A stretch of 36,575 bases of DNA, from the IMG/VR virus record IMGVR_UViG_3300037193_000260, positions 1-36,575 of that record, one strand, 5' to 3'. Below, in pieces: positions 1 to 36,575 of the stretch. Each line of letters opens with the position of its first letter. The first letter of the stretch is position 1. The notes beneath the pieces were generated by a model. It worked only from the letters and a program-made list of their open reading frames with translations, was not told the origin of the DNA and searched no databases. The position numbers and the translations under genes are program-made. The stretch comes from a virus.

Positions 1-141
1 GCGCAGCCACGGAACAGACCGACCGCGACGATGCGGGCCGGTTCAAGTCGAAGGTTCAAAAGCGCATCGATGAGCTTACCCATGCGCGCCACGCCGCCGA
101 ACGAGAGGCGGCACGCTGGCGTGCAATCGCGGAAGGGCAGA
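1..141. repeat. Terminal direct repeat, left copy (circular-assembly overlap)
   Basis: These 141 bases are identical to 36435-36575. The scaffolding-protein frame runs through the join without a break, so the two ends are the same locus read twice. An overlap of exactly 141 equals the largest default k-mer of the MEGAHIT assembler, which makes an assembly overlap of a circular or circularly permuted genome more likely than a physical terminal repeat. Confidence 0.95.
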
Positions 142-743
142 AGCCCGGCGCCGCGCCTCAAGCCCATGAATTCGCCAATGACGCCGACTACGAGGCCGCG
201 CTGCGCCGACATGAGGCACGCGAAGCTGCGCGGGAGACCGCCAGCGAGCAGGCCCGGCACGCTGCCGAGCAGTACCAGCAGGACGCCGAACAGGCGACCG
301 ACGCCACCTACGACACCCGCGTGCAGGAAGCCGTGGCACGCATTCCGGACTTCGTGGACGTCGTAGGCAAGGCCGATATTCCCATCTCGCACGACATGCT
401 GGCCGCCCTGAAGAGCAGCGCCCACGGCCCCGACATCGTGTACCAGCTGGCGAAGAACCCGGCCGAAGCCCAGCGCATCGCCAACCTGCCGCCCCACCAG
501 ATGTTCATGGCCCTGGGCGCCATGGAAGCGACGATCGCCGCCAAGGCATCCACCGCACCCGCTGCTGGCGCTTCGGCACCTGCAGCACCGGCAGCACCTG
601 CTGCACGCACCACCAACGCCCCGCCGCCTGCCGCCACCGGCGCCGCCGCTGGCAACGCTTCGCCGAACACCGACCCCGCGAACATGGGGATGGAGGAATA
701 CAAGGCATGGCGTAAGGCGCAGGGCTCGAAATACATCAGCTAA
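1..743 (+). CDS. Scaffolding protein, 3' part (gene wraps around the contig end)
   Basis: This is the C-terminal portion of a head scaffolding protein whose start is at 36224 at the other end of the window. Joined across the 141-base overlap it gives 317 residues. The frame (codons beginning at positions divisible by 3) is open from base 3 to the TAA ending at 743. It begins in a charged, probably helical and coiled-coil segment rich in Arg, Glu and Ala, continues through a compact helical domain (about residues 175-240, with VGKADIPISH and HGPDIVYQLAKNPAEAQRI), and ends in an Ala/Pro-rich linker and a short tail around MGMEEYKAWR. The HGPDIVYQLAKNP-type motif is typical of scaffolds in P22-like podoviruses. 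It directly precedes the coat gene and follows the portal, the canonical order. Scaffolds assemble procapsids with coat protein and then leave. Exact family membership is inferred. Confidence 0.85.
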   Translation, partial: AATEQTDRDDAGRFKSKVQKRIDELTHARHAAEREAARWRAIAEGQKPGAAPQAHEFANDADYEAALRRHEAREAARETASEQARHAAEQYQQDAEQATDATYDTRVQEAVARIPDFVDVVGKADIPISHDMLAALKSSAHGPDIVYQLAKNPAEAQRIANLPPHQMFMALGAMEATIAAKASTAPAAGASAPAAPAAPAARTTNAPPPAATGAAAGNASPNTDPANMGMEEYKAWRKAQGSKYIS

Positions 744-781
744 CACCACCCATCAAACCCCATCTACTTTAGGAACCTGAA

Positions 782-1999
782 ATGGCAAACCAACTTGCAA
801 CTTGCTCCGTCGTCGCGAAGGAAGCGCTGGCGATCCTGGAAAACATGCTGACCTTCTCGGCCAACGTCAACCGCGACTATGAAGCCGAGTACAGCGAAAA
901 CATGAACCGCGGCTACGCGCCCGGCCAGACCATCCAGATCAAGAAACCGCCGCGTTACCAATACCGCGCCGGCCGCGTCGCCCAGCCGCAGGCGACCGTG
1001 GAGCCGACCATCCCGCTGACTCTGCAGCAGGGCGGTTGCGACCTGCAGTTCACCGCCGCCGAGCGCACGCTGTCGGTCACCAAGCTGGAAGACAAGATTG
1101 CCGCCGCTGTCGCCGTGGTGGCCAACGAAATCGACCGCCAAGGCCTGGCGCTGGCCCACTTCGCCAGCCCGAACGCCCTGAACCCGACCGGCGCCGCACC
1201 GAACACGCAGGCGCTGGCAATCCAGGCGATGACCGACCTGAACGCCCGCCTGGACGAAATGGGCGCGCCGCGCGTCAAGGGCCAGCGCACCTTCATCACC
1301 GCACCGCGCCCGCACGGCAACATGGTCGCCGGCATGTCGGGCATGTTCAACTCGACCGGCAAGATCAGCGAGCAGAACAACAGCGGCATGCTGGTCCCGT
1401 CGTTCGGCCTGAAGCTGGGCATGGACCAGAACGTGGACACCCACACCAACGGCTCGCAAGTCGTCACCGGCACCGCCGTGAACGGCGCAGGCCAGGCTGG
1501 CGCCAGCATCAACGTCGCGGCCCTGGGCGGCACCATCACCCGCGGCACCGTCGTGACCTTCCCGGGCGTGTTCGCCGTGAACCCGCAGTCGCGCCAGTCG
1601 ACCGGCGTGCTGGCGCAGTTTGCCGTGACCGCTGACCTGGCAGCTGGTGCCACCGCCATCCCGGTGTCGCCGGCCCTGGTGACCAGCGGCGCCTTCCAGA
1701 ACGTGACCGCATCGCCGACCGCTGGCCAGAACTTCCTGATCGTGGGCGCAGCGTCGACCAGCTACCAGACCAACATCGCCTATCACAAGGACGCCTTCAC
1801 CCTGGCAATGGTGCCGATGTGGACCCCGCCGGGCGGCAAGGGCGTGATCGACGTGCACCAGGAGACCAGCAACGGCTTCACGATCAAGGTCACCGAGTTC
1901 TATGACGGCACCAACGACGTCCCGATCATGCGCCTGGACGCCCTGTTCGGCTGGGCCGCGCCGTATGCGGAACTGTCGTCTAAGTACTACACCGCATAA
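782..1999 (+). CDS. Major capsid (coat) protein, P22 gp5-like
   Basis: Main shell protein of the icosahedral head, 405 residues, close to P22 coat (430). An AGGAA Shine-Dalgarno (about 772-776) precedes the ATG. The N-terminal part (MANQLATCSVVAKEALAILENML, then a Pro/Lys-rich strand around IQIKKPPRYQ) resembles the N-arm and E-loop region of HK97-fold P22-type coats. Residues about 252-322 (from ITRGTVVTFPGVF to NFLIVG) look like the inserted beta-barrel (I-domain) of P22 coat, which carries a similar RGDKISFAG stretch. It lies just after the scaffold gene, as expected. A GC hairpin follows the stop codon. Family assignment (P22 coat, PF11651) is from recognisable sequence pattern and context; confidence is high. 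Confidence 0.92.
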   Translation: MANQLATCSVVAKEALAILENMLTFSANVNRDYEAEYSENMNRGYAPGQTIQIKKPPRYQYRAGRVAQPQATVEPTIPLTLQQGGCDLQFTAAERTLSVTKLEDKIAAAVAVVANEIDRQGLALAHFASPNALNPTGAAPNTQALAIQAMTDLNARLDEMGAPRVKGQRTFITAPRPHGNMVAGMSGMFNSTGKISEQNNSGMLVPSFGLKLGMDQNVDTHTNGSQVVTGTAVNGAGQAGASINVAALGGTITRGTVVTFPGVFAVNPQSRQSTGVLAQFAVTADLAAGATAIPVSPALVTSGAFQNVTASPTAGQNFLIVGAASTSYQTNIAYHKDAFTLAMVPMWTPPGGKGVIDVHQETSNGFTIKVTEFYDGTNDVPIMRLDALFGWAAPYAELSSKYYTA

Positions 2000-2018
2000 C
2001 GGCGCGTAGCACGCAACC

Positions 2019-2036
2019 GTGGGGCGCAAGCCCCAC
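2019..2036 (+). terminator. Intercistronic hairpin after the coat gene
   Basis: A perfect 7-bp stem GTGGGGC/GCCCCAC closes a GCAA tetraloop, 20 bases after the coat stop. Only TTC follows, so it is a poor terminator; it more likely protects the 3' end of coat mRNA or weakly attenuates transcription. The hairpin is seen directly, the role is inferred. Confidence 0.4.
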
Positions 2037-2070
2037 TTCATCGATCCCCATTTTCTGAAGGAACCGCAAC

Positions 2071-2472
2071 ATGGCAATCAATCTCAACCGCGCTTATCAC
2101 GGCCTGGCCGCCGGCACCGTCGTCGGCCTGTCTTCCAACGTCGAAGCGGCCCTGATCGCCGCCGGCATGGCAACGGCCAACGCATCGAAGGCCAATATCA
2201 CCCCGGGCGCAATCACCTACGACGGCATCCAGGGCACCGTGGCGATCGCCGCCGGCCAGGGCTCGGTGACCATCACCAACCCGAACATCGACGCGAACAC
2301 CAAAGTGGTCGCCAACATCGCGCAGGCCGCCGCTGACGGCACCCTGACCAGCCTGCCGCGCATCGTGCCGGCCGCCGGTTCGGTGACCATCTACGGCAAC
2401 GCCAACGCGACCGCCGCCGTCGTGGTCGACTGGTCGATCGTCGCCGCCCCGGGCCTGACCGTCGCCAACTGA
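2071..2472 (+). CDS. Small beta-rich head protein, possible capsid decoration protein
   Basis: 133 residues, start supported by GAAGGAAC upstream of ATG. The N-terminus (MAINLNRAYHGLAAGTVVGLS) is followed by alternating hydrophobic and small residues (GTVAIAAGQGSVTITNP, GSVTIYGNANATAAVVVDW) that suggest an all-beta fold. There are no cysteines, signal peptide or membrane segments. Position immediately after the coat gene, in the strongly expressed part of the late unit, is where podoviruses and siphoviruses often carry decoration or head-fibre proteins. I recognise the general phage pattern but not a named family. Decoration is therefore an inference from position, size and composition; a minor structural protein is the alternative. 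Confidence 0.6.
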   Translation: MAINLNRAYHGLAAGTVVGLSSNVEAALIAAGMATANASKANITPGAITYDGIQGTVAIAAGQGSVTITNPNIDANTKVVANIAQAAADGTLTSLPRIVPAAGSVTIYGNANATAAVVVDWSIVAAPGLTVAN

Positions 2473-2478
2473 TCCATC

Positions 2479-2492
2479 CCCGCGCAAGCGGG
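2479..2492. repeat. REP-like small palindrome CCCGC-gcaa-GCGGG
   Basis: A 5-bp stem with a GCAA loop, in a context (ATCCCCGCGCAAGCGGGAAC) resembling the CCCGC...GCGGGAA extragenic palindromes scattered in many beta- and gamma-proteobacterial chromosomes. Only one copy is seen here. It lies between a head gene and an adjacent terminator-like hairpin. Confidence 0.35.
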
Positions 2493-2505
2493 AACCCACC
2501 ACCCG

Positions 2506-2540
2506 GCCCGGCCCATCACCACGATGCGCCGGGCATTTTT
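2506..2540 (+). terminator. Possible partial intrinsic terminator inside the late unit
   Basis: Perfect 7-bp stem GCCCGGC (2506-2512) / GCCGGGC (2528-2534) with a 15-base loop, followed by ATTTTT. The T-run abuts the GGAG ribosome-binding site of the next gene. Since the late genes continue downstream on the same strand, it would have to be leaky or antiterminated, giving more coat and decoration mRNA than tail mRNA. Confidence 0.45.
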
Positions 2541-2552
2541 GGAGCAACAGAC

Positions 2553-3107
2553 ATGCAACAAAAACACCAATTCCCGATGGTCCTGACCCACCGCGGCAAC
2601 CCGCACGCGCAGATCGTGGTGGCCAATGCCGAACAGCTGGCCGAAGTGCCCGAAGAGTTCCTGCCGGTCGACGTGATGACCGCGATTGTCACCGCTGGCG
2701 CCGCGATCCCGGGCGTGAACCTGGAAACCGCAAGCAATGCCGGCACCGTCGACAGCGCCGAAGAGGCCGAGCGCCGCAAGAGCCTGGACGAAGCCGTGGA
2801 CGAATTCACCGCCCACGTCCAGGCCGAGACCAGCAAACTGGACGCCGCCCGCGCAGAGCTCGAGCGCGACCGCGCCGCGCTGCAGCAGGGTGTCGCCGCC
2901 CTGGAAGAGCAGCAGGAAGCGCTGGCCCGCGAGCGCGCCGAGTTCGAAGCCCAGCGCGCGACCACTACCACCGCCGCAGGAACTGGCGATATCGGTGGCG
3001 AGACCGGCGCCGCGTCGGCAAGCACCGAGGGCGCCGCAACTGGCGAAACTGCTGCCGCAGCTGCAGCACCTGCCAAGCGTACCCGCGCAGCCAAGGAAGG
3101 CGCGTAA
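2553..3107 (+). CDS. Coiled-coil structural protein of unknown function
   Basis: 184 residues, start preceded by GGAG (9-base spacing). The N-terminal third (HQFPMVLTHRGNPHAQIVVANAEQ) looks globular. Residues about 70-132 are a continuous heptad-rich coiled coil (AETSKLDAARAELERDR, EEQQEALARERAEFEAQR). The tail is Ala/Thr/Gly-rich and ends in a basic stretch (AAPAKRTRAAKEGA). It sits between the probable decoration protein and the gp4-like adaptor and is followed after only 3 bases by the next gene, so it is part of the head or connector block. A role in head assembly or in binding packaged DNA through the basic tail is conceivable, but I do not recognise the family. Confidence 0.6.
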   Translation: MQQKHQFPMVLTHRGNPHAQIVVANAEQLAEVPEEFLPVDVMTAIVTAGAAIPGVNLETASNAGTVDSAEEAERRKSLDEAVDEFTAHVQAETSKLDAARAELERDRAALQQGVAALEEQQEALARERAEFEAQRATTTTAAGTGDIGGETGAASASTEGAATGETAAAAAAPAKRTRAAKEGA

Positions 3108-3110
3108 ATC

Positions 3111-3830
3111 ATGGCGACGGTTCTGGACCTGATTACCGCCGCGCTGGTCACCGTCAAGGCGCTGGCCGTCGGCGAAACCCCGGCCGCCGACATGACGACG
3201 GACGCCCTGGACAAGTTCAACGACGTGCTCGAGGCGCTTTCGATCCAGAACCTGGCCGTATTCGCGAGCGTCGACGCCGTGGTGCCGCTGGTCGCCAACC
3301 AGTCGACCTACCTGGTCGGCCCCGGCGGCGTCGGCCAGCGCCCGCTGTCGATGAATTCGATTGACTCGGCGCGCGCGACCTTCGGCGGCGGCGTCGACTA
3401 CCCGGTGACCATCGTTCCGCAAGCCGAATACGACGCGCTGGCGGTGAAACAGACCACCGGCGTCCCCGAATGGTTGGCCTATGACAACGGCTACCCGAAC
3501 ACGACGGTGCAGCTGTTCCCGGTCCCCTACCAGGCCGGCACGCTGACGCTCAGCCAGCGCAAGCAGTTCACCGCGGCCGCCACCCTGACCGACACCTTCG
3601 ACATGCCGCCAGGTTACCGCCGCATGGTCCGCCTGATGCTGGCCTGGGAACTGCGCACCGACTACCCGGGCATGTCGCCGCAGGAACTGGCCAGCCTGGA
3701 AAAGGACAAGACCGACGCGATCGCACTGGTCAAGCGCGCCAACATCGAACCGACCATGCTGCGCAGCGAAGTCGCCGCCCTGGACGCATCCGGCGGCGGC
3801 AGCGGCGGCGACTGGCGCACTGGCGCCTAA
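3111..3830 (+). CDS. Head-to-tail adaptor, P22 gp4-like tail accessory factor
   Basis: 239 residues. The order of conserved blocks fits the podoviral adaptor that docks under the portal: an N-terminal helix (LDLITAALVTVKALAVGETP), a second helix (ALDKFNDVLEALSIQN), a strand segment with STYLVGPGG, a DYPVTIVPQAEYDAL block, a TVQLFPVPYQAGTL strand, and MPPGYRRMVRLMLAWELRTDYP followed by a helix ending IKR-like (ALVKRAN). Proteins with the GYRR...LA.EL pattern are usually annotated as gp4-like or packaged-DNA stabilisation adaptors. It is longer than P22 gp4 (166 residues), ending in a Gly/Ser-rich tail. Position before the ejection proteins and gp10 supports the call. Confidence 0.7.
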   Translation: MATVLDLITAALVTVKALAVGETPAADMTTDALDKFNDVLEALSIQNLAVFASVDAVVPLVANQSTYLVGPGGVGQRPLSMNSIDSARATFGGGVDYPVTIVPQAEYDALAVKQTTGVPEWLAYDNGYPNTTVQLFPVPYQAGTLTLSQRKQFTAAATLTDTFDMPPGYRRMVRLMLAWELRTDYPGMSPQELASLEKDKTDAIALVKRANIEPTMLRSEVAALDASGGGSGGDWRTGA

Positions 3831-3853
3831 CCCGACAACACAAGGACACCACC

Positions 3854-4423
3854 ATGAAAAACTTCCTGCGCCTTTCCGGAGGTCTCGACGTCACCCGCCT
3901 GCTGCTGGCGATCCAGCGCCGCCCCAAACTGTGGAAAGAGGACACCTACCTGCGCGACTACCCGCAGGGACCATTTGCCGCGATCGAGTCGATCATGCTG
4001 CGCTTCCCGGTCAAGTCGGTGCACGAAACCGAAGAGGCGCTCCAGCAGCACCTGGCCACCTACGACCAGCACGAAAACGTGGACTATCCCGCGTACAAGC
4101 TGCTGCCCGAGGCGCGCCCGCTGGTGATGGACCTGATGACCTACGTAGGCGGCGAACGCCTGGGCCGCGTGATGATCAACAAGATCGCCCCGGGCGGCGT
4201 GATCTACCCGCACCGCGACACGCCGGCGCATGCCGAGTACTACGACCGCTTCCACATCGTCCTGCAGAGTAAGCCGGGCGTGGTCTTCCGCGCTGGCGAT
4301 GAGCAGGTGTACATGGCGCCGGGTGAGGTCTGGTGGTTCGACAACAGCGAAGAACACGAAGTCATCAACAACAGCGCCGAAGACCGGATCCACATGGTCA
4401 TCGATATCCGGACGTCGAAATGA
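3854..4423 (+). CDS. Aspartyl/asparaginyl beta-hydroxylase-like 2-oxoglutarate/Fe(II) dioxygenase
   Basis: 189 residues, a predicted soluble cupin-fold oxygenase. The C-terminal half carries the family pattern of PF05118: YPHRDTPAH (H120, D122), the strand RFHIVLQSKPGVVFRAG, then MAPGEVWWFDNSEEHEVINN (distal iron ligand H168) and the 2-oxoglutarate-contacting region around R178 and H180 (EDRIHMVIDI). All expected metal ligands are present, so activity is plausible. Known relatives hydroxylate Asp, Asn, Arg or Pro side chains in proteins or peptides; the substrate here is unknown. Its stop overlaps the start of an acetyltransferase gene (ATGA at 4420), so the two are translationally coupled. 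Both lie between the adaptor and ejection-protein genes, suggesting late expression and perhaps modification of a virion or host protein. Confidence 0.8.
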   Translation: MKNFLRLSGGLDVTRLLLAIQRRPKLWKEDTYLRDYPQGPFAAIESIMLRFPVKSVHETEEALQQHLATYDQHENVDYPAYKLLPEARPLVMDLMTYVGGERLGRVMINKIAPGGVIYPHRDTPAHAEYYDRFHIVLQSKPGVVFRAGDEQVYMAPGEVWWFDNSEEHEVINNSAEDRIHMVIDIRTSK

Positions 4424-4875
4424 TCACCTGCCACGTCGAATCCTTCGAAGAGCGCCTGGACGAACTGCAGGCGCTGCTGCCGCTGCACTACCGCGAACTG
4501 GCCCTGAACCAGGACAAGGTGCCGCTGTCGCCGATCTACAGCCAATACATCGAGCGCGAGCGCGCCGGCGGCCTGATCTTCGTGACCCTGCGCGACGCTG
4601 GCCAGCTGGTCGGCTACTTCATCGGCTTTATCGCCCCGGGCCTGCATTACAGCACCTGCCTGACCTGCACGATGGACATTTTCTATGTCCACCCCGACAA
4701 GCGCACCGGCAGCGCTGGCGTGCGCATGTTCCGCTTCGTGGAAACCGAGCTCAAGCGCCGCGGCGTGCAGCGGTGGTTCATGGGTTCGAAGGTCAGGGCC
4801 GACGCCAGCGCCCTATTCAAGAGGATCGGCGCCGAGCCGGTCGAAACCTATTACAGCAAATGGATCGGAGAGTGA
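4420..4875 (+). CDS. GNAT-family N-acetyltransferase
   Basis: 151 residues from the ATG overlapping the preceding stop codon; an upstream in-frame extension to 4333 lies inside the hydroxylase gene and is unlikely. The GNAT core is recognisable: FVTLRDAGQLVGYFIGFI (strands 2-4), MDIFYVHPDKRTGSAGVRMFRFVE with the acetyl-CoA loop R95-T-G-S-A-G100, KRRGVQRWFMGSKV (strand 5) and ASALFKRIGAEPVETYYSKWIG at the C-terminus. Such proteins occur repeatedly near the structural genes of podoviruses but their substrates are mostly unknown. The coupling to a 2OG hydroxylase suggests sequential modification of a shared target, which is inference. Confidence 0.85.
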   Translation: MITCHVESFEERLDELQALLPLHYRELALNQDKVPLSPIYSQYIERERAGGLIFVTLRDAGQLVGYFIGFIAPGLHYSTCLTCTMDIFYVHPDKRTGSAGVRMFRFVETELKRRGVQRWFMGSKVRADASALFKRIGAEPVETYYSKWIGE

Positions 4876-4876
4876 C

Positions 4877-5563
4877 ATGGTTGCTGCCGCAGTAGTAGCT
4901 GGTTCGATCGGGGGCGCCCTGATCAGTTCCAACGCATCAAGCAAGGCCGCGAAGGCACAAACGCAGTCCGCCGACCGCGCGGCCGACCTGGCATATCAGC
5001 AGTATCTACAGACCCGCGAGGATCAAGCGCCATGGCGTGATGCCGGCATGGCAGCGCTGTCGCAGCTGACCGGCGGCCTGCAGGCGGGCGGCGAATTCAA
5101 CCGCAGTTTCGGCATGTCCGATTACCAGGCCGACCCGGGCTATCAGTTCCGACTGTCCGAAGGGCGCAGGGGAATCGACGCAGCGGCCGGCGCACGCGGC
5201 GCGCGCTATTCGGGCGCCACCCTGAAGGCCCTGGCGCGCTTCAACAGCGACCAGGCCAGCCAGGAATACGGCCGGGCCTATGACCGCTACAACAACGACG
5301 TCAGCACCAGGTTCAACCGCATCGCCAGCGTGGCGGGCGTGGGCCAGACCGCCACCAACTTGACCAACGCGGCCGGCCAGACCTACGCCGGGCAGGCCGG
5401 TGATGCGATCCAGAGCGCCGGCACCGCGCGCGCGTCCGGATACGTCGGTACCGCCAACGCGATCAACAACGCTGTCGGACAGATCGGCAACTACTACACG
5501 CTGCAGTCCCTGCTGCCGAAGACCCCGCCGGCCGCCACCGCCGCGCCTGCAATCGTCAAATAA
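4877..5563 (+). CDS. DNA transfer / ejection protein, P22 gp7-like
   Basis: 228 residues from ATG 4877, one base after the previous stop. The N-terminus is a Gly/Ala-rich hydrophobic segment (MVAAAVVAGSIGGALISS) followed by a helical region (AADLAYQQYLQTREDQAPW). The segment from APWRDAGMAALSQLTGG through DYQADPGYQFRLSEGRRGID to ARGARYSGATLKALARFN and QEYGRAYDRYN is the characteristic pattern of internal virion proteins annotated as DNA transfer protein (P22 gp7 or p32-like). These are packaged in the head or portal region and expelled with DNA to help it cross the cell envelope. It is the first of three consecutive large Ala-rich ejection-type genes. Confidence 0.8.
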   Translation: MVAAAVVAGSIGGALISSNASSKAAKAQTQSADRAADLAYQQYLQTREDQAPWRDAGMAALSQLTGGLQAGGEFNRSFGMSDYQADPGYQFRLSEGRRGIDAAAGARGARYSGATLKALARFNSDQASQEYGRAYDRYNNDVSTRFNRIASVAGVGQTATNLTNAAGQTYAGQAGDAIQSAGTARASGYVGTANAINNAVGQIGNYYTLQSLLPKTPPAATAAPAIVK

Positions 5564-5576
5564 AGGAGCGCACACC

Positions 5577-7043
5577 ATGCCGCAACCACTCGTAGCACTT
5601 CAGACCGTGGCGCCTCAGTTCGATGACCCGGTGACCATGCACGCCAAGGCCTACACGCTGCGCGACCTGGCCGCGAAGGCGCAGGTCACCGACCAGGCGC
5701 TGGCCGACGACAAGGCCGCGCGCGCCGCCTTCGCCGCGAACCCGACCGACGGCAAGGCCCGCTTGAACGCGCTGGCCGGCGTTTCGCCGAAGGCCTACGG
5801 CGACGAAGCGAAGCGCCAGGCCGATCTATCCAGGGCCGACGCCGACACCCGGGCCAAGCAGATCGAGGTCGCCACCAAGCAGATCGACATGGCCGGCAAG
5901 GCCTTCGGCTACGTGCGCCAGTTCCCGACCCGGGAAAACGCGATCAGCGCCGTGAACTGGCTGGGCCAGAATGGCGTGCTGACGCCCGAGCATGTCGCCC
6001 AGCACATGGCAAAGATCGAGGCGGCCGCGCCTGAGCAGATTCAGGGCCTGGCCGACATGGCTTTCCGATCGGCTATCGATGCGAAGGACCAGCTGGCGAA
6101 GATCAGCACCAGCGATATCGGCGGCAGCGTAGTCACGCAAAGCGCCGACCCGATCAGCGGCAAGACCACCACGCTGTCGACCCTGGCCAAGACCCAGAGC
6201 CCCGACAACATCGCGACGAACAACGTGCGGGTGTCGGAAGGCGCCAAGGACCGGGCCGCGGCAGCGTCGCGCCTCGAGCGCCAGATCGCGGCCGACAAGG
6301 AAAAAGCGGAAGCGAAGGGCAGCGTGGAAGCGTCCCTGGACAACGACACGCTGGACCTTATGGCCGACCAGTACATGCGCGGCGACCGTACCGTATTCCA
6401 GAACGTGGGCCGCGGCGCGCAGGGTGCTGCGAACCTAGTGGCGCTGCGCTCGCGCATCACCCAGAAGGCGAAGGCGCAGGGCGTCACCGGCGCCGACCTG
6501 GCCGCCATTACCGCCGACTACTCTGGCCAGCTGGCCGCGCTGCGCACGTCGGGCAACATCAGCGCCCGCGTCGAAAACGCGATCAGCGAAGCCAACGAAC
6601 TGATCCCGGTGGCGCTCGAGGCCAGCAAAAAGGTTGCACGTTCCGGCCTGCTGCCGTTCGGTAAGGCCGGCATCATGTTCGACACCCAGACCAACAATCC
6701 CGAGCTCAAGGCCTTCGCCACCGCGAACAATGGCTTGGTGTCCGCCTACGCTGGCGCCATGGCGCGCGGCCAGAAGCCCACCGTGTCCGACTTCGAACAC
6801 GCCCGCCAAATCCTGACCGAAGCGCAAAGCCAAGAGGCATACGAGGCGACGATTGCCCAGATGAAGCTGGAAATGGCGGCGGCATCGCGCGCACCGCAGA
6901 ACGTGCGCAAGCACCTGCGCGGCGAAATCAGCGGCCAGGGTGCACACGGCGGCGGCCACGGCACCACGCCGAATCCTGTGGCGCCGGCCGGCACGCCTTC
7001 GGATATCAATGACCTGCTGAAGAAATACGGCGGTGGCAAATGA
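5577..7043 (+). CDS. Internal virion (ejection) protein, unknown family
   Basis: 488 residues from ATG 5577 with a good AAAGGAG site; the frame is open further upstream but inside the previous gene. The protein is largely helical and very Ala-rich, with long charged helices (AKRQADLSRADADTRAKQIEVATKQ; SRLERQIAADKEKAEAKG), and ends in a Gly/His-rich linker and DINDLLKKYGGGK. No enzymatic motif is visible. Position between the gp7-like protein and the 668-residue protein matches the P22 gp7-gp20-gp16 ejection cluster, so a gp20-like role is inferred from context, not sequence identity. It is coupled to the next gene through ATGA at 7040. Confidence 0.6.
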   Translation: MPQPLVALQTVAPQFDDPVTMHAKAYTLRDLAAKAQVTDQALADDKAARAAFAANPTDGKARLNALAGVSPKAYGDEAKRQADLSRADADTRAKQIEVATKQIDMAGKAFGYVRQFPTRENAISAVNWLGQNGVLTPEHVAQHMAKIEAAAPEQIQGLADMAFRSAIDAKDQLAKISTSDIGGSVVTQSADPISGKTTTLSTLAKTQSPDNIATNNVRVSEGAKDRAAAASRLERQIAADKEKAEAKGSVEASLDNDTLDLMADQYMRGDRTVFQNVGRGAQGAANLVALRSRITQKAKAQGVTGADLAAITADYSGQLAALRTSGNISARVENAISEANELIPVALEASKKVARSGLLPFGKAGIMFDTQTNNPELKAFATANNGLVSAYAGAMARGQKPTVSDFEHARQILTEAQSQEAYEATIAQMKLEMAAASRAPQNVRKHLRGEISGQGAHGGGHGTTPNPVAPAGTPSDINDLLKKYGGGK

Positions 7044-9046
7044 GCGCCGATCGCGAACAGCTGTACACCGCGCTGCGCAATGCCGACAAGGCTGGCGATA
7101 CAGCGGCGGCAACGCGCCTGGCCGAGTATATCCGCGCGCTGCCGCCTGCCGACGCGCCGAACCCCCAGCTGGCCGGCGTGCCCGGCTACGATGCGCAGGG
7201 CCGCCCAGAGGTCGCGCGCGCCCCGGTGAAGGAAGAGCGCCCGACCAACGGCGTCGACGTCGCCATGGGCCGGAAAGGCCTGCCGGGCGACGTGTTCGAT
7301 AAAGTGCTGGGCGTGGTCGAAACCCCGATCACCATGGCGACCGGCATGGCCGGCAGCGTCGCGGGTGCCGTCGCCGGCATTGGGCGAACCCTGACCAGCG
7401 GGAAGTTCGGCACGCAGGCGGGCATCCGCGAAGGCGAACAGGCGGCCGGCAAGGTGGCCGAGGCCTTGACCTACCAGCCGCGCACCCAGACCGGCGCCAA
7501 GCTGTCCCAGATGGTCGGCAAGGCGGTGATGGACAGCGGCGTGGCCGGCCTTGGCTTCTCGGAACTGAATGCTGCAGGCCAGGCCGCCGGCAGCGCCGCG
7601 CGCGCCGCGCGCAGTTCGGCCGCCGCCAGCGCCGCCACCTTGAACGCCGCCGACGATGCGATCAGGGCCGCCCCGAAGGGCCCGAGCCTGCGCGACCTGG
7701 TGCGCGCGCCGCGCCAGCTGTCGGGCGTCGGCGCCGCCGAAACGTCGCAGGCCGCCCAGCGCGCCGCGCGCGCCGAGGCGCTGCCGGTGCCGATCAAGCT
7801 GACCCGCGGCCAGCTGACGCGCGACCGCACGCAGGTCGCCTTCGAGCGCGAGACCGCCAAGCAGAAGGAAGGGGCGCCGCTGTCGGCCCATTACGAAGAC
7901 CAGAACGCGACCTTCATGCAGAACCTGGAAGCCGGCGTGGACGAAACCGGCGCGCAGAGCGTCACCCGCCGCGGCGTGGGCAAATCCTTCGTGGCAGCGG
8001 TCGAGGCGAAGGACCGCGCAAAACAGGCCGAGATTCGCACCCTGTACCAGCAGGCGCGCGAAGCCGGCGAAATGCAACAGCCGGTGGACGTGTCCGGCCT
8101 AGTCGACTGGATCGCGAAGAACAAGGGCAAGGACAAGCTGGCGCCGATCATCACCACGATCGAAAACGAGCTCAAGCAGAACGCCAAGACCGTCGGCGGC
8201 GGCGCCGACCCGCTGACCCTGGCCCAGCGCCCGCGGCAAACGGTGATGACCCTGGACGCATCGGAAGACCTGCGCCAGGCGATCAACAAGCTGGCCGAGC
8301 CTGGCACCCCGAACGTCGTGTTCGGCAAGGAAGCGCGCGCCCTGATCGACGCCGCGCAGGAAGGCAAGGGCGGCGACATGTTCAAGAAGGCGCGCCGCGC
8401 ATATGAGAACTACGCCAACGAATTTACAAACCGCGACGTGATCGACAAGGCCCTGCGGACGAAACCGGGCACGAAGGACCGCGCGGTGGCCTATGAAGAC
8501 ATTTTCAATCACACCATCCTGAACGGCAGCACCGACGACGTGCGCCACGTCTTCCGCGTGCTCGAGGCGCACCCGGCCGGCGCGGATCCTGCAGTCGTGG
8601 CCGCTGGCCAGCAGGCCGCGAAAGACCTGCGCGGCGCCGTGATCAGCCACATCAAGGAAGAGATGCAAAAGAACTTGAGCGTGGACAGCACCGGCGCGCG
8701 CACCGGGTCGACCGCCAGGATTGATGCGATCGTGCGCGAGCTCGACCAGGATGGAAAGCTGGACGTGATCTTCGGGAAGAAAGGCGCGCAGCAAGTGCGT
8801 GACCTGCGCGATGTGGCGATCGACATTTACACCAGCCCGACCGGCACCGTGAACAGTTCCAACACCGCCAGCGCCCTGATGCGCAAGCTGGACGACATTG
8901 CTGGCTATGCCAAGGGAACGCCGATCATCGGCCAGGCGGTGAACTACACGGTGCAGGCGGTCAAGTCGGCGAACACCCGCCGCAAGGTGCGCGAGGCGAT
9001 CAATCCGAACCTGAAAGACCTGGCCGGGAAGAAAGGGGGCAACTGA
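7040..9046 (+). CDS. Large ejection protein, P22 gp16-like by position
   Basis: 668 residues, start overlapping the previous stop (ATGA). The N-terminal motif DREQLYTALRNADKAGDTAA followed by RLAEYIRALP is a short helical repeat found at the start of many phage injection proteins. Around residues 92-115 a Gly/Ala-rich stretch (PITMATGMAGSVAGAVAGIG) could insert into membranes. The remainder is helical and Ala/Lys-rich, with a Gly-less C-terminal helical domain ending KDLAGKKGGN. No lytic transglycosylase catalytic motif is apparent. Being the largest of three ejection-type genes immediately upstream of the tail-hub gene, it probably forms part of the channel that takes DNA across the periplasm or inner membrane. 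Confidence 0.6.
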   Translation: MSADREQLYTALRNADKAGDTAAATRLAEYIRALPPADAPNPQLAGVPGYDAQGRPEVARAPVKEERPTNGVDVAMGRKGLPGDVFDKVLGVVETPITMATGMAGSVAGAVAGIGRTLTSGKFGTQAGIREGEQAAGKVAEALTYQPRTQTGAKLSQMVGKAVMDSGVAGLGFSELNAAGQAAGSAARAARSSAAASAATLNAADDAIRAAPKGPSLRDLVRAPRQLSGVGAAETSQAAQRAARAEALPVPIKLTRGQLTRDRTQVAFERETAKQKEGAPLSAHYEDQNATFMQNLEAGVDETGAQSVTRRGVGKSFVAAVEAKDRAKQAEIRTLYQQAREAGEMQQPVDVSGLVDWIAKNKGKDKLAPIITTIENELKQNAKTVGGGADPLTLAQRPRQTVMTLDASEDLRQAINKLAEPGTPNVVFGKEARALIDAAQEGKGGDMFKKARRAYENYANEFTNRDVIDKALRTKPGTKDRAVAYEDIFNHTILNGSTDDVRHVFRVLEAHPAGADPAVVAAGQQAAKDLRGAVISHIKEEMQKNLSVDSTGARTGSTARIDAIVRELDQDGKLDVIFGKKGAQQVRDLRDVAIDIYTSPTGTVNSSNTASALMRKLDDIAGYAKGTPIIGQAVNYTVQAVKSANTRRKVREAINPNLKDLAGKKGGN

Positions 9047-10476
9047 TGCCGCAGATTCCATTCGTCGGCGCATCCTATCGCGAGCGCTCGAGCAACCTTG
9101 ACGCCCAGGCCTGCATCAACCTGTTCCCGGTGCTGGGCGAATCCGGCACCGCCAAGGCTGTCGCGGCGCTGTACGGCACGCCAGGCACCCGCCCGCTGGT
9201 CGCGGCACCCTATGGTCCTGTGCGCGCCGTCTATGCGCCCACCGATGGCAGCAGCGCGATCGTCGTGGCCGGCGGCAAGGTCTACCGGCTCAGCCATACA
9301 TTCTTCACCCTGGCCGAGATCGGCGACGTGCAGCAGGGCACCGGGCCGGTTTCGATCACCGACAACGGCACGCAGGCGGTCATTGTCACCGGCGCCAATG
9401 GGTACATCGTGGACCTGGGCGCCAACACCGTCACCAGGATCACGGACGACGCTTTCTATGGTGCGAACTTCGTGGACATCCTGAACGGCTACGCGATCTT
9501 CAACCGCATCGGCACGAATCAGTTTTTTATCAGCGCGCCGGATGCGCTGACGTTCGACGCGCTCGACTTTGCCAGCGCTGAAAGCAATTTCGAACCGATC
9601 GTGCGCCTGATCGTGAATCACGGCGAACTGCTGCTGTTTAAGCAGACCGTTACCGAAATCTGGCGCGCCAGTGGTGACGTCGACTTCCCCTTCGCGCGTG
9701 ACACCAATGCCGCCCTTGAGCAGGGATGCGCTGCGCCCTGGTCGGTGGCCGCCATGGACAACAGCGTCTTCTGGCTGGGCCGCAACGTCGACGGCGCCGG
9801 CATTGTATGGCGCCTGAACGGTTACACGCCGGTGCGGGTCTCGACCGATGCGGTCGAATATGCGATCGCCAGCTATGCCGACATTTCCGACGCCGTGGCC
9901 TACGCCTACCAGCAGGAGGGTCACACCTTCTACGTGCTCAGCTTCCCGACCGCCGGCGCAACGTGGGTATTCGATGCTGCGACCCAGCTGTGGCACCAGC
10001 GCGCCTACCTGGACCCGACAACTGGCGTGCTGGGGCGCCACCGTTCGAACTGCCACATGTATTTCGCCGGCCGCCATATCGTCGGCGACTGCACCAGCGG
10101 CGAACTGTACACGCTGGACCTGGACTATTACAAAGACCGCGCCAGCGACCCGCTGCCGGCGATCCGCGCCGCCGCCCATATCGCCGATCCGGATTACGGC
10201 TGGATTGTGCACAACCGCCTGCAGGTCGATATCGAGACCGGCGTAGGCATTGCCAGCGGCCAGGGTGTCGCGCCGGTGGCGCTGCTGGACTGGTCCGACG
10301 ACGGCGGCCACACCTGGAGCAACCAGCACGCCGCAGCGCTAGGTCGCATGGGCGAATACCGCGCCCGCGTGCGCTGGAACCGTCTGGGGCGTGCGCGTGA
10401 TCGGGTCTACCGCATCACGATCAGCGATCCGGTAAAGCGCGTGATCATCGGCGCGGCCTTGAACCCGGGGGACTAA
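9046..10476 (+). CDS. Packaged DNA stabilisation protein / tail hub, P22 gp10-like
   Basis: 476 residues, nearly the length of P22 gp10 (472). It begins MPQIPFVGASYRERSSNLDAQ-type, with the family features of an opening FVG.SY...S...D.Q.CINLFP block, repeated beta-propeller-like strands (GKVYRLSHTFFTLAEIGD; YGANFVDILNGYAIFNRIGTNQFFIS), a WRASGDVDFPF segment, FWLGRNVDGAGIVWRLNGYTP and a C-terminal domain with WSDDGGHTWSN and RVRWNRLGRARDRVYRITISDPVK. That last block is common to PF11134 (phage stabilisation) proteins. gp10 closes the portal/gp4 channel after packaging and binds the needle. Start codon A is shared with the preceding TGA. Confidence 0.9.
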   Translation: MPQIPFVGASYRERSSNLDAQACINLFPVLGESGTAKAVAALYGTPGTRPLVAAPYGPVRAVYAPTDGSSAIVVAGGKVYRLSHTFFTLAEIGDVQQGTGPVSITDNGTQAVIVTGANGYIVDLGANTVTRITDDAFYGANFVDILNGYAIFNRIGTNQFFISAPDALTFDALDFASAESNFEPIVRLIVNHGELLLFKQTVTEIWRASGDVDFPFARDTNAALEQGCAAPWSVAAMDNSVFWLGRNVDGAGIVWRLNGYTPVRVSTDAVEYAIASYADISDAVAYAYQQEGHTFYVLSFPTAGATWVFDAATQLWHQRAYLDPTTGVLGRHRSNCHMYFAGRHIVGDCTSGELYTLDLDYYKDRASDPLPAIRAAAHIADPDYGWIVHNRLQVDIETGVGIASGQGVAPVALLDWSDDGGHTWSNQHAAALGRMGEYRARVRWNRLGRARDRVYRITISDPVKRVIIGAALNPGD

Positions 10477-11475
10477 ATGGCTAACACCTTGAACCTGCTG
10501 CCCACCCGCGTCCCCATCGGCCAGGTCACCGACCCGAGCGGCCGCAAACTGGACGTGTTGATCACGCCCGAATTCGTGCGCGTGCTGACGGCGATGTTTC
10601 AGCGCATGGGCGGCGCCGCCGGGCTCAGCAACACCGATCTAGAGGCGCTGCTCGTCACCGCCATGATCCAGACACCGCAGCAGCAAGGCCGCGACGATGC
10701 GGCCCTGTGCGCACCTGTCGACGCCTGGCCTATGGTCGCCGAACTGCAGGCCCAGAACGAAGCCCTGCGCATGCAGATGCAGGCCCTGGTCGGCATCACC
10801 GAGCAGGTCGCGGAACTTCGCAAGACCATCGACGCGATGCAGATGGAATCCGGCGGCGCGGCGGCGCTGGTGGTCGATTGGGAGCGCCCCGGGAAGATCG
10901 GCGAGGCCACCGCGAACAGCGGCAAGTTCACCACCCTGACGGCGACCGGCCCGGCCAAGGTCGGCACCACCGGCACGGCCGGCGCGGTCCAGCTGGCGCG
11001 CGCGTCTGACGGCTTAGGCGTGGGCACCGCCACGATGAACGGGAACACGCTGGAAGTCGACAACCAGGCCGGCGACATCGTGACCAAGCGCGGCGGAACT
11101 GAACGCATCCGCGCCACCGGCACCGGCGCGACCGTATCGGGCGACGCCACCGCGACGGGCGCCCTGGTCAGCGGTGCGGTCGGTGCTTCTGGCCAGCTGA
11201 AACTGGCGCGTGCCTCGGACGGCGCGACCGGGACCGTCGCCACCTTCAGCGGCAACGATTTGCTGCTCGACAGCCCGCCGGGCGACGTCGTTATTTTGCG
11301 CGGCTCGGTGGAACGGATAAGGGCCACCGCCAGCGGCGCCGCCGTGTCCGGAACCATGGGCGTGTCGGCAGGCTTCGGCTGTAACGGCAAGTCGCCGCAA
11401 GCTGCAGCGGCGTCGGGCGGCACGCTGGCCGGCGTGATCGCGGCACTGGTCGCGAACGGCATTCTTTCAAGCTAA
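10477..11475 (+). CDS. Fibre/needle-like tail protein with two tandem 70-residue repeats
   Basis: 332 residues, starting directly after the gp10-like stop. Residues about 85-125 form a coiled coil (MVAELQAQNEALRMQMQALV). A motif WERPGKIGEATANSGKFTTLTATG is typical of phage fibre shafts. Two tandem repeats follow at an exact 70-residue period: LARASDG at 173 and 243, and RIRATGTGATVSG at 210 matched by RIRATASGAAVSG at 280. The C-terminus (GFGCNGKSPQAAAASGGTLAGV to IAALVANGILSS) is a recurrent phage tail C-terminal module. The place after gp10 is that of the P22 needle (gp26), but repeat architecture argues for a trimeric fibre-like shaft. Either way it is a tail-tip component; specific function is inferred. 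Confidence 0.65.
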   Translation: MANTLNLLPTRVPIGQVTDPSGRKLDVLITPEFVRVLTAMFQRMGGAAGLSNTDLEALLVTAMIQTPQQQGRDDAALCAPVDAWPMVAELQAQNEALRMQMQALVGITEQVAELRKTIDAMQMESGGAAALVVDWERPGKIGEATANSGKFTTLTATGPAKVGTTGTAGAVQLARASDGLGVGTATMNGNTLEVDNQAGDIVTKRGGTERIRATGTGATVSGDATATGALVSGAVGASGQLKLARASDGATGTVATFSGNDLLLDSPPGDVVILRGSVERIRATASGAAVSGTMGVSAGFGCNGKSPQAAAASGGTLAGVIAALVANGILSS

Positions 11476-11510
11476 CCCACCGCAACACCTTAACCAGGAG
11501 ATTCAAAAAA

Positions 11511-11840
11511 ATGAGCGTGCAAAAGTACTTTTATCCAGGCGGGAACGTCCCGGCGGCTTTCGCTGCCGTGGGCACCGTCGTCCCCGCGAACACCAAGCGA
11601 CAGATCACGTCGGCGATCGTCTGCAACGACACCGGCGCGGTTCGGCTGTTCTCGGCGCGCATCGTCGGCGAAGGTGGTGCTGGCGCCGTCAACCTGATCT
11701 ATTCCCGGGCCATCGGTATCGGCGAATCGTACCTGTGCCCCGAACTGGTCGGGCGCGGCATGAATGCCGGCGGCTACATCGAAGTTCAGGGCGACGCGAC
11801 CGGCCTGGACTTCAAGTTCGAATCCCTGGAATTCGTATAA
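11511..11840 (+). CDS. Small tail-associated beta protein of unknown function
   Basis: 109 residues, strong AGGAG ribosome-binding site. Sequence alternates hydrophobic strands (FAAVGTVVPANTKRQITSAIVCND; VNLIYSRAIGIGESYLCPELVG; GYIEVQGDATGLDFKFESLEFV), suggesting a beta-sandwich. Proteins with the pattern of ..PANT..QITSAIV.N......L.....I..GES...PELVG are frequent in phage tail regions and look like small virion or fibre-adaptor domains, but I know no established function. Located between the fibre-like and tailspike-like genes. Confidence 0.6.
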   Translation: MSVQKYFYPGGNVPAAFAAVGTVVPANTKRQITSAIVCNDTGAVRLFSARIVGEGGAGAVNLIYSRAIGIGESYLCPELVGRGMNAGGYIEVQGDATGLDFKFESLEFV

Positions 11841-11855
11841 AAAGGAATCCCGCAC

Positions 11856-13118
11856 ATGGCAACTCAAACTAGCCTGATGCCTGTACCGAAGCAGCAGCTG
11901 TTCAGCGCCAACGGCCAGCCGCTGGTCGGCGGCAAGCTGTACACCTACGCCGCCGGCACGAATAACCCGAAGGCGACGTTCACCGATTCGGCCGGCACCG
12001 TCCAGCAGCAGAACCCGATTCCCCTGAACAGCCGCGGCGAACCAGACAGCCCGATTTATTGGAGTGGTTCGTACAAGGTCGAACTGCGCGACGCGCTGGG
12101 CAACCTGATCTATACGGTCGACAACTTCAACACCGACCCGGGCGGCCTGCAGCGCTTGTTCGATCCTTCCGGCTCGACCCTGCTGCAGTTCCTTCAGCGT
12201 GGCGACGCGCCGGTGGCGCGCACGGTGGCGAGCAAGCTGCAAGAAAGCATCAGCGTCAAGGACTTCGGCGCCGTGGGCGACGGCGAGACCAACGACACCG
12301 ACGCCTTCACGCGCGCCCGCAATGCGACCGGCGGCGTCTACCTGATCCCGAACGGCACCTACGTGCTGAATGCCGTGCCCAACGTCTTCGCCGATCCGTT
12401 CATTGCTGGCGATAACGTGGTGCTGGTCATCGGTGGTAGCAGTTACACCGTTTCCAATGCCTTTTGCGGCGCCCTGCGCTACCGGGTCGACTCGCCAGTC
12501 TTGACGTCGATCGTGCACGCGAAAACCGGGAACGTGCTTATGCAGTTCCAGGACGGCGAAGGCGGCACCGCCACCTATTTCTATCGCGGCCTGTCGATCC
12601 AAACGGATAGCCACTGGTGCCAGGCCGGCCCGAAAACCGTGGGCGGCTCGGTCGACCTTCTGTATCAACGTTCGGCATCGCACCCGACCGACGCAGGCGG
12701 CAATCGCTTCAACGAGACTTTCGAAGAAACGCCCGACCGCATGCTGTTCAGCTATGCCACGACCGCCAGCGGCGCCCCGAACTTCGACACCTGGGTGCGG
12801 GTTTATGCAGGCGTGTCGCCGAAGATTGATTTTCCAGCGCTGGCGCCGTGCTTCCGACAAGGCTGGTCAATGCAGAACCGGGCAGAAACCGGCTTCAAAC
12901 TGGTCTGGACCATCGGCACCGATCGCCACCACATTCAGGCGGACGGCGGTGGCGTGACCCACATGACGTTCAAGGCGGACGGCTCGGTCGGTTTCTTCGG
13001 CGCTGGCGGCATCACGCGCCCGAGCATCACCGGATCGCGCGGCGGTAACGCGGCGCTGGCCAGCCTATTGACGCAGTTGAACCTGATGGGCCTGATTGCT
13101 GACGGCACCACCGCATAA
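11856..13118 (+). CDS. Short tailspike-like protein with head-binding domain
   Basis: 420 residues. Residues 1-100 are a podoviral head-binding domain (LMPVPKQQLFSANGQPLVGGK, WSGSYKVELRDALGNLIYTVDN). Residues 131-151 carry ISVKDFGAVGDGETNDTDAF, the entry motif of pectate-lyase-like beta-helix tailspikes. However, only about 230 residues follow before the C-terminal module (FKADGSVGFFGAGG, then ITGSRGGNAALASLLTQL), and they do not show clear helix rungs. True tailspikes are usually 600-700 residues, so the catalytic beta-helix appears replaced or lost. The protein probably determines host-surface attachment; polysaccharide-cleaving activity is doubtful. Confidence 0.7.
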   Translation: MATQTSLMPVPKQQLFSANGQPLVGGKLYTYAAGTNNPKATFTDSAGTVQQQNPIPLNSRGEPDSPIYWSGSYKVELRDALGNLIYTVDNFNTDPGGLQRLFDPSGSTLLQFLQRGDAPVARTVASKLQESISVKDFGAVGDGETNDTDAFTRARNATGGVYLIPNGTYVLNAVPNVFADPFIAGDNVVLVIGGSSYTVSNAFCGALRYRVDSPVLTSIVHAKTGNVLMQFQDGEGGTATYFYRGLSIQTDSHWCQAGPKTVGGSVDLLYQRSASHPTDAGGNRFNETFEETPDRMLFSYATTASGAPNFDTWVRVYAGVSPKIDFPALAPCFRQGWSMQNRAETGFKLVWTIGTDRHHIQADGGGVTHMTFKADGSVGFFGAGGITRPSITGSRGGNAALASLLTQLNLMGLIADGTTA

Positions 13119-13157
13119 AAATAACCTTCCAAAACTGTCCTGAAACGAAAGAAAAAA

Positions 13158-13538
13158 ATGATCGACAAAACCCCACCACCTGACCTTCCTGCACACCTGG
13201 CCGAGTTGTTGCCCTGGGCCTGGGTCGCCTTCGTTTCCATTCTCGGAGGCGTGGCGTCCTTCCTGCAGAAGATGAAAACCGGCCACGTCCGCGCCTGGAA
13301 CTTCACCGAGTTTGTCGGCGAAATGGCCGCCGCCGGCCTGACCGGCATCATTACCGCGAACCTGTGCGATTCCATGGGCTCGTCGGCGCCACTGAAGTAC
13401 GCCCTGGTCGGCATTTCGTCACACATGGGTTCACGCGCGCTGTTCAAGCTCGAGGCCATGTTCACCGCGAAATTCCACCTGCCGGCCGATCCGGTGGTGC
13501 CGGCTGACCAATCGAAGGGGGAAGATCATGCCGCCTAG
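13158..13538 (+). CDS. Holin, LydA-like
   Basis: 126 residues with three hydrophobic stretches: 18-36 (LPWAWVAFVSILGGVASFL), 52-72 (FVGEMAAAGLTGIITANL) and a weaker 78-96 (PLKYALVGISSHMGSRAL), and a hydrophilic C-terminus. Size, topology and the conserved W...F.GE...A...G.I pattern fit the LydA/Phage_holin_3 type. It overlaps the endolysin gene by 11 bases. Holins form inner-membrane lesions that release the endolysin at a programmed time. The ribosome-binding site is weak (GAAAGAAAAAA), which could keep synthesis low. Confidence 0.8.
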   Translation: MIDKTPPPDLPAHLAELLPWAWVAFVSILGGVASFLQKMKTGHVRAWNFTEFVGEMAAAGLTGIITANLCDSMGSSAPLKYALVGISSHMGSRALFKLEAMFTAKFHLPADPVVPADQSKGEDHAA

Positions 13539-14007
13539 CGCCTTCCTTGCCATGATGGTCGGGCCGGCGCAGGCCTGCCAGCGCGCGACCGGGATCCCCG
13601 CTTCGCTGATCCTGGCGCAGGCGGCGCTGGAATCCGGATGGGGCGCACGCTGCCCTGGTAACAACCTGTTTGGCATCAAGGCGGATAAGGCATGGAAGGG
13701 CCCGACCGTCGACGTCGCGACGCACGAAGTCATCAAGGGCAAGCGCATCGCGATCACCGACAAGTTCCGAGCCTATGCCAGCTGGGCCGACTGCATGAAG
13801 GATCACGCCCGGTTCTTCCAGGTGAACCCGCGGTACCGCGACTGTTTCAAGGAAACGACCGGCGAAGGCTGGGCGCGCGCGGTGGCCAAGGCCGGCTATG
13901 CGACCGATCCGAACTACGCCAGCCTGCTGATCGCCGTAATGGGTAACAAGCCCGGCGGCCGGAATATGGCGCAGTACGACGTGCAGCCTGCACAGGTGCC
14001 AGCGTGA
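13528..14007 (+). CDS. Endolysin, FlgJ-type glucosaminidase/muramidase
   Basis: 159 residues. The glucosaminidase-domain (PF01832) pattern is clear: GIPASLILAQAALESGWGAR with catalytic Glu E35, then PGNNLFGIKADKAWKG, a strand pair (THEVIKGKRIAITDKFRAYASW), DCMKDHARFF and AVAKAGYATDPNYASLLIAVM. No signal peptide or SAR segment is visible, so it relies on the upstream holin. It cleaves the glycan strand of peptidoglycan. It overlaps the holin at its start and the Rz gene at its end (4 bases), forming a compact lysis cassette. Confidence 0.9.
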   Translation: MPPSAFLAMMVGPAQACQRATGIPASLILAQAALESGWGARCPGNNLFGIKADKAWKGPTVDVATHEVIKGKRIAITDKFRAYASWADCMKDHARFFQVNPRYRDCFKETTGEGWARAVAKAGYATDPNYASLLIAVMGNKPGGRNMAQYDVQPAQVPA

Positions 14008-14534
14008 CCGCGATCGAGCGGCTGACGGCCGCCGTCATGCTGGTGCTGCTGGTCGCAGTCGGCAGCGTCTTGTGGGTCCGCCACTATGGCGCCGAGCAGT
14101 ACCAGGCCGGCCACGATGCGGCGATCGCCGCCGGCAAAGAGCAATACGACCGCGATGCCGCGGCCGCCCGTAAAACCGAGTCGGACCTGCGCGCGCAGCT
14201 GCGCGCCAAGGATGCCGACGCCCTACGACAGAAAGAGGAACATGAAAAAAACCTTGCGAATGCTCAGCGCCGCATGCGCGCTGGCGCTGACAGCCTGCGC
14301 TGCCCCGCAGTCGGCCCCGTACCAGACCACGCCGCGCCCGACGATCGACCCGCTGCCGGCGGACCTGACCCTGACACCGCAGGACCGCGCATTGTGCCAG
14401 AGACTGCTGCTGATCTTCTCGGCGTCGCCGCGGACATTGCTGGAATCGTGCGGAAGTACGACCGCCTCGAGCAGCGCTTCGAAGCCTGCCGGGCCCTGAA
14501 CGCGGAATGGGCGGCGGCATGGACTTCCATGTGA
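14004..14534 (+). CDS. Rz-like inner-membrane spanin
   Basis: 176 residues. An N-terminal membrane anchor (about residues 7-25, TAAVMLVLLVAVGSVLWV) is followed by a long charged helical periplasmic region (AAARKTESDLRAQLRAKDADAL) and a C-terminal region ending EQRFEACRALNAEWAAAWTSM, typical of Rz i-spanins. The Rz1 lipoprotein gene is wholly nested in the +1 frame. The pair disrupts the outer membrane at the end of lysis. Confidence 0.85.
   Translation: MTAIERLTAAVMLVLLVAVGSVLWVRHYGAEQYQAGHDAAIAAGKEQYDRDAAAARKTESDLRAQLRAKDADALRQKEEHEKNLANAQRRMRAGADSLRCPAVGPVPDHAAPDDRPAAGGPDPDTAGPRIVPETAADLLGVAADIAGIVRKYDRLEQRFEACRALNAEWAAAWTSM
14242..14499 (+). CDS. Rz1-like outer-membrane lipoprotein spanin (nested in Rz)
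   Basis: 85 residues encoded completely inside Rz, one frame over. It begins MKKTLRMLSAACALALTACAAP: positive N-terminus, hydrophobic core and lipobox LTAC with lipidated Cys C19. It is then Pro-rich (APYQTTPRPTIDPLPADL), as in known Rz1 proteins. AGAGGAA lies 2 bases before the ATG region and gives a plausible ribosome-binding site. A longer in-frame extension upstream lacks a signal sequence and is rejected. Partner of the Rz protein in outer-membrane disruption. Confidence 0.85.
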   Translation: MKKTLRMLSAACALALTACAAPQSAPYQTTPRPTIDPLPADLTLTPQDRALCQRLLLIFSASPRTLLESCGSTTASSSASKPAGP

Positions 14535-14638
14535 TCACACCGCAGGGCAGCAGTGAATTGATCATGCAGGTGCAGGGCGGCGTGGTGGTGATCGTGCCGC
14601 CACCTGACCCGCCGGCGGCAGCACCGGCCGCAGAATGA
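14507..14638 (+). CDS. Small ORF at the end of the late unit
   Basis: 43 residues from ATG 14507 (39 from ATG 14519), overlapping the end of Rz and stopping right before the terminator. Sequence includes MDFHVITPQGSSELIMQVQG and VVVIVPPPDPPAAA. No convincing Shine-Dalgarno is present and no family is recognised. Kept as a possible gene because it fills the space between Rz and the terminator exactly; it may be chance. Confidence 0.35.
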   Translation: MGGGMDFHVITPQGSSELIMQVQGGVVVIVPPPDPPAAAPAAE

Positions 14639-14640
14639 AA

Positions 14641-14669
14641 AAAGGCCCGGGAACCCCGGGCCTTTCCTT
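14641..14669. terminator. Bidirectional intrinsic terminator between convergent units
   Basis: An 11-bp perfect stem AAAGGCCCGGG (14641-14651) / CCCGGGCCTTT (14655-14665) with a 3-base loop. It has TTTCCTT on the right and a run of six A on the left, so it can stop transcription from both directions. It separates the rightward late unit from the leftward early unit. The TTA stop codon of the 52-residue leftward gene lies within its right flank. Confidence 0.9.
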
Positions 14670-14826
14670 ATGCGAGTGCAGCGCGCGCCCGCCTGTCCCA
14701 GCCATCACGCCGTTCGATACCTTTGCGCTTCCCGATGATGTGCCACCATCGATACTTCACGCGGCGCGGTTCTGTACGGCGATCCCACAATACACGACGG
14801 CATTCCTGGCGGGCTAGGTCTTCCAT
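14668..14826 (-). CDS. Small basic protein, last gene of the leftward unit
   Basis: 52 residues beginning MEDLARQECRRVLWDRR and ending RDGWDRRARAALA. It is very rich in Arg/Lys and Trp, with no membrane segment. AAAGGAGAG sits 4 bases before the ATG, an excellent ribosome-binding site, which is the main reason to call it. Its stop codon touches the shared terminator. A GC hairpin of the repeated family lies 28 bases upstream of the start. Size and charge would suit nucleic-acid binding or an inhibitor of a host protein, but no family is recognised. Confidence 0.65.
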   Translation of the reverse strand: MEDLARQECRRVLWDRRTEPRRVKYRWWHIIGKRKGIERRDGWDRRARAALA

Positions 14827-14853
14827 GGGGCTCTCCTTTCGCCCCTATGATGC

Positions 14854-14872
14854 GCGCGCCGTGCTGGCGCGC
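14854..14872 (-). repeat. Intercistronic GC hairpin, copy A
   Basis: GCGCGCC / GGCGCGC 7-bp stem, 5-base loop, in the 57-base gap between the Tad2-domain gene and the 52-residue gene. Same arms as copies B and C. No U-tract follows on the transcribed (minus) strand. Confidence 0.75.
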
Positions 14873-14883
14873 TTTGCTGTCGC

Positions 14884-15426
14884 TCAGCCTTCTGCAATCT
14901 GCCAGTCTTCGGCCAGGGCGTCCGACTGTGACGGTGCCCAGCCCATCAGGATCGCGCCCTGTGCGGTCTTCAGAATGAAATAAGGCAGCACCGGCGCGCC
15001 GCCGCCGTTCTCTTCGGCATGCGCGCGGGCGTGCTCGTTCCAGAACGACGTGGCGGCCAGGTTCGGGTTCCCCTTGCCCAGCGCGACCCACTGGCCGGCA
15101 CCATTCCAGCCTGCGCGCGTGACCTTGTGCCCGCGCTTCATCGCTTCGACCGCCAGGCCGAAGTTCATGGCATCGCACGGACGATAGGCAGCGTCGAACG
15201 CGCGCTTCGGCGTCCAGGTGACATAGCCGGCGCGCCCCGGTACATTCGGCTTGCCGTCCGCTTCGTACTCAACCAGATAGCCCGCCTCGGCGCCGTCTTC
15301 GTCGGGCGGCATCGCCCAACCGCGGAAGGCATTGTAGGCGGCCCGGGTCATCGCCTCGGCGATGATCAACTTGGTACCGATGAATCGGCCGGCGGTCTGG
15401 ATCGTGGTGCTGGTGGTTTCTTGCAT
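14884..15426 (-). CDS. Two-domain protein with C-terminal Tad2 (DUF2829)-like domain
   Basis: 180 residues, strong GAAGGAAG site before ATG. Residues about 14-84 (FIGTKLIIAEAMTRAAYNAFRGW to GYVTWTPKRAFDAAYRP) form a small domain common in phage early proteins and of unknown function. Residues 86-178 (MNFGLAVEAMKRGHKVTRAGW, then WAPSQSDALAEDW) match the DUF2829 pattern: an opening F..A...MK.G..V.R..W and the closing W.PS..D.LA.DW. The founding member of this domain, Tad2, blocks Thoeris defence by sequestering the cyclic ADP-ribose signal. Family placement rests on these motifs; an anti-Thoeris role is inferred. Location near the end of the early leftward unit, a typical accessory position, is consistent with counter-defence. 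Confidence 0.75.
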   Translation of the reverse strand: MQETTSTTIQTAGRFIGTKLIIAEAMTRAAYNAFRGWAMPPDEDGAEAGYLVEYEADGKPNVPGRAGYVTWTPKRAFDAAYRPCDAMNFGLAVEAMKRGHKVTRAGWNGAGQWVALGKGNPNLAATSFWNEHARAHAEENGGGAPVLPYFILKTAQGAILMGWAPSQSDALAEDWQIAEG

Positions 15427-15442
15427 GGTCTTCCTTCAGGGT

Positions 15443-15464
15443 GCGCGCCTCTTGGCCGGCGCGC
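15443..15464 (-). repeat. Intercistronic GC hairpin, copy B
   Basis: GCGCGCC / GGCGCGC 7-bp stem, 8-base loop, in the 48-base gap upstream of the Tad2-domain gene. In the transcribed strand the loop starts GGCC, as in copies C and D. Confidence 0.75.
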
Positions 15465-15474
15465 TTGGCCATGG

Positions 15475-15642
15475 TTATTTGGTGGTGCCGACCTGGCGCC
15501 GATCCTTGCCGCTGCGCCGGTCGCCGGCCAGCCAGCCGAACAGGCGCCAGAACAGCGTGGGTCCGAAGCGTCGATCGGTGCGGTTCGGGCACTTGCGGCC
15601 CTGGTCGCAGTTCTGGGTACAGCATTGGCCGCGCGTCTTCAT
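15475..15642 (-). CDS. Small Cys-rich basic protein
   Basis: 55 residues from the ATG that overlaps the previous stop (ATGA at 15639-15642). The N-terminus MKTRGQCCTQNCDQGRKCP has four Cys in 13 residues, suitable for binding a metal ion, followed by a hydrophobic/aromatic patch (FGPTLFWRLFGWLAG) and a basic tail. Possibly a small zinc-binding or membrane-associated protein. No family recognised. Translation coupling to the 96-residue gene upstream suggests they act together. Confidence 0.6.
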   Translation of the reverse strand: MKTRGQCCTQNCDQGRKCPNRTDRRFGPTLFWRLFGWLAGDRRSGKDRRQVGTTK

Positions 15643-15929
15643 ACCGGGCATTCCATCCAGTCGCACGGCCCGGCCGGGTCACCAGGATGCCGGCTGCAAT
15701 GCGCGCAGCTGTCGGGCGCCGGCAGCGCCTGCGCGTCGTTCACTTCGCGCGCCTCGACGTCGATTACCATGCCGTGCTGTTCCTCATATAGGCGGTGCTG
15801 GCGGTCAGATTCTTCCTGATGTTCGCGTGCCTGACGTTCGGCCTGGCGCTGGGCTTCCTCGGCCTGCAGCCGGGCTTCGGTCCTGGCCAGTTCCAGCGCT
15901 GCTAGGCCTGCGAAGTACCCGCCCATCAT
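15639..15929 (-). CDS. Coiled-coil protein with C-terminal Cys cluster
   Basis: 96 residues, ATG overlapping the preceding stop (ATGA). Residues about 1-45 begin with a short hydrophobic stretch (MMGGYFAGLAALELA) followed by a strongly charged coiled coil (RTEARLQAEEAQRQAERQAR). The C-terminus has CAHC, then 10 residues, C and four residues later C (ending DWMECPV), a possible metal site. No family recognised. It lies in a coupled set of unknown genes in the leftward unit. Confidence 0.6.
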   Translation of the reverse strand: MMGGYFAGLAALELARTEARLQAEEAQRQAERQAREHQEESDRQHRLYEEQHGMVIDVEAREVNDAQALPAPDSCAHCSRHPGDPAGPCDWMECPV

Positions 15930-17161
15930 TCCGGCTTTCCCCCATCATCGGCACCCCGGGCCGGCACCGCGTATTCCGGCCACAAGGCATCCCGCACCAT
16001 CGGCGGCGGGATGAAGGCGACAGTCTCGGCGGCCGCGCGGTTCTGGGCCTTCTGGATATCCGACAACCCAGCGAAGAGGGCCGCGCCGTCCAGGTTCTTC
16101 AGGATGCCCAGGCGCGCGTCCTGAAGAGTCACCGTGTCACCGAACACGCGCACGGTCGCCACCGGCAAATGGTCGACGGCTTGCCGCCCGCCTGTCAGCT
16201 TTTCCCATTCCGCCATGATCGCCTGCGCGGCATCGCGCGGCGTGACGTCATCGCCGAAGGTCAGCACGCCTTCATTGCTGATCGAAAGCCAGATTTTCGG
16301 CGTGGTGTCGACATGTCGAATGCGGTAATGCAGGGTATCTGATTGCTCATCGGGCGCGGCTTCCTGGTGGCTTTGTACGCCGCTCGGCTGCTGCGCCTGG
16401 TTAGCGGCATCGGGTGCAGTCCCGTCTGATTCCAGAAATTCCTGCAGCGCATCCTTGCCGCAGTTGCAGCGGTTCCCCGGGTCGCCTTCGTGATGGTCGG
16501 ACACGAAGCAATTTTCACCATGCGGGCCGGTGCTGATCCAGTTTCTGGCGGCGGTCAGCTTGCCGATTATTTCGGTAATCTCGCTTTGCAGGTCGGCAGC
16601 GTCGCCAGTTGCGGCGAGGTCTTCAGCCCACTCGCGATCCTTCAGCAGGCGCACCATGCGGCGCACCTGTTCGCGGAACTTGTGCAGCTGGTCATACTGG
16701 CTATACAAGGCGGCCACGTCGCGCAGCGGCTGGGTGTCATAGGCCGGGTTGATGCTGTCGCCCAGCTTCCAGTAGCCGATCGCGGCGGTACTGATCGCGG
16801 CCATTTGCAGGCGGTATTGTTCGCTGCGCTCGAGCGCTGGCAGGGCGCCTTCCCGGTACAGGTATTCGCCGTCGCGCAGCGGCTCTTCGGACTGGTGGAA
16901 CGGATAGAACTGGTGCCAGGTGGCCGCGCCTTCGCCGCCGGTGCGGTACACGGCCGCCGGCCCATCCTTGCGACGCACGCACACGTCGACGCGCTCGAGG
17001 TCGGGCGGCTGGTTCGGCCAGGTGCTGCCCAGCGGCCCGATCAGGCCAGTGGTCGGCCCGGTCAGCAGCAGGGTCCAGTGGTCAGGGCGATCGCCCCACT
17101 GCAGCGCGACGGCAGGCCGGGCGTCATCCTTGCGGCGCATCGGGTTTGTGGTGTCATTCAC
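15926..17161 (-). CDS. Unknown phage protein with Cys/His motif
   Basis: 411 residues from GTG 17161, chosen because it overlaps the previous stop as GTGA and has AAAGGAG upstream. The alternative is ATG 17140 (MRRKDDARPAVALQWG). The N-terminal 100 residues contain DHWTLLLTGPTTGLIGPLG and a WHQFYPFHQS segment. A middle helical region (QYDQLHKFREQVRRMVRLLKD) precedes GENCFVSDHHEGDPGNRCNC, which could bind a metal; similar GE.CFVSDH..GDPG..C.CG motifs occur in other phage proteins of unknown role. The C-terminal domain has a beta-rich part (ATVRVFGDTVTL). No function assigned. Confidence 0.7.
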   Translation of the reverse strand: MNDTTNPMRRKDDARPAVALQWGDRPDHWTLLLTGPTTGLIGPLGSTWPNQPPDLERVDVCVRRKDGPAAVYRTGGEGAATWHQFYPFHQSEEPLRDGEYLYREGALPALERSEQYRLQMAAISTAAIGYWKLGDSINPAYDTQPLRDVAALYSQYDQLHKFREQVRRMVRLLKDREWAEDLAATGDAADLQSEITEIIGKLTAARNWISTGPHGENCFVSDHHEGDPGNRCNCGKDALQEFLESDGTAPDAANQAQQPSGVQSHQEAAPDEQSDTLHYRIRHVDTTPKIWLSISNEGVLTFGDDVTPRDAAQAIMAEWEKLTGGRQAVDHLPVATVRVFGDTVTLQDARLGILKNLDGAALFAGLSDIQKAQNRAAAETVAFIPPPMVRDALWPEYAVPARGADDGGKPE

Positions 17162-17421
17162 TTTGCAATTCTCCTTTGTTTGAGGGCTGATTCGGCTGCA
17201 TCCCATGCAAGTCGCACGCGCTCGTCCAGGGTTGTTATCGGCTTTTCGCCGCGGGTCCATCCTTTGGCGTCGATACAGGCCGACAGCGCCGCCATGAAGG
17301 CCCGGTCCAGAAAGGCCTGGCGCTCGGCTTGATATCGCTCGGTTTGTCGGTCGCGCTGCACGCGCTTGCGGCCTGCTGCATACCCGCGCGCGTATCCCCG
17401 TTGTTCTTCTGTGGTCGGCAT
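17158..17421 (-). CDS. Small basic helical protein of unknown function
   Basis: 87 residues, GGGGAT ribosome-binding site. The N-terminus MPTTEEQRGYARGYAAGRKR followed by charged helices (QTERYQAERQAFLDRAFMAAL) is a common pattern in phage early proteins; a KGWTRGEKPITTLDERVRLAW segment follows. Coupled to the next gene by GTGA overlap. Function unknown. Confidence 0.65.
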   Translation of the reverse strand: MPTTEEQRGYARGYAAGRKRVQRDRQTERYQAERQAFLDRAFMAALSACIDAKGWTRGEKPITTLDERVRLAWDAAESALKQRRIAK

Positions 17422-17437
17422 TCTGATCCCCTATGTA

Positions 17438-17462
17438 GCGCGCCAGCGCTGGGCCGGCGCGC
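17438..17462 (-). repeat. Intercistronic GC hairpin, copy C
   Basis: GCGCGCC / GGCGCGC 7-bp stem, 11-base loop that is itself GC-rich, in the 57-base gap between the exonuclease and the 87-residue gene. Confidence 0.75.
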
Positions 17463-17478
17463 GTGGATTATGGCCGAG

Positions 17479-18132
17479 TTACGCGGCGGCCTGCGCCTGG
17501 TGCGCCTTGATGCCGTAATAGACCGCCTTGGCCGCGCGCACGTCGTTCATTGCGTCGTGCGCGCCTTCCAGATCGTGCCCGGTGAAGAACTTGTAGGCTT
17601 CGCCCAGATTCGGCGACTTCGGGCCCTTGCGGCGCGCGGCCACCATCTTCGCGGTCGGCGGCAGGTTCAGGATTTTCACGCTGTTGCCCTGGGTGCAGTA
17701 GGCCGGCGCCGCCTTCCAGTAATCGGCGAACGGCAGCGGCGGCGTGCCGATGGTCTGCATGCTGTAGAAGGCGTGTCGCATCAGTTCGATGCGCAGCATG
17801 CGCATGTCGAAGGATTCGTTGTGGCCGCAGCGAAGATTAGCCTCGGTCCACATGTCGACAAAGTGGGAAATTACCACGTCGGCGGCGATGCCTTCGGCCA
17901 TGGCGCGCTCGGTGGTGATGCCGTGCACGGCGGCCACTTCGTCCGGAACGGTCCAGCCGTCGGGCAGCACAATCATGTTCATGTGCTGCAGGTCTTCGCC
18001 GGTGGCTTCGTCGCACAGCAGGGCGGCCAGCTGCAGCACGCGCGGCTGTTCTGGGTGCTCGCTGGGCAGGCTCCAGAGAGGCAGGCCAGTCGTTTCGGTG
18101 TCGTAGAACAGAATGGTTTTTTGGGTATTCAT
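17479..18132 (-). CDS. DnaQ-like 3'-5' exonuclease (DEDDh family)
   Basis: 217 residues. All exonuclease motifs are present: ExoI FYDTETTGLP (D11, E13), ExoII GHNESFDMRML (D109), and ExoIII AHDAMNDVRAA with His H192 and D197, which marks the DEDDh subgroup shared by the DNA polymerase III epsilon subunit and RNase T. It would remove nucleotides from 3' ends using two metal ions. Position after the SMC-like ATPase and RecT suggests DNA end processing in recombination or degradation of host nucleic acid, but substrate cannot be told from sequence. A family hairpin lies on each side. Confidence 0.9.
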   Translation of the reverse strand: MNTQKTILFYDTETTGLPLWSLPSEHPEQPRVLQLAALLCDEATGEDLQHMNMIVLPDGWTVPDEVAAVHGITTERAMAEGIAADVVISHFVDMWTEANLRCGHNESFDMRMLRIELMRHAFYSMQTIGTPPLPFADYWKAAPAYCTQGNSVKILNLPPTAKMVAARRKGPKSPNLGEAYKFFTGHDLEGAHDAMNDVRAAKAVYYGIKAHQAQAAA

Positions 18133-18161
18133 GGTGTCGCTTTCGTAGTAGAGGAATGAAA

Positions 18162-18180
18162 GGGCGCCAGGCCGGCGCCC
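18162..18180 (-). repeat. Intercistronic GC hairpin, copy D
   Basis: GGGCGCC / GGCGCCC 7-bp stem, 5-base loop, in the 55-base gap between the SMC-like ATPase and the exonuclease. Arms differ from copies A-C by one compensated base pair (GC to CG changes on both arms), so the stem is kept while the sequence varies. Confidence 0.75.
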
Positions 18181-18187
18181 GGGTTAC

Positions 18188-19990
18188 TTAGGCGGCCTGC
18201 TGCGCCGCGCCGTCGGCGGTGGTGCTGGCGGTGATCCCGCCGTTTTCGACCCAGAACGCCGTGATGGTGTCGGCCAGGCCGGTCGGCATCGCCTTGAAGG
18301 TGCCGAACAGCAGGGCGGTGTCGATCAGGCCTTCGAAGGCCAGCACGTCCATCCAGTCCAGCAGCTGCGCGCGGCCCGGCAGGTCCAGCACGTCCACGCG
18401 GTCCAGCATCAGCACCTTCAGGCCGGAAATCTCGGCGACCACCTGGGCCACCATCGCGTCGACGCGCCATTGCTCGGACTCGCTCAGCAGCTGGTACGGG
18501 CGGCCGTTGGCGGTGATGGCCATGTCGGCTTCAATCTGGGCGGTCATCCATTCGGTATCCACGGCGGCCTGTTTCAGCAGCAGGTTCACCGGCGCAAGCG
18601 CCTCGAGCAGCATTTCGTTCGGGATGCCTTGCGGCGCCAGGGCGTCGGCCACCTTCGTCCATTCCTCGACATCGGCGTGGTGCCGGGCCGCGCCCTTGGT
18701 CTTCGCGTGCGCTTCGTCGCGTTTCTTCTGGGCCGCTTCAATGTCCAGGCGCTTGTTCTCGGCGGCCTGGCGGTCGGCTTTTGCCCTGGTCAGCAGGCCT
18801 TCTACTTCAGCGATTTCGGCGCTGGCGTCCACGACGTCGGAAGCGGGCGCCAGGGCGTCGAACTGGCCCTTGGCCTGGGTGGCGGCAGCAAGGCCACGTT
18901 CCAGGTTCTTCACGCGGTTCTGCATCACCTGCAGGCCGCGCTCATGTTCGGGCAGCGCGGTGACGGCATCAGGATCCGGCTGTCCGTCTTCCAGCTTGCC
19001 GTGTTCCTTCGTGTAGGCCACCATCAGCTTCGTCCGCTGGGTTTCCTTCTCGGCCGTCGCATCCTTCCCGGTCAGTACCAGCCCATCCAGGAAGCGGGCC
19101 ATGTCGTGCACCAGGCCGACGCGCGCGGTGCCGCTGGCGCGCTCGCGCATGGCCACCACCTTCGGCTCATACTCGGCCAGTTCCTTCCGCGCCAGGTCCA
19201 GCTGGCCGGTCAGGCTGTCGACCTTGCCGGCGCCTTCGGCCAGGGCTTCGCGGCGCTGCGCCGCCTTCTGCGCCTCGAGGGCCACCGACTTGATGCGGCC
19301 CAGATTTTCGTTCAGCAGCGCGATGTTTCGATCGATCCCGCCCACCTGGTCGGCCAGCGCCTTCACGTCGCCCGGCGGCAGGTCCGGCACCGGCGCTTCC
19401 CAGCTGACCGCCTTGACGGCGCCGTAGGTTTCGCCGGTCAGGGTGCGCCATGCGCCCTTCGCTTCGGTCGCCTTGCTCTTGGCGTGGTCGCACACGCCCG
19501 GGAAGCCGGTACGCAGCAGCGGCAGCACGGCGTCTACCTTCTCTTCCTGGCACCCGCGCGCCAGCATGCGCGCCTTCACGTTGTCCGCCTTCGGCTTCAG
19601 GCCGGTCAGGCCGAACAGGAAGGTGCGGCGCTCGTCGGGCGTCATCCTGGCGAAGCGCTGACCGTACAGGGCCACGCGCATCGGTTCGCTGATTTCCGGC
19701 CCGACGAATTCGCCCTTGGGCAGGTTGAACGCGAACGACTGATCAGCATCGCCGTCGATCGTCACCACGGCGCCGCCGGCCTGCGCGCCTTCGTGGACCA
19801 GCATGCCGAAGGTCTTTTTCGTGGTCACGTCGCGCACGGTGTCCTGGGTGATCGCCATGCGCACCGCTTCCTGAATCGAGCTCTTGCCGCTGCCATTGCG
19901 GCCGGCGAACAGCGCCACAGGCGTCGGCAGGCGTGCGTCGACGTCCTGCAGGCCCAGCACGTTCTGCGCTTGAATACGGGTGATTTTCAT
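18188..19990 (-). CDS. SMC/Rad50-like AAA ATPase
   Basis: 600 residues from ATG 19990 (GGAGAAC upstream); a 33-residue upstream extension overlaps the gap and is rejected. The N-terminus MKITRIQAQNVLGLQD and Walker A GRNGSGKSS (residues 30-38) are followed by a long charged coiled-coil middle (about 220-440). Near the C-terminus come a signature-like LLSESEQWRVDAMV and Walker B VLMLDRVDVLDLPGR. The Walker B position after the Asp is Arg, not the usual Glu. Such proteins in phages accompany nucleases and annealing proteins and probably handle DNA ends like Rad50/SbcC. Placement between the exonuclease and RecT modules supports recombination or repair. Confidence 0.85.
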   Translation of the reverse strand: MKITRIQAQNVLGLQDVDARLPTPVALFAGRNGSGKSSIQEAVRMAITQDTVRDVTTKKTFGMLVHEGAQAGGAVVTIDGDADQSFAFNLPKGEFVGPEISEPMRVALYGQRFARMTPDERRTFLFGLTGLKPKADNVKARMLARGCQEEKVDAVLPLLRTGFPGVCDHAKSKATEAKGAWRTLTGETYGAVKAVSWEAPVPDLPPGDVKALADQVGGIDRNIALLNENLGRIKSVALEAQKAAQRREALAEGAGKVDSLTGQLDLARKELAEYEPKVVAMRERASGTARVGLVHDMARFLDGLVLTGKDATAEKETQRTKLMVAYTKEHGKLEDGQPDPDAVTALPEHERGLQVMQNRVKNLERGLAAATQAKGQFDALAPASDVVDASAEIAEVEGLLTRAKADRQAAENKRLDIEAAQKKRDEAHAKTKGAARHHADVEEWTKVADALAPQGIPNEMLLEALAPVNLLLKQAAVDTEWMTAQIEADMAITANGRPYQLLSESEQWRVDAMVAQVVAEISGLKVLMLDRVDVLDLPGRAQLLDWMDVLAFEGLIDTALLFGTFKAMPTGLADTITAFWVENGGITASTTADGAAQQAA

Positions 19991-20051
19991 TGTCTTGTTC
20001 TCCAATCTGTTGAGGGTGCAGGACCGCGCCGGGCGGCCCCGCGTGTTGTTG

Positions 20052-20909
20052 TTATTCCAGGTTGCCGCCGTTGGCTGCGCGCTTGCCACCGCGGCGGCGG
20101 CCGGCGATCGGTTCGACGTTGCTGCCGATCGGCGCCTCGTCGGTCTTCAACGGGATAGGGTCGCCAGCCGGTTCTGCCGGGCCTTCGCCGGGCCGGAACT
20201 CGGCGTCCACCACGTCGTCGGGCTGGGCGGTGTAGCTGTGGCCCGGGTCGCCCGGCTGCACGCCGTCGTTCGCCAGCACGACTTCGCCGCCAGTGGCCGG
20301 CAGGGCGTCGACCTTCGCGCCCGGCGTGTCGAACATCGCCTCGGCTTTCTGGCGCGCTTCGCTCTTCGGCTGCTGGGTCTGCTGCTGCACCTGGTCGAAC
20401 AGGTCGCCGCTGCCTTCGGCTTCGTCTTCGTCGCGGCACTCAAGCGTGACCGGAACCACCTGCTGCAGCAGGGCCGACAGCGCAGCGATCGCGGCCGGGT
20501 CGGGCTTGGAGAACTGAACGCGGAACTGCCAGTGGACGGTGCCGCCTTCCTTCATCGTCAGCTTGAAATTATTGGTTTTGCCGCCGCCCAGCACGACGTC
20601 GCCGCCGTCGACGTGCAAGCGCAGCAGGGTGCGCGGCACTTCCAGCTTCCAGCCGATCGTCGGATCCAGCAGCGGGAAGCGCAGGGCCGGCAGGTGGTCC
20701 GATTCGATCAGTTCGCGGTTGTCGTCCTTGCGGTAATACGTGGCGCGCAGGTCTGGGTGCAGCTTGGCCAGCAGGTTGTTCGCGGCGTCGAATTCGAACT
20801 TCAGGTCGATCGCCGGGCTGGATTCTTCGCCGTGCAATTCGCTACGCACGTTCAGGTGCGCCAGCTTGCAGCGCTCTTTTTGCAGATTGAATGCCTCAGT
20901 TTTGGACAT
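20052..20909 (-). CDS. Unknown protein of the recombination cluster
   Basis: 285 residues, AAGGG site before ATG. The N-terminal 160 residues (NLQKERCKLAHLNVRSELHGEE, PAIDLKFEFDAANNLLAKL, KTNNFKLTMKEGGTVHWQFRVQ) look like a beta-rich domain; this opening pattern recurs in phages next to RecT-type genes. The rest is a low-complexity, acidic and Pro/Gly-rich tail ending in a basic patch (GRRRGGKRAANGG). A single-strand DNA-binding or RecT-assisting role would fit the neighbours and tail but no motif proves it. Confidence 0.65.
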   Translation of the reverse strand: MSKTEAFNLQKERCKLAHLNVRSELHGEESSPAIDLKFEFDAANNLLAKLHPDLRATYYRKDDNRELIESDHLPALRFPLLDPTIGWKLEVPRTLLRLHVDGGDVVLGGGKTNNFKLTMKEGGTVHWQFRVQFSKPDPAAIAALSALLQQVVPVTLECRDEDEAEGSGDLFDQVQQQTQQPKSEARQKAEAMFDTPGAKVDALPATGGEVVLANDGVQPGDPGHSYTAQPDDVVDAEFRPGEGPAEPAGDPIPLKTDEAPIGSNVEPIAGRRRGGKRAANGGNLE

Positions 20910-20944
20910 CAGTGTTTTCCCTTCTGGGTGGTGGTGAAAAATCG

Positions 20945-22186
20945 TTATTCCGGCGCGGTGCCGCTGCTGGGGCGGCGGGTGCGCTTCGCAGGGCCGGCGG
21001 CCGGTGCTTCAGCCTTCTGTTCCTGGGTCTTGGGCGACATTTCGGCCAGGCGCTGCTGGTACAGCGTGTTCAGGGTGGCGCGGAAGCTGTCGTTGGTCAC
21101 TTCGCCGACCAGTTCGTACACGTCGGCCAGCTGGTTCAGGTTGTTCGCGCGGTTCAGCTGGGCCATAAGGCGCTCGTACTGTTCGCCTTCCTCGGCCGTG
21201 AACGTGCCCGCCTTCGTGCCCGGCTGCGACGTACTGGTGCCGGTGCTGGTGGCGCTGGCCGCCGCCGGCTGTGCTTCGCGCACGTCGACGGTCTCGGCAG
21301 CTGCTGCGCGGCGCTGGTTCGCGCTCGGCTGTTCCTCGGTGGTCGCCGGCTGCTGGGCCGGTGCATCGGTGCGCGGGTGCTCTTCCTGCTGGTCGGTGGC
21401 CGCGTCTTCCTCATCGATGAACACGAAGTTGCCGTCGATCGTGTTTTCAACGTGGACCGCCTTGCCGGCCGCATTCGCCTGTTCGGCGGCGATCGCGTTT
21501 TCCAGTTCCACCGACGTCGGCAGGTATTTGATCACCTGCAGCAGCACGACCTTCCGGCCGTAGGCTTCGAAGTTGTCGTCGTTCTTCGCGGCGTAGTGCT
21601 TGCCGCCGACCTTGTTGTATTCCTTCAGGTGCTTGTGCACCTTCGCGGTCGACCACACGACCAGGTGCGGGAACTCGGCGCCCTTCACGCGGCCGACCGC
21701 GTAGTAGTGGGTAACGTCTTCGTGCGCTTCGCTGTCGCCCGGCTTGTGGTGCAGGTACGGGCTGTCGCCCAGCTGGTAGTCGAACTGGTCGCCCTTGCGC
21801 ACCACGCCGGTCCAGGCGCTGGCGCGGCCGGTGCGGTTCACCAGGTCGATCAGGCCCTTCCAGCCCGGGACATACTGGCAATTGCCCTTGTACGCGACCA
21901 GATAGCCCTTGCCGTTCCCCAGCCCGATCCCGCTGTTGATCGCGACGCTGACCGCCACGTAGAACGACAGCGGCGTGGCCGCCTGCAGGTCTTTCGACTG
22001 CATCAGCATGACGGTCGCGGTGCGGATTTCGCGCTCCACCGTCATGTGGCCCGGTATGCCGGCGCCCAGCAGTTCCTTGCGCTTATCCAGATAGTCGGTC
22101 TTCCCGGTGATCGGGTGCGCGGCCCGCTTGGCGAGCTCGGTAGTGTTCGCCTGCTGGTTTTCCTGCAGGTTTTGCAGTGTTGTCAT
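20945..22186 (-). CDS. RecT-family single-strand annealing protein
   Basis: 413 residues from ATG 22186 with AAAGGAG upstream. The RecT core spans about residues 20-260: TPLSFYVAVSVAINSGIGLGNG, KGYLVAYKGNCQYVPGWKGL, a conserved DVTHYYAVGRVKG and FEAYGRKVVLLQVIKYLP. The C-terminal 150 residues are a disordered, Gln/Ala/Thr-rich extension ending in a basic tail. RecT proteins anneal complementary single strands; together with the adjacent Fe-S nuclease they form the phage's recombination pair. The upstream frame is open but lacks a better start. Confidence 0.9.
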   Translation of the reverse strand: MTTLQNLQENQQANTTELAKRAAHPITGKTDYLDKRKELLGAGIPGHMTVEREIRTATVMLMQSKDLQAATPLSFYVAVSVAINSGIGLGNGKGYLVAYKGNCQYVPGWKGLIDLVNRTGRASAWTGVVRKGDQFDYQLGDSPYLHHKPGDSEAHEDVTHYYAVGRVKGAEFPHLVVWSTAKVHKHLKEYNKVGGKHYAAKNDDNFEAYGRKVVLLQVIKYLPTSVELENAIAAEQANAAGKAVHVENTIDGNFVFIDEEDAATDQQEEHPRTDAPAQQPATTEEQPSANQRRAAAAETVDVREAQPAAASATSTGTSTSQPGTKAGTFTAEEGEQYERLMAQLNRANNLNQLADVYELVGEVTNDSFRATLNTLYQQRLAEMSPKTQEQKAEAPAAGPAKRTRRPSSGTAPE

Positions 22187-22215
22187 GCGGTGGTTCTCCT
22201 TTGAGTGGTGATGGT

Positions 22216-23019
22216 TCATTCGTGGTACGGGCAGGCATCCCAGCGCACACAAAACCGCTTGCTGCACAAGGTCGACTGTGGGTTCGGCGGGAACAGCCCC
22301 GCCTTGAACATCTTGGCGGCCATTTCGATCAGGCCCGGGTGCTGGGGCGTACCGACCAGGTGGCGCTTCGCGTCGAACACTTGGCTGATCCCGACCTGTG
22401 TGGTGCTGGTGGTCTGCAGGGCCATAATCTGGCCGCCGGCCGTCGGCTGACCGTCGGTATGCTCGGACAGCAGCTGATAGGTGCCCAGCTGCGCGGCGCG
22501 GCCCTTGGTGCTGACAACGCCTTCGCTGATCAGGCGCCCGCCGGTCTTCAGGTCGGCGATCACCTTGCCGGCGCTGCTGCGCGCGACCCGGGCCCGGTCC
22601 ATAGTGCCGGTCAGGCGCACGGTCACGCCCTGGCCGCAGTCGATTTCCATGGGCTTCAGGGTCATTTCGACCGATTCGAAGCGCATCAGCGGTGCAATCT
22701 CGGCGCAGTAGCGGGCGTGCAGGGTCAGCCCGATCCGCTCGGCGTCGCGCAGGGGCAGCTTCGGGTCTTTGAAGTCGACGTCTTCCCCCGGTTCATACAG
22801 GGTCTGCACGAACACGTCGGCCGCATCGTTGGCGCTGATCGGCGCACCGGCCAGCTGCGCCTGGTCGAAGGCCGCGGTGCTGGCGTGGATGCTGGTGCCG
22901 AGCCAGGCGCGCAGGCTGGTCGGGCGGTGCATGCGCATCAGCTGTTCGCCTTCGAAGCGGTAGGCGCAGTCGAACAGGCCGCCGAAGGAACTGGCGCGGA
23001 TGGTGTAGGTTTCGTTCAT
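22216..23019 (-). CDS. PD-(D/E)XK nuclease, Cas4/RecB-like with Fe-S cluster ligands
   Basis: 267 residues, start overlapping the previous stop (TAATG). Nuclease motifs: H45 in GTSIHAST, D141 in TGTMDRA, and D156-L-K158 in VIADLKTG. Four Cys in Cas4/AddB arrangement: C18 (FDCAYRF) near the N-terminus and C252, C257, C263 near the C-terminus (LCSKRFCVRWDACPYHE), expected to hold a 4Fe-4S cluster. It probably resects DNA to give the single strands used by the RecT protein encoded next. Absence of a separate lambda-type exonuclease supports this pairing. Confidence 0.88.
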   Translation of the reverse strand: MNETYTIRASSFGGLFDCAYRFEGEQLMRMHRPTSLRAWLGTSIHASTAAFDQAQLAGAPISANDAADVFVQTLYEPGEDVDFKDPKLPLRDAERIGLTLHARYCAEIAPLMRFESVEMTLKPMEIDCGQGVTVRLTGTMDRARVARSSAGKVIADLKTGGRLISEGVVSTKGRAAQLGTYQLLSEHTDGQPTAGGQIMALQTTSTTQVGISQVFDAKRHLVGTPQHPGLIEMAAKMFKAGLFPPNPQSTLCSKRFCVRWDACPYHE

Positions 23020-23255
23020 TAGCCAAGCCTCGGATCGAAGGGCACGCCCAGCAGGGTGCACAGGATTTCAGCCGCGCCGATCGCGGCCAGGATGCCGCCG
23101 AAGAACAAGATGCAAAAGCCGATCGGGTGGTCGACCAGGCGGGCAAACAGGGACGGCTCGCGCTCTTGCTTGCGCAGGCGCGCCAGGGCGTGTTCGATTT
23201 CTTCGTCTTCGGTCAGGCCGGGCTGGAACAGCATGGCCAACAGGCGGCGGATCAT
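23019..23255 (-). CDS. Small membrane protein
   Basis: 78 residues from ATG 23255 overlapping the previous stop (ATGA). An amphipathic, charged N-terminal half (LTEDEEIEHALARLRKQERE) is followed by one membrane segment (about 47-69, IGFCILFFGGILAAIGAAEILC). No signal peptide or family recognised. Being expressed early, it could act on the host envelope or anchor a neighbouring protein. Confidence 0.65.
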   Translation of the reverse strand: MIRRLLAMLFQPGLTEDEEIEHALARLRKQEREPSLFARLVDHPIGFCILFFGGILAAIGAAEILCTLLGVPFDPRLG

Positions 23256-23557
23256 GGTGCACGCTCGGCCATCATGGTGTCGGCGTATTCGCCGCGCAGC
23301 TTGGCCAGCACCGCCAGCAGAACCGACATTTCGGGCCAATGGCCGCTGTAGTCGGTCGCCGTGCGCTTCCAGTAGTTGCGGGCGTCTTCCAGGGTGAACG
23401 GTGCATGCGCGGCGAAGTAGTCGCGCACCGTCATGCCGTGGCAGGTAACGCTGGTCGGCTTCAGCGGTTCGAAGATCGGCACCGGCTGGTCGCCCATCGG
23501 AGCCGCCATTGCCGGGAAGGTATGCGGAAAGGCCGGCCCGCCGTGCATCTTGTTCAT
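23252..23557 (-). CDS. Small phage protein with GGPAFP and GMTVRDYFAA motifs
   Basis: 101 residues, ATG overlapping the preceding stop (ATGA). It has the two motifs of a widespread uncharacterised phage family: an N-terminal HGGPAFPHTFP and a central CHGMTVRDYFAAHAPF, followed by a helical C-terminus. Function is unknown in the family as far as I know. Confidence 0.7.
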   Translation of the reverse strand: MNKMHGGPAFPHTFPAMAAPMGDQPVPIFEPLKPTSVTCHGMTVRDYFAAHAPFTLEDARNYWKRTATDYSGHWPEMSVLLAVLAKLRGEYADTMMAERAP

Positions 23558-23727
23558 TGCGCACCGCCTGCTGGCACTTGGTTGAACGGGTTGCCCTGGT
23601 CCAGGCGCGCGGCCATGTCCAGCAGCATCAGCGCGCTGGCCAGGTTCAGCAGCCGTTCCCGGCGGATATGGATTGCTTGCAGCGTCAGCAGGGCATCGCC
23701 TGCCGTTTGGGCGTCTTGTTGTGCCAT
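23554..23727 (-). CDS. First gene of the leftward unit, small helical protein
   Basis: 57 residues from ATG 23727 (MAQQDAQTAGDALLTLQ), preceded by GGGGATGAC; a GTG start at 23754 would add nine residues. Helical throughout, with IHIRRERLLNLASALMLLDMAARL. It lies about 45 bases downstream of the predicted leftward transcription start. No family recognised. Confidence 0.6.
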   Translation of the reverse strand: MAQQDAQTAGDALLTLQAIHIRRERLLNLASALMLLDMAARLDQGNPFNQVPAGGAQ

Positions 23728-23777
23728 GTCATCCCCATTGTTGTTAGAAAGCACCCCACGCGCTTCCTGTGGTCAAC

Positions 23778-23807
23778 ATATTACGGGCATCGTTTGTTGC
23801 GCGTCAA
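23778..23807 (-). promoter_or_regulatory. Leftward early promoter
   Basis: On the minus strand: TTGACG (23807-23802), 18-base spacer, TAATAT (23783-23778). This is a good sigma70-type match ahead of the nuclease/RecT unit. The -35 lies within GTTGCGCGTCAAC, an imperfect palindrome (GTTG-cgcgt-CAAC) that may be an operator. Confidence 0.65.
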
Positions 23808-23841
23808 CCCATTTATTGTGTCGCATCAGAAAAGAATTGTA

Positions 23842-23854
23842 TTGCCAACGGCAA
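23842..23854. promoter_or_regulatory. Candidate operator TTGCC-aac-GGCAA
   Basis: A perfect 5-bp inverted repeat with a 3-base centre in the divergent control region. Related GTTGC half-sites occur nearby at 23793-23797 region (GTTGCGCGTCAAC) and 23874-23879 (GTTGCG). It overlaps the -35 of the candidate rightward promoter, where a Cro-like protein would be expected to bind. Binding is inferred. Confidence 0.45.
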
Positions 23855-23871
23855 CTTGATTAAGGTAATCT
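23842..23871 (+). promoter_or_regulatory. Candidate rightward early promoter (weak)
   Basis: TTGCCA (23842-23847), 18 bases, TAATCT (23866-23871). The -10 match is poor; TATAAA at 23887-23892 is a better -10 but has no -35 at a good distance. One promoter must exist in this 190-base divergent gap; the exact boxes are uncertain. Confidence 0.35.
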
Positions 23872-23917
23872 CTGTTGCGGTATCGCTATAAACCTTCACC
23901 ACTTGAGGAATCCCAAC

Positions 23918-24187
23918 ATGGAAAAACAAATGACCTTCACCCCGCACCCGCTGTTCGACGCGCTGCTGGCCGACATGCGCCGCCAGAAGGGCGAATCGGT
24001 GCGGATCAACGACGCGGCCCTGTGCCGTGAGCTGGACGTGCTGCCCCCGACGCTCAGCAAGATGCGCAAGGGGAAGCTGCCGGTGTCGGACACGGTTCGC
24101 GTGCGCGTGATGCGGAAGTTCGGCTGGTCGATCAAGCGCCTGGACGCCCTGGTGCCGCCTGTTGCCGAGGAAGGCCAGGCCCACTAA
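23918..24187 (+). CDS. Cro-like helix-turn-helix regulator
   Basis: 89 residues from ATG 23918 (GAGGAA, 7-base spacing). After a short N-terminal helix (HPLFDALLADMRRQKG) comes an HTH: NDAALCRELDVLPPTLSKMRKGKLPVSD, the layout of small XRE/Cro-type phage regulators (helix, turn at LDVLPPT, recognition helix LSKMRKGKL), then a C-terminal helix ending KRLDALV. It is the first gene of the rightward early unit, directly beside the divergent promoters and operator-like repeats, so it probably controls both. No CI-type repressor is found opposite it. Confidence 0.75.
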   Translation: MEKQMTFTPHPLFDALLADMRRQKGESVRINDAALCRELDVLPPTLSKMRKGKLPVSDTVRVRVMRKFGWSIKRLDALVPPVAEEGQAH

Positions 24188-24714
24188 TGGAAATCGTTCT
24201 GGTCAAGCAGACCGACGCCCAGCTGTCCGAAGAGGACCGCGCCGTGGTGCGTCGCTTCCTGATGGGCCACCTGTCGGGCGCCACCGACAAGGACACGAAG
24301 GCCTGGAACAACTTTATCCGCGCCATGGATGCCGCCGGCAGCGGCGAGTTCTTCACCTTCAAGATCGAGCGCCGCCGCCAGGGCTGGTATCACAGGAAGC
24401 ACATGGCCACGATTTCGGCCGTGTTCAAGGCACAGGAGCGCATCAGCGACTTCGAAGCCTTCCGCCTGTGGCTGAAGATCGGCAGCGGCTTTGTCACCTG
24501 GATGACCGGGCCGAAGGGCGGCGTGGTGCCCGTGCCGAAGTCGATCAGCTACAGCAGCTGCAGCGAAGAGGAAATGCGCGAGTTCCACGAAAACGCGATC
24601 GCCTTCCTGCTGACGGAACACGCCTGCACCTACCTGTGGCCGAAGGTTGACCCGCACACCGCCCAGCAGGGCATGGACGCAATACTAAGAAAATTCGAAG
24701 GGGACCAACCTTGA
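24187..24714 (+). CDS. DUF1367-family phage protein
   Basis: 175 residues, start overlapping the previous stop (TAATG). The MEIVLVKQTDAQLSEEDR opening and the central WYHRKHMATISAVFKAQERI followed by SISYSSCSEEEMREFHENAI fit the phage DUF1367 pattern (xxxHRKxxALxxxxF; then a conserved SISFxxxxxxEFxxxY-like block). The function of this family is not established; members sit among lambdoid early or nin-type genes, as here. Confidence 0.75.
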   Translation: MEIVLVKQTDAQLSEEDRAVVRRFLMGHLSGATDKDTKAWNNFIRAMDAAGSGEFFTFKIERRRQGWYHRKHMATISAVFKAQERISDFEAFRLWLKIGSGFVTWMTGPKGGVVPVPKSISYSSCSEEEMREFHENAIAFLLTEHACTYLWPKVDPHTAQQGMDAILRKFEGDQP

Positions 24715-26576
24715 AACGAGACATTTTCAGCCTGCAGCTGGACCTGGGGCACGAACTCATTATCGACAACTTCGCCGGCGGCGGCGGCACCAGTACGGGA
24801 CTCGAGGCAGCATTCGGGCGCCCGGTGGATATCGCGATTAACCACGATCCCGAAGCGCTGGCCATGCACGCCATGAACCACCCGCACACCCGGCACCTGT
24901 GCGAATCGGTATGGGACGTCGACCCCATCAAGGTCACGAACAACCAGCCGGTCGCGCTGGTCTGGCTGTCACCCGACTGCAAGCACTTCAGCAAGGCGAA
25001 AGGCGGGAAGCCGGTGGAAAAGCGGATCCGCGGCCTGGCCTGGGTCACGCTGCGCTGGGCAGCGAAGTGCAAACCGCGCGTGATCATGCTGGAAAACGTC
25101 GAAGAGTTCAAAACCTGGGGGCCGCTGATCCAGGATGAACACGGCAATTGGAAGCCCGACCCGGCGAAGCGTGGCAAGACCTTCGCCAGCTTCGTCCGCC
25201 AGCTGGAAGCCCACGGCTACAAGGTCGAACACCGGGAACTGCGCGCGAGCGACCACGACACCCCGACGATCCGCAAGCGGTTCTTCCTGGTCGCCCGCCG
25301 CGATGGTCTGCCCATCTGCTGGCCCGAGCCCACCCGCGGCGCGCCAGACTTGCCGGCCGTGCTGGCTGGCCAACTGCTGCCGCACCGCACCGCGGCCGAG
25401 TGTATCGACTGGTCCCTGCCCTGCCCATCCATTTTCGACCGGAAGCGCCCGCTGGCCGAGGCCACCATGCGCCGGATCGCGAAGGGCATCATGCGCTATG
25501 TAGTCGACGCCGAGCAGCCCTTCATTGTGCCGCTGACGCACCAGGGCAGCGATCGCGTCGAGCCGATCACGGAACCCATGCGCACCATTACCAGCGCGCA
25601 CCGCGGCGAACGGGCACTGGTGACCGCTTTCCTGAACGAACACGCGAACGCCAGCACGCAGCGCGTCATGCCTGCCGATGAACCGATGCGCACCATTTGC
25701 GGAGAAGTGAAGGGCGGCCACTTCGGGCTGGTCTCGGCCACGCTGGTCGACACCGCACACGGCGACGTGTCGCCCGGTGGCGTGAAGCGCTGGGGCAGCG
25801 GCGCCAAGCCGGTCGACGCACCGATCGGCACCGTGGCCGCCAGTAGCAATCAGGCGCTTGGCGTCGCCTTCCTAGCCAAGCATTACACCGGCGTGGTCGG
25901 GTCCGACCTGGAAGAGCCGATCGGCACCGTGACCAGCTGCGACCACCATAGCCTGGTGCATGCGCACTTGACGAAATTCCGCACCGGGTCGACCGGCAGC
26001 GACCTGTCCGCCCCGGTGCCGACGATCACGGCCGGCCCGAAGGAAAACCCAGCCGGCGCCCCGCATGCGCTCGGCTTGGTGTCGTCCCACCTGATCAAGC
26101 TGCGCGGCACCAGCACCGCGGCCGCCATGCAGGAACCCATGCACACGATCAGCGCGCAGGGCCAGCACCACGGCGAGGTGCGCGCCTTCCTTATGAAGTA
26201 TTACAGCACCGACCAAGACCCGCGCCTGGGCGAACCGCTGCACACCATAACGACTGTCGACCGCTTCGGGCTGGTGACCATTCACGGCCAGGACTACGAG
26301 ATTGTCGACATTGGCCTGCGCATGCTGGCGCCGCATGAACTCTACCGGGCGCAGGGCTTCCCCGAGGATTACGTGATTGATGAAATCCCCGACCCGGCCC
26401 TGTTGTTCGTGAATGGCCACCAGGTCGACGGCGACCCGCGCCAGCTGCCGCGCGTGAAGTTGTCGAAGTCGTCGCAGGTGCGCATGTGCGGGAACAGTGT
26501 TTGCCCGCCGCTGGCCGAGGCGCTGATTCGTGCGAACTTTGCCCATGAACGCCTGATTGCCGGGATTGCAGCATGA
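24711..26576 (+). CDS. DNA cytosine-5 methyltransferase with repeat-built recognition region
   Basis: 621 residues from TTG 24711, which overlaps the preceding TGA; no later start keeps motif I. C5-MTase motifs: I NFAGGGGTSTGLE (20-32), IV WLSPDCKHFS with catalytic C90, VI MLENVEEF (126-133), VIII RKRFFLVARR (188-197), X MCGNSVCPPLAEALI (592-606). Motif IV reads PDC instead of the usual PC, a known variant subgroup. Between VIII and X lie seven tandem units marked by EP.xTIT-type cores at 288, 324, 370, 402, 434, 475 and 508 (period about 32-46). These replace a conventional target-recognition domain. The enzyme transfers methyl from S-adenosylmethionine to C5 of cytosine, probably protecting phage DNA from restriction. 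No cognate nuclease is present. Confidence 0.92.
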   Translation: MKRDIFSLQLDLGHELIIDNFAGGGGTSTGLEAAFGRPVDIAINHDPEALAMHAMNHPHTRHLCESVWDVDPIKVTNNQPVALVWLSPDCKHFSKAKGGKPVEKRIRGLAWVTLRWAAKCKPRVIMLENVEEFKTWGPLIQDEHGNWKPDPAKRGKTFASFVRQLEAHGYKVEHRELRASDHDTPTIRKRFFLVARRDGLPICWPEPTRGAPDLPAVLAGQLLPHRTAAECIDWSLPCPSIFDRKRPLAEATMRRIAKGIMRYVVDAEQPFIVPLTHQGSDRVEPITEPMRTITSAHRGERALVTAFLNEHANASTQRVMPADEPMRTICGEVKGGHFGLVSATLVDTAHGDVSPGGVKRWGSGAKPVDAPIGTVAASSNQALGVAFLAKHYTGVVGSDLEEPIGTVTSCDHHSLVHAHLTKFRTGSTGSDLSAPVPTITAGPKENPAGAPHALGLVSSHLIKLRGTSTAAAMQEPMHTISAQGQHHGEVRAFLMKYYSTDQDPRLGEPLHTITTVDRFGLVTIHGQDYEIVDIGLRMLAPHELYRAQGFPEDYVIDEIPDPALLFVNGHQVDGDPRQLPRVKLSKSSQVRMCGNSVCPPLAEALIRANFAHERLIAGIAA

Positions 26577-27016
26577 AGCGCGGCGGGCCACTCAAGCGCA
26601 CGACCCCGCTGCGCAACAAGACCCCGATGCAGCGCACCGGCACGCTGCGCACCGCCTCATTCGACAGCGGAAAACCGGAAGCGAAGCCGAAGCGCCTGAA
26701 GGCGACGCGCCCGAAGATGACGCCGATCCGCCGATCGGCCAAGGGCGAAGCCTGCACCCTGATGATCCCGGGAATCTGCAACGGCGACACCAGCACGACG
26801 GTGCTGTGCCATTCGAACCGCCTGGAAGATGGGAAGGGCATGGGCTTGAAAGCGCCCGACACCGAAGCCTGCTACGGCTGCAGCGCCTGCCACGATGTTC
26901 TGGACGGCCGCCGACCGCGCCCGGCCTGGCTCAGCCAGGAAGCGCTGGACATGGCCTTCGACCGCGCCAGAGCGAACACACAAAAAAAACTGAAAGAGAA
27001 GGGATTGATGGAATGA
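26573..27016 (+). CDS. YbcO-like (DUF1364) HNH-type nuclease
   Basis: 147 residues, ATG overlapping the preceding stop. The N-terminal 55 residues are basic and probably disordered (KRGGPLKRTTPLRNKTPMQR). The core from CTLMIPGICNGD through VLCHSNRLEDGKGMGLKAPD to ACYGCSACHDVLDG has the Cys/His pattern (H80, C100, C103, C106, H107) of YbcO/DUF1364, an HNH-like family in lambdoid phage nin regions. It is followed by a RusA gene, as in several lambdoid phages where one or other processes recombination intermediates. Confidence 0.85.
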   Translation: MKRGGPLKRTTPLRNKTPMQRTGTLRTASFDSGKPEAKPKRLKATRPKMTPIRRSAKGEACTLMIPGICNGDTSTTVLCHSNRLEDGKGMGLKAPDTEACYGCSACHDVLDGRRPRPAWLSQEALDMAFDRARANTQKKLKEKGLME

Positions 27017-27501
27017 GCAATAAAAACGTGATCCTGGTGCTGCCGTACCCGGTGTCGGCAAACCGTTATTGGGCGACGCGCGTGGTCACGCCGAAGGGCG
27101 GCCGGGCCATGGCGATGACCTACGTTACCCCCGAGGCGAAGGAATACCAGAAGCAGGTGCTGGCCGCGGCGCGCGCGCTGGGCGTGGTGGCGCCGATCGT
27201 CGGCCGTGTGCAGATCGACATTCGCCTGTTCCCGCACCGCCCGCTAGACTGGCAGGCCCGCCAGCGCAAGCACGGCGCCGCATGGGCCGACACGGTGCAA
27301 TGCCTGGACCTGGACAACACGACGAAGGTGCTGCTGGATGCGCTGAAGGGCGTGGCCATGGAGGATGACAAGTGGGTGCGCCGCATCATCAGCGAACGCA
27401 TGGAACCCGACGAACACGGTGCCCGCGTGGTGGTGCGCGTGCTGGCGCTCGAGCTCGAGCAGCCGCAGCTGGGCCTGGCGATCGAGGACGCCGCCGCATG
27501 A
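27013..27501 (+). CDS. rusA: RusA-family Holliday junction resolvase
   Basis: 162 residues, ATG overlapping the previous stop. RusA features: LPYPVSANRYW at the start (8-18), a DxDN motif LDLDNTTK (D99, D101, K105) and MEDDKWV (D118, D119), the acidic and Lys residues that bind metal and cut four-way junctions. Resolves recombination intermediates generated by the RecT system and helps produce packaging substrates. The name rusA is used for the family; direct orthology with E. coli is assumed. Confidence 0.88.
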   Translation: MSNKNVILVLPYPVSANRYWATRVVTPKGGRAMAMTYVTPEAKEYQKQVLAAARALGVVAPIVGRVQIDIRLFPHRPLDWQARQRKHGAAWADTVQCLDLDNTTKVLLDALKGVAMEDDKWVRRIISERMEPDEHGARVVVRVLALELEQPQLGLAIEDAAA

Positions 27502-28463
27502 AGACCGTTACTATCGGCACCGCCACGCTGTACTGTGGCGACGCCCTGGAAATCCTGCCCACCCTGCCGAAGGTCGACGCCGTCATCACCGACCCGCCCT
27601 ACGGCGTGCTGGATGAAGAATGGGATGCCATGTCATTCCGCGAGCTCGCGCGCTTCACTATGGGCTGGGTCTCGCAAGTGCGCGCGAAGTCGGACGTGCT
27701 GGTGTCGTTCTTTGCCGTGAACACCCGCCAGGCGCTGGACCCGCTGCTGCAGCTGGTCTATGACGACGTGCGCCAGCTGGTATGGAACAAGGGAGGCGGC
27801 CGCGTGGCCGATGGCGGCCTGTTCTACGCCTTCGAACCGATCTACCTGTGCCAGCCGCGCACGACCTGGGAAGTCGTGGAACCGAAGACCCTGGAAGTCG
27901 CCCAGCTGATCACCGCCGCCCGCGAAAAGGCCGGGCTGTCGCGCGGCGCCGTCGACATGCAGGTGCGCGGCAAGAAAACCGGGCTGTGCTACCGCTGGGA
28001 AGAGGCGGCGTGCTTGCCGACACTCGAGCAGGCGCACGCGCTGCGCCGCATCCTGGGCCTGGGCGAGGAATTCGACCGCGTGTACAGCGCCGCCATGCTG
28101 GCGCGCGACCAGGTGATCAGCGCCGCCCGCGCCAAGACGTCGGAGAACGCCGCGCGCGCCCTGGACGTCTTCAGCTACCCGCCGACGCAGGGCGGCCCCG
28201 GCCGGCACCCGACCGAGAAGCCGGTGGCGCTGATGGGCGACCTGGTGCAGGTAGTCACCGACCCGGGCCAGGTGGTGCTGGACCCGTTCATGGGCAGCGG
28301 CACCACCGGCGTCGCAGCCGTCCAGCTGGGGCGCCCGTTCATCGGCATCGAGCGCGACCCGGGCCACTTCGAAACCGCGTGCAGGCGCCTCGAGCAGGCA
28401 GTCGCGCAGGGCCAGCTGTTCCGGCCCGAACCATCGAAACAAGTACAGGAATCACTGCTATGA
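27498..28463 (+). CDS. DNA adenine-N6 or cytosine-N4 methyltransferase (beta class) with internal HTH-like insert
   Basis: 321 residues, ATG overlapping the previous stop. Motif IV DPPYG (D32-Y35) precedes motif I DPFMGSGTTG (262-271), the order of beta-class amino-methyltransferases. HPTEKPVALM (237-246) is the expected motif X region. Residues about 132-190 (EVAQLITAAREKAGLSRGAV, then RWEEAACLPTLEQAHALRR) form an inserted helical segment resembling an XRE-type helix-turn-helix, placed where the target-recognition domain should be. DPPY is compatible with either N6-adenine or N4-cytosine methylation. No paired nuclease is seen. Probably protects phage DNA or times replication. Confidence 0.88.
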   Translation: MKTVTIGTATLYCGDALEILPTLPKVDAVITDPPYGVLDEEWDAMSFRELARFTMGWVSQVRAKSDVLVSFFAVNTRQALDPLLQLVYDDVRQLVWNKGGGRVADGGLFYAFEPIYLCQPRTTWEVVEPKTLEVAQLITAAREKAGLSRGAVDMQVRGKKTGLCYRWEEAACLPTLEQAHALRRILGLGEEFDRVYSAAMLARDQVISAARAKTSENAARALDVFSYPPTQGGPGRHPTEKPVALMGDLVQVVTDPGQVVLDPFMGSGTTGVAAVQLGRPFIGIERDPGHFETACRRLEQAVAQGQLFRPEPSKQVQESLL

Positions 28464-28969
28464 GCAACAAGACCAAGAAACGACCGAAAAAGAAATACGT
28501 GCCGAAGGGCACCTGCGACAACCCGCTAGGCATCCTGGGCGGCATGGGCTCGGCCCACCATGGCCACCTGCGCAAGGTCCAAGGCCTGAACCACCTGGCG
28601 CTGGCCGAAATCACGCAGGGCCGCGGCACGCGCGAACACTGGAACCGGGTTACCGGCGCCTTGAACATCGCGAACGTCATGTGCGAGCAGGGGATAGGCG
28701 ACGAGTACCGCCACGTCATCCTGGCCGCCCGGGATGCGCTGCTGGCAGTCGGCAAGCGCGCGGTGCTGAACAACGACCGCTTCGTGTTCACCGGCGACGA
28801 ACTGAAGGCGGTGAACGAAGCCATGGACGTGCACGACGCCCAGCTGGAGAACTCGCGCGCCGTGGACATCGACAAGGCCGCCGACGAAGTGGAGCGCCGG
28901 CTGCGCCACCGGATCAATAGCACCAGCGTGAAGCGCGAACTGCAGAAGACAGCGGCGCCGCAGGCATAA
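28460..28969 (+). CDS. Unknown early protein
   Basis: 169 residues, ATG overlapping the previous stop. A strongly basic N-terminus (MSNKTKKRPKKKYVPKGT) precedes a helical body (LNHLALAEITQGRGTREHWNR, ALNIANVMCEQGIGDEYRHVI, AARDALLAVGKR). The pattern (basic tail, then W..V..ALN.A....EQGIG) recurs in phage proteins of unknown function. Its neighbours suggest a DNA-related role; not assigned. Confidence 0.7.
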   Translation: MSNKTKKRPKKKYVPKGTCDNPLGILGGMGSAHHGHLRKVQGLNHLALAEITQGRGTREHWNRVTGALNIANVMCEQGIGDEYRHVILAARDALLAVGKRAVLNNDRFVFTGDELKAVNEAMDVHDAQLENSRAVDIDKAADEVERRLRHRINSTSVKRELQKTAAPQA

Positions 28970-28988
28970 CAACAAGGGGACCGAAGAG

Positions 28989-29825
28989 ATGAGCATTAAT
29001 CTGATGACACTGGCCTGGAAGACCGCATTTCAGTCGGGCCGCAAAATGGTGCTGCTGGCGCTGTGCGACAACGCGAGCGATGAGGGCGTGTGCTTCCCGA
29101 GCATCGCCACCCTTGTCCGGAAGTGCAGCATGGCCGAGCGTACCGTGCAGGGCCACATTGCCGACCTGGAAGGGCTGGGCATTGTGCGCCGTGAATTCCG
29201 CACCGGCCGCAGCACCTACTACCACATCGACGCCAGCAAAATCTGCACCCCGCAGAATCTGCACCCCACCCCCGCAGATGCTGCACCCCCACCCCGCAAT
29301 ATCTGCACCCCACCCCCTGCTGACGTCGCACCCATAACCATCAAGGAACCACCAGTAGAACCACCAAGTAACCCAACCCCTGTGGAGAAGGCGAAAAAGT
29401 ACCATGGGACGCCGGAAGACCACAAGGCGGCAGCATGGATGTTCGACCTGGTGCGCAAGGTGAACCCGACCGCCCGCCAGATGAATCCGGACGTGTGGGC
29501 CAACGAAATCCGCTTGATGCGCGAGATTGACGGCCGCACGCATGCCGAGATTTGCGCGCTGTTCCTGTGGGCTAAGAAGGATTCGTTCTGGTGCGTCAAT
29601 ATCCAGTCGCCGAGCAAGCTGCGCGAAAAGTGGGACACGCTGACCGTTCGCATGCAGCAGAACCCGCTGCCGCCGCGCGCTGGCGCTGCTGGCCAGCCGA
29701 TCGGCGGATCCGTCGCCGAGCAGAACGCCGCCAACGCGGCCGAGGCAAAGCGCCTGCTGTTCGGTGGCAGCCAGTCGGCGCATAATGCCGAGCAGGAAGA
29801 CCCGGGAGTGATCGAACATGCGTGA
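28989..29825 (+). CDS. Replication initiator, lambda O-like, with winged-HTH
   Basis: 278 residues, GGGGA site. Residues about 10-80 form a winged-helix domain (LLALCDNASDEGVCFPSIATL, MAERTVQGHIADLEGLGIVRRE, STYYHID). Residues 85-115 are an odd Pro/Cys linker (CTPQNLHPTPADAAPPP) encoded by the iteron array. The C-terminal domain (PDVWANEIRLMREIDGRTHAEI, ALFLWAKKDSFWCVNIQSPSKL) is typical of phage O/DnaD-like replication proteins. In lambda, O binds iterons inside its own gene; the arrangement here is the same. The next gene overlaps by 8 bases and looks P-like. Initiator function is well supported by architecture, not proven. Confidence 0.8.
   Translation: MSINLMTLAWKTAFQSGRKMVLLALCDNASDEGVCFPSIATLVRKCSMAERTVQGHIADLEGLGIVRREFRTGRSTYYHIDASKICTPQNLHPTPADAAPPPRNICTPPPADVAPITIKEPPVEPPSNPTPVEKAKKYHGTPEDHKAAAWMFDLVRKVNPTARQMNPDVWANEIRLMREIDGRTHAEICALFLWAKKDSFWCVNIQSPSKLREKWDTLTVRMQQNPLPPRAGAAGQPIGGSVAEQNAANAAEAKRLLFGGSQSAHNAEQEDPGVIEHA
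29241..29311 (+). other. Iteron array, candidate replication origin inside the O-like gene
   Basis: ATCTGCACCCC occurs at 29241-29251, 29257-29267 and 29301-29311, with a variant CTGCACCCC at 29281-29289. A longer unit CCCCGCARWATCTGCA-like recurs at 29248, 29270 and 29292, an exact 22-base period (about two helical turns). A degenerate copy may lie at 29323-29333. The next 65 bases (29335-29400) are noticeably richer in A and T, like the unwinding region next to lambda ori iterons. Confidence 0.7.
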
Positions 29826-30633
29826 AAACGACTTTGACGAGTTTGCCGCGCTGCTGCAGGCCGCCTTCGACGTGCTGGGGAAGACGCCGGCCGCCAAGGT
29901 GATCAGCCCGACCGCGCAGGCGCTGTTCTTCCAGGCCCTGGCCGAATACCCCATGCCGCAGGTCCGCGCCGCCCTGGCCGCCCACGTCAAGCGCGGCAAG
30001 TTCACCCCGACGCCTGCCGACGTCGTGGAACACATCGAGGCCAGCACCAACGGCGACGGCCGCCCTGGTCCGGAAGAGGCCTGGGCGATCGCACTGGCCA
30101 GCCAGGACGAACGCGACACGGTGGTGTGGACGTCGGAGACCGCGCAGGCCTGGCAGTTGGCGCGCCCGGTGATGGAGACCAGCGGCCCGATCACCGCCCG
30201 CAAGACCTTCACCGAGACTTACACGCGCCTGATCGCCGCCGCTCGAGCGCAGCGCCGCCCGGTCACCTGGTCGGCTCATCTGGGCTGGGATAAGACCCAG
30301 CAGGCGCAAGTGCTCGAGCGCGCCATAACGCAGGGCCTGCTGCCGGCGCCTTCGGTGGCCGGGCTGCTGCCGGCGCCAGAAGTGCCAGAATCGGCACTTT
30401 CCGACGAAGGGCGCGCGCAGCTGGCCAAGGTGAAGCAGATGCTGGCCGACAGCGCTGCCGAGCGTGAACGCAGGCGGGAAGCGGCGATCGTGGCCAGGAA
30501 CGAGACCGAGGCCGAGTTCAAGCGCAACTTGAACCAGCGCGTGCGCGACCACCAGAAATTTATTCGGATGGTCGACCAGGGCCAGGTGGCGCGCGCCGAG
30601 GGCGAGACCGTGCAGCAGGCGGCCGAACGATGA
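29818..30633 (+). CDS. Replication protein, lambda P-like (putative helicase loader)
   Basis: 271 residues overlapping the O-like gene by 8 bases. N-terminal helices (DEFAALLQAAFDVLGKTP, ALFFQALAEYPMPQVRAALAAH) are followed by KRGKFTPTPADVVEHIE, a signature of phage proteins located after O-like initiators. The middle part (RPGPEEAWAIALASQDERDTV, RKTFTETYTRLIAAARAQRRP) and a charged coiled-coil C-terminus follow. By position and pattern it should deliver host DnaB helicase to the initiator-bound origin. No Walker motifs, so not a DnaC-type ATPase. Confidence 0.7.
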   Translation: MRENDFDEFAALLQAAFDVLGKTPAAKVISPTAQALFFQALAEYPMPQVRAALAAHVKRGKFTPTPADVVEHIEASTNGDGRPGPEEAWAIALASQDERDTVVWTSETAQAWQLARPVMETSGPITARKTFTETYTRLIAAARAQRRPVTWSAHLGWDKTQQAQVLERAITQGLLPAPSVAGLLPAPEVPESALSDEGRAQLAKVKQMLADSAAERERRREAAIVARNETEAEFKRNLNQRVRDHQKFIRMVDQGQVARAEGETVQQAAER

Positions 30634-30842
30634 CCCGGGAACAGCAGCCATGCGGCGACTGTGCACGCTTCGACACCGCCGCAGGGTTCTGTTCTGGGCA
30701 CGACCGCCCCGAGAAGCCAGACGGACACCCCTGCCCCCTGTTCCTTGAGCGTGGATCGCGTGAGGCCCGGGAAGCCCTGCGCACCAGCGCCGACCTGCTG
30801 GCTGACTTGAGGCGCCGGCACCCATCCGGCGTGGTGAAGTAA
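30630..30842 (+). CDS. Small Cys-rich protein
   Basis: 70 residues, ATG overlapping the previous stop. CGDCARFDTAAGFCSGHDRP and GHPCPLF place Cys/His residues suitable for a zinc site (C-x2-C, then C, H and C). The remaining half is a basic helix (REAREALRTSADLLADLRRR). Small zinc proteins of this kind are common beside phage replication genes, function unknown. Coupled to the DpdA-like gene (TAATG). Confidence 0.7.
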   Translation: MTREQQPCGDCARFDTAAGFCSGHDRPEKPDGHPCPLFLERGSREAREALRTSADLLADLRRRHPSGVVK

Positions 30843-31585
30843 TGGAACAGTTTTTCATCGGTACGCACCAGCCGAGCGACGCGAAGAACCTGGAATTCCC
30901 GTTTATCAGCGTGAACCGGCTGTGGGGGCGCAAGTCGCCCTTCGTGGTCCGGTCCTGGATCATGGACAGCGGCGCCTTCACCCAGATACTGAAGCACGGC
31001 GGCTACACCGAGGGCGTCGAGGTCTACGCCGCCGAGATTAAGCGCTGGTCGAAGAACGGGAATCTGCTGGCCGCGGTGGCGCAGGATTACATGTGTGAGG
31101 CGCACATGCTCAAGATCACCGGCAAGACCATCGAGGAACACCAGCGCCTGACCATCGAGCGATACGACGCCCTGCTGGCGTGCGACGTCGGTGGCGTGTA
31201 TATCCTGCCGGTCCTGCAGGGTTACAGCCCCGAAGACTACGTGCGGCACATCGACATGTATGGCGATCGCCTGGCGCACGGTGCATGGGTCGGTGTCGGG
31301 TCTGTCTGTAAGCGCAACGGCGACCCGCGCGCGATCGAGGCGGTGCTATGGACCATCAAGCAGCGGCGCCCTGACCTGCGCCTGCATGGGTTCGGGCTGA
31401 AGGCCACCGCCTTTTCGTCAGCCCTGGTGATGCAGCTGCTGCACACGGCCGACAGCATGGCATGGAGCTACGCCGCACGCCGGGAAGGGCGGAACCAAAA
31501 CGACTGGCGGGAAGCGAAGGCCTACGCCGACCGGATAGCGACCCGCCCGCTGCAGTATGGGCTGGCGCTGGAAGATACCTGTTGA
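30842..31585 (+). CDS. dpdA-like: DpdA-like deazaguanine DNA transglycosylase (TGT-related)
   Basis: 247 residues, start overlapping the preceding stop. Blocks match the TGT-like DpdA family that swaps guanine in DNA for a 7-deazaguanine base: WIMDSGAFTQI (D42), VAQDYMCEA (D82), LPVLQGYSPEDYVRHI, GAWVGVGSVCKRNG, LHGFGLKATAF and ADSMAWSYAAR (D204, in the place of the catalytic nucleophile). Related TGT enzymes use the same Asp residues. The usual partners (FolE, QueD, QueE, QueC or amidotransferase genes) are not in this genome, so the base would have to come from the host queuosine pathway. It is the last gene of the rightward early unit. Identification is from motif order; DNA as substrate is inferred. 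Confidence 0.8.
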   Translation: MEQFFIGTHQPSDAKNLEFPFISVNRLWGRKSPFVVRSWIMDSGAFTQILKHGGYTEGVEVYAAEIKRWSKNGNLLAAVAQDYMCEAHMLKITGKTIEEHQRLTIERYDALLACDVGGVYILPVLQGYSPEDYVRHIDMYGDRLAHGAWVGVGSVCKRNGDPRAIEAVLWTIKQRRPDLRLHGFGLKATAFSSALVMQLLHTADSMAWSYAARREGRNQNDWREAKAYADRIATRPLQYGLALEDTC

Positions 31586-31662
31586 CAGTAGGGAACTTTC
31601 CGCCTTACATTCCCCCTGTCGCCCGGTCCCCACTTGTCGACTGTCTCCAATCCCCACCTTTG

Positions 31663-31696
31663 GCCCGCCCTTGCGAAAGCATCGGCGGGCTTTCTC
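31663..31696 (+). terminator. Terminator of the rightward early unit
   Basis: GCCCGCC (31663-31669) pairs with GGCGGGC (31684-31690); inside the loop TGC-GAAA-GCA forms a second stem. TTTCTC follows. Located 78 bases after the DpdA-like stop. Confidence 0.75.
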
Positions 31697-31724
31697 ATTC
31701 TCGGCGCAGCCGATCGACGCATCT

Positions 31725-31754
31725 GCATAAATCCACCCGTTTCCGCATAAATCC
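31725..31754 (+). repeat. Direct repeat GCATAAATCC x2 upstream of the late promoter
   Basis: GCATAAATCC at 31725-31734 and 31745-31754, start-to-start 20 bases (about two helical turns), 52 bases upstream of the late -35 box. Layout suits a late activator or a packaging-site protein; the binder is unknown. Confidence 0.5.
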
Positions 31755-31805
31755 CGCCTTTGTGGTGCGTTTCGCGCCTGTTTTGTCGGGAAACTTGCTC
31801 ATCCG

Positions 31806-31834
31806 TTGACTTTTGTTCCGCGTAGAAATACATT
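31806..31834 (+). promoter_or_regulatory. Late promoter upstream of terminase
   Basis: TTGACT (31806-31811), 17-base spacer, TACATT (31829-31834): -35 with five of six and -10 with four of six consensus bases. ATTCC-accg-GGAAT at 31832-31845 overlaps its start region and could be an operator. Confidence 0.6.
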
Positions 31835-31863
31835 CCACCGGGAATCACACACAGGGGAATGAC

Positions 31864-32304
31864 ATGGGGCGCAAGACGACATACACGGAAAAGGCAGCGA
31901 ACGAGATTTGCCGCCGCATCGCGGAAGGTGAACCGCTGCGCAAGATTTGCCGTGATGACCACATGCCCGCCTGGCAAACCGTGTATGGATGGATCGAGGC
32001 GAACCGCACGTTTGCCGAACGCATCGCGCGTGCGCGCGAGCTGGGCTTCGACGCCATTGCCGAAGAGGCCATGGAAATCGCCGACACGCCGCAGATCGGC
32101 GAGACCGAGGAAACCAGCGAGGACGGCAAAAAGGTCAAGCGCGAGGACATGCTGGGCCACCGGAAGCTGCAGGTGGAAACCCGCCTCAAGCTGCTGGCCA
32201 AGTGGGCGCCGAAAAAGTACGGCGAGTCGATCCGCCAGGAACTGACCGGCGCGAACGGCGGCCCGATCCAGATGCAGTTCAGCGCGACGGATGCCGCGCT
32301 GTGA
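31864..32304 (+). CDS. Terminase small subunit, Sf6-like
   Basis: 146 residues from ATG 31864 (AGGGGA upstream). The N-terminal DNA-binding helices TEKAANEICRRIAEGEPLRKIC, then MPAWQTVYGWIEANRTF, and a helical region ARARELGFDAIAEEAMEIAD are typical of Sf6/P22-like small terminases. HRKLQVETRLKLLAKWAPKKYG is the conserved end of the oligomerisation domain. It recognises the packaging start site. Directly followed by the large subunit through GTGA overlap. Confidence 0.88.
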   Translation: MGRKTTYTEKAANEICRRIAEGEPLRKICRDDHMPAWQTVYGWIEANRTFAERIARARELGFDAIAEEAMEIADTPQIGETEETSEDGKKVKREDMLGHRKLQVETRLKLLAKWAPKKYGESIRQELTGANGGPIQMQFSATDAAL

Positions 32305-33710
32305 CCACCCCCACCGGATTTAACCCGACGCCGCGCCAGCTGCTGGCCCAGCAGGTGCTGGCCGGCCTGTGCACCTGGATCATGCTGTTTGGCGGCGGCC
32401 GCTCGGGCAAAACCTTCCTGATCGTCCGGAACATCGTGCTGCGCGCGCTGAAGGCGCCGGGCTCGCGCCACCTGATCGTGCGGTGGCGCTTCAACCACCT
32501 GAAGGCGTCGATCATGCGCGACACCTTCCCGAAGGTGATGCGGGTTTGCTACCCCGACCTGGTGAAGGGCGACGGCTGGGATATCAACATGTCTGGGGGC
32601 TTCGCCAAGATTCGCGCCGGCGTGGACGACAAGGGCCAGCCGGTCTACTCAGAAATCTGGTTCCTGGGCCTGGACGACAAGGACCGCATGGAAAAGGTGC
32701 TGGGCATGGAGTTCGCGACCATCTACGTGAACGAGGCCAGCCAGATTCAATGGGAAGGCGTGCAGCTGCTGCTGACCCGCCTGGCGCAGCGCTGCATGCA
32801 GATCATCAACGGCGTCCCCCAACCGCTGAAGTTGCGGTACCTGTTCGACTGCAACCCGCCGAGCAAGATGCATTGGACCTTCAAGGTCTTCAAGCAGAAG
32901 CTGGACCCCGAAACGAAGAAGCCGCTGCCGAATCCGGACAACTACGACAGCTTCCAGATGAACCCGCGCGACAACGAAGCGAACCTGTCGCCGGAATACC
33001 TTGCCACCCTGGCCGGCCTGTCCGAGCGCATGCGCCGCCGCTTCGAACGCGGCGAGTTCGCCGAGGCCACCCCGAACGCCCTGTTTGACGAAGCGACGGT
33101 CGACCGCTGGCGCGCCGATCCCGAAGACGTGCCCGCCCTGGTGCGCGTGGTGGTCTCCGTCGACCCGAGCGGCGCCAGCGACGACGCCCAGAACGCGGAT
33201 AACGACGAAGTGGGCATCACCGTCGAAGGCCTGGGCGTGGACGGCAATGCCTACCTGCTGGAAGACCTGACCGTGAAGGCCGGGCCGACCACCTGGGGCG
33301 CCGTCGCCGTCCAGGCCTACCAGCGCCACAACGCCGACGCAATCGTAGGCGAGACCAACTTCGGCGGCGGCATGGTGAAGTTCGTGGTGCAGGCGGCCGC
33401 CGCGAAGCTGGGCATGCGCGTGAACTTCAAGATGGTCACCGCCAGCCGCGGCAAGGCCCAGCGCGCCGAGCCCTTCAGCGTCCTGTACGACCAGGGCAAG
33501 GTGCGCCACGTCGGCCTGTTCCCGCGCCTGGAAGACGAACTGTGCGCATTTTCCACGTCGGGCTATACCGGCCCGAAATCACCGAACCGTGCCGACGCGC
33601 ACGTATGGGCATTGGCCGAGTTGTTCCCCGCCCTGGTCAAGCCCGCCAAGAAAGAGGCGCAAGCCGACACCGATAACGACTACATGGGGGAAAGCGGATG
33701 GATGTCCTGA
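32301..33710 (+). CDS. Terminase large subunit
   Basis: 469 residues from GTG 32301, overlapping the small-subunit stop. ATPase part: Walker A FGGGRSGKTF (30-39), Walker B-like ATIYVNEASQI (139-149, with Asn before Glu) and coupling motif around LFDCNPPSK (181-189). Nuclease part (RNase H-like): VVVSVDPSGAS with D288, VGETNFGGG with E351, and NRADAHVWAL with D432. Pumps DNA into proheads and cuts headful-length pieces, which fits the circularly permuted genome suggested by the assembly. Confidence 0.92.
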   Translation: MTTPTGFNPTPRQLLAQQVLAGLCTWIMLFGGGRSGKTFLIVRNIVLRALKAPGSRHLIVRWRFNHLKASIMRDTFPKVMRVCYPDLVKGDGWDINMSGGFAKIRAGVDDKGQPVYSEIWFLGLDDKDRMEKVLGMEFATIYVNEASQIQWEGVQLLLTRLAQRCMQIINGVPQPLKLRYLFDCNPPSKMHWTFKVFKQKLDPETKKPLPNPDNYDSFQMNPRDNEANLSPEYLATLAGLSERMRRRFERGEFAEATPNALFDEATVDRWRADPEDVPALVRVVVSVDPSGASDDAQNADNDEVGITVEGLGVDGNAYLLEDLTVKAGPTTWGAVAVQAYQRHNADAIVGETNFGGGMVKFVVQAAAAKLGMRVNFKMVTASRGKAQRAEPFSVLYDQGKVRHVGLFPRLEDELCAFSTSGYTGPKSPNRADAHVWALAELFPALVKPAKKEAQADTDNDYMGESGWMS

Positions 33711-34072
33711 AACCTGGCCGGATCGCCCTGGGCGGCGCGAGCCTTGACCTTAGCTATTCCGGCATTGTGCCGATCGCCGACCGCGACCGGGTGCTGGAAA
33801 TCTCAAACCTGTTTACTTTACGGCAGGAAAGAGGCAATAATCACGCCCATTCCTTGATGCAAGATGTTTGCGAGCAAGCCGACCAGGCGAACAAGCTACT
33901 TTTGCTCATGCCCGAGGCGTTCGACCAAGGCGGCCCGACTACCGCCCAGCTTGTCGACTGGTACACCCGATCGTTCGGGTTCCACCACCTTCAGCACACC
34001 CCCAAAGTCATCCTTATCCGACTGCCGCGTACCGCGGCGCAACAATGGGCAGCTGCACATGGGCACGAATAA
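33698..34072 (+). CDS. GNAT-like acetyltransferase domain protein
   Basis: 124 residues, overlapping the end of the terminase gene by 13 bases and the portal start by 14. Residues 25-110 show a shortened GNAT pattern: RVLEISNLFTLRQERGNNHAHSL with an acetyl-CoA-loop-like RQERGNNHA (42-50), a following helix (VCEQADQANKLLLLMP), and WYTRSFGFHHLQHTPKVILIRLP. The typical N-terminal strands are missing or diverged, so it may be a reduced or non-catalytic GNAT. It is a second acetyltransferase-type gene in the virion block. Confidence 0.6.
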   Translation: MDVLKPGRIALGGASLDLSYSGIVPIADRDRVLEISNLFTLRQERGNNHAHSLMQDVCEQADQANKLLLLMPEAFDQGGPTTAQLVDWYTRSFGFHHLQHTPKVILIRLPRTAAQQWAAAHGHE

Positions 34073-36194
34073 CACCGCCGGCGCGTCGAGCGCCAACACC
34101 GACGACACCCTGCTGAAGGAAGTGCGCGAGTTCACCGACTCGGCGATCAAGGCCGAGAGTTCGAACCGCCTGGCCGCCGTGGCGGATCTCAAGTTCCTGG
34201 CCGGCGACCAGTGGCCCGAAGAGGTCAAGCGCGCGCGCCAGCTTGAGGGCCGCCCCTGCCTGACCTTCAACCGCCTGCCGACCTACCTGCACCAGGTCAC
34301 GAACGACCAGCGCCAGAACAAAGTGGGCATCAAGGTGCACCCGGTCGGCGGCGGCGCCGACGAAAAGGGCGCCGAGATTTACCAGGGCATGATTCGCCAG
34401 ATCGAGAACGGCACCAACGCCGATATCGCCTATGACACCGCCGTGAACAGCGCCGCGGCCATTGGCTTCGGCTTCTGGCGCCTGATCACCGACTATGAAA
34501 GCCCCACCAGCTTCGACCAGGTCATCAAGTACGAACGCATCCGCGACGCCCTGAAGGTGTATTTCGACCCGGCCAGCGTCCAGGGCGACGGCAGCGACGC
34601 GAAGAAATGCGTGATCGTGTCCGACATGGCCAAGGCTGAGTTCGAACGTACCTACCCGGGCAAAACGGACGCCTGCCGCACGGCGCTGTCGGCGATCGGC
34701 AGCCAGGTCCAGCCGGGATGGATGACCGACACCATGGTGCGCGTGGTTGAGTACTACTACTTCGAATACAAGGCCGCGACCCTGTACCTGCTGGGCGACG
34801 GCACGACCACGACCACCCAGCCGCCGGCCGGTGTCCAGGTGCTGAAGACCCGCCCGACCCAGCTGCCCCAGCTGAAATGGGTGAAGGCCTGCGCCGGCGC
34901 CGTGCTCGAGCGCGCAGACATCATGTGCCGCTGGATTCCGGTTTTCCCGGTCTGGGGCGAGGAACTGGACATTCAGGGCAAGGTGACCCGCAAGGGCATC
35001 ATCCGCGACGCCAAAGACCCGGCGCAAATGTACAACTTCTGGATGACCAGCGCGACCGAAGAGGTCAGCCTGCGCCCGAAGACGCCGTTTATCGGTGCGG
35101 AAGGCCAGTTCGAAGGCCACGAAAAGAAGTGGGGCCAGGCGAACAACAAGAGCTTCGCTTACCTGGAATACAAGCCGGTCGAGCTGAACGGCGTGCTGGC
35201 CCCGCCGCCGCAGCGCGCGCCCATGGCCGACGTCCCCGCCGGCATGCTGCAAATGGCGCTGCACGCCGCCGACAACATCAAGGCGGTCACCGGCCTGTTC
35301 GACTCGAGCCTGGGCGCCCGCGGCACCGCGACCAGCGGCGTGCAGGAAGCCCAGCAGCAGCGCCAGGGCGACGTGGCGAACTTCCACTACATCGACAACC
35401 TGCACCGTTCCATTCGCCATTGCGGCCGCTGCCTGGTCGACATGATCCCGCACTACTACGACGCCGCCCGCGTGGTCGAAATCATGCGCGAGGACGGCGC
35501 GATCGAATCCATGCCGATCAACCAGCCCGCCGTGAACGAAGCCGGCCAGCCGATCGACGCCAATGGCCAGCCGATCGTGGACCCGGTGGCGCAGGTCCAG
35601 AAGGTGCTGAACGACGTGACCATTGGCCAGTACGGCGTGACCTTCGACGCCGGCCCGGGTTACGCCAGCCAGCGCGAGGAAGCGCAGGCCGCAATGGTCG
35701 AACTCGGCGGCAAGTGGCCGAAGCTGATGGACGTGGCCGGCGACAAGGTGGTGGAAACCATGTCCTGGCCTGGTGCCGAAGCGATCGCGCGCCGCCTCAA
35801 GGCCAGCATCGCGCCAGAAATCACCGCCGCCGACAAGGAAGGCGAGGAAGGCGCCGAAGCCGGGCCGCCGCCGCTGCCGCCCGAGGTCGAACAAGCCCTG
35901 CAGCAGTACGACCAGATGGTGACCGAACTGCAGCAAGCGCTGGCCACCGCGCAGGCTGGCCACGAAGCGGCGCTCGAGGAAGCCCGCATTGCTGCCGCCA
36001 GCCGCGAAGAGGTCGCGCGCATCAATTCGCAGGGCCGGGCCGACGTCGAAGAACTGAAGGGCATGGTGGCGATGCTGCTGCAGCGCATGCAGCCCCCGCC
36101 CGGCCTGGCCGCTGCCGCTGCCGAAACCGCAGATTCCCGCCCCGCTGCCAGCCAAGCAGCGGAACCGGCGCAAACCCTGGCCCAACCGGAGTGA
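34059..36194 (+). CDS. Portal protein, P22 gp1-like
   Basis: 711 residues from ATG 34059; close to P22 portal length (725). Family features include LAAVADLKFLAGDQWPEEVKR, GRPCLTFNRLPTYLHQVTNDQR, a DP motif (KVYFDPASV), VFPVWGEEL, SLGARGTATSGVQEAQQQRQGDV and a long C-terminal coiled region (EVEQALQQYDQMVTELQQAL) typical of the barrel helix and tail in P22-like portals. Forms the dodecameric channel at one vertex for DNA entry and exit, and binds the terminase and the gp4-like adaptor. The frame is open further upstream but lies inside the GNAT-like gene. Confidence 0.9.
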   Translation: MGTNNTAGASSANTDDTLLKEVREFTDSAIKAESSNRLAAVADLKFLAGDQWPEEVKRARQLEGRPCLTFNRLPTYLHQVTNDQRQNKVGIKVHPVGGGADEKGAEIYQGMIRQIENGTNADIAYDTAVNSAAAIGFGFWRLITDYESPTSFDQVIKYERIRDALKVYFDPASVQGDGSDAKKCVIVSDMAKAEFERTYPGKTDACRTALSAIGSQVQPGWMTDTMVRVVEYYYFEYKAATLYLLGDGTTTTTQPPAGVQVLKTRPTQLPQLKWVKACAGAVLERADIMCRWIPVFPVWGEELDIQGKVTRKGIIRDAKDPAQMYNFWMTSATEEVSLRPKTPFIGAEGQFEGHEKKWGQANNKSFAYLEYKPVELNGVLAPPPQRAPMADVPAGMLQMALHAADNIKAVTGLFDSSLGARGTATSGVQEAQQQRQGDVANFHYIDNLHRSIRHCGRCLVDMIPHYYDAARVVEIMREDGAIESMPINQPAVNEAGQPIDANGQPIVDPVAQVQKVLNDVTIGQYGVTFDAGPGYASQREEAQAAMVELGGKWPKLMDVAGDKVVETMSWPGAEAIARRLKASIAPEITAADKEGEEGAEAGPPPLPPEVEQALQQYDQMVTELQQALATAQAGHEAALEEARIAAASREEVARINSQGRADVEELKGMVAMLLQRMQPPPGLAAAAAETADSRPAASQAAEPAQTLAQPE

Positions 36195-36223
36195 TTCCGG
36201 GTTCTAAATTCTTGGGATGATCC

Positions 36224-36575
36224 ATGCAAACTGAAAACAACGCCCCAGCAGTCGACACGACCACCACCGCGCCCGCCGCGGCTGCAGCCCCCGCTGCCCA
36301 GACCACCACCACGCCGCCGGCCAGCGGCCAGCCTGGTGATCAGGGCCAGGCTGCACCCGGCACCACCAGCGCCACCGGCGCACCCGCGGCAGGTCAGGAA
36401 GGCCAGCAGGGCACGCAGCAGGACGCCGGCAACGGCGCAGCCACGGAACAGACCGACCGCGACGATGCGGGCCGGTTCAAGTCGAAGGTTCAAAAGCGCA
36501 TCGATGAGCTTACCCATGCGCGCCACGCCGCCGAACGAGAGGCGGCACGCTGGCGTGCAATCGCGGAAGGGCAGA
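36224..36575 (+). CDS. Scaffolding protein, 5' part (continues at base 3 of the window)
   Basis: ATG 36224 with GGGATGA shortly upstream. The first 85 residues are Thr/Ala/Pro/Gln-rich and probably disordered (MQTENNAPAVDTTTTAPAAA), then RDDAGRFKSKVQKRIDELTH begins the charged helical region. The open frame continues unbroken through the 141-base overlap into 1-743, total 317 residues. It is not truncated biologically; the contig was merely cut here. Confidence 0.85.
   Translation, partial: MQTENNAPAVDTTTTAPAAAAAPAAQTTTTPPASGQPGDQGQAAPGTTSATGAPAAGQEGQQGTQQDAGNGAATEQTDRDDAGRFKSKVQKRIDELTHARHAAEREAARWRAIAEGQ
36435..36575. repeat. Terminal direct repeat, right copy
   Basis: Identical to bases 1-141; see the left copy. 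When the circle is closed one copy should be removed, leaving 36,434 bp. Confidence 0.95.

Follow-up and report, generated by a model that had tools for sequence, protein, structure and literature searches.

A Tad2-family phage protein with an N-terminal module that recurs on other phage signal sponges

Introduction

Tad2, Acb4 and Tad1 are experimentally established families of phage sponge proteins, and all of them form oligomers, Tad2 and Acb4 being tetramers and Tad1 a hexamer (PMC12043709, PMC11722364). In Tad2 the cyclic-dinucleotide site has been located in the insert region of the domain (PMC12043709), and the solved AcrIIA7/HgmTad2 structure contains both 1',2'-cADPR and cGG. Acb4 (PF13876) is an anti-CBASS sponge family with 1,331 homologues, of which all eight that were tested bound 3'3'-cGAMP (PMC11722364). 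For AcrIIA7, a Tad2 relative filed as an anti-CRISPR protein, the reports on activity conflict (PMC13131331).

Here we analyse a small phage gene whose product was described in a first-pass annotation, made from the sequence, as a Tad2-like domain preceded by a separate small phage domain, and hence as a candidate anti-Thoeris protein. The gene lies in a stretch of 36,575 bases, referred to below as the window, which is the whole of an IMG/VR record.

Results

The gene and its surroundings

The window belongs to a podovirus, in which PHROG scans identify a P22-like portal, a terminase, a major head protein and head-closure genes, followed by a rightward lysis cassette. The nearest named portal proteins are those of Rhodoferax phage P26218 and EBPR podovirus 1 (~50% identity). 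The fusion gene is the last member of a leftward operon that includes an exonuclease gene, and its 3' end faces that of the spanin gene (Table 1). The same gene order is found in the relatives L026, L027 and L033; L033 has SbcC-like, DnaQ-like and endolysin neighbours that are 82-86% identical to those of the window. Both halves of the fusion are under purifying selection (dN 0.08-0.20, dS 0.41-0.73, compared with the relatives L001-L003), which places the existence of this gene well beyond chance.

Two further observations concern the surroundings. The 444-aa ORF of the operon is partly conserved in the three syntenic relatives. The two DNA-methyltransferase-like genes lie between a NinB-like gene and a replication gene resembling O, and they possibly serve in protection from restriction.

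Table 1. Features of the window discussed in the text.
Feature	Position	Strand	Evidence
Two-domain protein gene (180 aa, P0001)	14884..15426	-	ORF from ATG; phrog_872 full length; dN<dS in both halves
Ribosome-binding site AAGGAAG (rated good), directly ahead of ATG	15430..15436 (+ strand numbering)	-	sequence inspection
N-domain, residues ~14-85	15172..15387	-	alignments, AF2, architecture survey, PHROGs 872, 9467, 32732
Tad2-like domain, residues 87-177	14896..15168	-	PF11195, PDB sequence matches, fold match
Tad2 insert after GWNGAGQ, residues 114-147, medium-long, predicted helix	14986..15087	-	AF2 secondary structure
Lysis genes (holin, endolysin, Rz-like spanin), convergent with the fusion gene	13158..14534	+	PHROG scan
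Leftward operon: small ORFs, 444-aa ORF, DnaQ-like exonuclease, SbcC-like, RecT	15475..22267	-	PHROG scan
444-aa ORF of this operon	15926..17260	-	no PHROG match
DNA-methyltransferase-like gene	24711..26576	+	phrog_116
DNA-methyltransferase-like gene	27372..28463	+	phrog_67

Assignment of the C-terminal half to Tad2

The Tad2-type opening and closing motifs that had been noticed in the C-terminal half are present as quoted, and the assignment of this half to Tad2 is borne out by Pfam, by PDB sequence matches and by the predicted monomer fold. Hereby, the Pfam model PF11195 (Tad2-like) matches residues 87-177 with 80.8 bits (cut-off 25, E=1.1e-22), and the best sequence matches in the PDB are SptTad2 (8wjd, E=1.2e-13), ModTad2 (9eib), HgmTad2 (8kbi), SPO1 Tad2 (8sme) and AcrIIA7 (9kzr); NCBIfam gives no match for the protein. 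The full chain was modelled with AlphaFold2 (AF2) as a single chain together with 74 homologues, all of them IMG/VR rows, which yields a pLDDT of 91.3 and a pTM of 0.68, the arrangement of the two domains being uncertain. A comparison with solved Tad2 structures had been proposed as a check, and at the level of the single-chain fold the model matches them, with VIA Z scores of 12.6 for SptTad2-cGG (8wjd), 11.3 for apo-AcrIIA7/HgmTad2 (8kbi) and 11.1 for ModTad2-hisADPR (9eib). Ten Tad2 entries lie at Z 10-12.6 and the next, unrelated row at 4.7; Foldseek likewise matches the Tad2 fold, with E 1.9e-8.

At the residue level, 22 of the 30 columns that are invariant in SptTad2, ModTad2 and HgmTad2 are kept, including R104, G106-W107-N108-G109, W163, S166, D169, D174 and W175. 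The eight differences cluster in the loop following GWNG, which reads GAGQW here and GKGMF in the solved Tad2 proteins, and in the insert. Since this loop is altered, the ligand may differ from those of the solved proteins. The spacing from GWNG to W163 amounts to 53 residues, as compared to 45 in ModTad2, 57 in SptTad2 and 63 in HgmTad2; with the dinucleotide site of Tad2 located in the insert region, NAD-derived and dinucleotide ligands are thus both candidates. Based on the Tad2 sequence and the predicted fold, "candidate anti-Thoeris protein" is a fair description as far as candidacy goes. As Tad2 relatives bind cyclic dinucleotides and one of them is filed as an anti-CRISPR protein, Thoeris is just one possible target.

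An ordinary and widespread architecture

The impression that Tad2 proteins are mostly single-domain, and the fusion therefore unusual, had to be given up for phages at large. The whole two-domain chain corresponds to one PHROG, phrog_872 (residues 4-179 against positions 5-172 of the 172-position model, E=6.6e-55). A tblastn search returned 378 phage records, 89 of which cover at least 80% of the query and include gp49 of Escherichia phage N4, and at least 557 relatives were matched in IMG/VR. The fusion also occurs in prophages of several phyla: among 80 loci fetched from GTDB (Pseudomonadota, Bacillota, Bacteroidota, Spirochaetota and others), 72 encode the N-domain and Tad2 in one chain.

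The N-domain

The separate domain ahead of Tad2 had been put at about 80 residues; the region comprises ~85 residues and does form a domain of its own. Modelled alone, it reaches a pLDDT of 94.4 and a pTM of 0.80 with a predicted beta-alpha-beta-beta-alpha order, and it shows neither a Pfam match nor a convincing PDB match by sequence or fold. A diverged second Tad2 domain, suggested by the look-alike motifs WSPxxxFxxAY and WxxSxxDxxAxDW, was considered and rejected, as the N-domain model matches Tad2 unconvincingly (8wje_D, with an E-value of 5.4 and a probability of 0.06). Sequence matches to cofilin and IFT122 (E>0.09) are at the level of chance, and a chromodomain-like fold (Z<=2.8) is too weak to be retained.

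The N-domain is more conserved than the Tad2 half (mean entropy 1.23 versus 1.83 bits), with invariant or near-invariant polar and aromatic positions at K19, Y31, E43, RGW, GYLVEY and SWSP. L033, which is syntenic, has an N-domain close to that of the window (pN 0.17) together with a distant allele of the Tad2 half (pN 0.34). As the N-domain changes little compared with the variable Tad2 half, it probably serves something invariant, and its lower entropy suggests that its binding partner, whatever that is, is alike in most hosts.

A module found on other sponges

The architectures in which the N-domain occurs were surveyed in single open frames with HMMs built in this analysis. Apart from N+Tad2 we find N+Acb4, Acb4+N, N+PF21825, N+Tad1, N+Tad2+PF21825, N+Tad2+Acb4 and N+PF21825+Acb4; Acb4+Tad2 and PF21825+Tad2 also exist as single frames that lack the N-domain. 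Representative cases of these architectures were confirmed with Pfam. N+Acb4 is represented by the relatives L107, L113 and L209 among others (Pfam/HMM), and N+Tad1 by L265:2965-3582 and L269:2965-3582, the former matching the solved Tad1 8kbb with E=6.1e-17. Three-domain chains are N+Tad2+PF21825 in L028:4995-5888 (73% identical to the window protein) and L342:2920-3720, and N+Tad2+Acb4 in L258:2995-3939; in Stenotrophomonas phage Philippe one protein consists of Acb4, the N-domain and PF21825. The same fusions appear independently in PHROGs 872 (N+Tad2), 9467 (N+Acb4) and 32732 (N+PF21825). To obtain a sample unbiased by partner, proteins were collected by motifs inside the N-domain only (59 after dereplication). 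Tad2 is present in 31/59, Acb4 in 13/59 (one with both) and Tad1 in 1/59, so that one or more of these three domains accompany the N-domain in 44/59 chains, or in 54/59 when PF21825 is counted.

In an N-domain tree of 119 rows and 75 columns the partners are interleaved, with 29 partner changes compared to the least possible 6; as so few columns leave most forks unresolved, we claim no count of fusion events from it. The differing domain orders alone require several such events. Together, the domain architectures suggest that the N-domain serves as a common building block in counter-defence by phages. Our literature search, with subscription papers mostly outside it, returned no paper describing the domain; we therefore regard as provisional the new element of this work, namely that the N-terminal half of the window protein is a module common to unrelated phage signal sponges.

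Some related arrangements are recorded here as side observations. Tad2 is joined directly to Acb4 (L175:4746-5240) or to PF21825 (L023:1761-2270) in chains in which the N-domain is absent. A further small domain (HLPxHLQxVSKPxxELA...RKLLEAKDC) is joined to PF21825 and the N-domain in L003:510-1010, L038:5523-6029 and L023:2327-2749, corresponds in L023 to phrog_1761/5120, and may be another module of this set.

Acb4 neighbours and PF21825

Acb4 also recurs as a neighbouring gene. In phage N4, gp48, which adjoins gp49, is a PF13876 protein. An Acb4 gene lies within 1.5 kb of 21 of 70 dereplicated fusion loci, as compared to 1 of 53 Tad2 loci lacking the N-domain (Fisher p=2.5e-5), a contrast that may partly reflect lineage because the two locus sets differ in phage type. 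The GTDB loci show a lower rate (8/72). In the window, translated in all six frames, an Acb4 model built here finds no hit (E<=10).

PF21825, a hairpin domain, resembles Acb2 by eye. Comparison by sequence gives an hhalign probability of 0.1 to T4 Acb2 (Vs.4) and no Acb2 chain among the PDB matches, so that the resemblance is not borne out at the sequence level. Beside the fusion in Pseudomonas phage Skulduggery, the gene SKUL_7 (L020:2693-2995) scores below threshold against PF24729, the Acb2/Tad1 hairpin family (24.9 bits, cut-off 27).

Discussion

We consider the protein to be a two-domain Tad2-family sponge for TIR-made and possibly CBASS-made signals that carries a sponge-associated accessory module, a reading to which we assign a probability of about 0.7. 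Given its Tad2 sequence and predicted fold, the C-terminal half would form a Tad2-type tetramer whose pockets, by analogy with the solved relatives, may trap TIR-made NAD-derived signals of the gcADPR or His-ADPR type; by the same analogy, the longer insert perhaps also traps cyclic dinucleotides. Trapping of the signal would keep Thoeris, or a CBASS system using such a signal, from switching on its effector. The N-domain is a conserved mobile module that occurs on no fewer than three sponge families with experimental backing (Tad2, Acb4 and Tad1); it can stand before or after Acb4, and the longest of its chains comprise three domains. It may itself bind a signal or metabolite, which would make the protein a composite sponge; this proposal is drawn from association, and we hold it tentatively, at slightly less than even odds. 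The association with Acb4 and Tad1 makes it plausible that the fusion links two counter-defence activities, as the first-pass annotation had surmised: the association stands, and the linking itself is a plausible reading of it.

In the main alternative the N-domain binds no signal and serves assembly or stability, by determining the oligomer or by making the sponge pockets effectively more concentrated. All of its partner sponges work as oligomers, and its higher conservation would fit an invariant self-contact. However, the partners differ in symmetry and both Acb4-N and N-Acb4 exist, which sits uneasily with a single fixed assembly, and the many (near-)invariant polar and aromatic residues speak against such a role; we rate it at around one chance in four. 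A little less probable is a contact of the N-domain with a conserved protein of the host or the phage, which could, for example, bring the sponge to the enzyme making the signal or to some common partner. In this case one would expect the N-domain to be strongly conserved in hosts that are far apart and the Tad2 half to vary, as is observed, also in the pN values of L033; but a host target would itself need to be strongly conserved in phyla as different as Pseudomonadota, Bacillota, Spirochaetota and Bacteroidota.

Two further alternatives concern the Tad2 half. It might have lost its sponge function, the protein being structural or regulatory in the phage, as could be argued from the gene of phiAH14a, which sits among head genes, and from the eight altered core columns. 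Yet the position of the gene varies freely among phages (lysis, early and head regions) in the manner of an accessory gene, in the window it closes an early operon, and the GWNG and WxxSxxDxxAxDW core is retained, so that we regard this loss as improbable. Least probable, with only a slim chance, is that the half acts like AcrIIA7 on CRISPR-Cas9 rather than mainly on nucleotide signals. AcrIIA7 does have the Tad2 fold (9kzr, 8kbi), and relatives in phages Huey and Louie are annotated as "anti-CRISPR", but the conflicting activity reports (PMC13131331), the two nucleotides in the solved AcrIIA7/HgmTad2 structure and a genomic company made up of signal sponges all argue against it.

Hundreds of phages and prophages, the laboratory phage N4 included, carry this kind of two-domain protein, of which one half only has a known activity. 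The company of Tad2, Acb4 and Tad1 marks the N-domain as a counter-defence candidate, and the same argument extends to PF21825. The chains also show that sponge domains are lined up like beads, which could let a single phage protein block several signalling defences. A broader proposal, which we advance with more reserve than that of a composite sponge, is that the N-domain represents a hitherto undescribed module for signal binding or sponge assembly, which combines with Tad1, Tad2, Acb4 and PF21825 in many orders to give multi-specific counter-defence proteins with several pockets per chain; in that case PF21825 would be one more unrecognised counter-defence domain.

Compared to the described Tad2 proteins (SPO1, HgmTad2, SptTad2, ModTad2; PF11195), the window protein shares the sequence domain, the predicted fold, most of the conserved core residues and the character of a phage-borne accessory gene, but differs in its extra conserved N-domain, in GAGQW for GKGMF and in an insert of intermediate length. 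AcrIIA7 likewise has the Tad2 fold and falls into the same family in the PDB comparison, and differs in being named for anti-Cas9 activity. Acb4 (Phage_gp49_66) resembles the present case as a fusion partner of the N-domain in other phages and as a recurrent neighbour gene, whereas its ligand-binding fold is unrelated (dsRBD-like) and it is absent from the window. Tad1 is fused to the same N-domain in L265 and L269, but has another fold and does not occur in the window. The closest counterpart is phrog_872 with gp49 of phage N4, which has the same full-length two-domain chain and is catalogued in PHROGs without an assigned function; N4 gp49 differs from the window protein in its shorter Tad2 insert and in the Acb4 gene (gp48) directly before it.
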